Of a stretch of 64,000 bases of DNA, positions 1-64,000 are shown piece after piece; the first letter of the stretch is position 1, and every line of letters starts with the position of its first letter. The notes beneath the pieces are model-generated. The model was given only the letters and a program-made list of their open reading frames with translations, was not told the origin of the DNA and did no database searches. This DNA comes from Chloroflexota bacterium. GTDB taxonomy: Bacteria; Chloroflexota; Dormibacteria; Dormibacterales; Dormibacteraceae. A program made the translations under genes and the position numbers. Location of the stretch: NCBI GenBank assembly GCA_005882115.1, contig VBEG01000021.1, positions 89,498-153,497 of the forward strand, read 5' to 3'.

Positions 1-480
1 GGGTTCATCAACAACGCGTTCGGGCTGACGAAGGCGAACAACATCATCGACTGGCTCGGCAACCCGCGCATCAACCTGTTCGCGATCCTGATCGCGGCGA
101 GCTGGCGTCACGTCGGCTACATCATGGTCATCTACCTATCGGGACTGAAGAGCGTCGACCCGACGCTGCGGGAGGCGGCCAAAGTCGACGGCGCCAACGA
201 GTTCCGCACGTTCTTTCGGGTCATCTTTCCGGTCATGGCGCCGATAAACACCGTGGTCGCGGTGATCACGACGATCGAGGCGCTGCGCGCTTTCGACATT
301 GCGTTCATCGTCAACCAAGGCAAGAACGGCCTCGAACTGCTGTCGATCCTGATCACCAACAACAGCATCAGCGAGGCGAGCCTGGTCGGCTTCGGCTCGG
401 CCATCGCCGTGATCCTGCTCGTGATCTCGCTGGGACCGATCATCGTTTTCCTCTCGCGCGTCATGAGGACGACATCATGA
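1..480 (+). CDS. Sugar ABC transporter permease (MalF/UgpA type), 5' end cut by window
   Basis: The reading frame is open from base 1, so the gene begins upstream; about 159 residues are visible. This is an inner-membrane permease subunit that forms the channel of a carbohydrate importer. The family-typical EAA loop, which docks on the ATPase, is clear: EAAKVDGANEFRTFFRVIFP, centred near bases 172-231. Hydrophobic segments flank it. The stop overlaps the start of the next permease (ATGA), so the two are translationally coupled and probably form a heterodimer. The adjoining beta-galactosidase suggests a galactoside or oligosaccharide substrate; that is inference. The binding protein and first permease part lie outside the window. 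Confidence 0.93.
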   Translation, partial: GFINNAFGLTKANNIIDWLGNPRINLFAILIAASWRHVGYIMVIYLSGLKSVDPTLREAAKVDGANEFRTFFRVIFPVMAPINTVVAVITTIEALRAFDIAFIVNQGKNGLELLSILITNNSISEASLVGFGSAIAVILLVISLGPIIVFLSRVMRTTS

Positions 481-1397
481 GCGCGGCCGCCGTCCGAGCG
501 CCCCGGATCCGGCCGGCTCGCGTCGTGTTGCACGGCTTTCTGATCGCGATGGCGGCCCTGTGGATCTTTCCGCTCTTCTGGGCGATCTACTCGTCACTAA
601 GGCCTATCAGCGACACGATCCAGCACGGATATCTCTCCTGGCCCTCGAACGGTCTGAGCCTCATCAACTACCAGACGGTCTGGAGCCAGGCCGAGCTGCC
701 CTACTACTACCTGAACACGCTCGTCATCGCCGTGCCCGCGGTCGTGCTCACGCTGCTGCTTGCGTCGATGGTCGCCTTCGCATGCACGCAGTTCAGCTGG
801 CGCTTCAACCTCGCGACCCTGATGATCTTCACGGCCGGCAACCTGCTGCCGCCGCAGGTCATCATCGTGCCGCTTTACAGGATCTACCTCGCCACACCCA
901 TTCCCGTGCTCGGTGAGATCGACATAGGCAAATTTGCGTTTCCTATCTTCAGCGACAGGGGGCTGCTGTACGACCAGTACATCGGGATCATGCTCATCCA
1001 CATCGTATTTCAGACCGGATTCGCGACCTTCGTGCTGAGCAACTACATGAAGACGATTTCCAAGGAGATCACGGAGTCGGCCATCGTCGATGGCGCGCAT
1101 GTGCTGCGGATCTGGTGGAACATCGTGCTGCCGCTGTGCCGGCCCGCCCTCGCGGCTATGGCGACTTTGCTGTTCACGTTCATCTACAACGATTTCTTCT
1201 GGGCGTTGATCCTGATGTCCACAGGCTCCAAGCGACCAATCACCAGCGCTTTGAACAATCTCCAGGGCGAATTCTTCGTCAACAACAACCTGATCGCCGC
1301 CGGCGCGCTGCTGGTCGCGATCCCTCCGATCCTCGTCTACATCTTTCTGCAGAAGCAGTTCATCGCTGGTCTGACGCTTGGCTCAACCAAGGGTTAA
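477..1397 (+). CDS. Sugar ABC transporter permease (MalG/UgpE type)
   Basis: A 306-residue inner-membrane permease, the usual length for the MalG-type partner. An N-terminal membrane segment (about residues 18-36) is followed by five more hydrophobic stretches. The EAA loop reads ESAIVDGAHVLRIWWNIVLP, near residues 200-219. It overlaps the upstream permease by four bases and its 3' end overlaps the beta-galactosidase start by 20 bases, so import and hydrolysis look co-expressed. The exact sugar cannot be read from the sequence. Confidence 0.94.
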   Translation: MSAAAVRAPRIRPARVVLHGFLIAMAALWIFPLFWAIYSSLRPISDTIQHGYLSWPSNGLSLINYQTVWSQAELPYYYLNTLVIAVPAVVLTLLLASMVAFACTQFSWRFNLATLMIFTAGNLLPPQVIIVPLYRIYLATPIPVLGEIDIGKFAFPIFSDRGLLYDQYIGIMLIHIVFQTGFATFVLSNYMKTISKEITESAIVDGAHVLRIWWNIVLPLCRPALAAMATLLFTFIYNDFFWALILMSTGSKRPITSALNNLQGEFFVNNNLIAAGALLVAIPPILVYIFLQKQFIAGLTLGSTKG

Positions 1398-3420
1398 CTC
1401 ACCCGAGCCGCTCCTGGGTGCGACGCTGCCGCACATCGCTTACGGCGGCGACTACAACCCCGAGCAGTGGCCGGAAGGGGTCTGGCAAGAGGATGCGCGC
1501 CTGATGCAGGAAGCGGGCGTGAACCTGGTCTCGCTGGGCATCTTCTCGTGGTCACGACTCGAGCCGGCCGAAGGTGAGTTTGAATTCGCTTGGTTCGACC
1601 GCGTGATGGATCTGCTTCATGATGCAGGTGTACGCGTCGACCTCGCCACCGCGACAGCGTCTCCCCCACCATGGCTGTCGCACCGTCACCCCGAGATGCT
1701 CCCTGTCCTCGCCGACGGCGTGAAGCTGTGGCCAGGTGCGCGGCAACACTACTGCCCGAGCAGCCCCGCATACCGGACTGCCGCACGTGGCCTTGTCGAA
1801 GCGATGGCGACTCGGTACGGAAAGCATCCGGCCCTGGCGATGTGGCACGTTGGCAATGAGTTTGGATGCCACGTTCCCGCATGTTGGTGCGATGTGTCTG
1901 CCGAAGCGTTTCGGGCGTGGCTTCGTGACCGCTACGGCTCGATCGAGCGGCTGAACGAGGGGTGGGGAACGGATTTCTGGTCGCAGCGCTATTCCGCGTT
2001 CGAAGAGATCCTTCCTCCGCGCAGGACGCCGACCTGGCCCAACCCGACCCAGCAGCTCGATTTCATGCGGTTTTCTTCCGACACTCTGCTCGAGTGCCAT
2101 GAGGGTGAGCGCGCGATCCTGACCAGGATCACTCCCGACATTCCGGTGACCACCAACTTCATGAGCTTCTTTAAGCCGCTCGATTACTGGAAGTGGGCTG
2201 AGCGCGAGGATATCGTGAGCAACGATTCCTACCCAGACCCTTCGGATCCGCGCTCAGCCATGCGCGCCGCGATGGCAGGTGACCTCATGCGATCGCTCGG
2301 TGGCGGCCGGCCCTGGATCCTGATGGAGCAGACCACGAACCGCGTCAACTGGCGTGACGTCAACGTAGCGAAAGCCCCCGGGCAGATGCGGCTGTGGAGC
2401 TACCAGGCGATCGCCAGAGGCGCCGACGGCGTGATGTTCTTCCAGTGGCGGCAATCGCGCGCGGGAGCCGAGAAGCATCACAGCGCCATGGTGCCCCACG
2501 GCCCGGTCGACGCTTCGCCTTCGTGGAAGGAGGTCGTCCGGCTTGGTCACGAGCTCGGCCGCCTCGACTCGGTCTGCGGCTCGCAGAGTCGAGCCGACGT
2601 GGCCGTCTTGCTCGACTGGGACTCGTGGTGGGCCCTGGAGCTGCCCTCCAAACCATCCAATCGCGTTCGTCAGGTGGACCAGATCGAGACCTATTACCAA
2701 CCGCTGTTCGACCGGAACGTGACCGTCGATTTTGCGCGGCCAGACCACGATCTGTCGCGCTATCGCTTGGTCCTGGTCCCCAACCTCTATCTGGTCAGCG
2801 ATGAGGCCGCCGGCGGGATAGTCCGCTTCGTCGAGTCCGGCGGCACGCTGGTCATGTCGTTCTTCAGCGGCATCGTCGACCAGGCTGAGCACATACGGTT
2901 GGGCGGTTATCCAAAGCCCTTCATTGACCTGCTCGGCGTCCGGGTCATGGACTTCCATCCACTGACCATCGACCAGGAGGTCGAACTCGAATTCAATGAC
3001 GGGAAGCGCGCTCGGGGCGAGCTATGGAGCGAGCACATCGAGCTTGCCGGGGCGGAGGCGGTCGCAAGGTTCAGCAGCTCTGAGCTGGCCGGACGTCCGG
3101 CCATCACTCGTCACGCGGCCGGTTCAGGCCGTGCGTACTACCTCGGCACGCGACCAGACGCCCGGACGATGGAACGCTTGCTGCAGATGGCCTGCGCAGA
3201 CGCGGGTGTGGAGCCCGCCGCCGAGATGCCCCAGGGTGTCGAGGCAGTGAGACGGCAGGGACGTGGGAGATCGTTTCTCTTCGTACTCAACCACCGCGAG
3301 ATCGAGGTCGATGTCCCGCTCAGCGTCGCCGGTCAAAACCTGGTCGACGGCAGCGACTTGCGCCCCGGATTGATGCGCCTCCCGCCGCGGGCTGTTGCCG
3401 TTATCCGGGAGGGCTGGTAA
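1378..3420 (+). CDS. Beta-galactosidase, glycoside hydrolase family 42
   Basis: A 680-residue GH42 enzyme that releases terminal beta-D-galactose; no signal peptide, so cytoplasmic, acting on sugar brought in by the ABC permeases just upstream. The N-terminal YGGDYNPEQWP motif (about residues 22-32) opens the TIM barrel. The acid/base Glu is E161 in WHVGNEFG and the nucleophile is E317 in WILMEQTTNRVNW. A trimerisation/Rossmann-like domain follows (about 395-600), then a small beta domain. The start is a TTG inside the end of the permease gene; no ATG or GTG lies nearer the conserved region. Its last 20 bases overlap the convergent nitroreductase gene. Confidence 0.95.
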   Translation: MAQPRVNSPEPLLGATLPHIAYGGDYNPEQWPEGVWQEDARLMQEAGVNLVSLGIFSWSRLEPAEGEFEFAWFDRVMDLLHDAGVRVDLATATASPPPWLSHRHPEMLPVLADGVKLWPGARQHYCPSSPAYRTAARGLVEAMATRYGKHPALAMWHVGNEFGCHVPACWCDVSAEAFRAWLRDRYGSIERLNEGWGTDFWSQRYSAFEEILPPRRTPTWPNPTQQLDFMRFSSDTLLECHEGERAILTRITPDIPVTTNFMSFFKPLDYWKWAEREDIVSNDSYPDPSDPRSAMRAAMAGDLMRSLGGGRPWILMEQTTNRVNWRDVNVAKAPGQMRLWSYQAIARGADGVMFFQWRQSRAGAEKHHSAMVPHGPVDASPSWKEVVRLGHELGRLDSVCGSQSRADVAVLLDWDSWWALELPSKPSNRVRQVDQIETYYQPLFDRNVTVDFARPDHDLSRYRLVLVPNLYLVSDEAAGGIVRFVESGGTLVMSFFSGIVDQAEHIRLGGYPKPFIDLLGVRVMDFHPLTIDQEVELEFNDGKRARGELWSEHIELAGAEAVARFSSSELAGRPAITRHAAGSGRAYYLGTRPDARTMERLLQMACADAGVEPAAEMPQGVEAVRRQGRGRSFLFVLNHREIEVDVPLSVAGQNLVDGSDLRPGLMRLPPRAVAVIREGW

Positions 3421-3898
3421 CCGGACTCAGGCGAACGACAGGGATCTCGCGGTCGGTGACCTTCTGATATTTGGCGTAGCCCGGCGCGACAGCCACCACC
3501 TTGGAGTACGCCGCCTCGCGCTCGGCGCCCTTGAGCAGCTCGGGCCTCGCCTGGAATTTGAGTTTCCCGACCTCGAGCCAGACCTTGTCGGGATTCTTGG
3601 CGAGGTTGATGAACCAGCCCGGGTGCGAGGCGGCCCCACCCTTGGAGCCGATGACGAGCCACGCCCCATCACCCTCAGGGAAGCCTCCGAGGACATGCGT
3701 GTACTCCTTGCCCGTTTTCGCGCCGATGGTCGTCAGCAGGACGAGCGGAAAGCCCCGCATCGTGGGCGGCTCAGGGCCCGCGTTCTTGCGATAGCGAGTG
3801 ATCTGGCCCGCCATCAACGGCTGGAGGTATTTGATCAAGCCCCACGGAGTCCGCGAGCCACGGGTGCCTCGCGGGGTGATCTCGAGCTTGTCGCCCAT
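3401..3898 (-). CDS. Deazaflavin (F420)-dependent nitroreductase family protein (DUF385/Ddn-like)
   Basis: About 165 residues with the split-barrel fold signature of the Ddn/DUF385 family: LLTTIGAKTGKEYTHVLGGF followed by WLVIGSKGG and HPGWFINLAKNP. Known members bind cofactor F420 and reduce nitro-aromatics or quinones. Family membership is read from the sequence; use of F420 here is inference. An ATG at 3898 is preferred over a GTG six bases upstream. It sits 45 bases downstream of a lipoprotein gene on the same strand and converges on the beta-galactosidase, with a 20-base overlap at their ends. Presence of this family fits an actinobacterial or chloroflexotal host. Confidence 0.85.
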   Translation of the reverse strand: MGDKLEITPRGTRGSRTPWGLIKYLQPLMAGQITRYRKNAGPEPPTMRGFPLVLLTTIGAKTGKEYTHVLGGFPEGDGAWLVIGSKGGAASHPGWFINLAKNPDKVWLEVGKLKFQARPELLKGAEREAAYSKVVAVAPGYAKYQKVTDREIPVVRLSPVTSPPG

Positions 3899-3943
3899 CG
3901 ACACAGCTAAATCGCCGGCCCGGGCAAGACTATTCCGCCTGGT

Positions 3944-4915
3944 TTACCCGCGGCCGGGATTGTCAGCCGTCGCGGTGACCACCGCGGCGTTGACCGGCTT
4001 GCCGCTGATGGTGCAGGCGACAGTCGTGGTGGCGTTGTAACCGACGTCAGGCTGCACCACCGCGCTGCATGTCCCGATCACCTGCTTGCTCACCGGGTCG
4101 GCCATCGTGAAGGCGACGGTCGATGGGCCGCGGGCGCCGGTCGCGCCGCCTAGGTTCTTGAGCTTGGCCGAGACGATGCACGGAGACGAGCAGGCCGATG
4201 TGTCCACCGACACCACCGTGTAGATCGGCGGCAAGGTAGACAAGTTGCTGAAATTGAGCACGTCGGATGGGGCGTTGATTCCGAAGTCGCGATCGACGTT
4301 GGTGTATCGCAGGTCGGCCTCACTGATCCCATCGACAACGACGCCTTCTTTGAGATGCACTCGCAAGAGCTCGTACGGCGCGGTGGATGCGATGTAAACG
4401 TCGGCCCGAACGCCGGAAAGCTCCACGGCATCGACGCCGCCCACCGTCTGGTGGTCTGTTCGCTTGGTCACCGCGGGCCCGAGGAAGTTCGTGCGGAAGG
4501 CGCTACCGTCGGTGAGGTCGGGCAGGCTGGGCACCAGGCTCGCGGTGTCCTTCCACCACGCGTTGCCTGCAGCTTTGGCGATGCTCTGGGAAAGAGGGTC
4601 GGTCCCGAGGTGCTTGGCGAGGAAGGCCTGGCCGCGAAAGTAGGCGTCGCCGCCGACGATGATCGCCTCGACCTGGTCGGTGCTCGACTTGACCGTGACA
4701 TGCCGCGTCGCGGGCCGGGTCAGCTGCATGTCGATCGTCCAGCCGGTTCCGTCGGCGGTGTAGTCGCCGGCCAGCTCAAAGCTGTTCGCCGATGACAGCA
4801 TCGACTGCACACCGCTCTCCAGGGCGCGGGTCGCCGGCAGCCCGAACGGGTCGCACGCCGCTGTCAGAACGATGACCAACGCCAGTGCTGGAGAGAGCTT
4901 TAGCGGGCCATTCAT
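3944..4915 (-). CDS. Secreted lipoprotein, LppX/LprAFG-like fold suspected
   Basis: 323 residues. The N-terminus MNGPLKLSPALALVIVLTAAC is a lipoprotein signal with the lipobox ending at C21, so the protein should be anchored outside the membrane. The next about 200 residues (repeated blocks about a variable tested for membrane or lipid binding, e.g. GDAYFRGQAFLAKHLG) resemble mycobacterial LppX/LprG-type lipoproteins, but this is a weak impression. A C-terminal portion (about 235-323) carries a Cys pair near SACSSPCIV and looks like a CARDB/beta-sandwich module. An open frame extends 5' to 5596, but that part is antisense to the neighbouring membrane protein. Starts 48 bases from the divergent RnfD-like gene. 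Confidence 0.72.
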   Translation of the reverse strand: MNGPLKLSPALALVIVLTAACDPFGLPATRALESGVQSMLSSANSFELAGDYTADGTGWTIDMQLTRPATRHVTVKSSTDQVEAIIVGGDAYFRGQAFLAKHLGTDPLSQSIAKAAGNAWWKDTASLVPSLPDLTDGSAFRTNFLGPAVTKRTDHQTVGGVDAVELSGVRADVYIASTAPYELLRVHLKEGVVVDGISEADLRYTNVDRDFGINAPSDVLNFSNLSTLPPIYTVVSVDTSACSSPCIVSAKLKNLGGATGARGPSTVAFTMADPVSKQVIGTCSAVVQPDVGYNATTTVACTISGKPVNAAVVTATADNPGRG

Positions 4916-4963
4916 CGCGAACCATTCGGGTAACGGGTGGAGTTGAATACGCGTTACCCGACC

Positions 4964-6643
4964 ATGGCTGCGAAGCGACGAACCGTCAACATCCGCGGCC
5001 GCGAGTATCCCGTCCTGCTTCCCAGCATCCGCGACCCCCGCCTTCACGTCGCCGTCGTGCTCCTGACGCTCCAGGGTCTCGGCCAGACGGTGCTCAACTT
5101 CCGGCTGTCGATCGCGCAGATCCTGATCTGCCTTGCGACCGGCGCGCTGATCGAGTTTGGATACGGCTTCTTCAAGGACAAGGTGATCATGTGGCCGGCG
5201 AGCGGCCTGCTGACGGGCAACAGCGCGGCTTTCATCCTCCGAGTCCCCGGCACATTGCACGGCCAATGGTGGAGCACGCGGGGGATGTGGATCTTCATCG
5301 GCGTGGTCGCCGTCTCCATGGCGTCGAAGTATCTGATTCGGTGGCGCGGCCGGCACATCTTCAACCCCTCCAACCTCGGTCTCGTGCTCGCGTTCGTCGC
5401 GCTCGGGCCCCAGTACACAGAACCGCAGGACCTGTGGTGGATTCCCATGGGGCCGTGGATGATCGTCACCTACGCGATCCTGATCGGCGGCGGGCTCTTC
5501 ATCGGGTGGGAGCTGAAGCTTCTCGGGCTCGAGCTGGGATACATGGCGGCTTTTGCGTTGTTCGTCGCGCTGGCCCTGATCCCGGTGCCGGACCACTGCA
5601 TGATCGCCAGCTGGTACGCGACGCCGATGTGCGGGCAGCAGCTCTGGCAGATCCTCGTGACCTCGCCGGAGGTGTTGATCTTCGCGTTTTTCATGGTTCC
5701 CGATCCAAGAACGGTTCCGGACGGCCAGGCCGGGCGCTTTGTGTTCGGTGTGCTGGTGGCGTTCCTTTCCGTCGTCCTGTTGGGACCGACGACGCTCGAG
5801 TTCTGGACGAAGACCGCGATCCTCGCGAGCCTCGTCTTCGCATGCGCCGGCCGTTTCGCGCTTGGCCGGCTCCTGGCGCCGTTGGAGGAGGGCGGCGGCC
5901 CCGTCGACGCGGTCCGCCGGCTGGGTCTGCGCGCACCGGTCGCACTCGGCGTGAGCCTGCTGTTGCTCGCGGCGCTGCCCCTGTCGGCCGAGTTCTCGCT
6001 ACACGGAACCATCCCGGCGCCCGAATTGCCCGACGGAACCCGACCGACGCTCGCCTTGGTCATTGGCCCGAACGCTGTCGACATCGGGTCGTGGACGGTC
6101 AACGCCGCCGGCCAGGCGCTGCCGCCTCCGGGCGGCACAACGCCGACCCAGGCGTCATCGAGGGTGTGGTTCCTGCCCCCAATTCCGCCGGTCACATTGC
6201 CAGACAACGTCACGGCATTCGATTCGACGATCACCCAGACGAAGGCCGACACTTGGGCGCGCCAGGTCGTGCTCGACCTGATGATCGAGTCGGAAGCGCG
6301 ACGTGCGCACGACCTCACGCTCGCATCGGTAGGTGCCACCGGCGACGGCCTGACGGAGTTTACGGACGTGATCAAGCAGGACATCAAGGCCGGCAAGAGC
6401 GTTCTGAAGACCTACAGCTTCGATCGCATCCAGCTCACGCTGTTCCTCCCCAAGCTGAGCACGCAGGCGAGCAGGTTGGTCGGCGTGAGCCTGCATGGGA
6501 CATCGACCTTGATCACCCGCGACGCGTCGGGAAAGGTCCTTTCCCAGCAGACGCAGCCCTACGCGAAGAGCTGGGGCCTCGGCGGGTCGAACGCCAACCC
6601 GGACCCGATCATCAACGACTACACCGACCTCAGCCTGGCCTAG
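4964..6643 (+). CDS. RnfD/NqrB-family membrane protein with extra C-terminal domain, orphan
   Basis: About 559 residues. Residues 1-340 form a multi-span membrane domain with RnfD/NQR2 signatures: a cytoplasmic start, WPASGLLTGNSAAFIL, the IFNPSNLGLVLAF motif, and FFMVPDPRTVPDG, which matches the position of the RnfD/NqrB TDP(V/R)T segment. I do not see the (S/T)GAT motif that carries covalent FMN in Rnf/Nqr enzymes. Residues about 340-559 are a non-membrane domain of unknown fold after a last membrane segment (SLLLLAALPLSAEFSLHG). No other Rnf or Nqr subunit is nearby. ATG at 4964 is chosen over a GTG at 4937. It is divergent from a lipoprotein gene only 48 bases away. Confidence 0.75.
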   Translation: MAAKRRTVNIRGREYPVLLPSIRDPRLHVAVVLLTLQGLGQTVLNFRLSIAQILICLATGALIEFGYGFFKDKVIMWPASGLLTGNSAAFILRVPGTLHGQWWSTRGMWIFIGVVAVSMASKYLIRWRGRHIFNPSNLGLVLAFVALGPQYTEPQDLWWIPMGPWMIVTYAILIGGGLFIGWELKLLGLELGYMAAFALFVALALIPVPDHCMIASWYATPMCGQQLWQILVTSPEVLIFAFFMVPDPRTVPDGQAGRFVFGVLVAFLSVVLLGPTTLEFWTKTAILASLVFACAGRFALGRLLAPLEEGGGPVDAVRRLGLRAPVALGVSLLLLAALPLSAEFSLHGTIPAPELPDGTRPTLALVIGPNAVDIGSWTVNAAGQALPPPGGTTPTQASSRVWFLPPIPPVTLPDNVTAFDSTITQTKADTWARQVVLDLMIESEARRAHDLTLASVGATGDGLTEFTDVIKQDIKAGKSVLKTYSFDRIQLTLFLPKLSTQASRLVGVSLHGTSTLITRDASGKVLSQQTQPYAKSWGLGGSNANPDPIINDYTDLSLA

Positions 6644-6644
6644 C

Positions 6645-6684
6645 TTCCCCTCCTCACCTCGCTGGGGAGGGTTAGGGTGAGGGC
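6645..6684. repeat. Dispersed palindromic intergenic repeat, copy 1
   Basis: Read on the minus strand it runs CCCTAACCCTCCCCAGC then GAGGTGAGGAGGGG. The same wording recurs at 15184-15213 (CCCTGACCCTCCCCAGC), and a related palindromic form occurs at 10821-10862 and 40364-40394. This copy lies between two convergent genes and contributes the last few codons of the AhpD-like gene, so it may also act as a transcription-ending hairpin. Confidence 0.6.
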
Positions 6685-7259
6685 GCGGCTGCGGCGGGGA
6701 CCCCGTTGGGTTCGTATATCGCCGGTGGTTCGATGCCGAACGTGTCGGCGAGTCGCACGAAGAGGTTGAATAGCGCCGCGTCGTAGGCGGCCTCTGCGAT
6801 CTGCTCGTCGCTCCAGCCCGCATCGCGCAGCTCCTGAACCCGCTCGTCCGTGACGCGATACGCGTGCCGCGTGATCGTTTCGACGAAGTCGAGCAGCAGG
6901 CGATGCGGCCGGTCCAGGCCCGCCGCGTCGAGGTCGCCGTTGCGCAGCGCTTCCGCGACCGGCCCGTACGCCTCGCCCTGCAACTGCAGGAACCAGCTAT
7001 GCGAGCTCAGTCAATAACGGCACTTGTTCAGCGCGGAAACGTACGAGGCGACCATCTCGTGCTGCGCGCGGGTGAGCGCACCGTCGGTGAAGTGAAGACG
7101 CGACGCGGTGTCGATGGCGGCGAGGAAGTCTGGCCGCAGGCTCATCGTCCGCAGGATCTCCGGCACGACCTTGGCCACGCTCTGAGCCTTGCTCCGGGCA
7201 TAGATCTCCGCCAGCGGCCCTTGCGCCTGCGATTCCGTGACCATCTTGATGCGTGCCAC
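6672..7259 (-). CDS. AhpD-like peroxidase, probable selenoprotein (CxxU; in-frame TGA at 7011-7013)
   Basis: Two halves of one carboxymuconolactone decarboxylase/AhpD-fold protein are in the same frame, separated only by TGA at 7011-7013. Reading TGA as selenocysteine gives 195 residues, normal for the peroxidase-related family. The active site becomes C80-R-Y-U83-L-S-S-H87, exactly the CxxCxxxH of AhpD with Sec in place of the second Cys. E68 lies 12 residues before C80, as E118 does before C130 in M. tuberculosis AhpD, so the proton-relay set is intact. Role inferred: thiol/selenol peroxide reduction in the cytoplasm. A GTG start at 7259 gives the family-like MARIKMVTESQAQGPLAEIY; ATG 7244 is an alternative. 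A nonsense mutation or read error of a TGC/TGT codon is the main alternative. The upstream neighbour is a truncated haemoglobin. Confidence 0.8.
6972..7013 (-). promoter_or_regulatory. Candidate bacterial SECIS element after the UGA
   Basis: Counting from the base after UGA, nucleotides 6-10 (CUCGC) pair with 35-39 (GCGAG), and nucleotides 21-25 (CCUGC) pair with 30-34 (GCAGG), leaving a 4-base apical loop AGUU and a 10-base bulge on the 5' side that contains U residues. The loop begins 26 bases after UGA, inside the range known for bacterial SECIS elements, and has a G among its first two bases, as SelB-binding loops do. Folding was done by eye. Confidence 0.6.
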
Positions 7260-7326
7260 TTGCCCGGGTAACGAACGCCGCGCGCCGACGGTTACGAGAG
7301 TCTTCCCGATTATGGGAAGTACCGGC

Positions 7327-7815
7327 CTAGGGCCGGGGAGGAGGCTCCTGCAGTCCGTCCCAGGACCAGTGCGGCATCGGTTGGTTCGGATCGACCCGTG
7401 CGCCGGGCGGCGCGTAAGAGTTGACCTCGCGCGTCGCCCAGTGCATGTAGTCGCTGAGCGCCCGGCGAAACTCGGGCTCGTCGGGGAGCTCGGCATCGTC
7501 CATGGCTCGGATGAAGCATGTCTCGAAGCGGTCCCCCATCTCGTCGGGCGCGCCCTGGCCGGCATGGATGGTGAGCATCCCCGAGTGACCGCCGAGCACG
7601 TTCGAGTAGCGAGGAGGACCTCCCAGGACCTCAGCCCAATAGGCGGCGAGATTCTCGACGTGACGCGGGCTCAGGCCATGGGAGAACGGGTGGTTGAGCT
7701 CCGGATCCTGGAGGCAGCGTTCGTGGGTCGCGGCGGCCAGGGCGAGGAAGGCTTGTTCGCCTCCGGCGAACTCGTAGAGGGATGGACGCGCCCTGCGGGA
7801 GTCTGGTTCAGTCAT
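7327..7815 (-). CDS. Truncated haemoglobin (group II-like)
   Basis: 162 residues. The globin core runs from about residue 10 (SLYEFAGGEQAFLALAAATHERC) to about 130, with HVENLAAYWAEVLGGPP and the proximal-His segment GMLTIHAGQG. Group II truncated globins bind O2 or NO and are usually linked to oxidative or nitrosative stress. A Pro-rich tail (PMPHWSWDGLQEPPPRP) ends the protein. It is 67 bases upstream of, and co-oriented with, the AhpD-like selenoprotein candidate, so the pair may be co-transcribed for peroxide or NO handling; truncated globins are found beside peroxidase-like genes elsewhere, but the link here is inference. Confidence 0.85.
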   Translation of the reverse strand: MTEPDSRRARPSLYEFAGGEQAFLALAAATHERCLQDPELNHPFSHGLSPRHVENLAAYWAEVLGGPPRYSNVLGGHSGMLTIHAGQGAPDEMGDRFETCFIRAMDDAELPDEPEFRRALSDYMHWATREVNSYAPPGARVDPNQPMPHWSWDGLQEPPPRP

Positions 7816-8017
7816 CTCAGCCTCCGAAGCTCGAAGTTACAGCAGCGGACGAGGCCGAGTCCAAACGGAGGCGCCGACGACCATTCGGAGCACGAGAGAC
7901 GAGGCTCATCTGTCAACGTGGGCCGCAAGTCGGTGGAAAGGGTCTACATTGGCAGAGAGCCCCACGTACACGCGGTGTCATGCCCACCGATCCGTTGAGG
8001 TTCCACGAGGAGCCCCA

Positions 8018-8191
8018 ATGCCAACACCAGCCCGCCCAGGCCACTGCTCGCGCTGCGGCCTGACCTCCGTCAGCGATCCATGCGCGCTCTGCGAGCGCGA
8101 GAACGACCGCCGAATTATCAAGGGGCGGGCCCGGGCCGACCGTGAGCAGATCAGAGTTCGACTCGCGCTCTACGAGCGGTACCTGGCATGA
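8018..8191 (+). CDS. Small Cys-rich (zinc-ribbon-like) protein
   Basis: 57 residues. Four Cys in CSRCGLTSVSDPCALC form two CxxC pairs typical of a small zinc knuckle; the rest is charged and helical (ENDRRIIKGRARADREQIRVRLALYERYL). The ATG at 8018 has a good ribosome site, GAGGAG six bases upstream, and is preferred over a longer frame starting at 7949. Its TGA overlaps the ATG of the next gene, which supports both as real coding sequences. Function not recognised. Confidence 0.6.
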   Translation: MPTPARPGHCSRCGLTSVSDPCALCERENDRRIIKGRARADREQIRVRLALYERYLA

Positions 8192-8400
8192 CGCGGCGAC
8201 TGGGAAAGGCGACCGTCGACGTGCGCGGACAACCCGTGATGTTCGTCCTGTTTGATGACGGGAGAGCCACGTGCGAGCACGTGGCGGCAGGGGCGCTCTC
8301 GGTTTCCAGTGGCCACGGACACCTTTCGGCGCGGCGGCACCAAGCCGAACCTTTCACGATCCACCGATGCGCCCGCTGCCACCGCCTTTTCGGACCCTAA
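8188..8400 (+). CDS. Small hypothetical protein with Cys/His residues, coupled to upstream gene
   Basis: 70 residues, starting at an ATG that overlaps the previous stop (ATGA). The middle has CEHVA and the C-terminus IHRCARCHRLFGP, so a CxxCH-type metal site is possible; the CxxCH could also suggest haem attachment, but there is no export signal. No family recognised. The tight coupling with another small Cys-rich protein suggests they act together. Confidence 0.5.
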   Translation: MTRRLGKATVDVRGQPVMFVLFDDGRATCEHVAAGALSVSSGHGHLSARRHQAEPFTIHRCARCHRLFGP

Positions 8401-8488
8401 GCCCTCCGCTCAGTCCCCGATCGATGCGGCAGACCCTCCTGCCCTTTCGACTGGTCTCGCTGGTGCCGAATTTACAGCCTGGGTAAAG

Positions 8489-8562
8489 GGTGGCTAGCGG
8501 GACTTGAACCCGCGACACCCAGATCCACAATCTGGTGCTCTGCCAACTGAGCTATAGCCACC
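8489..8562 (-). tRNA. tRNA-His (GTG)
   Basis: On the minus strand the acceptor GTGGCTA pairs with TAGCCAC. The D-arm is GCTCAGTTGGCAGAGC, the anticodon stem-loop CCAGA-TTGTGGA-TCTGG gives anticodon GTG, and the T-loop is GGTTCAAGTCC. The histidine identity marks are present: an extra G at -1 (8562) opposite discriminator C (8489). CCA is not encoded. Confidence 0.97.
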
Positions 8563-8634
8563 ACGGCGCGGCCGAACGAGGCGGCCTGGGGAAGGAGACG
8601 ATTCTACCGGGCCTGATGTACCAGAATTGAATTG

Positions 8635-9579
8635 ATGTCAAGCGCTGCCGAACTCGACCAGATGATCAAGTCGGGCGAGCTCATCGAATCGACGAACGAG
8701 ATGACGCCCGAGTACCTCCGCGAGCTGAAGCACACCCTGATCGTGTCCGGCGATACCGAGCTGATCTCCGCGCCCGCCTACTACCTCGCGGCCAAGCGGG
8801 CGCCTTCGATCAACGCCTTCATGACCGGCATCGCAATCATCCAGGACGAGCTCGCGCACGCCCACATCGCGTATCACATCCTCGAGGAGCTGGGCGAGGA
8901 CCAGGAGAAGCTGATCTTCAGCCGCGACCCGAAGAGCTTTCGCTACCCCTACGCGTTCGACGTGCCACTCGACAGCTGGACCGAGCTCGTCGTCGCGAAC
9001 GGGTTCTACGACCAGGCCGGCTTCTGTCTCCTCGGCGACATCCACGACAAGTGCTCGTACGGGCCGTGGAAGCGCGGGCTGAACAAGGTGATGCTGGAGG
9101 AGAACTTCCATCTGCGCAACGGCCGCACGTGGATGAAGCGAATCAGCGCCGCCGGCGGCGCCGCGAAGGACGAGCTGCAGCGAGCGGTCGACTGGATGTT
9201 CCCGCTCAGCGTCGAGTGGTTCGGCCTACCCGACTCGAAGAAGATGCACTCGACACAGCTCGAGTACCGCCTCAAGGGTTTGACGAACGACGAGCTGCGG
9301 CAGTGGTGGCTGTCGACGGTCGTCCCGTTCTGTGAGCAGATCGGCGTCAAGGTCCCCTCGCACAAAGAGACGCGCGATGGCAAGGATGTTTGGGAGCTCG
9401 ACTATCCCTTCCCCTGCGAGTTCGACGCCGAGGCCAAGCGCTGGGATTTCCAACAGCCGATCACCTGGGACGACGTGCTTGGGCGCTGGCGCGCCCGCGG
9501 GCCCCGGAATGCCGAGATGGTTGCTATGTTCCAGGAGGAGTTCCACAACTTCCGCAAGACGCACAAGCGAGACTCGTGA
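8635..9579 (+). CDS. paaA: Phenylacetyl-CoA epoxidase catalytic subunit PaaA
   Basis: 314 residues, close to the usual PaaA length. A ferritin-like di-iron monooxygenase subunit that, with PaaB, PaaC and PaaD-dependent maturation, epoxidises phenylacetyl-CoA. Iron-ligand helices are visible: IIQDELAHAHIAYHILEELG (E and ExxH) and MLEENFHLRNGRTW (ExxH). Start ATG at 8635 is preferred over TTG at 8632. First gene of an operon whose members overlap by four bases (PaaA-PaaD-PaaB-PaaC). No PaaE reductase or ring-opening enzymes are in the window, so electrons must come from elsewhere. Confidence 0.95.
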   Translation: MSSAAELDQMIKSGELIESTNEMTPEYLRELKHTLIVSGDTELISAPAYYLAAKRAPSINAFMTGIAIIQDELAHAHIAYHILEELGEDQEKLIFSRDPKSFRYPYAFDVPLDSWTELVVANGFYDQAGFCLLGDIHDKCSYGPWKRGLNKVMLEENFHLRNGRTWMKRISAAGGAAKDELQRAVDWMFPLSVEWFGLPDSKKMHSTQLEYRLKGLTNDELRQWWLSTVVPFCEQIGVKVPSHKETRDGKDVWELDYPFPCEFDAEAKRWDFQQPITWDDVLGRWRARGPRNAEMVAMFQEEFHNFRKTHKRDS

Positions 9580-9881
9580 CCCAGCGTCTGTGGGCCGCGC
9601 TCGCGGAGGTCGAGGACCCCGAGATGCCGGTGAACCTCGTCGACCTGGGAGTCATCTACGGCATCAGCGAGCAGGACGGAGTGGTGGAGGTCGATCTGAC
9701 GTTCACGGCAATGGGATGTCCCGCCTCCGACTTCATCCTCGAGGACGTGCGCGAGAGGCTGCTGCGCGAAACAGGCGTCCACGAGGTGCGGGTGAACGTG
9801 GTCTGGGATCCGCCGTGGACGACCGCCCGCATGACGCAGGCCGGTCGCGACGCGCTCGAGGCCTGGGGCCTCGCCGTATGA
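9576..9881 (+). CDS. paaD: PaaD N-terminal (MIP18/DUF59) domain protein; zinc domain encoded separately
   Basis: 101 residues. It begins with GTG overlapping the paaA stop (GTGA). The DUF59 fold is clear: EDPEMPVNLVDLGVIYGI, then VDLTFTAMGCPASDFILEDV with the conserved Cys of the MIP18 Fe-S assembly family. PaaD is needed for PaaABC maturation, probably by metal-cluster delivery. Typical PaaD has about 160 residues and ends in a Cys4 zinc module; here the protein stops after the DUF59 domain, and a 42-residue protein matching that module is encoded after paaC (10865-10993). The two together would rebuild PaaD. Confidence 0.88.
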   Translation: MTQRLWAALAEVEDPEMPVNLVDLGVIYGISEQDGVVEVDLTFTAMGCPASDFILEDVRERLLRETGVHEVRVNVVWDPPWTTARMTQAGRDALEAWGLAV

Positions 9882-10102
9882 CCTCGGGTTACAAGCGAGT
9901 CAGCGGAGACGCGGTGGAGTACGAGGTCTTCGCGCGCAAGTCGCGCGTCGACGCGCTGCACCTGGTCGGCAGCGTGGTCGCGCCGGACGACGACCTGGCG
10001 ATGGCCTACGCCCGGGCGACGTACGACGAGGAACGCTGGTGCGAGATGGCCATCGTGCGCAAGGAGCACGTGATAGAGCTCTGGCAACCCGGCGAGGCAT
10101 GA
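9878..10102 (+). CDS. paaB: Phenylacetyl-CoA epoxidase subunit PaaB
   Basis: 74 residues, shorter than the roughly 95 of E. coli PaaB. Its YEVFARKSRVDALHLVGSVVAPDD core followed by AMAYARATYDEERWCEMAIVRKEHV matches the family. PaaB is a small structural bridge needed for formation of the catalytic complex. ATG overlaps the upstream stop and its own stop overlaps the paaC start (ATGA), so the stoichiometry is set by coupled translation. Confidence 0.88.
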   Translation: MTSGYKRVSGDAVEYEVFARKSRVDALHLVGSVVAPDDDLAMAYARATYDEERWCEMAIVRKEHVIELWQPGEA

Positions 10103-10815
10103 GTCTCCCCGACCTCGTTCTGAGCATCGCCGACAACAAGCAGATGCTGGGCCTGCGCTACGCCGAATGGGCCACACGCGCGCCGTCACTCGAGGCCGAC
10201 ATCGCCGCCGCCGCGATGGGTCTCGACGACCTGGGCCACAGCCGCGTCCTGTACGGCTGCCTCGAACCTCTTGGCGCCGATCCTCGCGGTCCGGAGCGGG
10301 AGTCGGACGCGGGCAGCCTTCGCAACCTCGCCTACTTCGACCAACCCTGGAGCGAGTGGAGCCAGTTCGTGGCCGCCAACGCGATCCTCGACACCGCATT
10401 CACGGTGATGATCGAGGCCTGCGTCGGAGGCTCGGTCGAGGTTCTGCAGCACCGGCTGCGCAAGATGCTGATGGAGGAGCGCTACCACTTCCTCCACGGC
10501 CGCAGCTGGCTTCGTTCGGGAATCGACAAGGAGCCGCTGGAGCGCGCCTGGCGCGAAGCAATCGAGTTCTTTGGTCCGCCCGACGGCGAGACCGAGACGT
10601 TGCGTCGCGACGGCAAGCTCAGCATGGGCCCGGCGCAGCAGCGCACGCGCCTCGAGGAACAGCTCGAGGCAAGGGCGCCACGAGTCGACATCGACTGGAG
10701 GGCCTGGGATCCGATCCGCCGCCGGACCGCGCGCGGTGCGATCGACGAGCACACCTTTGGCATGCTCAGGGGACTGGAGGAGAAGAAGTACGCGCCGACC
10801 GCAGCGAAAGGCTGA
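10099..10815 (+). CDS. paaC: Phenylacetyl-CoA epoxidase structural subunit PaaC
   Basis: 238 residues, ferritin-like fold. The family order LSIADNKQMLGLRYAEWATRAPSLEADIAAAAMG, LDDLGHSRVLYG and LMEERYHFLHGRSWL is recognisable. PaaC is the catalytically inactive partner that forms the stable heterodimer with PaaA. It starts in the four-base overlap with paaB. The next 49 bases hold a palindromic repeat and then the zinc-module gene. Confidence 0.93.
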   Translation: MSLPDLVLSIADNKQMLGLRYAEWATRAPSLEADIAAAAMGLDDLGHSRVLYGCLEPLGADPRGPERESDAGSLRNLAYFDQPWSEWSQFVAANAILDTAFTVMIEACVGGSVEVLQHRLRKMLMEERYHFLHGRSWLRSGIDKEPLERAWREAIEFFGPPDGETETLRRDGKLSMGPAQQRTRLEEQLEARAPRVDIDWRAWDPIRRRTARGAIDEHTFGMLRGLEEKKYAPTAAKG

Positions 10816-10820
10816 GCCGG

Positions 10821-10862
10821 CCTCGGCCCCTCTCACGGACCCTCGCCCCGAGAGGGCGAGGG
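10821..10862. repeat. Dispersed palindromic repeat, copy 2, supplies a ribosome site
   Basis: CCCTCGCCC (10840-10848) pairs with GGGCGAGGG (10854-10862) around a 5-base loop. The flanking GGACCCTC and trailing GAGGGAAAT match the copy at 40364-40398 (GACCCTCTC and GAGAGGGAAAT). The right arm is also the only ribosome-binding-like sequence (GAGGG) before the ATG at 10865. Confidence 0.6.
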
Positions 10863-10864
10863 AA

Positions 10865-10993
10865 ATGCCGCGCTGTCCCCATTGCCGAGAGAAGGACTCC
10901 GAGGTCATCTCCCTCTTCGGCACCCAGGCGATGACGCTTCAGTACCGCTGCAAGCGATGCGGCACGGTCTTCGAAGCGATCAAATACGACTAG
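10865..10993 (+). CDS. PaaD C-terminal zinc-ribbon module as a stand-alone protein
   Basis: 42 residues: two CxxC pairs (CPHCREKDSEV and YRCKRCGTVFEAIKYD) around ISLFGTQAMTLQ. This is the pattern that ends canonical PaaD (Cys pair, I-S-x-F-G-S/T-x-A, Cys pair, then F-x-x-x-K). Its place directly after paaC, and the lack of the same module in the PaaD-like protein upstream, indicate a split PaaD. The GAGGG site comes from the adjacent repeat. Its TAG stop shares the CTAG palindrome with the stop of the convergent gene. Too short for most gene finders. Confidence 0.78.
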   Translation: MPRCPHCREKDSEVISLFGTQAMTLQYRCKRCGTVFEAIKYD

Positions 10994-11694
10994 GCGTCCT
11001 TCCCCCGTGACGATCGCCGTCGGCGCATGACGGCCAGCGGCAGCCCGGCGAGCACGACCAACACGATCAGCACCGCGACGATGATCGGCAGCAACTGGCC
11101 ACCTCCGACGGTCACCGCGCCTGGCGGTGCCGATGTCGCCGGGTACCCGGCGGCGAAGTATCCGAACGTCGTCGTCCTGGCGACGATCGTGAACGGCTGT
11201 CCCTGCTGCGAGCGGGGCAGCTTGGTCCACGGGCCGTCGGGTGCCGGCGCCTGGTAGATATCTGAGGGATCGGGCTCGAGGTTCGAGTAGATCAGCACTA
11301 GGTTGGCTGACTTCTGCGGGTCCAGCGGCGCGCTTGCCTTCACGTCATAGACGTTCGTGACGAACCTGACGCCAGGTGGCTGCGGACAGCTGTCGAGTGG
11401 TGTCACATCCACCGTGATCGAGGTCTTCCCATCGACCATGAAGGCGCCCGGCAGAAAGCCGATCACGAGCTGGCCGTCGTCCGTGAACGCCGAGTTGGGA
11501 TCGCTCGAGCCGTCGATGACCTTGATCACGAGATGCCCCGAGCTCGGCTTGAGGTTGGCTCCTGCCTGAGGCGGCGGGCAAGTCCAGTTGTATGGCTGCG
11601 TCGGGCCGAAGCCGTCGTAAAAGCCGGGCGCGACCATCCACGAGGCAACCGCATAGAAGATGGCCGCGAGGGCCAGCATTGAAGCCCGCCTCAC
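10990..11694 (-). CDS. Membrane-anchored extracytoplasmic protein, function unknown
   Basis: About 234 residues. A membrane segment near the N-terminus (SMLALAAIFYAVASWMVAPGFYDGF), a beta-rich extracytoplasmic domain with a Cys pair (NWTCPPP and DSCPQPPG), and a C-terminal membrane helix (LLPIIVAVLIVLVVLAGLPLAVM) followed by an Arg-rich tail: a type I topology. GTG at 11694 overlaps the upstream stop (GTGA); ATG 11679 is an alternative. Last gene of the fdhD operon. I do not recognise the family. Confidence 0.65.
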   Translation of the reverse strand: MRRASMLALAAIFYAVASWMVAPGFYDGFGPTQPYNWTCPPPQAGANLKPSSGHLVIKVIDGSSDPNSAFTDDGQLVIGFLPGAFMVDGKTSITVDVTPLDSCPQPPGVRFVTNVYDVKASAPLDPQKSANLVLIYSNLEPDPSDIYQAPAPDGPWTKLPRSQQGQPFTIVARTTTFGYFAAGYPATSAPPGAVTVGGGQLLPIIVAVLIVLVVLAGLPLAVMRRRRSSRGKDA

Positions 11695-12251
11695 AGCGCG
11701 AGGTCCGCGATGACGTGGCCCAGGATCGGGCCGACCAAGTCCTTGCTCGCCCAGCGCCACAGCGCGAGCAGCAGCCCGGCGGCAGCGACCGCGCCAAGAA
11801 ACTCGGGCGGATGCGACAGCACGTGGGCCAGCGTCCAGAGCATCGTGCTGCCGGTGATCGCCAGAGGTGCGCCGCCCAGCTCTTCGAGAGCCGCGTAGAG
11901 GGCGCCGCGAAACGCGAGCTCCTCACCGATCGAGACCACCACGGCACCGAGCGCCAATCCCGCGGGTAGCAACGGAGCCGCGCCTGACCGCGCCGCGGCA
12001 GGCAGCAGGAGAACCGCGCCCAGGGCCACGCCGCCCAGGATCCGAAGGCCGAACCGCGAGGTGCCCAAGCCGAGGCTTTCGGGCGGCCAGCCGACAGCTG
12101 CCACCCCCAGGACCGCGCCCCCCACCCCAAGCGCGGCCAGTGTCCAACCTGGCTGCCGCGAGATCTCGGCGCGCGACCATTCCGCGATCAGGATGAACAG
12201 CGCGACCGCGCCGGCGCGCAGCGCCGCCCGGCTGCGGACCGCTGCGATCAA
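11691..12251 (-). CDS. CPBP-family intramembrane metalloprotease (Abi/CAAX-like)
   Basis: 186 residues, mostly membrane helices. The signature motifs are present: EELAFRGAL (EExxxR, near residues 109-117), TLAHVLSHPPEF (His motif) and GPILGHVIADLAL (third motif with His). Known members cleave prenylated or signal-like peptides in the membrane. It overlaps fdhD by four bases upstream (ATGA) and the next membrane protein downstream. Substrate unknown. Confidence 0.85.
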   Translation of the reverse strand: MIAAVRSRAALRAGAVALFILIAEWSRAEISRQPGWTLAALGVGGAVLGVAAVGWPPESLGLGTSRFGLRILGGVALGAVLLLPAAARSGAAPLLPAGLALGAVVVSIGEELAFRGALYAALEELGGAPLAITGSTMLWTLAHVLSHPPEFLGAVAAAGLLLALWRWASKDLVGPILGHVIADLAL

Positions 12252-13084
12252 TCGGCGAGCCTCTCAGGCGAGGCGTATACGTTGAACCGCTCGCCGCGCA
12301 GAAAGCCGACCAGCGTCTGCCCAAACTCGCGCGCCAGCGCGACCGCCAGGCTCGAAGGTGCTCCCACCGCCGCCAGCACTGGGATGCCGGCCGTGATCGA
12401 TTTCTGAACGATCTCGTAGCCTGCCCGGCCGCTCACGACAAGGATCGACTCGTTGGCTGGCAGCCGGCCGTCGAGCAGCATGCGGCCGGCAACTTTGTCG
12501 ACCGCGTTGTGGCGTCCGATGTCCTCCCGCGTGCAGATCGATTCGCCCCCCGCGGTGAACAGGCCTGCCGCGTGAAGTCCGCCTGTGCGCTCGAAAACCC
12601 CCTGGCCAGTGCGTAACCGCTCAACCAGCTGTGGAAGCAATGCGGCCGACACGCGCGGGCCGGCCGCCAGCGGCGCCAGGTCTCGGCGCAGGTCTTCGAT
12701 GAGAACCGCCCCGCAGACGCCGCATGCCGAGCTCGCCAACATCGATCGCTCTGGCTTGCGGCGCGGCGCTTGCGCCAGGTGGATGTCGACCTGGTTCGAC
12801 TCGACGATTGATGCCTCAATGTCTATCGCGGAGTCGGTCTCATCGGACTCGGCGCTGATGCGAATCATCCGAATCGCATCGAGCGAGCGCGCGATGCCCT
12901 CGGCGTACATCAGGCCGAGCGCCAGCTCGATGTCCTGGCCGGGCGTGCGCATCACGACCGAAAGCGGCTCGCCGTCGAGCATCAGCTGCAGCGGCTCCTC
13001 GGTGACGACCGCGTCGGGCGCCTCGCTCCACCTGCCCGCGTCCCACTTGCGAATGCGCAGGCCGGGTGCTGCTGGCCTGGTCAT
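12248..13084 (-). CDS. fdhD: Formate dehydrogenase accessory sulfurtransferase FdhD
   Basis: 278 residues. FdhD passes sulfur to the molybdenum cofactor of formate dehydrogenase. The catalytic loop ASSACGVCGA places Cys at 121 and 124, as in E. coli FdhD. ICTREDIGRHNAVDKVAG and LVVSGRAGYEIVQK are further family signatures. ATG at 13084 is chosen because it overlaps the upstream stop; a longer frame to 13150 lacks conservation. No formate dehydrogenase subunit is in the window. Since many formate dehydrogenases carry Sec, this gene is indirect support for Sec use in this genome. Confidence 0.95.
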   Translation of the reverse strand: MTRPAAPGLRIRKWDAGRWSEAPDAVVTEEPLQLMLDGEPLSVVMRTPGQDIELALGLMYAEGIARSLDAIRMIRISAESDETDSAIDIEASIVESNQVDIHLAQAPRRKPERSMLASSACGVCGAVLIEDLRRDLAPLAAGPRVSAALLPQLVERLRTGQGVFERTGGLHAAGLFTAGGESICTREDIGRHNAVDKVAGRMLLDGRLPANESILVVSGRAGYEIVQKSITAGIPVLAAVGAPSSLAVALAREFGQTLVGFLRGERFNVYASPERLAD

Positions 13085-13965
13085 CCTTCGGCAACGCGCA
13101 GCTGGCGCGCGGATCGTGGCACCGCCGTCGTGATCGCGAATCCACGCCACGAAGTAACGCGCTCAGCCTTCAGCTCGATGACTGGGGGAACCTCCCCGAG
13201 CTTGATGCCGTAACGCTCAGCGATCGCCTCTCCGTCGTTCGACGCGGCGAAGCTTCCGCGCACACACGCCCCGACCATCAGCGACGGCCGGAAACGATGA
13301 TGGGACTCGACGACCAGCGCACCGGGCGATCCCGCTCGTGGACGTCCGCTCGTCGGAGCCACCGTGACGCGGCCGTGGTCGACCTCCCAGAACGCGGGCC
13401 GGACGACGGGCATCCCGCCCTCGATCCAGCACGCGTAACCGCGCGAGACTCCCGCAAGCCGGCGGCTTACCTCGGCGGGCACGGCCGGCACGCGGGCCGC
13501 CTGGGCAGACGGGAACGGCGCGCCCTCGACCGTGTCAGCGTCGCTGAGGCGAAGTCGTAGCACCACTCGGTTGTAGGGCATCCATTCGCGCGGCAACCGC
13601 AAGATGTCGAGCGCATACCCAGCAAAGAATGGAGCGTTTCGCAGCGCGTAGCCCGCCATGCCCAGGAAGTAACCGGGACCGTCGAGGACGGCGCGGATGT
13701 CGTTGGAGAGGCTGAGTGGGTCATACACTTCGAGCGCTCCTCGAAGCAACACCGCCTTCGAGCCGCCGTCGACGAGGAAGGCCGCCCTCGGGTCGCGTTT
13801 GGCGATGATCGTCTTGGCGGCGTAGCGCGAGGTGGTCATCCACAGTGAGCCGGCGGCGAAACTGAACACGGCGGGGTTGACCAGCGGCAGCCGTCCGGAA
13901 CGGAGCGCGAGCATGCCGATCGAGGTCTTGCCAAGTACCGCGCTCGCTTCGCGGGTCAGTCGCAT
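13081..13965 (-). CDS. Pyridoxamine 5'-phosphate oxidase-like FMN-binding split-barrel protein
   Basis: 294 residues. The first about 130 residues show the split-barrel pattern: VNPAVFSFAAGSLWMTTSRYAAKTIIAKRDPRAAFLVDGG, as in PNPOx-like proteins that bind FMN, F420 or haem. Residues 150-294 are not recognised. It is coupled to fdhD by an ATGA overlap and lies five bases after the SRPBCC gene. The partner substrate is unknown. Confidence 0.65.
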   Translation of the reverse strand: MRLTREASAVLGKTSIGMLALRSGRLPLVNPAVFSFAAGSLWMTTSRYAAKTIIAKRDPRAAFLVDGGSKAVLLRGALEVYDPLSLSNDIRAVLDGPGYFLGMAGYALRNAPFFAGYALDILRLPREWMPYNRVVLRLRLSDADTVEGAPFPSAQAARVPAVPAEVSRRLAGVSRGYACWIEGGMPVVRPAFWEVDHGRVTVAPTSGRPRAGSPGALVVESHHRFRPSLMVGACVRGSFAASNDGEAIAERYGIKLGEVPPVIELKAERVTSWRGFAITTAVPRSARQLRVAEG

Positions 13966-13969
13966 CGAC

Positions 13970-14428
13970 TCAAGACTTTAGAGATTCGGACTCGAGCACC
14001 TTGCGTATTCGTTCCAGGGCGGTCTCCAGGCGACGCCTGATGACGCCATCGAGGCGCCGCGCGACCGCTGCCCCGAGCACCGCGGCAGGCGGCTCGTACA
14101 CGATGCGCAGCTCGATCCGCACTCCGTCCGGCCTCTCTGTGAAGGTGAATCCGCCTTCCTGTTTGATGAGTCCCGAATCCGAGATCCACCCGATCTCGCG
14201 TCCGGGGCGCCAGCGGTCGAGACGCAGCACGTTCTTGAGGGGGATGCCAAAGGCGAGCATCTCCACCTTGTAGCGCGCGCCCAGGCCCTTCGTCCTGGCG
14301 CCGATCGGCTCCCACCGGCTGACGCCTTCGAGAACCTGAGCCACGTGGCGGTGGTCAGCGAAGTAGTCGAAGGCGCGCTCGTGCGTGGTTTTGACGTTGA
14401 TCGCCGAGCTGAACTCCAGCCGAGCCAT
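13970..14428 (-). CDS. SRPBCC-family (polyketide cyclase/START-like) protein
   Basis: 152 residues with the helix-grip pattern: INVKTTHERAFDYFADHRHVAQVLEGVSRWEPIG at the N-terminus, then alternating strands (YKVEMLAFGIPLKNVLRLDRW), and a long C-terminal helix (VARRLDGVIRRRLETALERIRKVLES). Such proteins bind hydrophobic ligands. First gene of the five-gene fdhD operon. Its ATG is 11 bases from the divergent RDD-protein start. Confidence 0.8.
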   Translation of the reverse strand: MARLEFSSAINVKTTHERAFDYFADHRHVAQVLEGVSRWEPIGARTKGLGARYKVEMLAFGIPLKNVLRLDRWRPGREIGWISDSGLIKQEGGFTFTERPDGVRIELRIVYEPPAAVLGAAVARRLDGVIRRRLETALERIRKVLESESLKS

Positions 14429-14439
14429 GCCACGAAGAT

Positions 14440-15177
14440 ATGGGAGTGGTGAGCTGGGATGGGGGACGGGTGTCTATCCGGGCGTCCGTCCAAGTGCCTC
14501 GCGCAATCACCGGGGCGAAGCTGCGCGACAGCTACACCGAAGCGATCAAGACCCAGACGTTAGGGTTGGCGCGTTTCCGCGACGGCTCGATCATGCTCGG
14601 CCCGCTGACGCTGCTCCACTTCGGTCCACCGAAGGTCACGCGGAACGCCGTCGACTGGCCCATCGAAGGTGGCCTGTTGGCTCGGCGGGCGGGTGGAAAC
14701 TGGCGGCTTCAGGCTGCCACCGGTCGGATCGAGGCGACCGTGGCCGGCTACACTCCCAGGCTTCCCCGACCCATCTACGCGGCAACGCACATGCAGGTGC
14801 ATCAGCTGTTCACCCGGCTCTATCTCCTGCGCCTGCGCGGTCGCGATTCTCTCCTCGGCACGCCCGCCACGCCGGGCGATCGCTTTCGCGCCGGCACGGT
14901 CGACGTGGCCTTCTGCCTGACGCTTGCGGGGTTCAGCGGGCGGCGCCGGCTGCGCCGGACGCTGTTTGTGATCGCCGTCTACCACATCGTTTGCTGGAGC
15001 ATCTCCGGCAGGACGCTCGGAGGACTGGTGATGCGGCAGCGCGTGGCGGCGATCGATGGGACTCGCCTGACCCCGACCCAGGCACTGCTGAGGTTGGCGC
15101 TCACCCCGGTGTCGTGGCTGTCCCGAAGGCGGGTCCACGACGAGATCGCCGCGACCGAAGTCATAGCCGACCCGTAA
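14440..15177 (+). CDS. RDD-domain membrane protein
   Basis: 245 residues. The N-terminal about 115 residues form a soluble domain rich in Arg and Gly. The C-terminal part carries the RDD-family signature: a hydrophobic segment (LRRTLFVIAVYHIVCWSISG) followed by RTLGGLVMRQRVAAIDGTRLTPTQALLR. GTG codons at 14446, 14449 and 14470 are alternative starts; GTG 14470 follows a GGGGGA sequence and would leave more promoter room. Function unknown. Confidence 0.72.
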   Translation: MGVVSWDGGRVSIRASVQVPRAITGAKLRDSYTEAIKTQTLGLARFRDGSIMLGPLTLLHFGPPKVTRNAVDWPIEGGLLARRAGGNWRLQAATGRIEATVAGYTPRLPRPIYAATHMQVHQLFTRLYLLRLRGRDSLLGTPATPGDRFRAGTVDVAFCLTLAGFSGRRRLRRTLFVIAVYHIVCWSISGRTLGGLVMRQRVAAIDGTRLTPTQALLRLALTPVSWLSRRRVHDEIAATEVIADP

Positions 15178-15183
15178 GCCCAC

Positions 15184-15213
15184 ACCCTGACCCTCCCCAG
15201 CAAGGTGGGAGGG
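15184..15213. repeat. Dispersed palindromic intergenic repeat, copy 3
   Basis: CCCTGACCCTCCCCAGC then AAGGTGGGAGGG, matching the minus-strand reading of the copy at 6645-6684 over nearly its whole length. It lies directly after the RDD gene and before the terminator at 15219-15247. Confidence 0.6.
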
Positions 15214-15218
15214 AACTC

Positions 15219-15247
15219 AAAAAAAAGGGGCCGCGAGGCGGCCCCTT
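15219..15247 (-). terminator. Rho-independent terminator
   Basis: On the minus strand, GGGGCCGC, loop CTC, GCGGCCCC, followed directly by eight T (15226-15219). A perfect 8-base stem 23 bases after the stop of the small membrane protein at 15269. The plus-strand gene ending at 15177 could use the same stem, though the T run there is short. Confidence 0.92.
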
Positions 15248-15268
15248 AAGGAAAACTCGGTGGTTTGC

Positions 15269-15661
15269 TTACGCGCGCGCTCCGGACGACATTCCGCCCT
15301 GCATCCAGAGTGCCGGCTTGTTCGGGTAGAGCACGAGAACGAGCACCGCCGCGAGGATCGCGATGATGAACGAAACGATGTCAAACGTGCCGATTGTGAT
15401 CTGCGTGAAGACCTGGAAAACGATCTCGAGGATCGCGTACACGACCAGCGCGCGGACCCAGCTGATGTTGGCGATCGGGTCAAAGCCGGCGATCATCATC
15501 CCGGCGCCGAACGCGATGCCCGCAACCGGTGCAGTGACGCCCGCGCCGCTACCGAAGTCGAAGATCGCGTTGCCGACGAAGCTCGCCGCCGAGCCTACGA
15601 CGAGCAACACACCCATCACCCAAAGAAGAATCTTCAGCGCCAGGGGGTTCCACTTTGCCAC
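15269..15661 (-). CDS. Small integral membrane protein, function unknown
   Basis: 130 residues with four hydrophobic segments (about 9-30, 42-60, 68-88 and 92-112) and short polar loops, ending NKPALWMQGGMSSGARA. The start is GTG with GGAGGAAGG upstream. It has its own promoter (15730-15758) and a strong terminator, so it is a single-gene transcript. No family recognised. Confidence 0.7.
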   Translation of the reverse strand: MAKWNPLALKILLWVMGVLLVVGSAASFVGNAIFDFGSGAGVTAPVAGIAFGAGMMIAGFDPIANISWVRALVVYAILEIVFQVFTQITIGTFDIVSFIIAILAAVLVLVLYPNKPALWMQGGMSSGARA

Positions 15662-15729
15662 TACTTGCCTTCCTCCATTTCGACCGCTGTTGATTCGTAT
15701 TCGGTGAGCGGGCGGCCGTTCAGGTGCAA

Positions 15730-15758
15730 CTTATAGACGGAGTGCACGCAATTAGCAA
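15730..15758 (-). promoter_or_regulatory. Sigma70-type promoter for the small membrane protein gene
   Basis: On the minus strand, TTGCTA (15758-15753), a 17-base spacer, then TATAAG (15735-15730). A transcript would start near 15723, giving a leader of about 60 bases before the GTG at 15661. Confidence 0.55.
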
Positions 15759-15765
15759 CAGTTTT

Positions 15766-16959
15766 TCACGCAAAAGCTTGCGCGCCTCTCAGCCAAACGA
15801 CCCGCGGTTTCAAGCCGTAAGCCCAGGCAAAGGCGCCCTCGTGCTCGGCCTCCCACAGGACCAGGTCGGCGAGCTTGTGCGCCGCCACGACGCCGCGGTC
15901 GGAGCGTGAGATCGAGTTGGCGCCACCGAGCGTAGCCGCAAGAAGCGCGCGTTCTACCGAGAGCTTGAATACCGCCACCGCGAGCGCAACCACCACGCTC
16001 ATGCTCGTAATGCCGCTCGTGCCAGGGTTGTGGTCCGTGCCAAGCGCGATCACGGCACCGGCTTCGACAAGCTCCTTCACGGGAGGCAGCTTGCCTATCG
16101 AGAGCGCCGTGCCTGGCGCCAGCGTGGCTACGACTCCAGCGCCGGCGAGCGCGATCGCGTCTGCGCGGTTGGCGCGCAGCAGGTGATCCGCCGACACCGC
16201 GTGCAGCTCGGCCGCGAGTCGCGCGCCTCCGGTGCGATCGAGCTCGTCCGCGTGGATGCGTGGGATCAGCTTCGCCTTGAGCGCCGCCCGCAGGATGCTT
16301 CGGGTCTGCGGCACGCTGAAATATCCGCGGTCGCAGAAAACGTCGCAGAAGCGAGCGCCCGCCAAGTAAGCGTCTTCGCACCACTCCCCCACCTCTTTCG
16401 CGTAGGAGCTCATGCGCGCCCAGCGATCCGGCGGCAGCGCATGCGCGGCGAGAAACGTGATCTCGATGCGCGGCAGGTCCGCGCGCTGAGCAAGACGCGC
16501 GAGTAGCCGTGTGGCCTCCAGCTCGCCTTCGCGCTGGAGGTGGTAGCCAGTCTTCGCCTCCACCGTGGTCGCGCCTCCTTCGAGCCAGTTCCACAGCCTG
16601 CGTGCGGTCGCTTGCTCGAGCGCGCTGATCGGCTCCTCGCGCGTCGCCTTCACAGTCGCGACGATTCCTCCCCCCGCCTTCGCTATCTCGGAGTAGGTCG
16701 CACCCGCGGAGCGCATCGCGACCTCCGCCAACCGATCGCCGGCGTAGACGGGATGCGTGTGTGCGTCTATGAGACCGGCGGTCACCAGGCCGCCCCCGCA
16801 GTCGTTCTCGTCGGTGAGCGATTCCAAGAGCTCGCGCGGCTCATCGCCGGACTTTCCGCACCACGCAATCTCCTCACCGTCGCAGATGACCGCGGCGCCC
16901 TCAATCACGCCGGCGGGCGTGCCGGTGAACAAGCGGCCGATGTTGCGAAGGCGCCTCAA
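15766..16959 (-). CDS. hutI: Imidazolonepropionase HutI
   Basis: About 397 residues, the normal length. An amidohydrolase that opens imidazolone-5-propionate to N-formimino-L-glutamate in histidine degradation. Metal site HxH in GLIDAHTHPVYAGDR; further motifs GYHLQREGELEATRLL, RIHADELDRTGGARLAAEL and GTDHNPGTSGITSM (Asp ligand). The start is TTG at 16959, overlapping the hutF stop (TTGA); GTG 16965 is possible. Longer frames run antisense-free into hutF and are rejected. Last gene of the hut run. Confidence 0.94.
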   Translation of the reverse strand: MRRLRNIGRLFTGTPAGVIEGAAVICDGEEIAWCGKSGDEPRELLESLTDENDCGGGLVTAGLIDAHTHPVYAGDRLAEVAMRSAGATYSEIAKAGGGIVATVKATREEPISALEQATARRLWNWLEGGATTVEAKTGYHLQREGELEATRLLARLAQRADLPRIEITFLAAHALPPDRWARMSSYAKEVGEWCEDAYLAGARFCDVFCDRGYFSVPQTRSILRAALKAKLIPRIHADELDRTGGARLAAELHAVSADHLLRANRADAIALAGAGVVATLAPGTALSIGKLPPVKELVEAGAVIALGTDHNPGTSGITSMSVVVALAVAVFKLSVERALLAATLGGANSISRSDRGVVAAHKLADLVLWEAEHEGAFAWAYGLKPRVVWLRGAQAFA

Positions 16960-18185
16960 CGCGACACGACCGTGTTGCCGCCGACGACCACGTTGGTGAC
17001 GTCGTGACCCGAGAACCCGTAGATGAGATAGGCGGGGTTGAGCTCTCGCCACTGACCGCGTGGCTGGTCGAGTGTGATGAAGTCGGCGAGCATCCCGACC
17101 TTCAACTCCCCGGCGTCCCAACCGAGCGACCGCATGCCATCGGCCGTGGCCGCGCGAAGGAGGTCCGCGGGTTGATGAAGCACCCGGCGCCCAAGGGCAC
17201 GGCGCTGGTCGAGCTCCAGCGCACGCGCCTCCTCGACGATGTCGATCACCGCGTTGGAATCGCTGCCCAGGTTCAGCAGGCAGCCCGCCGACGCCAGAGC
17301 GCGTAGCGGCCCCACCCTGTCTCCGAGGTCACGCTCCGTCGTCGGGCACGCGCAGATCGAAACCTGGTTCTGGCCGAGAATGGCCACGTCGCCTTCGTTG
17401 ACGTGGATGGCGTGGATCGCTGTGAGATCTGGGCCCAGGATGCCCTCTCGTTCAAGGAGCGCGACGGGCGTGCACCTCTCCACCTCCAGGCACTCGTCGA
17501 CCTCCGCGGGCTGCTCGGCGAGGTGGATGTGCAATGGCGCCTTGCGCTCACGCGCGTAAGTGGCCACGATCCGCATCGACTCGGCGTCCACCGCGCGGAC
17601 GCTGTGGATGGCCGCCCCGATTCGCACGCCGTCGGCGTCGCTCAGCTCGTCGACCCGTCTCGCCCAGCTATCCGCGTCGCCGTCTGAAAACGACAGCTGC
17701 TCCGCCTCCAGCGGCCGGCCATCCAGACCGGCGCGCAGGTAGCAGGCGTCGAGCAGCGTGATCCGAATGCCTTCCTCCCGAGCCGCGTCGATGAGCGCCT
17801 CGCCCAGCTCGTTGCCGTGGCCGTGCAGGTAGTGGAACTCGCCAACCGCGGTGATGCCCGCCTCGAGCATCTCGCGAAAAACCAGACGCGCGTGGTTGAA
17901 GTAGTCGGCGGGCTCCCACTCAGTGAAGCGATACATGCGATCGCGCCACTCCCAGAAGTCGCCCGCTCCTGATTCGATCTCGCCCCGAAGAAGGCGTTGA
18001 AACGCGTGGCTGTGCACGTTCGCCAGCCCGGGAACCGTCCAGCCCTTGAGCACGACCGCGTCAGGCGGCGCAAACGTGTCGTCCTCGATCGTCTTGATGC
18101 GTCCGTCTTCTACCTCGATCAAGACGTTCTGAGCACGACGGCCGAGCCACGCCTGCTCGGCGTGCCACGCGCCAGATCCGTTCAA
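16956..18185 (-). CDS. hutF: Formimidoylglutamate deiminase HutF
   Basis: 409 residues. An amidohydrolase that converts N-formimino-L-glutamate to N-formyl-L-glutamate plus ammonia. Metal motif [13 protein letters not shown], then [22 protein letters not shown] and [14 protein letters not shown]. HutF marks the five-step route, which needs an N-formylglutamate deformylase (HutG), not found here. It overlaps hutU (ATGA) and hutI (TTGA). Confidence 0.93.
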
Positions 18186-19831
18186 TCCTTGAGCATGGGG
18201 ATGCGAACGCCGCGCTCACGCGCCACCTCGACCGCCCGTTCATAGCCCGCATCGGCGTGCCGCACGACTCCCGTGCCCGGATCGTTCGTCAGCACGCGAT
18301 CGAGCTTCTTCGTGGCGACCTCGCTTCCATCCGCGACCACGACCATGCCGGCATGGATCGAACGACCGATGCCGACCCCACCGCCGTGGTGCACGCTGAC
18401 CCACGACGCGCCGCTCGATGTGTTGAGAAGTGCGTTCAGGATGGGCCAGTCCGCGATGGCATCCGAGCCATCGAGCATGGACTCCGTCTCGCGGTACGGC
18501 GAGGCGACCGAGCCCGAATCGAGGTGATCGCGACCGATCACGATCGGCGCTTTGACCGCGCCCGAGCGCACGAGCTCGTTGAACCGATGGCCGGCGCGGG
18601 CCCGCTCACCGTAGCCGAGCCAACAGATGCGCGCGGGCAGCCCTTGAAACTGGACACGTTCGCCCGCGGCTTTGATCCAGCGCACGAGCGCCGGATCGTC
18701 CGAGAACTCGTCGACGATCGCGCGGTCGGTAGCCGCGATGTCAGCCGGGTCGCCCGAAAGCGCAACCCATCGAAATGGGCCCTTGCCCTCGCAGAACAGG
18801 GGCCGGATGTACGCCGGCACAAAACCCGGATAGTCGAAAGCCCTCGTGCTGCCGCCAAGGCGCGCCTCCGCACGCAGGCTGTTGCCGTAGTCGAATACCT
18901 CGGCGCCCCGGTCGAGAAAGGCGACCATCCCGTCCACGTGGCGCGCCATGCTCTCGCGCGCGCGCCTGACATACGTGTCAGGCTCGTCGAGCCGCAGCTC
19001 CGCCGCATCGTCCGGCGACAGACCCGCCGGGACGTAGCTGAGCGGGTCGTGCGCGGGCGTCTGATCGGTGACGATGTCGACCTCGAAGGCGCGAGAGGCG
19101 AGCTCGGGGACTACCTCCGCAGCGTTGCCTAGGAGGCCGATCGAAAGCGCGCGCTTCGCCCGCTTCGCGTCGAGGGCGAGCCGCAGTGCGTGTTCGACGT
19201 CGTCGGCGCGCACGTCGAGATATCGATGGTCGAGCCGGCGCTGCATTCGCTCGGGGTCGACCTCCACGCAGATCGCCACACCGCCGTTCAGCGTCACGGC
19301 GAGCGGTTGCGCGCCGCCCATCCCGCCGAGGCCTGCGGTCAGGGTGATGGTTCCTGCCAGCGAATCGTGGAACCGCTTGCGGGCGATCGCCGCGAAGGTT
19401 TCGTAGGTCCCCTGGAGGATGCCCTGCGTGCCGATGTAGATCCACGACCCGGCCGTCATCTGGCCATACATCGTCAAGCCCTTCGCCTCCAGGCGCCGGA
19501 ACTCCTCCCATGTCGCCCATTCCGGGACGAGCAGCGAGTTGGCGATGAGGACCCGGGGCGCCCACTCGTGGGTGTCGAACACCCCGACCGGCTTGCCTGA
19601 CTGGACAAGCAGGGTCTGGTCGTCCTGAAGCCGTTTGAGCTCTGTGACGATCGCGTCATAGGCCTCCCACGAGCGGGCGGCCCGCCCCGTGCCTCCATAC
19701 ACGACGAGATCCTCCGGGCGCTCCGCAACCTCCGGGTCCAGGTTGTTCATCAGCATCCGCATCGCGGCCTCCTGCGGCCAGCCCTGGCAGGTGATCTCCG
19801 CGCCGCGCGGAGCACGGATCGTCCGACTCAC
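18182..19831 (-). CDS. hutU: Urocanate hydratase HutU
   Basis: 549 residues, normal for urocanase. It turns urocanate into imidazolone propionate using tightly bound NAD. Signatures: [60 protein letters not shown] and [20 protein letters not shown]. The GTG start at 19831 overlaps the hutH stop (GTGA) and gives the family-typical N-terminus [20 protein letters not shown]; later ATGs would cut this off. Confidence 0.96.
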
Positions 19832-21360
19832 CGAAGCTGTCCGGTCGCGGACTCCGCCGCCTCGATGACGGCGCCGCTCCGGATCAGAGCCTCCGCCGCG
19901 GCGAGCTCCGGCGCGACCACGCGGTCGGGGCCCACCCCGCCCACCGTCTTGCGAAGCACGCCGCGCACCGCGCCGGTGGCCGGCGATGGCTCGAGCGGCC
20001 GGCGCAGCTCCTGCCCGCGCGCGGCCGCGCACAGCTCGACCGCGAGGATGTGCGACAGGTTGTCGAGCACGGAGCGGAGCTTCAGCGCCGCGCCCCAGCC
20101 CATCGAGACGTGGTCCTCCTGCATGCCGGACGTGGGCACCGAGTCGACGCTTGCGGGCGCGGCAAGCCGGCGGTTTTCCGCGACCAGCGCCGCGGCCGTG
20201 TACTGGGCAACCATCAGCCCGGAGTTCACGCCAGGCTCTTCGGCGAGGAAGGGCGGCAGACCCTGGGAGCGGTGCGGATCGAGCAGGCGGTCGACGCGGC
20301 GCTCGGCGATCGAGCCAACCTCGGCGGCGGCGATGGCCAGAAAATCCGCGGCGAAGGCGAGCGGCTCGCCGTGGAAGTTCCCGTTCGACTCCACATCTCC
20401 GCTCTCGAGAACGATCGGGTTGTCGATGGCCGATGACAGCTCCACCTCGGCGATGTGGCGGGCGAAGTCGAGCGTGTCGCGCGCGGCCCCGGCCACCTGC
20501 GGGCTGCATCGCACCGAGTAGGAGTCCTGCACCGCATGCTGCGAGTGCCGGTGCGACGTGACGATCTGCGAGCCACGCATCAGCTTCTCGAGATTGGATG
20601 CGCTCGCGATCTGGCCGGCGTGGGGACGCAGCTCATGTAGCCGAGACTGGAAGGCGCGGTCGGTGCCGAGCAAGGCCTCAGCCGACATCGCGGCGGTCAC
20701 GTCGGCGGTGCGAAACAAGAGCTCGGCGTCCGCGCATGCGAGGACGAGCATCCCGAGCATGCCGTCCGTTCCGTTGATCAGCGCGAGACCTTCTTTGGTC
20801 TCGAGCCTGACCGGCTTGAGCTTGGCCGATTTGAGCGCTTGCGCCGCGGGCTTGCGCGCACCCTCTGCATCGGCTACGTCCCCTTCACCCACCAGCGCAA
20901 GGCCGATGTGCGCGAGCGGGGCGAGGTCTCCGCTGCAGCCGACGGATCCGTAGCGCGGCACCACCGGCGTGATTCCCGCGTTGAGCATGGCGATCAACGC
21001 GTCGGCAAGGACCGGCCGCACGCCGGACATTCCCATCGCCAGAGTGCGGGCGCGGAGAAGCATCGTCGCCCGGACGACCTCGGTGTCCACCGGGGGGCCG
21101 ACGCCCGCGGCGTGCGACCGGATCAAGGCGAGCTGCAGCTCCGGCTGGCGAAGCGGCGCCACGCGCGTCCCGGCAAGCGCTCCGAACCCCGTCGACACGC
21201 CGTAGACGGGATCCCGCGAGCTCGCCGCGCGTTCGACGCGGGCACGGCTGTGCTCCATCTTCAGCCGGGCGGAGGCCGCAAGCGCGACGTTCTCGGCGTG
21301 ACGTGCCACGGCGACGACCTGATCCTCGGTCAGGCCTGGGCCGCGCAGCGTCACGGTCAT
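19828..21360 (-). CDS. hutH: Histidine ammonia-lyase HutH with a Cys-Ser-Gly MIO triad
   Basis: 510 residues. It removes ammonia from L-histidine to form urocanate using the self-made MIO group. The MIO triad is C142-S143-G144 ([14 protein letters not shown]), at the same numbering as A142-S143-G144 of the Pseudomonas enzyme but with Cys in first place. Other motifs: [25 protein letters not shown]-like helix and [14 protein letters not shown]. Its start lies 10 bases after the alkD-like gene, so hut transcription probably enters from upstream. Confidence 0.96.
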
Positions 21361-21370
21361 TGCGTCAAGG

Positions 21371-22015
21371 CTAACCGATGTTTTTGAGGGCTTCGCGCCG
21401 GCTTAGACCACTCAGCTGGGAGTCATGGGCGCGCACGTAGCGCGCGACTTCTTGCGGGTCGGTCCACGCGTACTGCCGCAGCGCCCACCCGATCGCCTTG
21501 CGGATGAAGAAGTCGCGGTCGGCCAGGTTCGGCTCGATGTTCGAGTAGAGCAAGTCGAGGTCCGTCTCGCGCTTGAACTTCAGCTGGCAGATGATCGAAA
21601 CGCGGCGCTTCCAGAGGTTGGGATGGGTGCTCCACTTGCGCATGAGAGGCCGCATCTGCTTCGGATGGTGTTGCAGCAGATCGCCGATCACCATCGCGAG
21701 CTCATCGACGTGGTCCCACCACGCGCCGGTGACGACCATCTCTTCGAGCATCGGCATCAGCCCCGGCCTGACGCAGTCGCGATGACGCTTCATCGTCAGG
21801 AGAAACATGGCCGCGTAGCGCTCTTCGCGGTGGCGGGCGCCGCGCCATAGCTCGAGGAGCGTTTCCCGCCACTCGTGGCACCCCATCTCCATGTCTCCGA
21901 AGAGCTGGCGCGAGACCCTCCGCACCGCAGGCAGGTTGAGGCCGTAGTAAGGCATCGTCGATTTCATATAGGCCTGCATACCGACCGCTTTCTTCGGATC
22001 AGCCGCGAGCGCCAT
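21371..22015 (-). CDS. AlkD-like DNA alkylation repair protein (HEAT-like glycosylase)
   Basis: 214 residues. Repeated helices of the AlkD family: VGMQAYMKSTMPYYGLNLPAVRR, AVMFLLTMKRHR-like, TGAWWDHVDELAMVIGDLL, and DRDFFIRKAIGWALRQYAWTDP, the most diagnostic stretch. Known members excise N3- and N7-alkylated purines. Lies between a SixA-like phosphatase (20 bases upstream) and hutH (10 bases downstream). Confidence 0.9.
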   Translation of the reverse strand: MALAADPKKAVGMQAYMKSTMPYYGLNLPAVRRVSRQLFGDMEMGCHEWRETLLELWRGARHREERYAAMFLLTMKRHRDCVRPGLMPMLEEMVVTGAWWDHVDELAMVIGDLLQHHPKQMRPLMRKWSTHPNLWKRRVSIICQLKFKRETDLDLLYSNIEPNLADRDFFIRKAIGWALRQYAWTDPQEVARYVRAHDSQLSGLSRREALKNIG

Positions 22016-22035
22016 CTCGCGGCGGAGCCTGGTGA

Positions 22036-22497
22036 TTACGGCGCGGGCAGGTATGTAGCCTTCACCGGGCCTTCATCGTCGACGCTGAGCACCCACGTTG
22101 ACCCTTTCTCGAATCCGCCCGCCCCGGCCCTGACGAGATTGCGGTGGACGAGGTCTTCGACCAGCTCCCACACGATATCGCCGTGCGTGCTCAGTACGGC
22201 GCCGTCGAGCTTTTGGTCCGTCAGGAACTCATCGAGGCCATTGAGTCCGTAACCTTCGGCGAGGGAGTCCGTCTGCTTGATCGCGAGCCGCCGCGCCCTT
22301 GCTAGCGGTTCCACGGTCTGCACGCAACGGAGGTACGGGCTGGAGAAGATCGCCGACACTTGAGAGTTCTTCAGGAGCTCGACCAGGTCTTCAGCCTGCT
22401 TGAAACCCTTCTTGCTCAGCGGCCGCTTGCGATCGTCGCCGCTCCAGTGGCTGCGGCTCCCGGCCTTCGCGTGCCGGACCACGTAAAACGTGCGCAA
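22036..22497 (-). CDS. SixA-like phosphohistidine phosphatase (histidine phosphatase superfamily)
   Basis: 153 residues. The catalytic VVRHAKAGSRSHW (RHG-type, with H8) opens the protein; ERPLSKKGFKQAEDL-like and SSPYLRCVQTVEPLA follow, and STHGDIVWELV carries the second His. SixA-type proteins remove phosphate from phosphohistidine or small phospho-compounds. Six bases after the CYTH-CHAD gene; such genes often sit beside CHAD and ppk genes. Confidence 0.88.
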   Translation of the reverse strand: MRTFYVVRHAKAGSRSHWSGDDRKRPLSKKGFKQAEDLVELLKNSQVSAIFSSPYLRCVQTVEPLARARRLAIKQTDSLAEGYGLNGLDEFLTDQKLDGAVLSTHGDIVWELVEDLVHRNLVRAGAGGFEKGSTWVLSVDDEGPVKATYLPAP

Positions 22498-22503
22498 TGC
22501 GGT

Positions 22504-24003
22504 TTACGGCATCCATCCGCGAAGCCGCTTCCGGTCGAGCGACTTCCAAACCTTCGGCCAATCCGACCGGGCCTTCTCGGCGGCAATCCCTTCCAGCGCG
22601 ATCAGCTCGCCCGCGACGAATGCGCGGCGCCCCGTCACCTTCGCCGCGCGGAGCCAAGCCTGCGCCGTGACGCTGTCCTGGTGCTCCCCGAGCACGGTCT
22701 GAAGCTTGGCAGCGGCGCGGGCAAAGGCAGTCGCGTCCGCACCGACGATCGGCGCAACCGCCTCCGCTGCGTAACGTGCGCGCTTGGCCAGGATGCGGAT
22801 GCGATGCAATTCGGGATCGGTCGGGTTCTCGGGAAGCTGGCGCACCGCCGACCGTAGCCTCCGCCAGGGAGTGGTGGCCAGCGCGGGCAGCGACGTGGCG
22901 GCGGGCTGGTCAGCGTCCGGAAGTGTCATCGGAGAGTGAGACGCCTCGACCAGCCTCTCGAGAAGGTCGATGTAGCGCTGCGAGTCGAGATCGGCAGACA
23001 GCCTGTCACGCAGGGCGTCGATCTCGACTTCGAGAATGTGCAGCAGCGACGTCGCGGAGCGCAGGTCGTTCGCCGGCAGCGACCTGGCTCGTTCGCGAAG
23101 TCTCATCAACAGCACCTCGCGGTCGCGCACGACGCCCAGCCCGGAGGCAATCCACCCGAGCTCAGCGCGCAGCGCCTCGGTCCACTCGACGTCGAGCAGC
23201 GGTCCGAAGGTCCGCAGGTTCGAGCGCAGCTTGCGCGTCGCGACGCGCGCCTGGTGCACCGCTTCGGGATCGCGACCCGTGCGGACCAGCGGGTCGTGGT
23301 GCAGAAGCGCGGCGACCGACTCGGCGAGTCCGAACTTGATGACATGGCGCGCGGTTGCGTCCGGGGGCACCGGTTCAGTCGAGACCTCGGGCGGCTCGAT
23401 CGCCCGCGGGCCCAGGGCGCGGATGTGCTTCGGCGTCGGGTCGGGCGCTCCGGCGCCAGCGCCGCGCAGGCGGGTCACGACGGGCGTGATGATCCCGTCC
23501 GCCCCATCGGCGCCCGCGACCTCCACCTCGATCTCCCGGAATCGTGCCGCCACGCGCCGGCCATCGCGCACGGAGACCTCGTCGTCCACGACCTCGGCGA
23601 CCCGCGCCCCGCTCCCGTCGACCAGCCGCACGCGGCGACGCACCGTCGACAGCCGCGCCACAGGCACGAGCTCGGCCTTCCGCACATAGGCGCGCACCAC
23701 CTCCAGCGCCGCCTCCGGCGGCTTCGCGCCGCCCTGGAAGGTCAGCTCTTGCCGTGCGAGAACTGTCGTGTTGGGCTTGCCGGGCGTCGAGGGCGGCTCG
23801 GCGAGCTTGAGGGTCCAACCCGCGCCGGCTCGCCGGCGCAGCGAAACGCCCCACCGGGCTAGGCGCAGGTCGGGCGTGTCGAAGTAGACCGTTTCCATGC
23901 GCACCGTCTCGGGCGGCCCGACCTCGACTCCCGCGACGACTCCGGCGAGGTCCGGGAGGTGAAACGCGGGGCCCGCCCCGAGCTTCACCTCACGCTCGAT
24001 CAC
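22504..24003 (-). CDS. CYTH-CHAD domain protein (polyphosphate-associated)
   Basis: 499 residues. N-terminal CYTH domain (about 1-200) with the ExExK motif EREVK at residues 3-7 and paired basic/acidic strands; C-terminal CHAD domain (about 225-499), with many conserved His and Arg (HHDPLVRTGRDPEAVHQARVATRKLRSNLRTF-type helix, KRARYAAEAVAP). CYTH domains hydrolyse triphosphates and CHAD domains bind polyphosphate granules. Encoded 45 bases downstream of ppk1 on the same strand, which fits a polyphosphate role. Confidence 0.92.
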   Translation of the reverse strand: MIEREVKLGAGPAFHLPDLAGVVAGVEVGPPETVRMETVYFDTPDLRLARWGVSLRRRAGAGWTLKLAEPPSTPGKPNTTVLARQELTFQGGAKPPEAALEVVRAYVRKAELVPVARLSTVRRRVRLVDGSGARVAEVVDDEVSVRDGRRVAARFREIEVEVAGADGADGIITPVVTRLRGAGAGAPDPTPKHIRALGPRAIEPPEVSTEPVPPDATARHVIKFGLAESVAALLHHDPLVRTGRDPEAVHQARVATRKLRSNLRTFGPLLDVEWTEALRAELGWIASGLGVVRDREVLLMRLRERARSLPANDLRSATSLLHILEVEIDALRDRLSADLDSQRYIDLLERLVEASHSPMTLPDADQPAATSLPALATTPWRRLRSAVRQLPENPTDPELHRIRILAKRARYAAEAVAPIVGADATAFARAAAKLQTVLGEHQDSVTAQAWLRAAKVTGRRAFVAGELIALEGIAAEKARSDWPKVWKSLDRKRLRGWMP

Positions 24004-24048
24004 AGGTGTCCCCGCGAATCCAAGCCGCAGGCTCGGGATTCGTGGGGC

Positions 24049-26160
24049 TTAGGCATTCGCTAGGCCGCTCACTCCGTTGCCGTGCGTGCTCTCCAGGGCG
24101 AGCTCTTTGAAGCGTTCGTGTGAGTTCAGTCCGCGCACGGTGGGCACCCGGTGCCATCCGCCGTCTGGTCCGAGCTCCCACGCGAGCACATCGTCGGCGA
24201 GCGAGACGTCGAGGATCTGCTGCAGTCGGTGGCGCAGCTTGGAATCGGTGACAGGGACGACCGCTTCGACGCGACGGTCGAGGTTGCGCGGCATGAGGTC
24301 GGACGATCCGAGGTAGTACTCCGGCCTCCCGCCGTTGCCGAAGGCGAAAACGCGCGAATGCTCGAGGAATTGGCCCACGATCGAGCGCACGCGAATCCGG
24401 TCCGAGAGGCCCGGCACGCCAGGCCGCAGCGAGCACATCGACCGGACGAGAAGGTCGATCTGCGCGCCGTGCTGCGAAGCGGCGTACAGGGCGTCGATGA
24501 TCTCCTGGTCGATCAGGTTGTTGACCTTGATGGTGATCCGACCGCCGACCACCGCCTCCCTCTCGATGAGCTGTGTGATCGCGGCACGCAGGTTGGTCGG
24601 CGCGACGAGGAGCTTGCGATAACGGCTCTGCCGGCTGTAGCCGGTCAAGAGGTTGAAAAGCTCGGTCACGTCCGCGCCGAGGTCCGAATCCGCCGACAGC
24701 AAGCTCACGTCTTCGTAACCACGCGCGGTGTTCGGGTTGTAGTTGCCGGTGCCAACGTGGAGGTAGTGCTGGATGTGCGCACCCTCGCGTCTAACGACCA
24801 GGGTCACCTTCGCGTGTGTCTTGAGCCCGAGGAGCCCGTACACGACGTGGACGTTCGCTTCCTCGAGCGCCCTCGCCCACCCGATGTTTGCCTGCTCGTC
24901 GCCACGTGCCTTGATCTCGACCAGCGCCACGACCTGCTTGCCACGCTCCGCCGCGCGGATCAGTGCGCGCACGATTGGACTGGCCGGACCGGACGTGCGA
25001 TACAGCGTCTGTTTGATTGCCAGCACTTCCGAGTCGCCGGCGGCGTGGTCGATCAACGCCTCGACCGAGGTGGCGAAGGAGTCGTACGGGTGATGCGCGA
25101 GGACGTCGCCCGCCCGCAGCACGGCGAAGAGGTCTGGCACCTCCGCGGCCACGCCGCGAAGTCGAGGCTGCGTCGTCGGCGTCCACACCTCCGCCTTGAG
25201 GTCCGGACGGTCGAGCTGGGTCAGCACGAGGAGGCTCCCCATATCGAGCAATCCATCGAGCTGGTACACATCGCTGGGCTGCAGCTCTAGCTCACGCGTG
25301 AGAAGCTCGAGCACCTCACGCGACATCCGGGGGTCGACCTCGAGCCGCACGACACGCGCGTGACGCCTACGGCGACGCAGCTCAGTCTGGATCGCGGCGA
25401 GGAGGTCCTCGGCGTCGCTGTCCACGTCGTCGAGGTCGCCATCGCGGGTCACGCGGAACGGAAAGTGACTCACGATCTCCATCCCCGGGAACAGCGCCTG
25501 CAGATGGATGGCGATCACGTCTTCGAGCGGCACGTATTGCTCGCCTTCGACGACAGGAATGAATCGCGGCAGGACCGGCGGCACCTTCACGCGGGCGAAC
25601 CGCTGCTGCCTACGCTGCGGATCGCGAACCATGACCGCCAGGTTGAGCGATAGATGGGAGATGTAAGGGAACGGGTGGCCCGGATCCACCGCGAGCGGGG
25701 TCAGCACGGGAAAGATCTGCTCGCGGAACACCGTGTGCAGCTGGGTCAGCTCTTTCCGGCTGACATCATCCCCACGCACGAGCGAGATCCCCGCCTGGGC
25801 GAGCGCCGGCACGATCTCGCGGCTGTAGATGCCAACCTGCCGGTCGACGAGTCCCTCGACCCGGGCGCGTATCGCCTTGAGCTGTTCGGGTGGGGACATG
25901 CCGTCCGGGGACGCGACCGCCACCGCGGCCAGGACTTGCTCCTTCAGGCCGGCGACACGGACCTGGAAGAAGTCGTCGAGGTTTTGGCTGAATATGGCCA
26001 GGAAACGCACACGCTCCAGGACGGGCAGCTTCGGATCCTCCGCCATCGCCAGGACCCGTTCATCGAAGTCGAGCCGGGAAAGCTCGCGATTGATGTAGCG
26101 GGGGCTGGCGGGGGAGAAGACGGCTGAAGGTTCAGGCTCGGGGTGGGCTCCGACGGCCAC
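24049..26160 (-). CDS. ppk1: Polyphosphate kinase Ppk1
   Basis: 703 residues, normal length. It makes inorganic polyphosphate from ATP through a phospho-His intermediate. N-domain YINRELSRLDFDERVL and FSQNLDDFFQVRV; head domain with PLTPLAVDPGHPFPYISHLSLNL; catalytic H449 in GLLGLKTHAKV; HVGTGNYNPNTARGYEDVSL and FLEHSRVFAFGNGG (second His). First gene of a run that goes on to CYTH-CHAD, SixA-like, AlkD-like and the hut genes. Confidence 0.97.
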   Translation of the reverse strand: MAVGAHPEPEPSAVFSPASPRYINRELSRLDFDERVLAMAEDPKLPVLERVRFLAIFSQNLDDFFQVRVAGLKEQVLAAVAVASPDGMSPPEQLKAIRARVEGLVDRQVGIYSREIVPALAQAGISLVRGDDVSRKELTQLHTVFREQIFPVLTPLAVDPGHPFPYISHLSLNLAVMVRDPQRRQQRFARVKVPPVLPRFIPVVEGEQYVPLEDVIAIHLQALFPGMEIVSHFPFRVTRDGDLDDVDSDAEDLLAAIQTELRRRRRHARVVRLEVDPRMSREVLELLTRELELQPSDVYQLDGLLDMGSLLVLTQLDRPDLKAEVWTPTTQPRLRGVAAEVPDLFAVLRAGDVLAHHPYDSFATSVEALIDHAAGDSEVLAIKQTLYRTSGPASPIVRALIRAAERGKQVVALVEIKARGDEQANIGWARALEEANVHVVYGLLGLKTHAKVTLVVRREGAHIQHYLHVGTGNYNPNTARGYEDVSLLSADSDLGADVTELFNLLTGYSRQSRYRKLLVAPTNLRAAITQLIEREAVVGGRITIKVNNLIDQEIIDALYAASQHGAQIDLLVRSMCSLRPGVPGLSDRIRVRSIVGQFLEHSRVFAFGNGGRPEYYLGSSDLMPRNLDRRVEAVVPVTDSKLRHRLQQILDVSLADDVLAWELGPDGGWHRVPTVRGLNSHERFKELALESTHGNGVSGLANA

Positions 26161-26292
26161 GGAAGGAACTCTACAGTCTGATTCCGAACGTCAGGTTAAC
26201 GGGCTGTGAAGGCGATCTCGGGCTTGGAGAATCCCCTAGCCTGGCTACTGTAAATAGCCTGGCAGCCGGAGGGTTTTTCGAGCACGCGCGCC

Positions 26293-26318
26293 GTGGGGAC
26301 CGGCGGGCCGGCCCCCAC
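26293..26318. other. Hairpin between ppk1 and the Flp pilin gene
   Basis: GTGGGG (26293-26298) pairs with CCCCAC (26313-26318) around an inner CCGG/CCGG stem. It lies 19 bases after the Flp pilin stop but has no T run on either strand, so factor-independent termination is uncertain. The rest of 26161-26336 also holds a twice-repeated TAGCCTGGC and no convincing gene. Confidence 0.5.
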
Positions 26319-26336
26319 CTCACGCGAGGGTCGAGG

Positions 26337-26495
26337 TCATGCGCCGAGCGCGGCGACCACGTTCGAGAAGACGTTGGCGATCTGGTTGCCCATGGTCAAA
26401 AGGATCACGATGACGACGATCGAAACCAGGACCAGGATCAAGGCGTACTCGACCATGCCTTGACCACTTTGGCGGCGGCGGAACAGGCTTCCCAA
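26337..26495 (-). CDS. Flp/Fap-type pilin
   Basis: 52 residues. Prepilin leader GSLFRRRQSG then QGMVEYALILVLVSIVVIVILL, the Flp signature with Gly at -1 and Glu at +5 of the prepilin cleavage site (or its neighbour). Forms tight-adherence pili. The TTG start at 26495 is chosen because AGGAGGT lies six bases upstream of it; the longer frame from ATG 26537 would put this ribosome site inside the gene. No tad assembly genes are in the window, so this is an orphan pilin locus. Confidence 0.88.
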   Translation of the reverse strand: MGSLFRRRQSGQGMVEYALILVLVSIVVIVILLTMGNQIANVFSNVVAALGA

Positions 26496-26501
26496 GCAAA
26501 T

Positions 26502-26508
26502 ACCTCCT
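26502..26508 (-). promoter_or_regulatory. Ribosome-binding site that sets the TTG start of the Flp pilin
   Basis: AGGAGGT on the minus strand, six bases before TTG 26495, one of the strongest Shine-Dalgarno sequences in the window; a high pilin yield would need it. Confidence 0.8.
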
Positions 26509-26579
26509 TTTTCGGTGACTACGAGAGCGTTATGCACAGTAACCCGTACAACGGCCGAGTTCAGCTTTCATTCAGTCTT

Positions 26580-26609
26580 TTGCCACAACTATTTGTAATG
26601 CGTTACATA
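26580..26609 (+). promoter_or_regulatory. Promoter and palindromic operator of the LysR gene
   Basis: TTGCCA (26580-26585), 18-base spacer, TACATA (26604-26609). The inverted repeat TGTAA-TGCG-TTACA (26594-26607) lies in the spacer and touches the -10 box, with the T-N-A form of a LysR site. Binding there would block RNA polymerase, so autorepression is predicted. Confidence 0.5.
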
Positions 26610-26629
26610 AGCCGAACTAATATGTCGCC

Positions 26630-27559
26630 ATGCGCCGGCCGTCTTTCACCATCGAGCAGCTGCGCTCGTTCGTCGCCGTCGCCGAGCACGGGCATGTCTC
26701 GCGGGCGGCGGCCTCCCTCTTCCTGACCCAGGCGGCCGTCACGCAGCAGGTGCGCAACTTCGAGCGCGCCCTCGGGCTGCAGCTGCTGGAACGCGACGGG
26801 CGGGGGGTGCGCCTCACCGACGCGGGCCGCTCGATGGCCGACGCCTGCCGGGCCGCCCTCCGGGCGGTCGAGGTTGTCGACGATTCGGCGCTCGCCATGA
26901 AGGAGCTCGAGTCCGGCTCCCTGCACCTCGGGGCAAGCCCAACCTGCGCGACCTACTACCTTCCGCCCCACCTCGCTGAGTTCAGCCGGCGCTATCCGGG
27001 CGTCAAGCTGACAGTCACCGTCGAGCCGTCCGCCGAGCTCAACCGGCAGGTCCTCGCGGGCGCGCTCGACTGCGCCTTGATCGAGGGCGCACCCGACGCG
27101 CAGCTCGTCCACTTCGAGCTGGCTCGCGACGAGCTTGTGCTGGTCGCGCACCGCGACCATCCGCTGTCGCATATGCGTCAGGTGAAGCCCGCCGACCTCG
27201 TCCACCACCGCTACCTGGGCCGCGGTCCGCAGTGGTCGGCGGAGCGGACGGTGCGCGACATGATCGGGGACGCATACGACCAGGTGGAGGTGTTGAACCT
27301 GGGCCATCCGGAGTACGTGCGCGCGGCCGCCGTCGCCGGCTTGGGTTTCGCGGCGCTCTCGAAGCGTGCCGTCGCCTCGGAGATTCATACCGGGCTCCTC
27401 AGGCGCCTGCCGATCCGGCCGCTCCTGCGCTCGATCACGGCGGTGCGTCGCGCGGACCGCGGTGGGCCGTCGCAGGAAGCCTTCTGGGATCTGCTTACCC
27501 GCGGCGCGGTCGCTGCATCCACCAGAATTTCCGCCGATGGGTACGCAGCCGGCGGCTGA
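26630..27559 (+). CDS. LysR-family transcriptional regulator
   Basis: 309 residues. N-terminal winged HTH: FTIEQLRSFVAVAEHGHVSRAAASLFLTQAAVTQQVRNFE; effector domain from about residue 92 (GSLHLGASPTCATYYLPPHLAEF). Typical length and order. It is divergent from the Flp pilin gene and followed on its strand only by an ABC-ATPase remnant, so the target is unclear; a now-lost ABC exporter is one possibility. Its 3' end overlaps the remnant by 23 bases. Confidence 0.94.
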   Translation: MRRPSFTIEQLRSFVAVAEHGHVSRAAASLFLTQAAVTQQVRNFERALGLQLLERDGRGVRLTDAGRSMADACRAALRAVEVVDDSALAMKELESGSLHLGASPTCATYYLPPHLAEFSRRYPGVKLTVTVEPSAELNRQVLAGALDCALIEGAPDAQLVHFELARDELVLVAHRDHPLSHMRQVKPADLVHHRYLGRGPQWSAERTVRDMIGDAYDQVEVLNLGHPEYVRAAAVAGLGFAALSKRAVASEIHTGLLRRLPIRPLLRSITAVRRADRGGPSQEAFWDLLTRGAVAASTRISADGYAAGG

Positions 27560-27638
27560 AGCCGTAATCGAGACACACGGCCTCCGCCGCGTCTTCAAGA
27601 CCCGGAAGCGTCAGGTCGAGGCGGTGGTCGTCTCCTAG
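27537..27638 (+). pseudogene. 5' remnant of an ABC transporter ATPase gene
   Basis: ATG at 27537 opens 33 codons: MGTQPAAEAVIETHGLRR then VFKTRKRQVEAVVVS and TAG. This is the recognisable start of drug/daunorubicin-type ABC ATPases (I-E-x-x-G-L-R-R-x-F-K-T-R-x-x-x-V-E-A-V), after which the family continues with a D-x-x-V-x-x-G-E segment and Walker A. Here it stops before either. The end coincides with the stop codon of the convergent GH4 gene (shared CTAG), so a deletion or insertion joined the two. Confidence 0.7.
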
Positions 27639-28942
27639 TCGAACGCGGTAAGGCTTTCGCGCTCGGCGGACCACATCTCCTCGAAAAGATGGTCGATCTC
27701 CTCGAGGGAGCAGACCGCTGCGGTCAACGGGTCGAGCATCAGGGCGTACTTCGCCTTGTTGCGGTCACGCTGGAGCAGCGCTTCGACGATCAACTCGTGC
27801 ACGGCCATGTGAGCACGGTTCAGGGCGGCGAGCTGCTCCGGCAGGGACCCGAAGTGGCAGGGATGGATGCCGCCTCGATCGACGTCGCACTCGACCTCGA
27901 CGCAACCGTCGGGCAGGTTGTCGATCCAGCCTTCGTTGCGCACGTTGCCGTGGATCGACGCGGGGCGCCCTCCCTCGATTGCCTCGACGATGAAGGACCC
28001 ATACTCGTGTCCGCGCTCGCGCGGAATCGGTGCGTCGCCCCGCAGCATCGACGCGATCAGTTCGTCATTCGCGTGACGCCACCGCGGCCAGTTGTTGGCG
28101 TAGAAACCGCTCTCGCCGAGGTAACCGGCTCGCGTGTATTTCTGGATCAGGTCGGGACGCTTGCGGAAGTAGGGCACGTACTCGGAGAAGTGGCCGCTTG
28201 ACTCGGTGACGAAAGCACCGAGACGTCGCATGACTTCGAATCGGACGGGATCCTGCTCGTAGATCTCCGGGTTGCGGGCGCGCTCGCGAAGCCGCGGATA
28301 GAGGTCCTCCCCATAGTGGTTGAGCGTCGTGAACCAGGCGTTGTGGTTGATCCCCGCGCACCGCCACGTCATCTCCTCATAAGGAATGTCGAGGTACTCC
28401 GCCACCTGACGCGAGGTGCCCTGCACGCTGTGGCACAGGCCGACCACCTGGAGGTCTGTCGCCTTCAACGCGGCAAGCGTGAGGATGGACATCGGGTTCG
28501 TGTAGTTCATGACGACCGCATGCGGCGCGACGCGCTCGATGTCAGCGACGATTTCGAGCCACGCGGGTCCGGTGCGCAGCGCCTTGAAGATCCCGCCAGG
28601 TCCAATCGTGTCGCCGATGCACTGATCGACGCCGTAACGCAGCGGGATCTCGTAGTCGCGCCGCACGTTCTGCAGGCCGGCGACCTCGATCGAGTTGATG
28701 ACGTAGTCGGTGCCGGCGATCACGTCGAGCCTTGCCGTCGACGCTTCTACCTTCCAGCGCTTGCCCGAAAGCTCGACCAGGCGCTCCGCGATCTTCTTCG
28801 CCAGCTCGAGGCGTGTAGCGTCGATATCGACGAGCGCAAAAATTCCGGCGTCGAGGCCGTCGACGGCCAGGATGTCGGTTATCAGCTGGCGCGCGAAAAC
28901 CGCTGAGCCGGCGCCGACGAAAGTGACTTTGGGCACGGGCAT
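27635..28942 (-). CDS. Family 4 glycosidase (alpha-galactosidase MelA-like)
   Basis: 435 residues. An NAD- and Mn-dependent hydrolase with redox-assisted mechanism. NAD site VTFVGAGSAVFARQLI at the N-terminus; metal ligands C in VGLCHSVQGTSRQ and H in AGINHNAWF; VMNYTNPMSIL is the family signature. The sequence around GDTIGPGGIFKALRTGP is MelA-like, so alpha-galactosides are the likely substrate, in line with the beta-galactosidase at the window start; 6-phospho-glycosides are less likely without a PTS. It seems to be a single gene. Confidence 0.9.
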   Translation of the reverse strand: MPVPKVTFVGAGSAVFARQLITDILAVDGLDAGIFALVDIDATRLELAKKIAERLVELSGKRWKVEASTARLDVIAGTDYVINSIEVAGLQNVRRDYEIPLRYGVDQCIGDTIGPGGIFKALRTGPAWLEIVADIERVAPHAVVMNYTNPMSILTLAALKATDLQVVGLCHSVQGTSRQVAEYLDIPYEEMTWRCAGINHNAWFTTLNHYGEDLYPRLRERARNPEIYEQDPVRFEVMRRLGAFVTESSGHFSEYVPYFRKRPDLIQKYTRAGYLGESGFYANNWPRWRHANDELIASMLRGDAPIPRERGHEYGSFIVEAIEGGRPASIHGNVRNEGWIDNLPDGCVEVECDVDRGGIHPCHFGSLPEQLAALNRAHMAVHELIVEALLQRDRNKAKYALMLDPLTAAVCSLEEIDHLFEEMWSAERESLTAFD

Positions 28943-29110
28943 AGTTGAACACGCGCCGGACAGGCGACACGACCTACTCGACCAAGGACTTCCCCGACAT
29001 CCCGTGCGTCAGCTGTTCCAACCCAGCCTTTGTTGAACGCGCATCGGCGAACGGCCCACCGCCGCTGGGCCTAGGCGCCATCATCCATTGAAAAGTCTGT
29101 TGAAACAGGC

Positions 29111-29140
29111 TTGACAGGTGACCAAATGGTCACATATCAT
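29111..29140 (+). promoter_or_regulatory. Promoter with embedded palindromic operator of the ArsR-AHSA1 gene
   Basis: A perfect TTGACA (29111-29116), an 18-base spacer, and TATCAT (29135-29140). The spacer holds a perfect palindrome GTGACC-AAAT-GGTCAC (29118-29133). A transcript starting 7 bases after the -10 box would begin at the GTG start codon 29147, so the mRNA is probably leaderless and the gene self-repressed. Confidence 0.75.
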
Positions 29141-29146
29141 GCCTGC

Positions 29147-29923
29147 GTGGAACCCGTGTTCAAGGCCCTGGCGGATGTCAACCGGCGCAAGCTCCTCGAC
29201 CGGCTCTTCGAGCGTGATGGCCAGACGCTCACCGAGCTCGCCGACGGCCTGCCGGCAATGACCCGGTTTGGGGTGATGAAACACCTTCGCGTGCTCGAGG
29301 AGGCTGACCTCGTAACGACGCGGCGCGAAGGCCGGCTGAAGCTCCACTACCTGAACGCGGTTCCCATCCGACTCATCCACGACCGCTGGATCGGCAAGTA
29401 CCGCAAGGCGCGGGCAGCCGCCCTCGCTGAGCTGAAACTCGACATGGAGGAAGAAATGAGGTCTGTCGACGCACGTCCCGCACAGGTCTACAGCGTTTTC
29501 ATCCGGGCGCCTCGCGAGAAAGTCTGGGAAGCGATGACCAAGCCCGAGTTCACACACCGCTACCTCTACGCCAGCGAGCCCAACACGACCTGGAAGCCCG
29601 GGTCGCGGCTGCACTGGACGGAGCACGGCACCGGCCGCTCGCTGGTCGACGGCGAGGTCATCGAGTACGACAAGCCGCATCGCCTCGTCTTCAGCTGGAT
29701 CGTCAACTACGACCCGGACCTCACCGCGGAGGGCCCGAGCCGCGTCACATACGAGCTGGAGGAGACCGACGGCATCACCAAAGTGACGACCATTCACGAC
29801 GACTTCCCGAGCGGCAGCAAGGTCTACGACAACGTCGCCGGCGGCTGGCCGTACATCCTGAGCGGACTGAAGACCCTGGTCGAAACGGGCTCACCGCTGA
29901 AGACCGAGAAGGCCGCCGTCTAG
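29147..29923 (+). CDS. ArsR-family repressor fused to an AHSA1/SRPBCC domain
   Basis: 258 residues. N-terminal ArsR winged helix (about 1-95): FKALADVNRRKLLDRLFERDGQTLTELADG and MTRFGVMKHLRVLEEADLVTTRREGRLK. C-terminal AHSA1-type START domain (about 108-250): VFIRAPREKVWEAMTKPEF, PGSRLHWTE, LVFSWIVNYDP and GWPYILSGLKTLVETG. One protein may thus sense a hydrophobic ligand and control its own promoter. GTG 29147 is chosen because upstream codons overlap the promoter. A 12-base terminator stem follows. No partner gene in the transcript. Confidence 0.9.
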   Translation: MEPVFKALADVNRRKLLDRLFERDGQTLTELADGLPAMTRFGVMKHLRVLEEADLVTTRREGRLKLHYLNAVPIRLIHDRWIGKYRKARAAALAELKLDMEEEMRSVDARPAQVYSVFIRAPREKVWEAMTKPEFTHRYLYASEPNTTWKPGSRLHWTEHGTGRSLVDGEVIEYDKPHRLVFSWIVNYDPDLTAEGPSRVTYELEETDGITKVTTIHDDFPSGSKVYDNVAGGWPYILSGLKTLVETGSPLKTEKAAV

Positions 29924-29929
29924 CAATAA

Positions 29930-29957
29930 GGGGGCGTGCTCGGGCGAGCACGCCCCC
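29930..29957 (+). terminator. Strong hairpin terminator after the ArsR-AHSA1 gene
   Basis: GGGGGCGTGCTC (29930-29941) pairs fully with GAGCACGCCCCC (29946-29957) around loop GGGC. Seven bases after the stop. The T run is short (TCCATTT), but the 12-base perfect stem is striking. Confidence 0.8.
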
Positions 29958-30009
29958 TCCATTTGGCCCGCGCAGTAATCTCCGAGCGATCGCGAGTGGG
30001 ACGAACGTT

Positions 30010-31101
30010 GTGACCCTGCGTGTCGCGCGCGCGGCTCGGCGGTTGACCGACGACTGGCGTCACCTGGTCGTCGAGCCCCGCGGCTCCACGGCTCTGGGCA
30101 TCAGTTTTCGCCCGCTCCAGGCGGAGGCGATGGGATTGCCACCTCGGGACACGCTTGCCGCACTCCTTGGATACGAATATCAACTCATCCGGCTGGGGGC
30201 TCTATGGAATCGAATGGAGCCGCAGGCCGGGGTTTTCGATCCCGCCAGCCTGGACTGGCAGGTGGAAGCGGCGGAGCGCGCCGGCAAACAGATCGTGCTG
30301 GCCGTGGGTGCGGTCAAGAACTTTGGCTATCCGGAATTCTTCGTCCCACCTCATCGGCTTCAGCCCAAGCTGCGCGAGCGCTCATTGGTCACAGCGACAT
30401 CTCATCCCGAGCTGCTCGCGGGCGCCATGTCATTCATCGCGCGCGTCGTGGAGCGATACCGCGACAGGAAGTCGGTAGTCGGCTGGCAGGTCGAGCACGA
30501 GCCTGTGGATCCGCTCGGGAACGAGCATTCATGGCGCCTCGCCACCGAGTTCGTCAGGCAAGAGGTTGACGTGGTTAGACAAACGGATTCAACGCGACCG
30601 ATCTTGATCAACGGCTTCGTGCCGATGTCGCTTCCCGTAGCGCTGCAACAGTGGTTTCGAACCCGCGATCAGGGCGACTCGCTTTCACTGGCGGAGTCGG
30701 TAGCCGACATCGTCGGCGTCGATATGTATCCGCGGCATGCGCTGACTGGCCGCGCTGGTTTCGGTGTTTATCTCGACGCAAGCGAGAGCCGGTGGAATGG
30801 AAGACTGCGCAGCCTGCTGATGAAAGCGGCTGCAAAGGCACGCGTGATGATCACCGAGGGTCAGGCGGAGCCTTGGGAGTCGGTGACCAATCCGCCCAAT
30901 CCCGCAAGCCTTGCCATGTACAGCTGTCCTCCGGACCGAGTTGTCGAGAATTACAACCGCTGCATGCGACTGGCTCGGGATTCAGCCTGCGCTCTGGAGG
31001 CCTACCTGTTCTGGGGCGCCGAGTACTGGCTGCTCAGACAGAAGAACGCCGATCCAAGTTACTTTGGCGCCTTCCAGCGCATCCTCGATCTGGATGCCTG
31101 A
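30010..31101 (+). CDS. Clan-A (TIM-barrel) glycoside hydrolase, GH42/GH5-like, family unsure
   Basis: 363 residues, no signal peptide. GISFRPLQAEAMGL and YQLIRLGALWNRMEPQAGVFD are typical of the early strands of clan-A glycosidases. The likely acid/base is E164 in GWQVEHEPVD, preceded by His where most families have Asn. The likely nucleophile is E283 in RVMITEGQAEPW. Start GTG 30010. It is only catalytic-domain length, shorter than GH42 enzymes. A separate transcript: a terminator lies before it and tRNA-Pro after it on the other strand. Confidence 0.72.
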   Translation: MTLRVARAARRLTDDWRHLVVEPRGSTALGISFRPLQAEAMGLPPRDTLAALLGYEYQLIRLGALWNRMEPQAGVFDPASLDWQVEAAERAGKQIVLAVGAVKNFGYPEFFVPPHRLQPKLRERSLVTATSHPELLAGAMSFIARVVERYRDRKSVVGWQVEHEPVDPLGNEHSWRLATEFVRQEVDVVRQTDSTRPILINGFVPMSLPVALQQWFRTRDQGDSLSLAESVADIVGVDMYPRHALTGRAGFGVYLDASESRWNGRLRSLLMKAAAKARVMITEGQAEPWESVTNPPNPASLAMYSCPPDRVVENYNRCMRLARDSACALEAYLFWGAEYWLLRQKNADPSYFGAFQRILDLDA

Positions 31102-31228
31102 ACGGACCGCATTTTGGAGGGCCGGTCAAGTAGCGTTGCGGCAATGGCACGACGAGCGAGGGTGGGGACGGCACTCTCGATCTTTCTCGTCATCGGCATC
31201 CCCGGCGCATTCATGTACCTGATCACGA

Positions 31229-31305
31229 TGGTCGGGGAGGCGGGATTTGAACCCGCGACCACTTGACCCCCAGTCAAGTGCGCTACCGGGCTGCGCTACT
31301 CCCCG
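31229..31305 (-). tRNA. tRNA-Pro (GGG)
   Basis: On the minus strand acceptor CGGGGAG pairs with CTCCCCG; D-arm GCGCAGCCCGGTAGCGC; anticodon stem-loop CTTGA-CTGGGGG-TCAAG gives anticodon GGG; T-loop GGTTCAAATCC. Discriminator A (31232) followed by an encoded CCA (31231-31229), unlike the tRNA-His in this window. Confidence 0.97.
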
Positions 31306-31362
31306 ATGGAGCAGTAATCGTACCCGTGGCCTCATGAAGGCCTGTGGTCGCGGGGTGTCTGG

Positions 31363-31764
31363 TTAGCGCGCGCGCGTCGCGGAGGGAACCCTCGACGTCA
31401 AAGCGATCAGATTTCCCTCTGAGTCCTTGAACCACGCGCCCTTTTCACCGTCGGGCATGTCGACGATCCCGTCGTGCGACTTGAAATCGGGGTGGTCGTA
31501 CTCCTCCGGTTTCACACCCTTGCTCTTAAGCTCGCCGACCGCGGTAGTGACGTCGTCGACCTCGAAGGCCATCTGGGTGTGGTCGCCGGACGCTTTGCCC
31601 ATGCTTGGGAAGACGAGGAAGCCAGTCTCGCCGGTGCGGTATACGACACCGCCATCGGGCTGCTCCTCCGCGACCGTCAGCCCGAGCTTCTGCTCATAGA
31701 ACTGGCGCGCCCGCTTGATGTCCTGAGCGGGAATCGCCGTCGACGCGCTCTTGATCTTCAGCAT
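31363..31764 (-). CDS. VOC-superfamily (glyoxalase/bleomycin-resistance-like) protein
   Basis: 133 residues. Two beta-alpha-beta-beta-beta units: [22 protein letters not shown] and [21 protein letters not shown], ending [17 protein letters not shown] with the metal-site Glu region. ATG 31764 has AGGAGG six to seven bases upstream. A longer frame to 31851 reads through a dispersed repeat and is rejected. Substrate unknown. Confidence 0.88.
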
Positions 31765-31817
31765 GATTTGCCTCCTGTGCCGCAATACCAGCGGACGGAA
31801 CGCTCCCGAGTATGCGC

Positions 31818-31862
31818 CCCCTCCGGCCGGCTTCGCCGGCGACCTCCCCATCAGTGGAGAGC
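31818..31862. repeat. Dispersed repeat, copy 4 (CCGGC-rich form)
   Basis: CCCTCCGGCCGGCTTCGCCGGCG then ACCTCCCCATCAGTGGAG. The copy at 37490-37534 has the same order with a perfect CCTCCCC/GGGGAGG end, so this one is decayed on its right side. It sits between the VOC gene start and the Lhr gene end. Confidence 0.65.
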
Positions 31863-31865
31863 AGC

Positions 31866-34800
31866 TCAGCTACGGGTGCCGTATGCGATCAGGCTGCGGT
31901 GCGTCGGCGAGAAACCCGCCTCGCGCAGCGCTGACCTCAGCGGCGAGTCCATCACCGGCAGGCCGTCGACCTTCTGCAGCTCGACGCGGCCGGCCTGGGT
32001 GGCGATCGCGATCAGCGCCTGCAGGTGACCAAGCTGGACTTCGCCGTTCGTCAGCAGCGAGCGCCCGCCACGCTCGAGGTAAAGGACAAGCCGTCCATCT
32101 TCAATGACGCAATAGGCGCCTGCCGCCCGCGCCATCCGTCCATCCGAATGCGGCCAGGGCAGCACCGTGCCATACGCGTTGGCGGGATCCGTCGCCGCGA
32201 TCGCGACGATCCCGCCGCCCGACTCGCGCATGGCGCGCAATCGATCGACCGCTCCTGGCAGCGCGAACTGCGAGCCACCAAGACCTTCGACGAAGTAGCC
32301 GCGGCGGATCCGCCCCGACTCCTCCATCGCGCGCAGCACGGGATAGAGACTGGCGAACCCGCCTGGCCATCCTTCGCCGACGACTGCCTCACGGGTGAGC
32401 ACGCCGTGGCGCTGCAGGAGGACGCCTGCCTCTGAGTGCAGGCGTTCGGTGGAATTGGCGCCGCCACCAACCAGATCGTCGACCAGCGACCAACGGCCGG
32501 CAGCGCGTGGCTGCGTGAGTCGCGGCAGGCGCGGTTTTCGCGCAGGCCTCCGCGCAAGCGGTCCGAGCAGGCGGAGCGGACCGAACGTGTCATTGGTCAC
32601 CTCGCCCGACCACACAATGTCCCACAGCGCGTCGAGCATCACCTCTTCGTCCCCGCCGCCGCACGCGCTGTAGATGTCGCGGAAGAAGCTCGCGCCTCGA
32701 GCGCCGAGGTGCAACCGAATCCGTTCGTGGAGGTCTGACTGCGGCGGTTCGACCGGCGGCGGCACCAGTCGCGGAGCGTCTCCGCGCAGGTACAGGGCGA
32801 CGCGGCCGTCGGTGGCGCCCAGCGAGCCGCGGCCAACCCAAACCACCTCGCCCATCGAGACGAGCTCGTCGAGCAAGCGTGGCGCGTAGTCACCGACCCG
32901 GGCCGCAATCACGTCCCGCTCGATGACCGAGGCCGGCAGCGCGAGACCCTGCAGCTGAAAGACGACTTCGAGCAGCCGGTCGACCCCGCCTCCGCGGACC
33001 CCGACCCCGTGCCACGCGGGCAGGAATCGCGCCAGCGCGTCCGGCGCGACCGATTCGACCTCGCGGCGCAGCGCAGCCAGCGACCGCCGGCGAAGGATCC
33101 GAAGGACCTCGGGGTGACAGTACTCGCGGCCTTCCGCGGCCTTGCGAAACTCACCCGCCAGCACATCGCCACGAGCCGCAAGACCTGTCAGCGCCGCCTC
33201 GACGGACTGCGCCGAAAGTGCCCATCGCCTGGCCGGGTCCGAGGTGACGAACGGCACGTGCGTGCGGGCGAAGCGCCGGAGAAGGGATTCCAGTGGCTCA
33301 GCGCCGGCGTCGAGAAACAGGTCCGGCAGACCGATGGGCAGGCTGGCGCCCATCGCCTCGCGATAGCGGCCTGCGTCTTCGGCCGCGATCCAGCGTGTCT
33401 CGCCGGCCACCCGGATCGGGACCGCGCGCCGCTCCTTCTCCAGCGCGCGAAGCCAATCCACGGAGACGCCGCGGGCCGACGCCTCGTCGGGGCTCAGGTC
33501 CCCGAGGCGGACGAGCAGGTCGTGCGCTTCGTCCGGATCGCGTGGGAATCGCTCCGGCAGAAGTCCTTGCAGCTCCAGCTCGACCAGCGCGATTGCCTCA
33601 GGGTCGAGCAGCTCGCGCAGGTCCTCGCTGCCGAGCAGTTCGGCGAGCAGCTCACGGTCAAGGGTGAGGGCCTGCGCCCGGCGCTCCGCCAGAGGCTGGT
33701 CGCCCTCGTACATGTACTCGGCGACGTACGAGAACAACAGCGATGACGCGAACGGCGACGCGCGCTCGGTGTCGACCGCGACAACGCGGATCTCGCGGGA
33801 GCGGATCGCGCGGAGCAACGTCGCGAGCGCCGGCATATCGAAGGTGTCGCTCATGATCTCGCGCCATGTCTCGGCGAGGATCGGGAAGTCCGGGTACTGG
33901 CCGGCAACCTGGAGCAAGCTGGCGCTGCGCATGCGCTGCTGCCACAGCGGGGTGCGCTGGCCGGGTCTTCGCTTCGGCAGCAACAGGGAGCGTGCGGCGT
34001 TTTCCCGGAAACGGGCCGCGAACAGTGCCGACGCGGGAAGCTGGGCTGAGACCAGGGCCTGAACCTCTTCGGGATCGAGGATGAGGTCGTCCAGGGAGGG
34101 CGGCGACTCAACTTCCGGCAGATGCATCGCGATGCCGTCATCCGTCCACAAAGCGCGCGCGTCCACGCCGAGGGTCTGCTGGAGGTGTGACTCGAGCGCG
34201 AGCGCGAGCGGTGCATGGACGCGACCGCCGAATGGCGTGTGGAGACAGACGCGCCAGTCCCCCACCTCGTCGCGGAATCGCTCCACGAGAAGGGTGCGGT
34301 CATCCGGCACGGCGCCGGTTGCGGCCGCCTGGTCGTCCAGGTACTTGAGCAGGTTCTTGATCGCGAGGTCGTCGAATCCGGCGCGCTCGCGCAGCCGCTT
34401 CGCAGCGGCGGCGGGACTCACGCTGCGCAGCTCGCGCACCATCTTGCCGAGCGCAGCGCCAAGCTCGACCGGCCGACTTGGGGTGTCAGCTTTCCAGAAC
34501 GCTATCTTTCCGGGCTCGCCCGGCGCCGGATTGACGATGACCTGTGAAGGTGTGATGTCCACGATCCGCCACGTCGACGCGCCGAGGACGAACGTCTCGC
34601 CGACGCGCGTCTCGTACACCATCTCCTCGTCGAGCTCTCCAACCCGGCGCCCATCTTCCGCGAGGTTCACCGAATAAAGGCCACGGTCGGGGATGGTGCC
34701 TGGATTGGTGACAGCCAGACGCTGCGCGCCGGCGCGTCCGCGCACTTTTCCGGCCACGCGATCCCAGACCAGACGCGGGCGCAGCTCGACGAACTGATCG

Positions 34801-36242
34801 GATGGATACCGGCCGCTGAGCATGTCGAGTACAGACTCGAACGCGCGCGGCCCGAGGTCGCTGTACGGATAAGCGCGGCGGATCACGCGGCCCAGCGTTT
34901 CGACGTCCCATTCGCCGAGCGCGCACATGGCGACGATCTGCTGCGCCAGAACGTCGAGCGGCCTCCGCGGCACCACGGTCGACTCGATGCGGCCCTCGAG
35001 CATGCCCTCGACGACTGCCGCCGACTCGAGAAGGTCGCCACGAAACTTGGGGATCACCACCCCCCGCGAGATCTCGCCGACCGAGTGGCCCGCGCGTCCT
35101 ACACGCTGGATGCCCGCGGCGACGCTGGGCGGCGCCTCGATCTGCAGGACGAGGTCAACGGCGCCCATGTCGATGCCGAGCTCGAGGGTCGAGGTGGCGA
35201 CGAGGCCGCGCAGCCGGCCGGCCTTCAGCTCGTCCTCGATGAGGAGGCGCTGCTCGCGGGCGATCGATCCGTGGTGCGCGCGCACGAGCTCTTCGTCGGC
35301 CAGCTCGTTGACCCGCGCCGCAATGCGCTCGGCGAGCCGCCGCGAGTTGACGAACACGATCGTCGAGCGGTGTTGCCGTATCAGCTCGAGCAGGCGTGGA
35401 TAGATCGCCGGCCAGATGCTGTTCTGCCCCTTGGCGCTGTCCTCGTCCTCTGTCGTGAGGCGGGTCATGTCCTCGACCGGGACCTCGACCGTCACCTCCA
35501 TCGTCTTCAACCGCCCGGCGTCGACGATGGACACCTCGCGGTCCGCGCCGCCAAGAAACTTCGCCACCTCTTCGAGCGGGCGCTGCGTGGCCGACAGTCC
35601 GATTCGCTGGGGTTGAACCTTCGTTAGCTCACACAACCGCTCGAGGCTTAGCGCCAGGTGGCTGCCACGCTTGGTCGCCGCAACCGAGTGGATCTCGTCG
35701 ACGATGAGCCAGCGGACCGGGGCCAGGATCTTGCGTGCCGCGCTTGTCAGCAGCAGGAACAACGACTCAGGCGTCGTGATCAGGATGTCTGGCGGGTGGC
35801 GCTCCATCGAACGCCGCGCGTCGGCCGGCGTATCGCCAGTGCGGATGGCGACCGCGATGTCGGGCGGCTGAAGGCCGTGCGACTCCATCTGGTGCCGGAT
35901 CCCGACGAGCGGCGAACGAAGGTTGCGGTCGACGTCATGCGCAAGTGCCTTCAGAGGCGATACATAAAGGACGCGACAGCGCTCTGCCTCGACCGGGGTC
36001 GGTTCCGCCGCCAGTCGGTCGAGGCACCAGAGAAAGGCGGCGAGTGTCTTGCCGCTGCCCGTCGGCGCCGCCATGAGGACGTGGCGGCCTGCCGCCACTT
36101 CCTGCCAGCCCCGCTCCTGGACAGATGTTGGTTCGGCGAACGACGCGCGAAACCAGTCGCGAACGGACGGCGAGAAGAGATCGAGAGCATCGAGAACCTG
36201 CCCCACATCACCCAGTTTGACGATTTCCGAGACTACAAACAA
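31866..36242 (-). CDS. lhr: Large ATP-dependent helicase, Lhr family
   Basis: 1458 residues, the size of full-length Lhr. Superfamily 2 helicase with RecA-like domains (about 1-440): Q-like FAEPTSVQERGW, Walker A APTGSGKT (59-66), Walker B DEIH (182-185), SAT motif LSATQRP, and motif VI QRVGRAGHS. The long C-terminal part (about 620-1458) is the Lhr-specific winged-helix and beta-barrel extension. Lhr is a 3'-5' helicase linked to RNA/DNA hybrid and crosslink repair. Start TTG 36242 is uncertain; GTG 36206 lies nearer the helicase core. Single-gene transcript. Confidence 0.95.
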   Translation of the reverse strand: MFVVSEIVKLGDVGQVLDALDLFSPSVRDWFRASFAEPTSVQERGWQEVAAGRHVLMAAPTGSGKTLAAFLWCLDRLAAEPTPVEAERCRVLYVSPLKALAHDVDRNLRSPLVGIRHQMESHGLQPPDIAVAIRTGDTPADARRSMERHPPDILITTPESLFLLLTSAARKILAPVRWLIVDEIHSVAATKRGSHLALSLERLCELTKVQPQRIGLSATQRPLEEVAKFLGGADREVSIVDAGRLKTMEVTVEVPVEDMTRLTTEDEDSAKGQNSIWPAIYPRLLELIRQHRSTIVFVNSRRLAERIAARVNELADEELVRAHHGSIAREQRLLIEDELKAGRLRGLVATSTLELGIDMGAVDLVLQIEAPPSVAAGIQRVGRAGHSVGEISRGVVIPKFRGDLLESAAVVEGMLEGRIESTVVPRRPLDVLAQQIVAMCALGEWDVETLGRVIRRAYPYSDLGPRAFESVLDMLSGRYPSDQFVELRPRLVWDRVAGKVRGRAGAQRLAVTNPGTIPDRGLYSVNLAEDGRRVGELDEEMVYETRVGETFVLGASTWRIVDITPSQVIVNPAPGEPGKIAFWKADTPSRPVELGAALGKMVRELRSVSPAAAAKRLRERAGFDDLAIKNLLKYLDDQAAATGAVPDDRTLLVERFRDEVGDWRVCLHTPFGGRVHAPLALALESHLQQTLGVDARALWTDDGIAMHLPEVESPPSLDDLILDPEEVQALVSAQLPASALFAARFRENAARSLLLPKRRPGQRTPLWQQRMRSASLLQVAGQYPDFPILAETWREIMSDTFDMPALATLLRAIRSREIRVVAVDTERASPFASSLLFSYVAEYMYEGDQPLAERRAQALTLDRELLAELLGSEDLRELLDPEAIALVELELQGLLPERFPRDPDEAHDLLVRLGDLSPDEASARGVSVDWLRALEKERRAVPIRVAGETRWIAAEDAGRYREAMGASLPIGLPDLFLDAGAEPLESLLRRFARTHVPFVTSDPARRWALSAQSVEAALTGLAARGDVLAGEFRKAAEGREYCHPEVLRILRRRSLAALRREVESVAPDALARFLPAWHGVGVRGGGVDRLLEVVFQLQGLALPASVIERDVIAARVGDYAPRLLDELVSMGEVVWVGRGSLGATDGRVALYLRGDAPRLVPPPVEPPQSDLHERIRLHLGARGASFFRDIYSACGGGDEEVMLDALWDIVWSGEVTNDTFGPLRLLGPLARRPARKPRLPRLTQPRAAGRWSLVDDLVGGGANSTERLHSEAGVLLQRHGVLTREAVVGEGWPGGFASLYPVLRAMEESGRIRRGYFVEGLGGSQFALPGAVDRLRAMRESGGGIVAIAATDPANAYGTVLPWPHSDGRMARAAGAYCVIEDGRLVLYLERGGRSLLTNGEVQLGHLQALIAIATQAGRVELQKVDGLPVMDSPLRSALREAGFSPTHRSLIAYGTRS

Positions 36243-36285
36243 GTGTTCTTAACAGGCTTGATTCAGACTTCGGACGAATGTATCC

Positions 36286-36402
36286 GTGCGAGTGATTCAC
36301 GGCCGAGGCGAAGCGCACTGGATCCTGATCGGGCTGGTGACGGCCGGCGAGCTACGTGATGCCGTGAAGCCGATGATCTCCTCGCGCCGGAAGTACGACT
36401 GA
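36286..36402 (+). CDS. Possible 38-residue protein coupled to a membrane protein
   Basis: GTG at 36286 opens MRVIHGRGEAHWILIGLV then TAGELRDAVKPMISSRRKYD and TGA, whose last base is the A of the next ATG (TGATG). The coupling and the lack of other signals in the gap after lhr suggest translation, but no family is recognised and a chance frame is possible. No clear ribosome site. Confidence 0.35.
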   Translation: MRVIHGRGEAHWILIGLVTAGELRDAVKPMISSRRKYD

Positions 36403-36902
36403 TGGCGTTCGACGCCGAGCGGTGGCACGACTTCTACGTCATGAGCGGTGGCGCGGCCGCCGCTCTGGCCGGTCTCCTGTTCGTGGCCATGTCGCTTCAC
36501 GCGCGAACTGTGATGTCCAACCTCTTCTACCGCAACCGCGCGGTGGGGATGCTGACGTCGCTGACCACACAGCTCCTGCTGTCTGCGGCCGTGCTCGTTC
36601 CGGATCAGCCGGTGCGATTGCTCGGAGCCGAGGTCGCCGCCGCTTCGCTGTTCTGGCTCGGCGTCGCTCTGCGTGCGATCTTCGCCCGAGAACCTGGTGC
36701 CGGCTCGATCCCGATATCGCGGTTTCGGATGTGGGCCGAGGTTGTCGCAGGCCTCACGTGGAATGCCCTGTTCATCGTGTCCGGGTTGAGCCTTCTGACT
36801 GAGATCGGCGCTGGCCTCTACGTGCTGGCGGTGGTCATGGTGTTCGCGTTCGGCTGGAACATCTACGTCGCGTGGGTCTTGATGACTGAGATCTCAGAGT
36901 GA
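36402..36902 (+). CDS. Four-helix membrane protein, function unknown
   Basis: 166 residues. Membrane segments near 15-33 (GGAAAALAGLLFVAMSLHA), 50-70, 78-92, 113-132 and 136-160. WHDFYVMSGGAAAALAGLLFVA resembles uncharacterised small membrane proteins of soil bacteria. ATG overlaps the preceding small frame. Its last nine bases overlap the convergent ccdA-like gene. Confidence 0.7.
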   Translation: MAFDAERWHDFYVMSGGAAAALAGLLFVAMSLHARTVMSNLFYRNRAVGMLTSLTTQLLLSAAVLVPDQPVRLLGAEVAAASLFWLGVALRAIFAREPGAGSIPISRFRMWAEVVAGLTWNALFIVSGLSLLTEIGAGLYVLAVVMVFAFGWNIYVAWVLMTEISE

Positions 36903-37649
36903 CGGCGACGGCCAGTTCGGAACGAGCTGTGTAAGACCGGCTGACAGCAGGGTCAGGTTGTTGGTGAGCAGGAGGACCCCCATCACGACGAGGACCGCGG
37001 CCGAGCCCAGGTCGATCGCGCGCCGATGCGCGTTGACGAATCTGACGAGCGGCCGCGCGCTCTCCAGCGCGAAGGCGAGCGCCAGGAACGGGACCCCCAG
37101 GCCAAGGCAGTAGGCGATCATCAGGCTCAGACCCTGCGGCGTGGTGCCTGCAGTCACCGCCGAGCTCAGGACCGCGCTGAGCGTGATCCCGATGCACGGC
37201 GTCCAGCCGCTCGCGAAGCCCATCCCGAGCAGAAACCCGCCGGTGACACCGCCACCCTGAGGCGCAGTCTTCATCGGGCGGTGTTCAGACGACAGGAAAG
37301 GCAGCCGGATCAAGCCTGCAACGTGCAAGGCCATCGCGATGACCAGGACGCTCGCAACCACCGGCACGTAGGCGCGAATGGGCTGCACGGCCAGCGAGAA
37401 CACATAGAAGAAAAGGATGAAGACGAGGGAAAGCCCCCCGACGAAGCCCGCGCCGGCGACCGCGATGGAAGAATTTTGTTGGACCACAGCCCCTCCGCCG
37501 GCTTTGCCGGCACCTCCCCATGAATGGGGAGGAGTTGTTGCTGCTCCCAGGTAGGCGAGGTAGGCCGGGACAAGGGGCAGGACGCAGGGCGACACGAACG
37601 ACGCAAGACCGGCGAGGAATGCGATCGCGGGGTTGAGGCCGCTCAGCAC
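36894..37649 (-). CDS. ccdA: CcdA/DsbD-type thiol-disulfide membrane transporter with repeat-derived loop
   Basis: 251 residues, six membrane segments. Moves reducing equivalents across the membrane for cytochrome c maturation. The redox Cys pair is visible: FVSPCVLPLVPAYL (C22) and GWTPCIGITL. Residues about 38-54 (ATTPPHSWGGAGKAGGGAVV) are not in typical CcdA proteins and are encoded by a dispersed repeat (37490-37534) inserted in frame between membrane segments 1 and 2. GTG start 37649 overlaps the upstream alpha/beta-hydrolase stop by seven bases. Confidence 0.9.
   Translation of the reverse strand: MLSGLNPAIAFLAGLASFVSPCVLPLVPAYLAYLGAATTPPHSWGGAGKAGGGAVVQQNSSIAVAGAGFVGGLSLVFILFFYVFSLAVQPIRAYVPVVASVLVIAMALHVAGLIRLPFLSSEHRPMKTAPQGGGVTGGFLLGMGFASGWTPCIGITLSAVLSSAVTAGTTPQGLSLMIAYCLGLGVPFLALAFALESARPLVRFVNAHRRAIDLGSAAVLVVMGVLLLTNNLTLLSAGLTQLVPNWPSPSL
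37490..37534. repeat. Dispersed repeat, copy 5, inside the ccdA reading frame
   Basis: CCCTCCGCCGGCTTTGCCGGC then CCTCCCC-ATGAAT-GGGGAGG (37513-37532). Close match to 31818-31862. It lengthens the CcdA loop by about 15 residues without breaking the frame. Confidence 0.75.
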
Positions 37650-38482
37650 GCGTGGCTGGCCGAACCGGCAAGCTCGGCGATGGCGTCGGCGACCTGCGCC
37701 CACACCCTCCTGGGGACATCGTGTCCCATGCCTTCGATCTCGACGTAGCGCGCGCCGGGTATCGCGGCCGCCACGTTGCGCCCGTTCTCGACCGGGACGA
37801 GGATGTCGTCGGCACCGTGGATGACAAGGGTGGGCACGCGTACATGGGCGAGCCGCGCCAGCCTCCCGTTCGCGGCCATGATCGCCTGCAGCTGACGGAC
37901 GAAGCCCGCCGGGTGATAAGCGCGATCGATCGCGCGTGTGATGCGCAGTGCCTCGTATTGCTCATTGAACGGGTCGGCGGACCCCAGCAGCTTCTGCTTC
38001 GCCCACAGGCCGACGGCGATCCGTTCCTCGCGGGTGTCTGGCGCCGGCGCCATCAGGACGGCGGTTCCCTCATCCGTCGGCCGCACCTGGTCGTCGCCGT
38101 TCGGTCCCGACATGATGGAGGTCAGGGTCAGCACGTGCTCGGGATGGTTGAGCGTGACGAGCTGGGCGATGAACCCTCCCATGGACGCGCCCACGACGTG
38201 AGCGGCGGGGATACCCAGTGCGTCGAGGAGGCCGACCGCGTCCGCGGCCATATCGTCGAGCCGATACTCGCGGTCCATCCAGGTCGAGAGTCCCGCGTCG
38301 CGGTTGTCGAAACGGATCACGTGGAACCCTCGCCCTGCGAGGAGACGGCAGAAGTCGTCGTCCCAACCGATCATCTGGGAGCCCAGGCCGGAGATCAGGA
38401 GGAGCGGCGCCGCCTTACGATCGCCGAACGTCTCGTACTCGAGCTCGATCCCGTTGGCGGTGGCGCGTGGCATCGGCCCCAT
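37643..38482 (-). CDS. Alpha/beta-hydrolase family protein
   Basis: 279 residues. Nucleophile Ser in VVGASMGGFIAQL; acid Asp in LVIHGADDILVP; His in EIEGMGHDVPR; oxyanion region LLISGLGSQMIGWDDDF. Close to lactonase/esterase-like hydrolases (many are called alpha/beta-fold hydrolase, e.g. 3-oxoadipate enol-lactonase-like). Substrate not predictable. It overlaps ccdA by seven bases and starts 14 bases from the divergent pepF gene. Confidence 0.9.
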   Translation of the reverse strand: MGPMPRATANGIELEYETFGDRKAAPLLLISGLGSQMIGWDDDFCRLLAGRGFHVIRFDNRDAGLSTWMDREYRLDDMAADAVGLLDALGIPAAHVVGASMGGFIAQLVTLNHPEHVLTLTSIMSGPNGDDQVRPTDEGTAVLMAPAPDTREERIAVGLWAKQKLLGSADPFNEQYEALRITRAIDRAYHPAGFVRQLQAIMAANGRLARLAHVRVPTLVIHGADDILVPVENGRNVAAAIPGARYVEIEGMGHDVPRRVWAQVADAIAELAGSASHAC

Positions 38483-38496
38483 GCTACTAATCCCTC

Positions 38497-40371
38497 GTGG
38501 TGAAGCCGCTCCCCGCTCGCGATGAGGTCGACGAGCGGTTCACGTGGAACCGGCAAAGCGTCTTCGGCGACGAGGGCGGATGGGAGAAGGCGATGCAGGA
38601 GATCTTCTCCCGCCTTCCCGACCTGGCCGAGTTCAAGGGCCACCTCGGCGACAGCCCCGATACGCTGGCCGACTGGTTCGAAGCCAGCGAGCGCGTCCAT
38701 CGCCTCATGGCGAAGGTGATGGTCTACAGCACGATGGCGTACTCGGTCGACGTGGGCAACCAGGAATCCGCCGCGCGTGCCGACCGCGCCCGCTCGACCG
38801 CAGCCCAGCTCGGCTCTGCCGCAGCCTTCGCGATCCCCGAGATGCTGCAGATCGGCCTGCCAAAGCTCCGCGAGTGGGTCGGCACCGCCCCACGCCTGGC
38901 CTATCTGGGCCACTACTTCGACCGCCTCGAGAAGCTGCAGAAGCGGGTGCGCAGCGCGGAGGTGGAAGAGCTACTGACCGCGGTCTCGGATCCCCTCGCG
39001 TCAGCGCTTTCAGTGCACAGCGTGCTTGCCAACACCGATCTCAAGTTCGCGCCGGCAGTCGGATCGGATGGCGAGCTGCACGAGGTGGCACAGGGCACGA
39101 TTGGCGCGCTGCTGACGAATCCCGACCGCGAGGTACGGCGCACGGCTTTCGAGAGCTACGCCGACCAGCACCTTGCGATGCAGCACGCGATGGCGGCCAG
39201 CCTTGCCGGCGGCGTGAAGCGCGACGTCTTCTTCGCGCGCGCGCGCCGGTACGCGTCTTCTCTCGAGGCGGCCCTGGAGCCGAGCCACATCCCGACCGAG
39301 GTCTTTCACAACGTGGTGCGGACGTTTCGCGACAACGTCGGAACGTGGCACCGCTACTGGCGGATCCGGCGCAAGATCCTTGGCCTCGAGGTCCTCAAGC
39401 CATACGACACACGCGCCCAGCTCAGCTCGACCGTCCTGGAGGTGCCCTACGAGCAGGCGGTGGAGTGGATCGTCGAGGGCGTAGCTCCCCTCGGCGACGA
39501 CTACGTCGCCGCGATGCGCAAAGGGGCGTTTGAGGACCGATGGGTTGACGTCTATCCGAACAAGGGCAAGCGCATGGGCGCGTTCTCGACCGGGGCGATG
39601 GACACGCCGCCTTTCATCTTCATGAGCTACAACAACGACATCTACTCGATGAGCACACTCGCTCACGAGCTCGGCCACTCGATGCACTCCTACCATGCGC
39701 GGCGCACGCAGCCGTACGTTTACTCGAACTATGGGTTGTTCCAGGCCGAGGTGGCGTCAAACATGCACCAGGCGCTTACGCGCCGTCACCTGCTCGCGAC
39801 GAAGACCGACCCCACGTTCCAGGTCGCTGTCATCGAAGAGGCGATGGCCAACTTCTATCGCTACTTCTTCATCATGCCGTCGCTCGCGCGGCTGGAGCTC
39901 GAGGTCCATGAGCGCGTGGAGCGGGGCGTCGCACTCACCGCCGACGCTCTCAACAAACTGATGGCGGACCTGATGCTCGAGGTCTTCGGATCCGAGGTCG
40001 ATGTCAGTGGGCGAGACAGGGACCGGATCGGTTCCACCTGGGCGCAGTTCCACACGCACCTGTACAGCAACTTCTACGTGTACCAGTACGCGACCGGGAT
40101 CGCCGCGGCGGACCACCTCGTCGGGCGAGTCGCGGCGGGCGACGAGAAAGCCGTTGAGTCGTACCGCGCCTTCCTGAGGAGCGCGGGGTCGATGTATCCG
40201 CTCGAAGGACTGCGCATGGCGGGGGTGGACATGACGTCGCCGGAGCCAGTCGAGGCGGCCTTTGCCACGCTGGCGTCGATGGTGGACCGGCTCGAGAAGC
40301 TGGCCCCTCCGATGGCTCCGGCGACACCTCCCCACGAATGGGGAGGAGTTAGCCTACGCCCTTCTCCCTGA
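38497..40371 (+). CDS. pepF: Oligoendopeptidase F-like metallopeptidase (family M3)
   Basis: 624 residues. Zinc motif HELGH at 390-394 (STLAHELGHSMHSYH) and the M3 third-ligand Glu about 25 residues later in NYGLFQAEVASNMHQAL. N-terminal helical domain about 1-200. A cytoplasmic peptidase of short peptides. GTG starts at 38497 or 38500. The last about 14 residues (ATPPHEWGGVSLRPSP) are encoded by dispersed repeat sequence, so its stop was probably set by a repeat insertion. The end overlaps the convergent GNAT gene by 18 bases. Confidence 0.94.
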   Translation: MVKPLPARDEVDERFTWNRQSVFGDEGGWEKAMQEIFSRLPDLAEFKGHLGDSPDTLADWFEASERVHRLMAKVMVYSTMAYSVDVGNQESAARADRARSTAAQLGSAAAFAIPEMLQIGLPKLREWVGTAPRLAYLGHYFDRLEKLQKRVRSAEVEELLTAVSDPLASALSVHSVLANTDLKFAPAVGSDGELHEVAQGTIGALLTNPDREVRRTAFESYADQHLAMQHAMAASLAGGVKRDVFFARARRYASSLEAALEPSHIPTEVFHNVVRTFRDNVGTWHRYWRIRRKILGLEVLKPYDTRAQLSSTVLEVPYEQAVEWIVEGVAPLGDDYVAAMRKGAFEDRWVDVYPNKGKRMGAFSTGAMDTPPFIFMSYNNDIYSMSTLAHELGHSMHSYHARRTQPYVYSNYGLFQAEVASNMHQALTRRHLLATKTDPTFQVAVIEEAMANFYRYFFIMPSLARLELEVHERVERGVALTADALNKLMADLMLEVFGSEVDVSGRDRDRIGSTWAQFHTHLYSNFYVYQYATGIAAADHLVGRVAAGDEKAVESYRAFLRSAGSMYPLEGLRMAGVDMTSPEPVEAAFATLASMVDRLEKLAPPMAPATPPHEWGGVSLRPSP

Positions 40372-40398
40372 CCCTCTCTCCGAGGGGGAGAGGGAAAT
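40326..40398. repeat. Two dispersed repeats in tandem, copies 6 and 7, at convergent gene ends
   Basis: CCTCCCC-ACGAAT-GGGGAGG (40327-40346), then GACCCTCTCTCCGAGG and GAGAGGGAAAT (40370-40398). The first matches the right half of the 37490 copy and the second the 10821 copy. Together they code the C-termini of both pepF (plus) and the GNAT protein (minus). Confidence 0.75.
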
Positions 40399-40818
40399 CC
40401 TGAATACGTCCGTATCGCGGATCTTGAAGCCGATCCTTTCGTAAAGCTTGTGCGCCGCGGCGCGAGCGGGACCCCGTCCCGACTGGAGCTCGGCCACCTG
40501 GGCGCCCCTTTCGCGGCCGACGTCGAGGGCCGCCTTGACCAGGGCCTCGCCCACTCCCCTGCCACGCGCCGACTCGTCGACCACCACCTCGTCGAGCCGC
40601 GCCTTGATCCAGTAGGGCGTCGTGTAGACGATGACCGTGGTCGTGCCGACGATTCTCTCGCCATCGCGGGCGATCAGCAGGACGACATCCGGATCGTTGA
40701 GGAGGCGGTTGAGCCGATCCAGATCCGGCATCGGCAGGTTGGCGTTTAGCTGCGGCAGCAGCCGGCCGAGAGCTTCGTGGACCGCGGGTGTCAGCTTGGT
40801 CACGGCCTCGATCCGCAT
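40354..40818 (-). CDS. GNAT-family N-acetyltransferase
   Basis: About 154 residues. Acetyl-CoA motif A in VVVDESARGRGVGEALVKAAL (RGxGVG), and the C-terminal AAHKLYERIGFKIRD. The last 14 residues (RISLSPSERGSGRRA) come from repeat DNA. ATG 40818 is chosen over GTG 40824. Its start faces the GH38 gene start on the other strand, leaving no free promoter DNA. Confidence 0.9.
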   Translation of the reverse strand: MRIEAVTKLTPAVHEALGRLLPQLNANLPMPDLDRLNRLLNDPDVVLLIARDGERIVGTTTVIVYTTPYWIKARLDEVVVDESARGRGVGEALVKAALDVGRERGAQVAELQSGRGPARAAAHKLYERIGFKIRDTDVFRISLSPSERGSGRRA

Positions 40819-43541
40819 TGGCACACACTAAGCCTCCCTTGGAGCTCGAGCTGACAGCGCGAACGATCCGCGGCGAACCCGTTCCCTACGAGGAGGCCAT
40901 CCGCGGCGAGTTTCGGCAGATCGACGTCGGGGATCCGTGGGGTCCGCCCTGGAGCACCACCTGGATTCACGTGCGCGGAAAGGTGCCGGACGAATGGGCC
41001 GGCCAAGACGTCGTCGCTTTGTTCGATCTCGGGTTCGAAGGGGCGACTGGATTCACCTGCGAGGCCCTCGCGTGGAAGGAGGGTAGGCCGTGGCGGGGAG
41101 TCGATCCAAATCACCGCCGGCTGCCGATCGACGGTCCCGAGGTCGACTTCTACCTGGAAGCGGCCGCCAACCCGACCGCGACAGAGGAGGGCGTCGAACC
41201 CGCCCCGTCGATGATCACGCTTCGCGAATCGCCTGAGCCGGCATTCGTCATTCGCCAGGCCGAGCTCGCCTTGTGGCGGGCCCCTTCGCCCAATGTGCAG
41301 AAGTTGGACACCGGCTCGCACGTCATCACCGCGGTCGGGCACGCGCACATCGACACCGCGTGGAAGTGGCCACTACGGGAGGGTGAGCGGAAGTGCGCAC
41401 GCAGCTGGTCGACGCAGCTGGAGCTGATGGAGGCGAACCCCGATTACATCTTCGCCTGCTCGCAGCCGGCGCAGTACGCCTGGATCAAGGCGTCGTACCC
41501 CGATCTCTACGTGCGGATCAAAGAGAAGGTGGCGAGCGGCCAGTGGGAGCCGATCGGCGCGATGTGGGTCGAGGCAGACTGCAACCTGCCGTCAGGTGAA
41601 GCGCTCGTGAGGCAGCTCATGCACGGCAAGCGCTTCTTCCTGGACGAGTTCGGTTACGAGACGAAGATCCTGTGGCTGCCCGACGTTTTTGGCTATCCGG
41701 GCAACCTTCCGCAGCTGATCAAGGAATCGGGCTGCGCATACTTCCTGACCCAGAAGTTGTCCTGGAACGACACCAACAAGCCAACGCATAACACGTTCCT
41801 GTGGGAGGGAATTGACGGATCCCGCGTGTTTACCCACTTTCCTCCGGCTGATACATACAACGGGGACTTCAGCCCGCAAGAGGTCGAGGCGAGCATGCGC
41901 AACTTCAAGGACGCCCCGCGCTCCAACCGCTCGCTGTACCTGTTCGGGTTCGGCGACGGTGGCGGCGGACCGACGGCGGAGATGATCGAGTCCGCGCATA
42001 CGCTCGGCGTAGACATCGGCCACGCCGCCGAGTTCTTCGAACGCGCGTCAGCGGAGGCGCACGACCTGGCGACCGTTCGCGGCGAGCTCTACTTCGAGCT
42101 CCACCGCGGCACCTACACGACCCAGTCGCGCACGAAACGCTTGAACCGCCTGGCGCAGAAGGCATTGCGCGAGGCTGAGATGTGGTCGGTCGCGAGTGAC
42201 CATCACTCCCCGAGCGAGCTGGACGCCCTGTGGAAGGCGCTACTCCTCAATCAGTTCCATGACATCCTTCCCGGCTCGAGCATCGACTGGGTGTACGAGC
42301 AGGCGGAGCGCGACCTCTCGGAGATTGCGTTCGCCGCGCTGCGGGTTGCGGCGCGCTCCTTCAAGGAGATCGCCGGCGATGGATATCGCGCCGCCGTCTT
42401 CAACGTCAATTCGCACCCGCGCCGCGAGGTGATCGAGTTCGGCCATCGCTTGCGGTTGGTGGAGGCGCCTTCTTGCGGGTGGGCCGTCCAGAAAGAGCTG
42501 TCGGTTCGCGACGAAGAGCGCGTTCGCGTTACGGACCGTGGTATGGAAAACAATCTCCTGCGGGTCCGCTGGGACGATCGCGGTTTGCTTGCCTCGGTCT
42601 GGGACAAGCAAGTGGAGCGCGAGGTGCTTGCCGGACCTGGCAACCTCCTGCAGATTCACAACGACAACCCCAAGAGATGGGACGCATGGGACATCGACTT
42701 CGCACACCGCGACTCGGTCGCCGAGCTGACTGCCCTGACCGAGCAAAGAATCGAGGAGCCCGGTGGGTTACGCGGTGCGGTGGCTTTTGGGCGCGAGTTT
42801 GGCCGGTCTCGGATCACCCAACGCATGGTCCTCGACGCGGGCTCCCGGGTTCTTCGCTTTGAATCCGAGGTGGACTGGCGGGAAGTGCACAAGTTGTTGA
42901 AGGTGGCCTTCCCCGTCACGGTGAGAGCGGACGATGCGACCTACGAGATCCAGTTCGGGCACCTGAAGCGACCAACGCACATGAACACCACGCAGGCGAG
43001 AGCGATGTTCGAGGTGTGCGCGCAGCGCTGGGCTGACCTTGGTGACGGCAGGTACGGCGTCGCCTTGCTCAACGATTCCAAGCATGGATACGATATCCAC
43101 GGCTCGACCATGCGGCTCTCGCTCCTGCGGGCGCCCACGCACCCAGACCCGACCGCCGACCAGGGCAAGCACTCCTTCACCTACGCCCTGATGCCGCATC
43201 CGGGAGATTTTCGTGGGGCGGGCGTGATCGAGGCCGCGGAGGATTTGAACGGGCCGCTCAGGGCGGTCTTCACAGAGCTTCCGGACGGGGAGGCTGAATC
43301 GCTGATTGCGGTCGACACGCGCCAGGTGATTGTGGAAGCGATCAAGCGAGCCGAGGACTCAGACGCTGTGATCGTCCGCCTTTACGAGGCTTGGGGCCGG
43401 CCATGCCGGGCGCACGTCACGACGACCCTGCCCGCTCGGCGCGTCACGCTATGCGATCTTCTCGAACGAGAGCGAGAGGAAACGTCCCTCGCGCTCGACT
43501 TCAGGCCGTTTCAGATCGTGACGCTGAAACTGGAACCGTAG
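40818..43541 (+). CDS. Alpha-mannosidase, glycoside hydrolase family 38
   Basis: About 907 residues. Zinc motif VGHAHIDTAWKW; nucleophile Asp in ILWLPDVFGYPGNLPQ; a later zinc His in LLLNQFHDILPGSSIDWVY. N-terminal beta domain with WGPPWSTTWIHVRGKVP and C-terminal beta domains to the end. Cytoplasmic; releases alpha-mannose. The start is uncertain: GTG 40788 or TTG 40818 or TTG 40836; TTG 40818 avoids overlap with the GNAT gene. Ends with a 41-base overlap with the convergent MFS gene. Confidence 0.93.
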   Translation: MAHTKPPLELELTARTIRGEPVPYEEAIRGEFRQIDVGDPWGPPWSTTWIHVRGKVPDEWAGQDVVALFDLGFEGATGFTCEALAWKEGRPWRGVDPNHRRLPIDGPEVDFYLEAAANPTATEEGVEPAPSMITLRESPEPAFVIRQAELALWRAPSPNVQKLDTGSHVITAVGHAHIDTAWKWPLREGERKCARSWSTQLELMEANPDYIFACSQPAQYAWIKASYPDLYVRIKEKVASGQWEPIGAMWVEADCNLPSGEALVRQLMHGKRFFLDEFGYETKILWLPDVFGYPGNLPQLIKESGCAYFLTQKLSWNDTNKPTHNTFLWEGIDGSRVFTHFPPADTYNGDFSPQEVEASMRNFKDAPRSNRSLYLFGFGDGGGGPTAEMIESAHTLGVDIGHAAEFFERASAEAHDLATVRGELYFELHRGTYTTQSRTKRLNRLAQKALREAEMWSVASDHHSPSELDALWKALLLNQFHDILPGSSIDWVYEQAERDLSEIAFAALRVAARSFKEIAGDGYRAAVFNVNSHPRREVIEFGHRLRLVEAPSCGWAVQKELSVRDEERVRVTDRGMENNLLRVRWDDRGLLASVWDKQVEREVLAGPGNLLQIHNDNPKRWDAWDIDFAHRDSVAELTALTEQRIEEPGGLRGAVAFGREFGRSRITQRMVLDAGSRVLRFESEVDWREVHKLLKVAFPVTVRADDATYEIQFGHLKRPTHMNTTQARAMFEVCAQRWADLGDGRYGVALLNDSKHGYDIHGSTMRLSLLRAPTHPDPTADQGKHSFTYALMPHPGDFRGAGVIEAAEDLNGPLRAVFTELPDGEAESLIAVDTRQVIVEAIKRAEDSDAVIVRLYEAWGRPCRAHVTTTLPARRVTLCDLLEREREETSLALDFRPFQIVTLKLEP

Positions 43542-44739
43542 GCGGGCCTCGGCGGACGCTCGGCGCGGCTGTCGTGAGTGCAGCGATCACAAGCATCCCG
43601 GCGCCGGTGATCACGCCGGTGGCCGCGGGGCCATACGTCTGGACCAGCAGTCCCGCGAGCAAAGCACCGATAGGCAGCGCGCCAAATGCGGTCAACGAAC
43701 CAACGCTGGAGACTCGAGCCATGAGCCGGTCGGGGATCAGCCGGAGGTAGATCGTGCCCGTGGACACGTTCCACACAGCGCCCATCATCCCCGCCGATCC
43801 GAGCAAGACGATCAGCAGGATCGGGTTGCTGACGATGCCGACCAGCGGGGTCAACGCTGCCCACAGCCACAGCGTCGACATGACGACGAGGTTCGATCTC
43901 GTGCGCTGCGAGATCCAGCCGCCGGCCACGGATCCGATGACGCCACCGACACCGAAACCCGCAAGCGCGATGCCGATCAGGGTGGCGGAGGCGCCACGAT
44001 TCCGTTCGGCGACGATCACGACGAGGATCACGATCTGGAAAAACGCGTTGGTCACAGACGCGGCCAGGTTGACGATCAGGATGTAGTGCTGGCCCAACAG
44101 CCAGTGGATTCCTTCGTTGATCTCAGCCAGGACGTGGTGGCGCTCCCCGGTGCGCGCCTCCTCGAATGGCGCGCGGATCAAGAGCAGGGTCACGAGGGAG
44201 ACCGCATAGGAGACGGCATCAGCCAGAAATGGCACCGTCTTGCCGACGTCGAACAGAAAACCGCCGATCGGGTTGCCGAGGAGGGAGGCCGCTCGGAGCC
44301 GCGCCTCGTTCTGGGACAGCGCTGCCGGATAGTGCACCGAGGGAACCACGATTCGAATCGCCGAGACCTCGCCGAGCCTGAAGAAGACGAACATCGTGCC
44401 CTCGATGAAGGCCACCACGGTGAGCTGCACGATGGTGAGCGCGCCGAGGTAGGCGGCAAGCGGCACGCTGCCCAGGGCGAGCAGGCGGATGACGTCGCAA
44501 GCGATCATCCAGCGCCGGCGATCGACTCGGTCCATCAACGCGCCGGCCGGGAGCTGGAAGAGGATGTACGGCAAGGTGCCGATGAACCCGACGATGCCGG
44601 CCGTCGCGGGAGATCCCGTCATCGCGAGCACGAGCAGTGGATATGCGATCTGGGACACGCGTGAGCCCAGGACCGAGACGGCCTGGCCGGCCCAGAGCAG
44701 CTGGAAGTCGCGGTTCGCCCGCAGGGGCGGCGTCCTCAC
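43501..44739 (-). CDS. MFS exporter (enterobactin/macrolide-exporter type)
   Basis: 412 residues, about 12 membrane helices. NRDFQLLWAGQAVSVLGSRVSQIAYPLL and AGALMDRVDRRRWMIACD are typical of the DHA3-type MFS (macrolide or siderophore exporters). GTG 44739 overlaps the azlD stop (GTGA), so it is co-transcribed with azlCD. Cargo unknown. Confidence 0.87.
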   Translation of the reverse strand: MRTPPLRANRDFQLLWAGQAVSVLGSRVSQIAYPLLVLAMTGSPATAGIVGFIGTLPYILFQLPAGALMDRVDRRRWMIACDVIRLLALGSVPLAAYLGALTIVQLTVVAFIEGTMFVFFRLGEVSAIRIVVPSVHYPAALSQNEARLRAASLLGNPIGGFLFDVGKTVPFLADAVSYAVSLVTLLLIRAPFEEARTGERHHVLAEINEGIHWLLGQHYILIVNLAASVTNAFFQIVILVVIVAERNRGASATLIGIALAGFGVGGVIGSVAGGWISQRTRSNLVVMSTLWLWAALTPLVGIVSNPILLIVLLGSAGMMGAVWNVSTGTIYLRLIPDRLMARVSSVGSLTAFGALPIGALLAGLLVQTYGPAATGVITGAGMLVIAALTTAAPSVRRGPPTVPVSASRSETA

Positions 44740-45035
44740 AAGAGGCGCAGAAGGGCCGCGGTCGCGGCGGCCAATACGATCACGACCAGAAACGGCGCGC
44801 GAAGAATCACCGCGACGACCGCGACCGCCAGCGCGGCCGCGCGCACGTCGAGCACGAGGTGCTGACCGGTGGCGAAGGTCTGCGTCGCGACAAGGGCCGC
44901 GAGCAGGGCGATAGGGATGAGCGGCACAGTGCGCTGAACGCGCGGGTTCTGCAGCCAGCGCTGTGGCAGGGAAAGCCCCGCAAGCTTTAGCGCGTAGCAC
45001 GCCGCCGACGCAACAAGAATGCCTGGCCAGGTCAT
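44736..45035 (-). CDS. azlD: AzlD-type branched-chain amino acid exporter small subunit
   Basis: 99 residues with three to four membrane helices; ACYALKLAGLSLP and NPRVQRTVPLIPIALLAALVATQTF match AzlD. It pairs with AzlC to export branched-chain amino acids or analogues. ATG 45035 overlaps the azlC stop (ATGA). Confidence 0.88.
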   Translation of the reverse strand: MTWPGILVASAACYALKLAGLSLPQRWLQNPRVQRTVPLIPIALLAALVATQTFATGQHLVLDVRAAALAVAVVAVILRAPFLVVIVLAAATAALLRLL

Positions 45036-45757
45036 CTGCGAAACGCGCCGAAGAGAGCGACGAGAACGGCCACAATCAGCAGCGGCACGCCCGCCGGGAC
45101 GAAAGGCAGAACGGCGATGGCGACGACGGCGGCGGCGATCGCGAGGGCAAGCGGCTCGCGAGCGCGCAGCCTCGGTGCCAGCAGGGCGAGGAACGCGGCA
45201 GGCGGAGCGGCGTCGAGGCCGAGAACCTTGGGATTCGAGAGCGCGTGGGTGGCGAGGGCGCCGATGAGCGTCCCCGTGTTCCAGAAGACGAAAAGCACGA
45301 CTCCCGTCGCCCAGAACGCGAAGCGTCCCGAGAGTGGGTCGTCGCGCGCGATGGCCATCGCGGTCGTCTCGTCGATCACGAACTGCGAGGCGAGCGCCCG
45401 GCGCCAGCCGCGAACGGCGAGGAGCGTGGAAAGCCTCAGGCCGTAGAGCGTGTTGCGCGATCCGAGCAGGCCCGCCGCCAGCGCGCCGGCCCATATGCTC
45501 CCTCCCGCGCCGACAACCCCGACGAGCGCGAACTGCGAAGCGCCCGTGAACATGAGCAGCGACAGCGCGCAAGTCTGTATGAGGGAGAGGCCCGCGGCGG
45601 TCGATATCGCGCCGAAGGAGATCGCATAGGCGCCGCTCGCGAGCGCGATGCCAAGGGCATCGCGAAGGATCCCCCTCCGGGGATCAGCCGATCTTCTTTC
45701 CGTCGGGCCCGACGACGTTCCATAGCGCGCCGAAGTTGTTGACGGCCTGTCCGGTGG
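45032..45757 (-). CDS. azlC: AzlC-family branched-chain amino acid exporter large subunit
   Basis: About 241 residues by the first canonical start, ATG 45757. AzlC core: ILRDALGIALASGAYAISFGAI, LLMFTGASQFALVGVVGAGGS, LGSRNTLYGLRLS and SQFVIDETTAMAI. The ATG lies 73 bases inside the upstream lipoprotein gene, and its first about 20 residues look like shadow sequence. A strong GGAGGGGG at about 45676-45683 sits just before the conserved part but no ATG, GTG or TTG follows in this frame, so a non-standard start is possible. Confidence 0.85.
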   Translation of the reverse strand, partial: PPDRPSTTSARYGTSSGPTERRSADPRRGILRDALGIALASGAYAISFGAISTAAGLSLIQTCALSLLMFTGASQFALVGVVGAGGSIWAGALAAGLLGSRNTLYGLRLSTLLAVRGWRRALASQFVIDETTAMAIARDDPLSGRFAFWATGVVLFVFWNTGTLIGALATHALSNPKVLGLDAAPPAAFLALLAPRLRAREPLALAIAAAVVAIAVLPFVPAGVPLLIVAVLVALFGAFRR

Positions 45758-46145
45758 CATCCCCGGGATTGTGATCGGTGACAACGTAGTAGAGCGGATG
45801 GCCGGCGTAGGTGACCTCGGTCGTGCCGTCGGTGCGCTTGGTAGTGCCAAGCAACGAGGCGTTCGCGCCGGCGCCCGCCTTTGGTGCGCCTTCGGTCAGC
45901 AGCGGCGGCCAGTAGGTCGCGCACGATCCGTAACACGTCGACGACGTTCCGGTGTCGGCCTGGAACAGATACAGCGTTCGCCCGCTCCGGTCGACGAGGA
46001 TCATGCCGAGCTTGCCGTTGTTGGCGACCGCGACGGTGGCCGTCGTGGTCACCGCAGTCGGCGACGCCGACGTCGTAGATGAGGCAGGTGTGCCGCCACA
46101 CGAGACGATGGCGGCGATCGCCAGAACCATCAGCGCCTTGCGCAC
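45684..46145 (-). CDS. Lipoprotein with COG4315-type repeats
   Basis: 153 residues. Signal MRKALMVLAIAAIVSC with lipobox Cys16, then a Thr/Ser-rich linker. Two repeats of the Lipoprotein_15 family: GMILVDRSGRTLYLFQADTG and VTYAGHPLYYVVTDHNPGD, with CYGSCATYWPPL between them. Function of the family is not established. Directly upstream of azlC. Confidence 0.88.
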   Translation of the reverse strand: MRKALMVLAIAAIVSCGGTPASSTTSASPTAVTTTATVAVANNGKLGMILVDRSGRTLYLFQADTGTSSTCYGSCATYWPPLLTEGAPKAGAGANASLLGTTKRTDGTTEVTYAGHPLYYVVTDHNPGDATGQAVNNFGALWNVVGPDGKKIG

Positions 46146-46166
46146 GCCGGAAGATACGGAGCTGAG

Positions 46167-47285
46167 TTACTGGTCCGGCCCGGGTGGCATCCCGAACATC
46201 ACCATCGGTCCGACGGTGACGATCGTCTGATCCTCGGTCTTGACAAGCTGCCAGCCTCCCTCGTGGACCATGCGATGGTGCCTCCGACATAGCAGCACCA
46301 GGTTGTCCAGGTTGGTCTCGCCGCCGTCGATCCAGTGCACCAGGTGATGCCCATCGCACATCGAGGCCGACCGTTCGCAACCTGGCCATCGGCAGCTTCC
46401 ATCGCGAGCCTTCAATGCCCGACTCAATCCGCCGGAGACCACACGCTTCGAGCGACCCACATCAATCGTCACGGACTCCTGGCTGAGCAGGACGCGGGTC
46501 ACGCTGCAGTCGCATGCCATGCGCTGGACTGAAGTTGAGGAGATAGGGAGCGAGAACTCCATCTCCGCGGCAGTGGCGCCGGCCAGACCCTTCAGGGTCT
46601 CGATGGTTGCGGTGACCTGGATGTTGGCCGGCTTGCCCCCACCAGCCAGCTCGACAATGGCGTCGGCGTAGCGCTGCTCACGATTGCGGTCGTCGTGTTC
46701 GCCCGACGGTCGGGCCAGCGGCTCCAGCGCCGTCCGCACCGCCGCGCCGCCAACCGGGTCGAGGAGACCGCTGATGAGAAGGCAGCCATCCTCGGCTGTG
46801 CTCATACGCAGGCTGCGCTCCTCGGCCAGCCTCTCCTGGGCGTCGGCGTAAGCCTTGGCATCGACCGCGTGCCTGTAGTGCAAGCACTTGTAGTGGAACT
46901 TGCCGGGTGAGTTGAGCTTCGCCAGCTGCAGCAGCCTGTCCTCGTCGAAGGCCTCACCGACCGCCTCCGCGGTCCGCGCCATCACGGCGAGATGGGCGAA
47001 TCCGATCTCCCCCGACTCCATCGTCTGAGCTGACCGGCCCAGGTTCGCAAGCCGGTCGCCGACCGTGAGCCGGTCGGCGGCCGCGTTGGAGGTCATCCGG
47101 CAGTTGAAGCGGATCCAGTCCAACGCGCTGTTGGAGCCTTCGTCATCCCAGAAAGTGGTCTTGGCAAAAGTCGCCGCCGCCTGGGAGAACCTCAGCTCGA
47201 GCCGGTCGATCTCCTGGCGGAGGCCAACCAGCTCAAGTGCGAGCTTGGCGCCATCGGATGCGCTGCGGATGACCGAGTCGAGCAC
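46167..47285 (-). CDS. DUF222-HNH endonuclease family protein
   Basis: 372 residues. N-terminal DUF222 (about 10-260) and C-terminal HNH: RDGSCRWPGCERSASMCDGHHLVHWIDGG and NLVLLCRRHHRMVHEGGW, with all Cys and His ligands. Members are common, often in many copies, in Actinomycetota; role uncertain, possibly mobile or defence-linked. GTG start at 47285. Alone in its transcript. Confidence 0.92.
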   Translation of the reverse strand: MLDSVIRSASDGAKLALELVGLRQEIDRLELRFSQAAATFAKTTFWDDEGSNSALDWIRFNCRMTSNAAADRLTVGDRLANLGRSAQTMESGEIGFAHLAVMARTAEAVGEAFDEDRLLQLAKLNSPGKFHYKCLHYRHAVDAKAYADAQERLAEERSLRMSTAEDGCLLISGLLDPVGGAAVRTALEPLARPSGEHDDRNREQRYADAIVELAGGGKPANIQVTATIETLKGLAGATAAEMEFSLPISSTSVQRMACDCSVTRVLLSQESVTIDVGRSKRVVSGGLSRALKARDGSCRWPGCERSASMCDGHHLVHWIDGGETNLDNLVLLCRRHHRMVHEGGWQLVKTEDQTIVTVGPMVMFGMPPGPDQ

Positions 47286-47344
47286 GCGATCAATCTACGA
47301 ACATAAGTACGCCAGGACAATGCTCTTAACAGGCGAAAATTCAC

Positions 47345-48112
47345 CTACTCGGGCGTTACGTACGCCGCCGTCAGGCCGCCATCGACCATGAACGTCGCTC
47401 CGTTGACGTAGCTCGACTCGTCGCTCGCGAGGAACAGGGCGGCGTTCGCGATCTCTCGCGCCTTCGCCAGTCGTCCCATCGGCAGATGGACGCGGCGACG
47501 CTGATAAGCCCCCGGGTCCTCGTTGAAGATCCGCATCAACAGCGGCGTCTCCACCGGCCCCGGGCACAGCGCGTTCACCCGCACCCCTTGGCGCGCGAAC
47601 TGCACCGCGAGCTCGCGGCTCATCGAAAGAACCGCGCCCTTCGAGGCCGTGTAAGCAATCTGCGAGGTCGCCGCGCCGAGGATCGCCACGAACGACGCCA
47701 CGTTGATCACCGACCCGCCTCCCGCCTTCAGCAGGTGGGGGATGCCGTACTTGCAACAGAGAAAGACGCCCTTGGCATTCACCGCCTGGACTCGATCCCA
47801 CGCGTCCGGCTCGGTGACGAGGATCGAGTCGTCGTCGGGCGGCATGATGCCCGCGTTGTTGTAGATCACATTGATCTGCCCGTAGCGCTTTGCTGTCTCC
47901 TCGAACATCGCCTGCACGCTCTCCGGATCGCTGACGTCAGCGGCGAAGAAGAACGCCTCGCGGCACTCGGACGCCGTCTTTTCCCCCGCCTCGCGGCCCA
48001 CGTCCGCGACGCAAACACGCGCGCCCTCGGACGAGAACAGCAGCGCGGCTTCGCGCCCGATCCCGCCAGCGGCACCGGTGATGACGGCGACTTTGCCGTC
48101 GAGTCGACCCAC
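47345..48112 (-). CDS. Short-chain dehydrogenase/reductase
   Basis: 255 residues. Classical SDR: AVITGAAGGIGREAA (TGxxxGIG), NNAGIM, S in VINVASFVAILGA, YTASKGAV (YxxxK) and PGPVETPL. NAD(H) preference is likely because Asp follows the second strand (VCVADVG). GTG start is two bases after the GS-like stop. Last gene of the three-gene permease-ligase-SDR arm, so probably oxidises an intermediate of the amine pathway. Confidence 0.93.
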   Translation of the reverse strand: MGRLDGKVAVITGAAGGIGREAALLFSSEGARVCVADVGREAGEKTASECREAFFFAADVSDPESVQAMFEETAKRYGQINVIYNNAGIMPPDDDSILVTEPDAWDRVQAVNAKGVFLCCKYGIPHLLKAGGGSVINVASFVAILGAATSQIAYTASKGAVLSMSRELAVQFARQGVRVNALCPGPVETPLLMRIFNEDPGAYQRRRVHLPMGRLAKAREIANAALFLASDESSYVNGATFMVDGGLTAAYVTPE

Positions 48113-48114
48113 TC

Positions 48115-49491
48115 CTAGCCGCGCTCGAAGAGCCGCTCGCGCTCGTAGTTCGTCACGACTTTGTCGAAAAGCGACTGCTCTGTGCGTGCGTAGTTCAGGT
48201 AGTGGTCGATCACGTCGTCGCCGAACGCGGCACGGGCCATGCTTCCGCTTTCCAGGTTGCCGATCGCCTCGCGCAGCGAGCCCGGGAAGCGCTGCACGTC
48301 CGACTCGTACGCGTTGCCCTTGAACTCTGGGGGCAGCTTCAGCTTCTCCTCGATGCCGCGCAAACCGGCGGCGAGGAGCGCCGCGAAGCACAGGTAGGCG
48401 TTGACGTCCGCGCCCGGGATCCGCGACTCGGTTCGCAGGTGCTGGCCGTGACCCACGATGCGGAACCCACACGTCCGGTTGTCGTGGCCCCACGCCAGCG
48501 TGGTGGGCGCCCAGCTGCCGGCGGCGTATCGCTTGTACGAGTTGATGTTGGGCGCGAGAAAGATCGCCAGCTCCGACGCATACGCGATGTGGCCTGACAG
48601 ATACTGCTTGAACACGTCGGACTCGCCGTCGAACATGTTCCGCGTGTCCTTCCACAGGCTCGAGTGGACGTGGCACGAGCTGCCGATCCACCGGTGGTCG
48701 GGCTTGGCCATGAACGTCACAGAGCAGCCGGCCTGGTGCGCCATCTCCTTGATCCCGTTCTTGTAGATGACGTGGTTGTCGGCCATCGACACCGCGTCCG
48801 AGAAGCGGAAGTTGATCTCCTGCTGACCCGGCCACGCCTCCCCCTTCGAGCTCTCGACCGGGATGCCCGCCCCCTTCATCCCCTTACGTACGGCGCGCAG
48901 GAAGGGCTCGTCGTAGGTCGTGGCGAGGATGTGGTAGTCGAGGATGTAGGGCACCGACGGCGTCAGGTCGATGTAGTGCTTGGCGTGCGCTTCGGCGAAC
49001 GTCTCCTTGAGCAGGAAGAACTCGAGCTCCGAGCCGAACATGGGCTCGAAGCCCAGCGCGCGGGCCCGCTCAACCTGCGCGCGCAGTACCTGACGCGGCG
49101 AGGGGCGGACTGGCTTACCGTCGTGCCAGGCCACGTCGCACAGCACCAGCGCGGTGGCGTCGAGCCAGGGGATGCGCCGCAGCGACGCGAAGTCGGGCAC
49201 CAGGTCGAAGTCGCCGTAGCCGGACTCCCAGTTGGCCATCTGGTAGCCCGGGATCGGGTCCATCTCCATGTCCAGCGCGAGCAGGTAGTTGCACCCCTCG
49301 ACCGACTCCCCATGGGCCGCGGATTCCATGAAGTACTCGGCGTCGACACGCTTGCCCATCAGGCGGCCCTGCATGTCGGTGAACGCGACGACGACGGTGT
49401 CGATGAAGCCTTTCTCGACTTCGGAGGCGAGCTGGTCCTTGCTGAGCGCCGGCTCGCGATCGGGCCGCGCCACCTTGTCCTTGGTCAGCAT
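48115..49491 (-). CDS. Glutamine-synthetase-like gamma-glutamyl-amine ligase (first)
   Basis: About 458 residues. GS catalytic domain: GSELEFFLL, EINFRF (WPGQQEINFRFSDAV), SSCHVHSSLW, PNINSYKRY and CGFRIVG. The N-terminal beta-grasp is present. This group (PuuA, GlnA3/GlnA4, IpuC types) joins glutamate to amines rather than to ammonia; the neighbouring ethanolamine-permease-like gene favours an amine or amino-alcohol substrate. ATG 49491 has GGAGG ten bases upstream. It is followed at once by the SDR. Confidence 0.87.
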   Translation of the reverse strand: MLTKDKVARPDREPALSKDQLASEVEKGFIDTVVVAFTDMQGRLMGKRVDAEYFMESAAHGESVEGCNYLLALDMEMDPIPGYQMANWESGYGDFDLVPDFASLRRIPWLDATALVLCDVAWHDGKPVRPSPRQVLRAQVERARALGFEPMFGSELEFFLLKETFAEAHAKHYIDLTPSVPYILDYHILATTYDEPFLRAVRKGMKGAGIPVESSKGEAWPGQQEINFRFSDAVSMADNHVIYKNGIKEMAHQAGCSVTFMAKPDHRWIGSSCHVHSSLWKDTRNMFDGESDVFKQYLSGHIAYASELAIFLAPNINSYKRYAAGSWAPTTLAWGHDNRTCGFRIVGHGQHLRTESRIPGADVNAYLCFAALLAAGLRGIEEKLKLPPEFKGNAYESDVQRFPGSLREAIGNLESGSMARAAFGDDVIDHYLNYARTEQSLFDKVVTNYERERLFERG

Positions 49492-49580
49492 CTCGACACC
49501 ACCTCCAGGGTCCACATCAAAACAAGTGCTGGTGAGCGCTCTCGCGCGCCCACCAGCTTAGGTTCGAATCGATGACTGAG

Positions 49581-51182
49581 CTAGCTTGATCCGCCGGAGG
49601 GCGCACCCGCCGGTTTGGGCGCCGCGCCCTCGGCCGGGATGTCGCTGACATGGGTCTGACCGTAGCCCTCTTTCGCCGGGTCGCCGTGCTGGCCATGGGT
49701 CAGCGCGAACTCCTCCTCGGGCGAGAGGACCAGGCGGTGGCGGCCGACGATGGCGAAGTAGGCGATGCCGACGAGGAAGTAGATGAGCGTGCCGACCACA
49801 CCGGGCCGGTACGTTTCGTTGGCGTACAGCGAGATCAGCGAGATGACGGCGATGACGCCGGCGACGCCCGCGCCCCACTCGCCGAGTGGGCTGCGGTACG
49901 GCCGCTCGATGTTGGGCAGCCGGCGCCGCAGCATGATGAACGAGGCGCACTGCATCGCGTACGAGATGACGGCGCCGAACACCGCCATGTAGAGGAGAGC
50001 GCCCACGACCTGGCCCGCGACCAGGTTCTGGGTCGTGCCCAGGTAGGTGATCAAGCACGCCAGCGCCAGGCCCACCACGCCACCGGCGATAAGCGCGATG
50101 TGTGGGGTCTTGAGGGTCGGGTGCGTCTCCGAAAGGAAGTGCGGGAAGTAGCCCGCACGAGACAGCGAGTACGTGTTGCGGCCGTACGCGTAGATGATGG
50201 TGAAGAAGCTCGCGATCAGGCCACCGAGACCGATCAACGCGAGGAACGCAGCGCCGGCGTTGTTGCCGTAGACCGCCTTGAAGCCGTCGAACAGTGGCGT
50301 GGCGGAGATGCCGATCGCCTTGGCGCCGCCATCGATCGCCGTGTTCAAGACGAAGATCCCGATGCCGGTGACGACCAGCGTGGTCAGGCCCCAGACCGCG
50401 GCCCGCGGGATGTCGCGCTTGGGGTCATGTGACTCCTCCGCCGCAAGCGGCAGCTCCTCGATGGCGAGGTAGAACCAGATGGCAAACGGAATCGCCGGAA
50501 AGATTCCGGCAAGTCCGAAGGGAAGGAACGATGTCTGGCCCGGCTGCGGCGCGATGTTGGTCAGCAGGCTGAGGTTCAGCTTCCCGGAGAAGAGCACGGA
50601 CGCGAAGAAGAAGGCCAGGATGCCCAGGGCGACGATGTTGATCGCGACCGTGAAACGCATGGTGGCAACGATGCCGCGGATGTTGATGGCGACGAAAACG
50701 ATGTACGAGATGATGAACCAGACATAGACGCTGTTCCACCATGGGTCGCCCGTCACGTTGAAGAGCGAGACGACGATGGCCTGCATCAAGAAGCCCATCG
50801 CGCCGACCACGACCGCCGGCGTGATGACGTACTCCATGTTCTCGGCCAGGCCGGTGATGAATCCGCCCCATGGTCCGAAGGCGGATCTAGCAAACGAATA
50901 CGCACCGCCAGTGTGTGGCAGCGCCGGCGACATCTCGGCGATGCTGAAGACGAGGCCGTAGTACATGACGGTGATCGCGATCGAGGCGATCAGGAATCCG
51001 CCGAGACCGCCGACCCCGAAGCCGAGGTTCCAGCCGTAGAAGTCGCCGGAGATGACCGCCGCCACTCCCAGCGACCACAGCGACCAGAAGGCCGCATGAC
51101 GCTTGAGAGCCCGCTTGGCGAAATAGGCCGGGCTCGCCTCCCGATAAGCAACCGTCCCTACCTTGCGCCGCTCCTCAGACAA
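49581..51182 (-). CDS. APC-family permease, ethanolamine/amine type
   Basis: 533 residues, 12 membrane helices. AAVISGDFYGWNLGFGVGGLGGFLIA and SPALPHTGGAYSFARSAFGPWGGF closely follow the ethanolamine permease group. A His- and Gly-rich cytoplasmic tail ends the protein. TTG start at 51182 has AGGGGG upstream. It heads the left arm of the island and shares a 180-base control region with the GntR gene. Confidence 0.88.
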   Translation of the reverse strand: MSEERRKVGTVAYREASPAYFAKRALKRHAAFWSLWSLGVAAVISGDFYGWNLGFGVGGLGGFLIASIAITVMYYGLVFSIAEMSPALPHTGGAYSFARSAFGPWGGFITGLAENMEYVITPAVVVGAMGFLMQAIVVSLFNVTGDPWWNSVYVWFIISYIVFVAINIRGIVATMRFTVAINIVALGILAFFFASVLFSGKLNLSLLTNIAPQPGQTSFLPFGLAGIFPAIPFAIWFYLAIEELPLAAEESHDPKRDIPRAAVWGLTTLVVTGIGIFVLNTAIDGGAKAIGISATPLFDGFKAVYGNNAGAAFLALIGLGGLIASFFTIIYAYGRNTYSLSRAGYFPHFLSETHPTLKTPHIALIAGGVVGLALACLITYLGTTQNLVAGQVVGALLYMAVFGAVISYAMQCASFIMLRRRLPNIERPYRSPLGEWGAGVAGVIAVISLISLYANETYRPGVVGTLIYFLVGIAYFAIVGRHRLVLSPEEEFALTHGQHGDPAKEGYGQTHVSDIPAEGAAPKPAGAPSGGSS

Positions 51183-51230
51183 GTCAATTACCCCCTCTAC
51201 GGGCGCCGTTTGGTGGCGGCCCCGTGATCA

Positions 51231-51241
51231 AGTTGTCTGAC
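51231..51241. promoter_or_regulatory. Operator half-site near the permease start
   Basis: AGTTGTCTGAC. The same word, AGTTGTCGGAC, is at 51334-51344 and its reverse complement (CCAGACAACT) at 51307-51316, which together form the palindrome over the gntR promoter. It lies 49 bases before the permease start codon, so it could control the left arm. Confidence 0.5.
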
Positions 51242-51306
51242 GCCCCGATGGTGTGTGCGAATGCTATGGGAGGCCCTTTTCGAAGTCAAGGCCGCCGTTT
51301 CGGCTA

Positions 51307-51352
51307 CCAGACAACTCTCAGCCTTGACCTGAGAGTTGTCGGACAAGATACT
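51307..51352 (+). promoter_or_regulatory. gntR promoter overlapped by a 12-base perfect inverted repeat
   Basis: GACAACTCTCAG (51310-51321), 7-base spacer, CTGAGAGTTGTC (51329-51340). It covers TTGACC (51324-51329); the -10 box GATACT (51347-51352) follows after 17 bases. RNA start would be about 51359, only a few bases before ATG 51363. Repression by the product is predicted. Confidence 0.75.
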
Positions 51353-51362
51353 AGGTACGCCA

Positions 51363-52124
51363 ATGCCCGCCGGACCCGTCGAAGCACGCTCCAAGCCCCG
51401 CTCTATTCGAGTCCAGGACGAGCTCACGCAGCGGATCGACCGCGGCATGCTGCCGGCCGGATCCCGCCTCCCGTCGGAGCCCGCGCTGGCCGTGGAGCTC
51501 GGGGTTTCGCGCGCCACCCTGCGCGAGGCCCTTCGCGCCCTGGAGAGCGAGGGGCTTGTGCGCCGGATGTGGGGCGCGGGCACCTACGTGGCCGACAGCC
51601 GGCGCGTCGCCAACAGCCTCGACCTCAACTTCGGTGTCACCGACGCGATACGCGCCGCGGGCATGCAGGCAGGCATCGAGCAGGCCCGGCACTCGATGGA
51701 GCCGGCGACCGTCAGCGAAGCGGCGCGTCTGGAGCTGCAGCCAGGCTCGGACGTGCTGGTGGTCGAACGCGTGAGAACGGCCGACGGCAAGCCGATTGTG
51801 CTCTCGCGCGATATCCTGCCGGGCCGTCTCATCGCCAAGCGGCCCGAGATTGCCGATCAGATGCTCACGCGGTCGATCTACGAGGTGCTCGAGCGCGAAC
51901 TCGGGCTGGTGATCCACCACGGCGTCGCCAGCTTTCGCCCAGTGCGGGCCGACATCACCGTGGCTCGGCGTCTCGGCGTCCCGCGGGGAGAGCTGCTGCT
52001 GGCGATCTGGCAGGTCGACTATTCGGAAGACGGAGCGCCGGTGCTCTCGTCGTACGAGTACCACCTGGCCGACGCATTCGAGTTCACCGTGCTGCGGCGC
52101 GGACCAGGAAGGAGGTTGTCGTGA
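51363..52124 (+). CDS. GntR-family regulator with UTRA effector domain
   Basis: 253 residues. HTH about 12-80: VQDELTQRIDRGMLPAGSRLPSEPALAVELGVSRATLREAL. UTRA ligand domain about 95-250, including VVERVRTADGKPIVLSRDILP. Such proteins sense small sugars, amines or organic acids. Its start is a few bases after the predicted RNA start, so it has almost no leader. It heads an eight-gene run joined by 4-8-base overlaps. Confidence 0.94.
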   Translation: MPAGPVEARSKPRSIRVQDELTQRIDRGMLPAGSRLPSEPALAVELGVSRATLREALRALESEGLVRRMWGAGTYVADSRRVANSLDLNFGVTDAIRAAGMQAGIEQARHSMEPATVSEAARLELQPGSDVLVVERVRTADGKPIVLSRDILPGRLIAKRPEIADQMLTRSIYEVLERELGLVIHHGVASFRPVRADITVARRLGVPRGELLLAIWQVDYSEDGAPVLSSYEYHLADAFEFTVLRRGPGRRLS

Positions 52125-52963
52125 TCAGAGGTGTCGGCAAGTCGATGCGCATGAAGCGCGTCATCGATTCCGCGGGCGTGTCCGTGATCTGCGCGCTCGA
52201 TCACGGCATGACCTCGCCGCAATTCCTCGAGCCGCTGGCGGACATCACCACCCGCACGAAAGAGGCGGTGGCCGGCGGCGCGAACGTGATCATGATGTCG
52301 AAGGGCATGATCCGGATTGCGGAGCCGGCCTTTGCGCCCACAACGTCCCTGGCCCTGCTTCTGTCGGCCTCGGCCAACCCCGAAAAAGGCGAGCCTGAGG
52401 TCGTGCAGATCGCGGAGGTCGAAGAGGCATCGAAGCTGGGCGCAGACGCCGTCGTGCTCTTCACGGCCCTATCCGGTCACAGCGAGCCCGGCATGATCCG
52501 CACGCTGGCGTCGGTGGGTCACGGCTGCGAATCGCTCGGCATTCCGCTCATCGCGGAGGCCGAGTTTCCGACCACGTATGCATCGGTCGACGACCTGAAG
52601 GACCGGTATGGGTTCGAGTACCTGCGGCGCAACGTCCGGCTGTGCGGAGAGCTCGGCGCCGACATCATCAAGACCAACTGGCCCGGTGACGCGGCGTCGT
52701 TTCGCAAGCTTGTGGAGGCAGCCAACGGCATCCCAGTGGTACTCGCGGGAGGGTCGCGCCTCGAGGATGACGAGCTGCTTGGCAGGATGGAGTCGGCGAT
52801 GTCCGTCGGAGCGATTGGCTGCTCGGTCGGTCGCAATATCTTCATGCACCGCTCGCCGGAGGCCATTACACGGGCGCTGTCGCGCGTGATCCGCGAGAGA
52901 TGGACCGCGAACAAGGCGATGGCCGCGCTGCAGCAGGAGCTCGGCTCGGTGGCCGCGCGATGA
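52121..52963 (+). CDS. DeoC/LacD/LsrF-type class I aldolase or thiolase
   Basis: 280 residues, TIM barrel. CALDHGMTSP at residues 24-33; Schiff-base Lys is probably K184 in GADIIKTNWPGD; VVLAGGS forms the phosphate site. Family reactions include cleavage of ketose phosphates and LsrF-type thiolysis. The dehydrogenase and FGGY kinase downstream make a polyol, ketose, ketose-phosphate, aldol cleavage order likely. GTG start with GGAAGGAGG ahead of it, overlapping the gntR stop. Confidence 0.85.
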   Translation: MIRGVGKSMRMKRVIDSAGVSVICALDHGMTSPQFLEPLADITTRTKEAVAGGANVIMMSKGMIRIAEPAFAPTTSLALLLSASANPEKGEPEVVQIAEVEEASKLGADAVVLFTALSGHSEPGMIRTLASVGHGCESLGIPLIAEAEFPTTYASVDDLKDRYGFEYLRRNVRLCGELGADIIKTNWPGDAASFRKLVEAANGIPVVLAGGSRLEDDELLGRMESAMSVGAIGCSVGRNIFMHRSPEAITRALSRVIRERWTANKAMAALQQELGSVAAR

Positions 52964-54012
52964 AGGCCGCCTTCATGACCGGCGTCGACATGGTGGAGAT
53001 CCGTCCCGCGCCCGAGCCTTTGCTCGACCCGGAAGGCGCGCTCCTACGGGTCGAGGCATGCGGGATCTGTGGCACGGACGCCCGGACGTTCTTCAACGGC
53101 GACCCGCGCGCCCCGGCTCCCTGGATCCTGGGTCACGAGCCGGTGGGCATCCTGGAGGAGGTCGGGCCCCGCGCCACCCTCCCGCCCGGGATGAAGAAGG
53201 GTGACCGCGTCTTCCTGGGGTCGATCCTCACGTGCGGGCGCTGCCGCTACTGCATGGACGGTATGCAGAACCTGTGCGACGAACACCTCCTGTACGGCTA
53301 CGACCCCTACCCCGGCGCCTACGCGGAGTACGCGGCCGTGCCGCCGATCGCGATCAAGAACCTGATCCCACTCCCGCCCGACCTGCCCTCCGACCTGGCG
53401 ACCGTGGCCGACCCGTTCGCGTGCGCGCTCAACGGGATCGAGATGCTGGATGTGCGCCTTGGTGACACGGTCGTGATCATCGGCTCAGGTCCGATCGGCT
53501 GCTGGCAGGCGGTGATGGCGCGCGACCGCGGCGCGAGCAAGGTCTTCCTGACCGATGTCAACCGGCAGCGCCTCGATGTCGCTCTCCGTGCGGTCGGTTC
53601 CTTCGTCGACGACTCGTGGGTCGCCGGCGATGATAACGGGGTGGCGGCGGCCATGGAGCGCACCGAAGGCCGCGGGCCGGAGCGCGTCATCGTCGCGGCG
53701 CCCTCGAAGCAAGCGCAACAGGCCGCGCTCGAGATGGCCGCGAAGCGCGCGCGGGTGGTCTATTTCGCGGGGCTGCCCAAGCACGACCCGGTCGCGGCGC
53801 TCGACATGAACCAGCTCCACTACAAGGAGCTGGCGATCCTCGGCGCCTACGGCGCCACCCACCGGCAATACCGGATCACGATGGATTACCTCGAGCGCCG
53901 TCGCGACGAGCTGGCCTCGGTCGTGACCCATCGCTTTCCACTGGATCGGATCGACGAGGCGTTCAACACGATCCGTTCGGGCTCGGGGCTGAAAGTCGTC
54001 ATCGTTCAGTGA
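52960..54012 (+). CDS. Zinc-dependent alcohol/polyol dehydrogenase (MDR family)
   Basis: 350 residues. Catalytic zinc site CGICGTDARTFFNGD and GHEPVGIL; structural zinc Cys4 in CGRCRYCMDGMQNLC; NAD site VVIIGSGPIGCWQAVMARDRG with Asp at the strand end (LTDVNRQ), so NAD is preferred. Close to L-iditol/threonine dehydrogenase types. ATG overlaps the aldolase stop. Would oxidise a polyol or amino-alcohol to a ketone. Confidence 0.92.
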   Translation: MKAAFMTGVDMVEIRPAPEPLLDPEGALLRVEACGICGTDARTFFNGDPRAPAPWILGHEPVGILEEVGPRATLPPGMKKGDRVFLGSILTCGRCRYCMDGMQNLCDEHLLYGYDPYPGAYAEYAAVPPIAIKNLIPLPPDLPSDLATVADPFACALNGIEMLDVRLGDTVVIIGSGPIGCWQAVMARDRGASKVFLTDVNRQRLDVALRAVGSFVDDSWVAGDDNGVAAAMERTEGRGPERVIVAAPSKQAQQAALEMAAKRARVVYFAGLPKHDPVAALDMNQLHYKELAILGAYGATHRQYRITMDYLERRRDELASVVTHRFPLDRIDEAFNTIRSGSGLKVVIVQ

Positions 54013-55496
54013 CAGGGCCCTTTGTGATCGGCTGCGACGTCGGGAGCCAGGGGACCAACACCGCGCTCTACTCCGCCGACGGCAAGCTTGTCGCGTCGGC
54101 TTACCAGGCGTACGACGTGTTGTTTCCGCATCCGGGATGGGCCGAACAGGACCCGCGGGAATGGATCGACGCTCTGCACAACACGATCCGGCGCGTCCTC
54201 GAGCATGTCGAGCCATCCGCCGTCAAGGCCATCTCGTTTGGCTCTCAGTTGGACGGCATGGTCGCGTGCGACGCCCGCGGCAGACCGCTCCGCAACGCGA
54301 TGATCTGGATGGACCGCCGCGCCGAGGCCCAGGCGGCTGCGCTCGCGCAGCGCGTATCTCCCGAGTCCTTCTACACGCACACCGGGACCAATCTGGATTC
54401 ATCACACGCCGTGTTCAAGGCGCTGTGGATCAGGGACGAGGAGCCCGAGATCTTCGCCCAAACCAAGAAGCTGATGCCTCCCGGCTCCTTCGCGGTGCAG
54501 GAGGCCGCCGGCGTCGCGATGGTCGACTACTCGAACGCGTCGTCACTTGCGCTTCTCGACCCTCGCACACGTCGTTGGTCGGACGACGTGATCGGCGCGG
54601 TCGACCTGGATGCGGCGATGCTGCCAGAGCTCGTGCCGGGAACTCACGGCATCGGCCGGGTCACGAAGACGTTTGCTTCGGCGACCGGCCTCGCGCGCGA
54701 TACCTGCGTCGTGGTCGGATGCGGGGACGAGATGGCGGCCACCCTCGGGGCGGGGGTGTTCGCGCCCGGCGAGGTGTGCGACGTGGTGGGCACCGCGGAG
54801 CCCGTGTGCGCCGTTTCCTCGGCGCCGCGCGAAGACCGCACGATGCTCGTCGAATGCCACCCGCACGGAGACCCGGACAGCTGGCTGCTGGAGAACCCGG
54901 GTTTCGTCTCGGGCGGCAACCTGCGCTGGTGGCGCGATCACTTCTTCGGCACGGACGCCGACTACAACGCGATCTGCGCGCCCGCAGCCGACGTGACCCC
55001 GGGCGCGGAGGGCCTCGTCTTCCTGCCGTGCATGCAGGGCGCGATGGCGCCGGAGTGGAATGGCGCGGCTCGCGGCACCTTCTTCGGCTTGAGCCTTGCC
55101 CACACGCGGGCACACATGACCCGCGCCGTACTCGAAGGAAGCGCGTTCGCCCTGCGGGACATCCTGGAGGCGATGACCAAAGCCGGCCTCGATGTCCGCC
55201 GGCTGACCATCGTCGGCGGCGGCGCCAAGGGCCCGCTATGGCGGCAGATCAAGGCTGATGTCACAGGCCTTCCGGTACGCGTGCCCGACAACATCGAGAC
55301 CACCGCGACCGGGGCCGCCATCCTGGCCGCCGTCGGATCCGGCGTGCTCCCATCTGTCGCCGAGGCGGTGAGCGCGTTCGTCCACTATCGGCCGGAGGAG
55401 CACGTGCCCGACGCCGCAACCCGCGCGGCCTACGACGAGGCGTATGGCCGCTATCGGGCGGTCTACTACGCGCTGAAGCCGGTGTTCGGTGCCTGA
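54009..55496 (+). CDS. FGGY-family carbohydrate kinase (xylulokinase-like)
   Basis: 495 residues. GCDVGSQGTNTALYSADGK (ATPase phosphate 1), HPGWAEQDPREWIDAL, SFGSQLDGMVACDARGRPL (base Asp region), and GGGAKGPLWRQIKADVTGLPV (adenosine site). Phosphorylates a ketose or polyol. Two features, the aldolase before and dehydrogenase before it, match the LsrK-LsrF or polyol pathways. GTG start in a four-base overlap. Confidence 0.93.
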   Translation: MTGPFVIGCDVGSQGTNTALYSADGKLVASAYQAYDVLFPHPGWAEQDPREWIDALHNTIRRVLEHVEPSAVKAISFGSQLDGMVACDARGRPLRNAMIWMDRRAEAQAAALAQRVSPESFYTHTGTNLDSSHAVFKALWIRDEEPEIFAQTKKLMPPGSFAVQEAAGVAMVDYSNASSLALLDPRTRRWSDDVIGAVDLDAAMLPELVPGTHGIGRVTKTFASATGLARDTCVVVGCGDEMAATLGAGVFAPGEVCDVVGTAEPVCAVSSAPREDRTMLVECHPHGDPDSWLLENPGFVSGGNLRWWRDHFFGTDADYNAICAPAADVTPGAEGLVFLPCMQGAMAPEWNGAARGTFFGLSLAHTRAHMTRAVLEGSAFALRDILEAMTKAGLDVRRLTIVGGGAKGPLWRQIKADVTGLPVRVPDNIETTATGAAILAAVGSGVLPSVAEAVSAFVHYRPEEHVPDAATRAAYDEAYGRYRAVYYALKPVFGA

Positions 55497-56838
55497 TTCC
55501 GTGGTCGCGAGCAACGCGACCCATGTCTTTCCGCTGGAGCTGGACCGCCGCTATCCGGTCGTGGTTTCCGGAGACGGCGCGTGGGTCGAGGATTCGACCG
55601 GCAAGCGCTACCTCGACGCGATGAGCGGAGGCTCGATGGCGGCCACGCTCGGCCACGGACGGCGCGACATCATCGGCGCGGCGGCCGAGCAGGCCTCGCG
55701 TCTTTCATATGTGCACAACGAACGCCTGACCAACCCGCCGCGCGAGCAGCTGGCAGCGGAGCTCGTGGAAGTCGCTCCGCCAGGCATGACGCGCGTGCGC
55801 TTCGTGACCGGCGGCGCCGAAGCGAACGAGATGGCGATCCAGATGGCGCGGGCCTACCACGTCGAGCGCGGCGATCCGAAGCGATGGCAGGTCATCTCTC
55901 CGGCGCAGGCGTACCACGGGCCGACCATGGCGACCCTCGGCTTGACCGGACGGCCGGGCTTGCAAGCGCCGTTCGGACCCTACATGCCGGCCCACCGCCA
56001 CATCCCTCCCAGCACGTGGCGCTTCGATCCGAGCGGGGAGGCAGCGCTCGCCGCGCTCGACCAGGTGCTGGACGAAGTCGGCCCGGAAAACGTGTCCGCG
56101 TATTTCTGCGAGCCGATCTCGGCCGCCGCGCTGCCGGCCTACACGCCGCCGCTGCGTTTCTGGCAGGGCCTCGCCGAGCGCCGCGACCGCCATGGATTCC
56201 TGATCTGCTACGACGAGGTCGTCACAGGCCTCGGCCGCAGCGGCCAATGGTTTGCCGCGGAGAAGCTGCCGCTCGTTCCGGACATCATCGCCACCGCGAA
56301 GGGCCTGGGCGCGGGCTACGCGGCGATCGGCGCCGTCATCTGCACGGACCACGTCTACCAGGCGTTCGCGAAGGGCTCGCGAAGGTTCACGCTCGGCCAC
56401 ACGTGGGACGGCGCTCCGATGTCCTGCGCCGTAGGGCTGAAGGTCCTCGAGGTGCTGCGCAGCGAGCAGCTGATCGAGGGGGTACGGGCCGGCGGGCCGC
56501 GGCTGCGCGACGAGCTGTCCGCGGCGCTCGCCGGGATTCCGATGGTGCGTGAGGTGCGTGGCCACGGATTCCTGCTGGGCGTCGAGTATGTGGATCCGCG
56601 AGACGGCAAATCGTTCCTGCCCCCGACGCTGGGCGTCGCCAGACGCATCGATCTGACTGCGATGGAGATGGGCGTCATCGTTTACTCGACGATGCCGACG
56701 CGCGACGGATTCGCGGGCGACCAGACGCTTTTCGCGCCGCCCTTCACAACGCCTGATGACGACCTCGGCGAGATGGTGGTCCGGTTTGCCAAGACGGTCC
56801 GCGCCGTGGCCGGTTCGGTCGAGAGGGAGCTGCGATGA
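55489..56838 (+). CDS. Class III aminotransferase (first)
   Basis: 449 residues, PLP fold type I. SGGSMAATLGHGRRDI, VTGGAEANEMAIQMARAYH, CYDEVVTGLGRSGQWFA (PLP Asp), and the Schiff-base Lys in IIATAKGLGAGYAAIG. Family members use omega-amino groups such as those of GABA, putrescine or beta-alanine. GTG 55489 overlaps the kinase stop by eight bases; GTG 55501 is possible. Paralogue of the gene at 57530 (about the same motifs, different N-termini). Confidence 0.92.
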   Translation: MPDSVVASNATHVFPLELDRRYPVVVSGDGAWVEDSTGKRYLDAMSGGSMAATLGHGRRDIIGAAAEQASRLSYVHNERLTNPPREQLAAELVEVAPPGMTRVRFVTGGAEANEMAIQMARAYHVERGDPKRWQVISPAQAYHGPTMATLGLTGRPGLQAPFGPYMPAHRHIPPSTWRFDPSGEAALAALDQVLDEVGPENVSAYFCEPISAAALPAYTPPLRFWQGLAERRDRHGFLICYDEVVTGLGRSGQWFAAEKLPLVPDIIATAKGLGAGYAAIGAVICTDHVYQAFAKGSRRFTLGHTWDGAPMSCAVGLKVLEVLRSEQLIEGVRAGGPRLRDELSAALAGIPMVREVRGHGFLLGVEYVDPRDGKSFLPPTLGVARRIDLTAMEMGVIVYSTMPTRDGFAGDQTLFAPPFTTPDDDLGEMVVRFAKTVRAVAGSVERELR

Positions 56839-57533
56839 CCGCAGCGTGGAAGCCGCGCACGTTGATCCTCCAGCACGAGGAGGCGACTCCGCCCGGCCTC
56901 ATGACAACCTGGCTCCACGAGCAGTCTGCGCGCGTGGAGACCGTGCGCATCGACGAGGACGACAGGGCCCTCGATCCGCGCGACTACGACCTGATCGTGT
57001 CCCTCGGGTCCGAGTTCGCGGCCTTCGACGACTCGATTCCATTTGTGCCCCGCGAGGCCAAGTTGTTCGAGCAGGCGCGCGAGGCTGATGTGCCGATCCT
57101 CGGTCTGTGCTTCGGCGGCCAGATGCTGGCGCGGGTGCTAGGCGCGAGGCTCTACCGTTCGGAGGAGGCGGAGATCGGCTGGCTCCCGGTGCGGACGAAA
57201 AATCCGGAGCTGATCGGCATAGGGCCGTGGTTCCAGTGGCACTTCGACACGTTCAGCGCGCCGCCGGGCGCTGAGGTCATCGCGGAGACCGACGTCGGGC
57301 CGCAGGCGTTCGTCTCGGGGCGCAGCCTCGGCTTGCAGTTCCATCCCGAGGTGACGCCCGAGATCATGGCGGAGTGGGTGCGCGTCTACCCGCACGAGCT
57401 CCGCGCCGAAGGCGTCGACCCGGCGGGATTGCTGGAAGAGACCCAGCGGCGAGCCGCTGACTCGCGCAGGTTGACCTGGCGATTGTTCGACCGCTTCCGC
57501 GACGAGGTGGCGACCGGGGCCAGGCGCACGTGA
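56835..57533 (+). CDS. Class I glutamine amidotransferase-like hydrolase
   Basis: 232 residues. Triad C92 (LGLCFGGQML), H170 and E172 (LQFHPEVTPE). No synthase domain is fused, so it is a stand-alone GATase1. In this setting it may split a gamma-glutamyl amide to free the product, as PuuD does, or feed ammonia to a partner. It sits between two aminotransferases with four-base overlaps on both sides. Confidence 0.88.
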   Translation: MTAAWKPRTLILQHEEATPPGLMTTWLHEQSARVETVRIDEDDRALDPRDYDLIVSLGSEFAAFDDSIPFVPREAKLFEQAREADVPILGLCFGGQMLARVLGARLYRSEEAEIGWLPVRTKNPELIGIGPWFQWHFDTFSAPPGAEVIAETDVGPQAFVSGRSLGLQFHPEVTPEIMAEWVRVYPHELRAEGVDPAGLLEETQRRAADSRRLTWRLFDRFRDEVATGARRT

Positions 57534-58810
57534 TCACCGCCGAGCAAACCAGCACCTTTCCACGATTCCTTGATCTCGCGTACCCGAACGTCGAGCGCGG
57601 CGAAGGCTTGTGGGTGTACACGGCGGACGGAAAGAAGATCCTGGACGCGTGCTCCGGCGGGGCGATGGTGGCGAACCTCGGCCACGGTGCGCAGGAGGTG
57701 ATCCAGGCTGGAGCCCGGCAGGCGGAGAAGATCGCCTACTTCTACATGGACCACTTCACCAACGAGCCGATGGAGCAGCTCGCCGACCGGCTGATCACCA
57801 CGACCGCGCCCGAGATGGCGCGCGTCCGTTTCGCCTCCAGCGGCTCGGAGGCCAACGAGGCCGCGCTGCGGCTCGCCCGCTCGTACCACGTGGATCGCGG
57901 AGAAGGCGAGCGGTGGCGCGTGATCTCGCCGGCGCAGGCCTACCACGGCTCGACGATGGCGACTCTCGCGCTGACCGGGCGCACGCGTACGCTTCAGCAC
58001 CCCTACGAGCCCTACCTGTCGCCGCACCTGCACATATCGATGGATGGGTCTGGCGAAGGTGCCCTACGCGAGCTGGACGCTCGCCTCGAAGAAGCCGGCC
58101 CGCAGACCGTGGCGGCGTTCTTCTGCGAGCCGATCAGCGGAGCCGCCCGGCCGGCGTTCTCACCGTCGGAGAAGTTCTGGCGCGGGCTGGACGAGCGGCG
58201 GGCGAAGCACGGTTTTTTGATCTGCTTCGACGAGGTCGTCACCGGGATGGGCCGCACCGGAACGTGGTTTGCGTACCAGCAGCTCCCGATCGAGCCGGAC
58301 ATCGTGACGGTCGGCAAAGGGCTGGGCGCGGGCTACGCGCCAATCAGCGCCTTGCTCTGCAAGCAGCATGTCTACGACGCGATCGACCGGGGCTCGCGCT
58401 TCTTCGACCTCGGACATACGTGGGACGGCGCGCCAATCTCATGCGCGACAGGACTGGCTGTGCTGGACGCGCTCGTCGAGTCTCGATTGGTGGAGAGAGT
58501 GCGCGAGCGCGGACCGCGACTGCTGGCGGACCTTGAGTCCGCGCTGCGGGGCAACCCGCTTGTCGCCGAGGTACGCGGGCGCGGTTTTCTGCTGGGGATC
58601 AGCCTGGTCGGCATGCCGGATGAGCTCCGCTTCGACGAGCGCGTGGAAGACTCTGCGATCGAGCATGGCCTGCTGATCACGACCACCCACTCGACCCCTG
58701 ACGGCTACGCGGGCGACGAAGTCGTTTTCGCCCCGGCCCTCACAAGCACGGATGACGAGCTCGAGCTGATGGTGGCAAGGTTGGCGGCGACGATGAAGGA
58801 CCTGAGTTGA
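57530..58810 (+). CDS. Class III aminotransferase (second)
   Basis: 426 residues, PLP fold type I. CSGGAMVANLGHGAQEV, ASSGSEANEAALRLARSYH, CFDEVVTGMGRTGTWFA (Asp), Lys in VTVGKGLGAGYAPIS. Paralogous to the gene at 55489. GTG overlaps the GATase stop. Two class III enzymes in one operon would allow two amino groups of one molecule, or two successive amines, to be removed. Confidence 0.92.
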   Translation: MITAEQTSTFPRFLDLAYPNVERGEGLWVYTADGKKILDACSGGAMVANLGHGAQEVIQAGARQAEKIAYFYMDHFTNEPMEQLADRLITTTAPEMARVRFASSGSEANEAALRLARSYHVDRGEGERWRVISPAQAYHGSTMATLALTGRTRTLQHPYEPYLSPHLHISMDGSGEGALRELDARLEEAGPQTVAAFFCEPISGAARPAFSPSEKFWRGLDERRAKHGFLICFDEVVTGMGRTGTWFAYQQLPIEPDIVTVGKGLGAGYAPISALLCKQHVYDAIDRGSRFFDLGHTWDGAPISCATGLAVLDALVESRLVERVRERGPRLLADLESALRGNPLVAEVRGRGFLLGISLVGMPDELRFDERVEDSAIEHGLLITTTHSTPDGYAGDEVVFAPALTSTDDELELMVARLAATMKDLS

Positions 58811-60120
58811 TCCGCACCGAGGCGGAGGCCACGGCGAGCGCGGTCGACTACCGACCGACCGAGCACGTCGAGTTCGTGCTGCTCGTGATCCCAGACGTCA
58901 ACGGCTCGCTGCGGGGCAAGGCGCTGCGACCCGACGCATTCGACGCCGCCGTGCGGCACGGCACGGTGATGACGGACCTCCTGCTGGCGCTGGATCCCGT
59001 CGACATGCCGATCGCCGATTACGAAAGGTTCGGCATCCGCTCGGGAGCCGCCGACCTTGTGGTGCACCCAGACACGTCGACGCTGCATGACCTGCGCTGG
59101 CGACCAGGCTGGAGGGTCTGCCTCGGCACCCCGAGCTGGCCGGACGGCGCTCGCTGCGAGCTCGCATCCCGCGAGGTCCTGCGCGGCGTGCTGGCGCAGA
59201 TGCAGGACGTCGGATATGACGCGGTGGCGGCGATCGAATACGAGATGCGCCTGCGCGACGAAAACGATCGCCTGGTCACGAGTGGGATCAGCTACAGCGC
59301 GGGCGAGGTGACCGCGCTCGATCCTTTTGTCAGCGCGCTGCGCCCGGCGCTCGACGACCTGGGCGTCGAGCTCACGGCGGTGCATACCGAGGCGGCGCCA
59401 GGGCTGGTCGAGCTCAACCTCGCAGCCCGACCCGCCCTCGAAGCGGCCGACAACGCCGCCTACACGAAGTTCGCGGTCAAAGAGCTCGCCCGGTCGATGG
59501 GCATGCGGGCGAGCTTTCTCGCCAAGACGGCACCCGGGGAGGAAGGATCCAGCGGTCACGTGCACCTCTCTTGCTGGCGCGAGGGGACGAACGTGTTTGC
59601 CGGCGGCCTGGCGCTGGCGTCGGCGATCGCGGGCGTGCTCGAGCACCTGCCCGCGGCCTCGCTCTTGCTCAACCCCACGATCAACTCGTACAAGCGGCTC
59701 GTGCCCGGCTACTTCGCGCCCACCAACGTGAGCTGGGGCGTCGAAAACCGATCGTGCGCGGTGCGGGCGATCCATTCGGCTCGTTCGGAGCTCAATCGCC
59801 TCGAGTGCCGGCGGCCGGGGGCCGACGCCAACCCATACCTCGCCCTGGCGGCGATCGTGGCGTCCGCCGCTGACGGACTGCGCCGGGGCGCGCCGCCACC
59901 GGAACCGGTGGTGGGCGACGCGTACTCGCGCACCGACCTCGCCGCGCTGCCGGCTTCGCTCGAGGAGTCGCTGCATGCATTCCAGGCCGACGGTGCACTG
60001 CGTGAGGCGCTCGGCGAGGAGTTCGGCGACTACTACGCGGTCTCGCGCCGGTGGGAGCTGAAGGCGTGGCAGCAGACCGTGACGGAATGGGAACGGGAGC
60101 GGTACGAACGCAGCGTCTGA
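58807..60120 (+). CDS. Glutamine-synthetase-like gamma-glutamyl-amine ligase (second)
   Basis: 437 residues. PDVNGSLRGKAL near the N-terminus, AIEYEMRL, VELNLA, SSGHVHLSCW, NPTINSYKRLVPGYFAPTNVSWG and ENRSCAVR, all GS-fold motifs. Distinct from the one at 48115, with shorter N-terminus. Expected to gamma-glutamylate an amine. TTG start overlapping the aminotransferase stop (TTGA) shows it is part of the operon; the last gene of it. Confidence 0.87.
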   Translation: MIRTEAEATASAVDYRPTEHVEFVLLVIPDVNGSLRGKALRPDAFDAAVRHGTVMTDLLLALDPVDMPIADYERFGIRSGAADLVVHPDTSTLHDLRWRPGWRVCLGTPSWPDGARCELASREVLRGVLAQMQDVGYDAVAAIEYEMRLRDENDRLVTSGISYSAGEVTALDPFVSALRPALDDLGVELTAVHTEAAPGLVELNLAARPALEAADNAAYTKFAVKELARSMGMRASFLAKTAPGEEGSSGHVHLSCWREGTNVFAGGLALASAIAGVLEHLPAASLLLNPTINSYKRLVPGYFAPTNVSWGVENRSCAVRAIHSARSELNRLECRRPGADANPYLALAAIVASAADGLRRGAPPPEPVVGDAYSRTDLAALPASLEESLHAFQADGALREALGEEFGDYYAVSRRWELKAWQQTVTEWERERYERSV

Positions 60121-60144
60121 CCTAGGGCGTTAGGCTGGCGCGCG

Positions 60145-61458
60145 ATGCTGGGGCTCGGCCTGCTTGCAATGCTGGGTCTGATCGCCGCCAACGCCTTCTT
60201 CGTGCTTGGCGAGTTCGCAATGGTGACCCTGGACCGAGGGCGGGTTCAAGAGCTGGCCGCGCGAGGGGACTCGCGCGCCCACGCGCTCGTGGAAGCCACG
60301 GGACAGCTGACCCGGCACCTGTCAGCTGCCCAGTTCGGAATCACGATCTCCTCGCTTCTGATCGGTTTCGTCGCGGAGCCATTGGTGGCGGGCGTCATCC
60401 ACCCTGTGATTCGCGGCTTGCCGCTTGCGGAAGAGGGGGTCGCGCTCGGCGCATCCGTGGCTCTGGCCTTGATCATGTCCACCTACCTGCAGCTCGTCTT
60501 TGGCGAACAGGTCCCCAAGGGCGTCGCGATTGCAAGGCCGCTGAGGACCGGGTTGTTGGTGATTGGTCCTCTTCGCGCCTTTGCCTGGCTCTTCGGACCG
60601 CTGGTTCAGCTGCTCAACAAGCTGGCTGATGCAGTCGTCCGGCGCCTGGGTGTGGAGCCACGCAGCGAGCTGACGGCGGCGCGAAGCATCGAGGAGCTCG
60701 AGGTGGTCATCCGCGAGTCGGCGGCGCGTGGGACGCTCTCCAGAGAGACGGCACGTCTGCTCTCAAGGGCAATCAAATTCGGCGGCCGGACTGCGGTCGA
60801 TGCGATGACGCCCCGGCCGCAGCTGGTCACCGTCTCCAAGTCGACCACCGCCGAGGCGATGCTGTTCGCGGCGGCCAGCAGCGGTCACACGGGGATCCCA
60901 GTGCTGGGCTCGAGCTCGGAAGAGGTGATCGGCGTCGCGCGAGTGGAGGATGCATTGGCGTTGGCACCAGACGACCGCAAGCGAAGGGCAGTCTCCTCGA
61001 TTGTTCGAGAAACGCTCGCGGTGCCCGAATCAAAGGACCTGTTGTCGCTGATCACAGAAATGCGATCGCAGCACATCCAGCTGGTGACGGTCATCGATGA
61101 GTACGGCGGCCTCGCCGGCATCGTCACCGATGAGGACCTCCTCGAGGAGATCGTCGGAGAGATCGACGAGGGCGGCCCCGGCACAGCCGTCACCCATGAG
61201 CCGGGCCTGCTGCCAGGGTGGGCGCGCGAGGACCAGGTGTTCGAAGAGACGGGGTTTGCCATGCCCCCGGGCCAGGGCTCATATGAGACCCTCGCCGGCT
61301 TTCTGCTGAGCAGGCTCGGACATATTCCGCTGGCCGGCGAAACCGTAGGCGCTGAGGGGTGGCTGTTCGACGTAACAGAGGTTGACGAGCATCGCATCGC
61401 ATGGGTGCGAGTTCGGCCTTCGGCCATTCAGGGCCGTGACTGGGCGCAGCAGCCGTGA
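60145..61458 (+). CDS. CorC/HlyC-type membrane protein (DUF21-CBS-CorC_HlyC)
   Basis: 437 residues. DUF21 membrane domain (1-190; IAANAFFVLGEFAMVTLDRGR, LQLVFGEQVPKGVAIARP), CBS pair (about 210-335; TPRPQLVTVSKS-like, IDEYGGLAGIVTDEDLLEEIVGEI), and a C-terminal CorC_HlyC domain (about 350-430). Such proteins are linked to magnesium or cobalt efflux. Starts 24 bases after the GS-like gene and may be read through from it. The next gene overlaps by four bases. Confidence 0.92.
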   Translation: MLGLGLLAMLGLIAANAFFVLGEFAMVTLDRGRVQELAARGDSRAHALVEATGQLTRHLSAAQFGITISSLLIGFVAEPLVAGVIHPVIRGLPLAEEGVALGASVALALIMSTYLQLVFGEQVPKGVAIARPLRTGLLVIGPLRAFAWLFGPLVQLLNKLADAVVRRLGVEPRSELTAARSIEELEVVIRESAARGTLSRETARLLSRAIKFGGRTAVDAMTPRPQLVTVSKSTTAEAMLFAAASSGHTGIPVLGSSSEEVIGVARVEDALALAPDDRKRRAVSSIVRETLAVPESKDLLSLITEMRSQHIQLVTVIDEYGGLAGIVTDEDLLEEIVGEIDEGGPGTAVTHEPGLLPGWAREDQVFEETGFAMPPGQGSYETLAGFLLSRLGHIPLAGETVGAEGWLFDVTEVDEHRIAWVRVRPSAIQGRDWAQQP

Positions 61459-62489
61459 TCCTGGCGCTCATCTTGCTCGCTGCGCTGTTGCTGTCCGCCA
61501 ACGCAACCTTTGTCGCGGCCGAGTTTGCGACCATTGCCGCGCGCCGGTCGCGCCTCCAGCAGCTGGCGACCTCGGGCGACGCCTTCGCCACGGTGGCGAT
61601 CAAGCATTCCAGCCGGCTGCCCAGGACGTTGGCCGCGCTTCAGCTCGGCATCAGCGCCGCCTCGATCGGACTCGGTTTCACGCTGGAGGCGATCGTCGAA
61701 ACAGCTGTCGCGCCCGTGATCGGCTATGTCCCGGTCGCGCTCACAGTTGCCGTCGACGCGGGGCTGGCCGTATTGGCCATCACCATCGTGTCGAGCCTTC
61801 ATACGCTTTTTGGGGAGATGGTGCCCAAGAACCTTGCCATCTCCGCACCGGAGCGACTTGCGCGCTGGCTCGCCTTGCCAACGTCAGCTGCCGTCTGGCT
61901 CGCAACCCCATTTGTTCCTGTGGTTTGGGGCAGCACCCGCCTTTTGCTGCGAACGCTTCGAATCGAGACGCCGGACAGAATCGAGGTGGCGACGTCGGCC
62001 GACGAGATTCGAACGGTGCTCGAAGCGTCGCGCGCCGAAGGCACGATCGGCGCCTACGACGAACGTCTACTCAGTAGGATCCTGGCTTTTTCGCAGATGC
62101 GAGTGACCCAGGTCATGGTCGCGTGGGCGGATGTAGTCACAGTTCCGTCTTCATCCACCGTCGCTGATCTGGAGCGTGTGTTTGCAGAGACAAGACGAGG
62201 AAGGTTGCCGATTCGCGCTCGAGATGACGGACGGATCATCGGCTACGTGAAGTCGTGCGATCTTGTCAACGTCCCGGCCGCACACCGAGAGACGCCGATT
62301 CCGTCGAGGCTGGTCCGCGAGGTGGTGCAGGTCGACGAGTCGGCGAGCGTGGTCGCGGCGCTCGAACGGATGCGCGAGGCCGGTCGCCATTTCGCGGTCG
62401 TCATGGGGTCGGATGCCCGGTCGGTGGGGATCGTGACGATGCGGAGCGTGATCGAGTTCTTGATCAACGATTTCGGCGACGACCGCTGA
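61455..62489 (+). CDS. CorC/HlyC-type membrane protein without the C-terminal domain
   Basis: 344 residues. DUF21 (1-190; LSANATFVAAEFATIAARRSRLQQL, LHTLFGEMVPKNLAISAPERL) and a CBS pair (about 210-335), but no CorC_HlyC domain. GTG overlaps the upstream stop (GTGA). The tandem pair is likely a hetero-oligomer. Ends 13 bases before the convergent hydrolase. Confidence 0.91.
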   Translation: MILALILLAALLLSANATFVAAEFATIAARRSRLQQLATSGDAFATVAIKHSSRLPRTLAALQLGISAASIGLGFTLEAIVETAVAPVIGYVPVALTVAVDAGLAVLAITIVSSLHTLFGEMVPKNLAISAPERLARWLALPTSAAVWLATPFVPVVWGSTRLLLRTLRIETPDRIEVATSADEIRTVLEASRAEGTIGAYDERLLSRILAFSQMRVTQVMVAWADVVTVPSSSTVADLERVFAETRRGRLPIRARDDGRIIGYVKSCDLVNVPAAHRETPIPSRLVREVVQVDESASVVAALERMREAGRHFAVVMGSDARSVGIVTMRSVIEFLINDFGDDR

Positions 62490-62502
62490 GCGAACGCGCC
62501 GT

Positions 62503-63174
62503 CTAGTGGCGGCGTGCTCTTTCCACGAACCGCTCGAATAGCTTGTGCGCCCAGGGGAGGTCGGCGGCGAGCTCCTCGGGGTGGCACTGGACCGCGACGA
62601 TGAGTCCGTCCGCCGTCTCGATCGCCTCCACCGTGCCGTCGTCCCCGCTCGCAGTCTGGACGAGGCCTGGCGCGAGCTTGTCGATCGCCTGGTGGTGGAG
62701 GCTGTTGACACGGATCTTCTTGTCGCCCGCCGCGCGCCCCAGCTCGGAGCGGGGATCGACTTCGATGGCGTGGGCGAGGTGGTTTCTGCCGAACTGTCTG
62801 ACCTCGTGCCCATCGAGGTGCTGCTGAAGCGATCCGCCCATCGCAACGTTGATCACCTGCTGGCCGCGGCAGATCCCCATCACGGGCAGGTTCTGGTCGC
62901 GGGCTTGCGCGAAAAGGCGGAGCTCGGTGTCGTCGAGCTCGCGGTCGATCGGCCCGACCTTGGGGTCAGGCTTCTCTCCGTAGAGGGCGGGGTCCACGTC
63001 CCAACCACCCGGCAGCAGAAGGCCATCGACGTTGGGGAGCGACGTGGTCCCAGGCGGCAGGTCGACAGGCTCCGCGCCCACCGCCTCGACCGCCCGCTTG
63101 TACGGCACGTAGTACTCGGCGCCGCGACGCGGACTGGTGGTGATTCCGATACGGGGCCGCTCTTCACGGGACAT
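62503..63174 (-). CDS. Gamma-glutamyl-GABA hydrolase-like protein (PuuD/peptidase C26)
   Basis: 223 residues. Nucleophile Cys in VMGICRGQQVINVAMGGSL; His and Glu in VAVQCHPEELAADL; LLLPGGWDVDPALYG and INSLHHQAIDKL-like NSLHHQ complete the C26 signature. PuuD cleaves gamma-glutamyl-GABA in the putrescine route, and the two GS-like ligases upstream fit this. ATG 63174 gives MSREERPRIGITT; longer frames run to 63726 antisense to the next gene. Confidence 0.9.
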   Translation of the reverse strand: MSREERPRIGITTSPRRGAEYYVPYKRAVEAVGAEPVDLPPGTTSLPNVDGLLLPGGWDVDPALYGEKPDPKVGPIDRELDDTELRLFAQARDQNLPVMGICRGQQVINVAMGGSLQQHLDGHEVRQFGRNHLAHAIEVDPRSELGRAAGDKKIRVNSLHHQAIDKLAPGLVQTASGDDGTVEAIETADGLIVAVQCHPEELAADLPWAHKLFERFVERARRH

Positions 63175-63255
63175 GGCTTTGCTGACAAGATTACGGGCGA
63201 ACACAGTGGATTTGTCAAGAACGTACCGAAATACCCTCGTTTGGGATGAAATGTA

Positions 63256-64000
63256 ATGTCTGTTACTGACCACCGAGTTGGGGAGCTGGTCCGCCAGCGC
63301 CTGGACTCCCTGAGCCCCGCCGAGCGGCGCCTGGCTCGAGCGCTGCTTGCGTCGTATCCGATCGCGGGTCTGGAGAGCGTCGCCCGGTTTGCCGAGCGGG
63401 CCGGCGTGAGCCCGCCGACGGTGACACGTTTCATCGCGAAGCTCGGTTTCCGCGGCTATCCCGAGTTCCAGGAAAACCTCCGTGACGAGGTCCAGGCGCG
63501 GCTCAGCTCGCCACTCGAGCGCTATCGCGAAGAGCCGAAGCGGGAGTCGGCCGTGAAGACAGCACTCGACGTGGCGACCCACAACCTGAAGGCGACCATC
63601 GAGCTGCTCTCCGACCGCGACGTCGTCGAAACGGTCGAGCTCCTGGCCGACGTCCGCCGCCGCGTTTTGGTCCTCGGCGGCCGCGTCAGCGCTCCTCTCG
63701 CTCGCTACCTCGCGGCGCAGCTTCACCTGCTGCGCCCCGGGATCGGGCTCGTGGACGCAGAGCGCAGCGCGCCCGCGCAGCAGCTGATCGATATGCGGAG
63801 GACGGACCTCCTGGTCGTCTTCGATTACCGGCGGTATCAGCCGGACACCATCGACTGCGCTCGCGTCGCCGCGGCGCGAGGTTGCGACGTGGTCCTGTTC
63901 ACTGACCAGTGGCTGTCGCCAGCGTCGGCGTTCGCGCGTCAGGTGCTGGTCACGAGCGTCGAGACGGTCGGACCGTTCGACTCGCTGGTCGGGGCGATCG
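63256..64000 (+). CDS. RpiR-family regulator, 3' end cut by window
   Basis: 248 residues visible, no stop in the window. N-terminal HTH_6 (about 1-77): LSPAERRLARALLASYPIAGLESVARFAERAGVSPPTVTRFIAKLGFRGYPEF. SIS sugar-phosphate domain from about residue 105 (RRRVLVLGGRVSAPLARYLAAQLHLL). ATG 63256; the upstream 80 bases to the divergent PuuD-like gene hold the control region. RpiR proteins usually sense a sugar phosphate, in line with the kinase and aldolase of the island. Confidence 0.9.
   Translation, partial: MSVTDHRVGELVRQRLDSLSPAERRLARALLASYPIAGLESVARFAERAGVSPPTVTRFIAKLGFRGYPEFQENLRDEVQARLSSPLERYREEPKRESAVKTALDVATHNLKATIELLSDRDVVETVELLADVRRRVLVLGGRVSAPLARYLAAQLHLLRPGIGLVDAERSAPAQQLIDMRRTDLLVVFDYRRYQPDTIDCARVAAARGCDVVLFTDQWLSPASAFARQVLVTSVETVGPFDSLVGAI

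Follow-up and report, generated by a model that had tools for sequence, protein, structure and literature searches.

An AhpD-like selenoprotein gene interrupted by an in-frame UGA and its RnfD-like neighbour in Dormibacteria

We find that a gene on the minus strand of the window, as we call the whole 64,000-nucleotide stretch analysed here, almost certainly encodes a genuine AhpD-like 'peroxidase-related' selenoprotein (hereafter Sec-AhpD), which is part of a co-inherited unit with an RnfD-like protein and a lipoprotein. The initial annotation had described an AhpD-fold gene split by a TGA at this position; its coordinates hold, and the strand, which it left unnamed, is the minus strand (Table 1). 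The frame starts with GTG at 7259-7257, aligned with ATG or GTG starts of the relatives, and terminates with TAA at 6674-6672, the TGA at 7013-7011 being its sole interruption. When this TGA is read as Sec, the translation gives C80-R-Y-U83-L-S-S-H87 with E68 located 12 residues N-terminal of C80, so that the residues and the spacing are as originally claimed. The further claim of a CxxU selenoprotein with a SECIS element is borne out by the Sec machinery of the genome, the TGA shared by 48 of 48 loci, the conservation of the hairpin and the predicted structure. Standard gene callers are expected to split or truncate such a gene.

Table 1. Features of the Sec-AhpD region (positions in the window)
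Feature	Position	Strand	Remarks
Predicted lipoprotein, divergent from RnfD-like gene	3944..4915	-	synteny
Palindromic GTAACG-N16-CGTTAC, between RnfD-like and lipoprotein genes	4930..4957		6 nt before ATG 4964
NQR2/RnfD-like membrane protein, convergent with Sec-AhpD	4964..6643	+	559 aa; Pfam PF03116 E 1.6e-5
Sec-AhpD gene	6672..7259	-	195 codons, one in-frame UGA, then stop TAA
SECIS hairpin UCCUGC-AGUU-GCAGGG	6976..6991	-	apical loop AGUU at 6982-6985; 25 nt UGA to loop
Sec83 codon UGA, motif C80-R-Y-U83-x3-H87	7011..7013	-	TGA in 48/48 named loci, 28/28 aligned relatives
Promoter-like element GTAACC-N16-CGTTA	7269..7295	-	ends 9 nt before Sec-AhpD start codon
Truncated-haemoglobin-like protein, upstream of Sec-AhpD	7327..7815	-	Pfam PF01152 E 4.8e-11

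A close homologue with one TGA was found in 29 of the 61 genomes compared. The named-genome scan gave 48 loci with 60-86% identity to Sec-AhpD. They belong to Chloroflexi and Candidatus Dormiibacterota MAGs and, in a few cases, to records of Anaerolineae, Ktedonobacterales, Thermomicrobiales, Acidobacteria and Proteobacteria, the Acidobacteria and Proteobacteria records possibly being misbinned. At the residue-83 codon, all 48 loci have TGA. The clade of the window in a 47-sequence tree comprised 27 members, all with Sec, with support of 100/99 and a branch of 1.84. The expectation that homologues have Cys at the UGA position held for nine distant ones (L157-L162, L168, L174, L175), but not for the close loci, all of which have TGA. 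Being conserved and aligned with Cys in homologues, the in-frame UGA is of the kind that marks a bacterial selenoprotein. Non-synonymous change per codon comparison was 0.26 before and 0.24 after the UGA; because protein-altering changes are equally rare on the two sides, the 3′ half is not decayed, and the decay in close relatives that had been raised as a counter-indication was not seen, the 3′ half there being intact and conserved. In one congener (G006:C158; L035/L129), the gene is frameshifted around residue 134, which may reflect a mistake in the assembly.

TGA was also present at the Sec position in a distant Chloroflexota CxxU group (L164-L167, L169-L173, L176, L038 and L083). The hairpins of this group are unlike the AGUU type, as exemplified by that downstream of the UGA in L176, GACCUCCGUGCUGAGGUC.

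The hairpin with an AGUU loop that had been noticed after the UGA is present as CCUGC-AGUU-GCAGG. The bSECIS limits are a loop of 3-9 nt with G in the first two loop positions, a UGA distance of 16-37 nt, a stem of 4-16 bp and an MFE of <= -7.5 kcal/mol (PMC13188914), and the Sec-AhpD hairpin lies within all of them, with its AGUU loop, spacing of 25, six-pair stem (U-G counted) and energy of -8.3 kcal/mol. The hairpin alone is weak evidence, because 14.8% of 60-mers drawn at random from the window satisfy the limits as coded here, and for the same reason we rejected the hairpin energy by itself as evidence of a SECIS. An Rfam scan of the window gave two tRNAs only and no match to a SECIS family. 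What places the SECIS above chance is the TGA in 48 of 48 loci together with the invariance of codons 90-94 and a stem change that is both silent and compensatory. These five codons (TTC CTG CAG TTG CAG) showed zero synonymous variation among 28 genes, in 378 pairwise comparisons per codon, against an average of 0.42 per comparison over the gene; the run of five invariant columns had a permutation p of ~1e-4, a value that ignores relatedness, and the hairpin sits in the longest synonymous-invariant stretch of the gene. Among the 29 nearest sequences no covariation was detected because the stem is invariant there, and a wider set was needed. In that set, the stem pair at columns 25-36 changed from C-G to U-A in four distinct rows, namely Anaerolineae-type records and L114, and the change was silent on both sides (CTG to TTG and CAG to CAA). 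As the stem varies at only two pairs, the covariation amounts to a single compensatory change, confined to one pair. Even in lineages with protein identity as low as 60%, the SECIS is conserved nearly base for base.

There is next to no probability that the TGA is the true stop of a pseudogene or a miscalled TGC or TGT, a reading favoured by the fragmentation of the source assembly (147 contigs) but contradicted by the TGA shared by 48 separately recorded loci, the purifying selection on both sides of it and the conserved SECIS. It is also very improbable that the stop is functional and that two polypeptides are made, the first of 82 aa and the second initiated at a start further downstream. 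Table-11 ORFs do flank the TGA (7011 and upstream; 6672-6983); however, the stop would separate the catalytic pair C80/U83, the distant homologues are single chains with Cys at the Sec position, and the invariance 3′ of the UGA fits a SECIS.

The search for the Sec machinery, proposed as a check of the Sec reading, found selA, selB, selD and tRNA-Sec in the same genome. The tRNA-Sec scored 72.5 bits (gathering score 47) and has a UCA anticodon in its printed sequence, and selB (346.8 bits) and selA (518 bits) adjoin each other on contig C33; selD scored 344 bits. Across the 61 genomes searched, tRNA-Sec was above the cut-off in 45, the present genome counted. As a separate observation, the active site of this selD (L085, G000:C39:17433-18341) is encoded by GAGCAC, that is, with Cys, whereas most congeners and sister genomes carry a selD with a TGA in frame (GAG-U-AC in L049 and L050), suggesting an apparent Sec-to-Cys switch in selD of this species.

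Sec-AhpD matched Pfam CMD (E 2.1e-10) and the TIGR01926 model with 86.9 bits (cut-off 81.8). The latter match runs in one stretch from residue 3 to 178 and therefore crosses the TGA, and 27 of the 27 members of the Sec-AhpD alignment matched this model. A 2005 study described AhpD-like CxxU selenoproteins with 27 sequences (PMC1088965), AhpD-like 1 (COG2128) numbered 299 sequences in 2008 (PMC2398784), and a 2026 review lists TIGR01926 with CxxU selenoproteins (PMC13188914). Since Sec-AhpD passes a model already so listed, we consider it a new subfamily, all of it with Sec, within a kind of selenoprotein that was known before. It shares with the TIGR01926 CxxU selenoproteins the score above the cut-off, the replacement of the second Cys of CxxC by Sec and a SECIS after the UGA, and differs from them in its separate all-Sec clade, its near-invariant AGUU SECIS and its linkage to the RnfD-like gene. 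NF041238 (AhpD_rel_CFYUT) and NF053654 (YciW-related) are likewise AhpD-related families that NCBI annotates as (seleno)proteins, but the score against NF041238 was 75.9 bits, below its cut-off of 175, and NF053654 was matched only weakly, in 8 of the 27 members.

The AlphaFold2 model of Sec-AhpD had a mean pLDDT of 90.3, and the best PDB matches by Foldseek were the AhpD-like peroxidase-related proteins 6k40 (Deinococcus radiodurans), 3c1l, 2oyo, 2prr and 2pfx (TM-score 0.75-0.79). The fold is the same, although identity to 6k40, 3c1l, 2oyo and 2prr is 24-28%, and the Sec position is occupied by Cys in the alignments with 2prr and 3c1l. The match with Mycobacterium tuberculosis AhpD (1knc) was weak (TM 0.53, E 0.03), and that protein has Cys instead of Sec. 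Nevertheless, of the residues that M. tuberculosis AhpD uses, Glu118, Cys130, His132, Cys133 and His137 with one water, the spacing of E118/C130/C133/H137 equals that of E68/C80/U83/H87 (PMC3141380). By spacing, the position of His132 corresponds to Y82 in Sec-AhpD; P. aeruginosa PA0269 also has Tyr at the equivalent position. The AhpD-type active site is present, E68, C80, U83 and H87 being invariant in two alignments of Sec-AhpD relatives, and C-x-x-U/C-x3-H with E at -12 was present in 21 of the 22 distant homologues scanned, the sole exception being a paralogue in the same genome (L163).

Judged from the family and the active-site residues, Sec-AhpD is probably a peroxidase. SelB with Sec-tRNA would recognise the hairpin after the UGA at 7013-7011 and insert Sec83. 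In AhpD, the second Cys of CxxC is the attacking one; by analogy, the E68/H87 relay would activate the U83 selenol for attack on a hydroperoxide or other electrophile, C80 would then resolve U83 as a selenenylsulfide, and a cellular dithiol would reduce the C80-U83 selenenylsulfide. We regard it as unlikely, though worth weighing, that the same selenoprotein has another function, either as a selenol-based reductive dehalogenase-like enzyme or as a protein-disulfide or adaptor reductase. The structure search also matched the CMD-fold debrominase Bmp8 (6ohi/6ohj, E ~1e-3), and in known systems AhpD acts as the adaptor of AhpC (PMC3141380). However, the peroxidase-related proteins gave the better structural matches, and the relay of E at -12, CxxU and His at +4 is that of AhpD, both of which argue for the peroxidase.

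The gene most steadily associated with Sec-AhpD encodes the RnfD-like protein. It missed the family cut-offs (24.9 versus 27.7 bits for PF03116 and 16 versus 207 for TIGR01946) and is only a distant relative of NQR2/RnfD. It was found in 29 of 29 genomes with Sec-AhpD versus 5 of 32 genomes without it; that is, among the 61 genomes, 29 had both, none had Sec-AhpD only, 5 had the RnfD-like gene only and 27 had neither (Fisher 2e-12, uncorrected for relatedness). Single absences carry little weight because the genomes compared are draft MAGs. Within 4 kb of Sec-AhpD, the RnfD-like gene was present at 33 of the 48 named loci; in the sister family f3 its orientation differs and it is still a few kb from Sec-AhpD. 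Outside the class this link was not observed: no RnfD-like gene was found within 4 kb of the distant members in Anaerolineae, Ktedonobacterales and Thermomicrobiales, and no common partner near Sec-AhpD in the Ktedonobacterales, Acidobacteria, Thermomicrobiales and Anaerolineae records. The predicted lipoprotein gene, for which a profile search gave no family match, shares its upstream region with the RnfD-like gene. Sec-AhpD, the RnfD-like protein and the lipoprotein form a small co-inherited unit with a rare promoter-like element in common and may have a joint function. A gene of the F420H(2)-dependent quinone reductase family (PF04075; 3401-3904, minus strand) adjoins the lipoprotein gene in several relatives, not in all.

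The initial annotation had paired Sec-AhpD with the truncated haemoglobin. This gene is indeed a frequent neighbour, co-directional with Sec-AhpD and upstream of it in many relatives and within 4 kb at 23 of the 48 loci, but it is kept at 75% identity in two genomes without Sec-AhpD (G008 and G016), is missing from f3 genomes having Sec-AhpD, and is separated from Sec-AhpD by the latter's own promoter-like element. The case for the globin as a partner is therefore weak, and the RnfD-like protein is the steadier one.

A whole-genome search located the pattern GTAAC-N17-CGTTA at three sites, namely before Sec-AhpD, in the gap between the RnfD-like and lipoprotein genes, and on contig C110, whereas the reversed control pattern had zero occurrences in this genome. 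The element in the gap matches on both strands because it is a perfect palindrome; this inverted repeat is kept in most relatives and resembles a bidirectional promoter or operator. The C110 copy (L084 2985-4168, G000:C110) stops 5 nt short of the GTG that opens an ORF (3017-4168) whose translation reads as a putative serine-hydrolase-like or serine beta-lactamase-like protein. Within the genus, only G007, G008 and G016 lack Sec-AhpD, and all three lack the RnfD-like gene and the element as well. The closeness of the element to the start codon points to a leaderless promoter of the ECF type. It is quite possible, if not the reading we favour, that the element instead serves a dimeric regulator as its palindromic operator: the perfect inverted repeat GTAACG-N16-CGTTAC in the gap speaks for it, but at Sec-AhpD the start-proximal half is better kept than the far half (GTAGCC and ACACCT in relatives), and the distance to the start codon is nearly fixed, as for the -35/-10 of a leaderless promoter.

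One may tentatively picture an undescribed Dormibacterota redox unit, rather doubtful as a whole, in which the RnfD-like protein and the lipoprotein, at the membrane, would feed or sense electrons or oxidants, Sec-AhpD in the cytosol would reduce a (hydro)peroxide or other electrophile, and one dedicated regulator would co-induce them via the GTAAC-N17-CGTTA leaderless promoters. A literature search for Sec in Dormibacteria, largely confined to openly accessible papers, found no report, and within that scope the Sec-AhpD branch appears to be new. The RnfD-like membrane protein that constantly accompanies it is unstudied, and this pairing may likewise be new. These results place a well-supported, apparently Sec-only AhpD-like branch in soil Dormibacterota and other Chloroflexota, and the RnfD-like/lipoprotein pair with the shared element gives a concrete lead to the working partners of Sec-AhpD.
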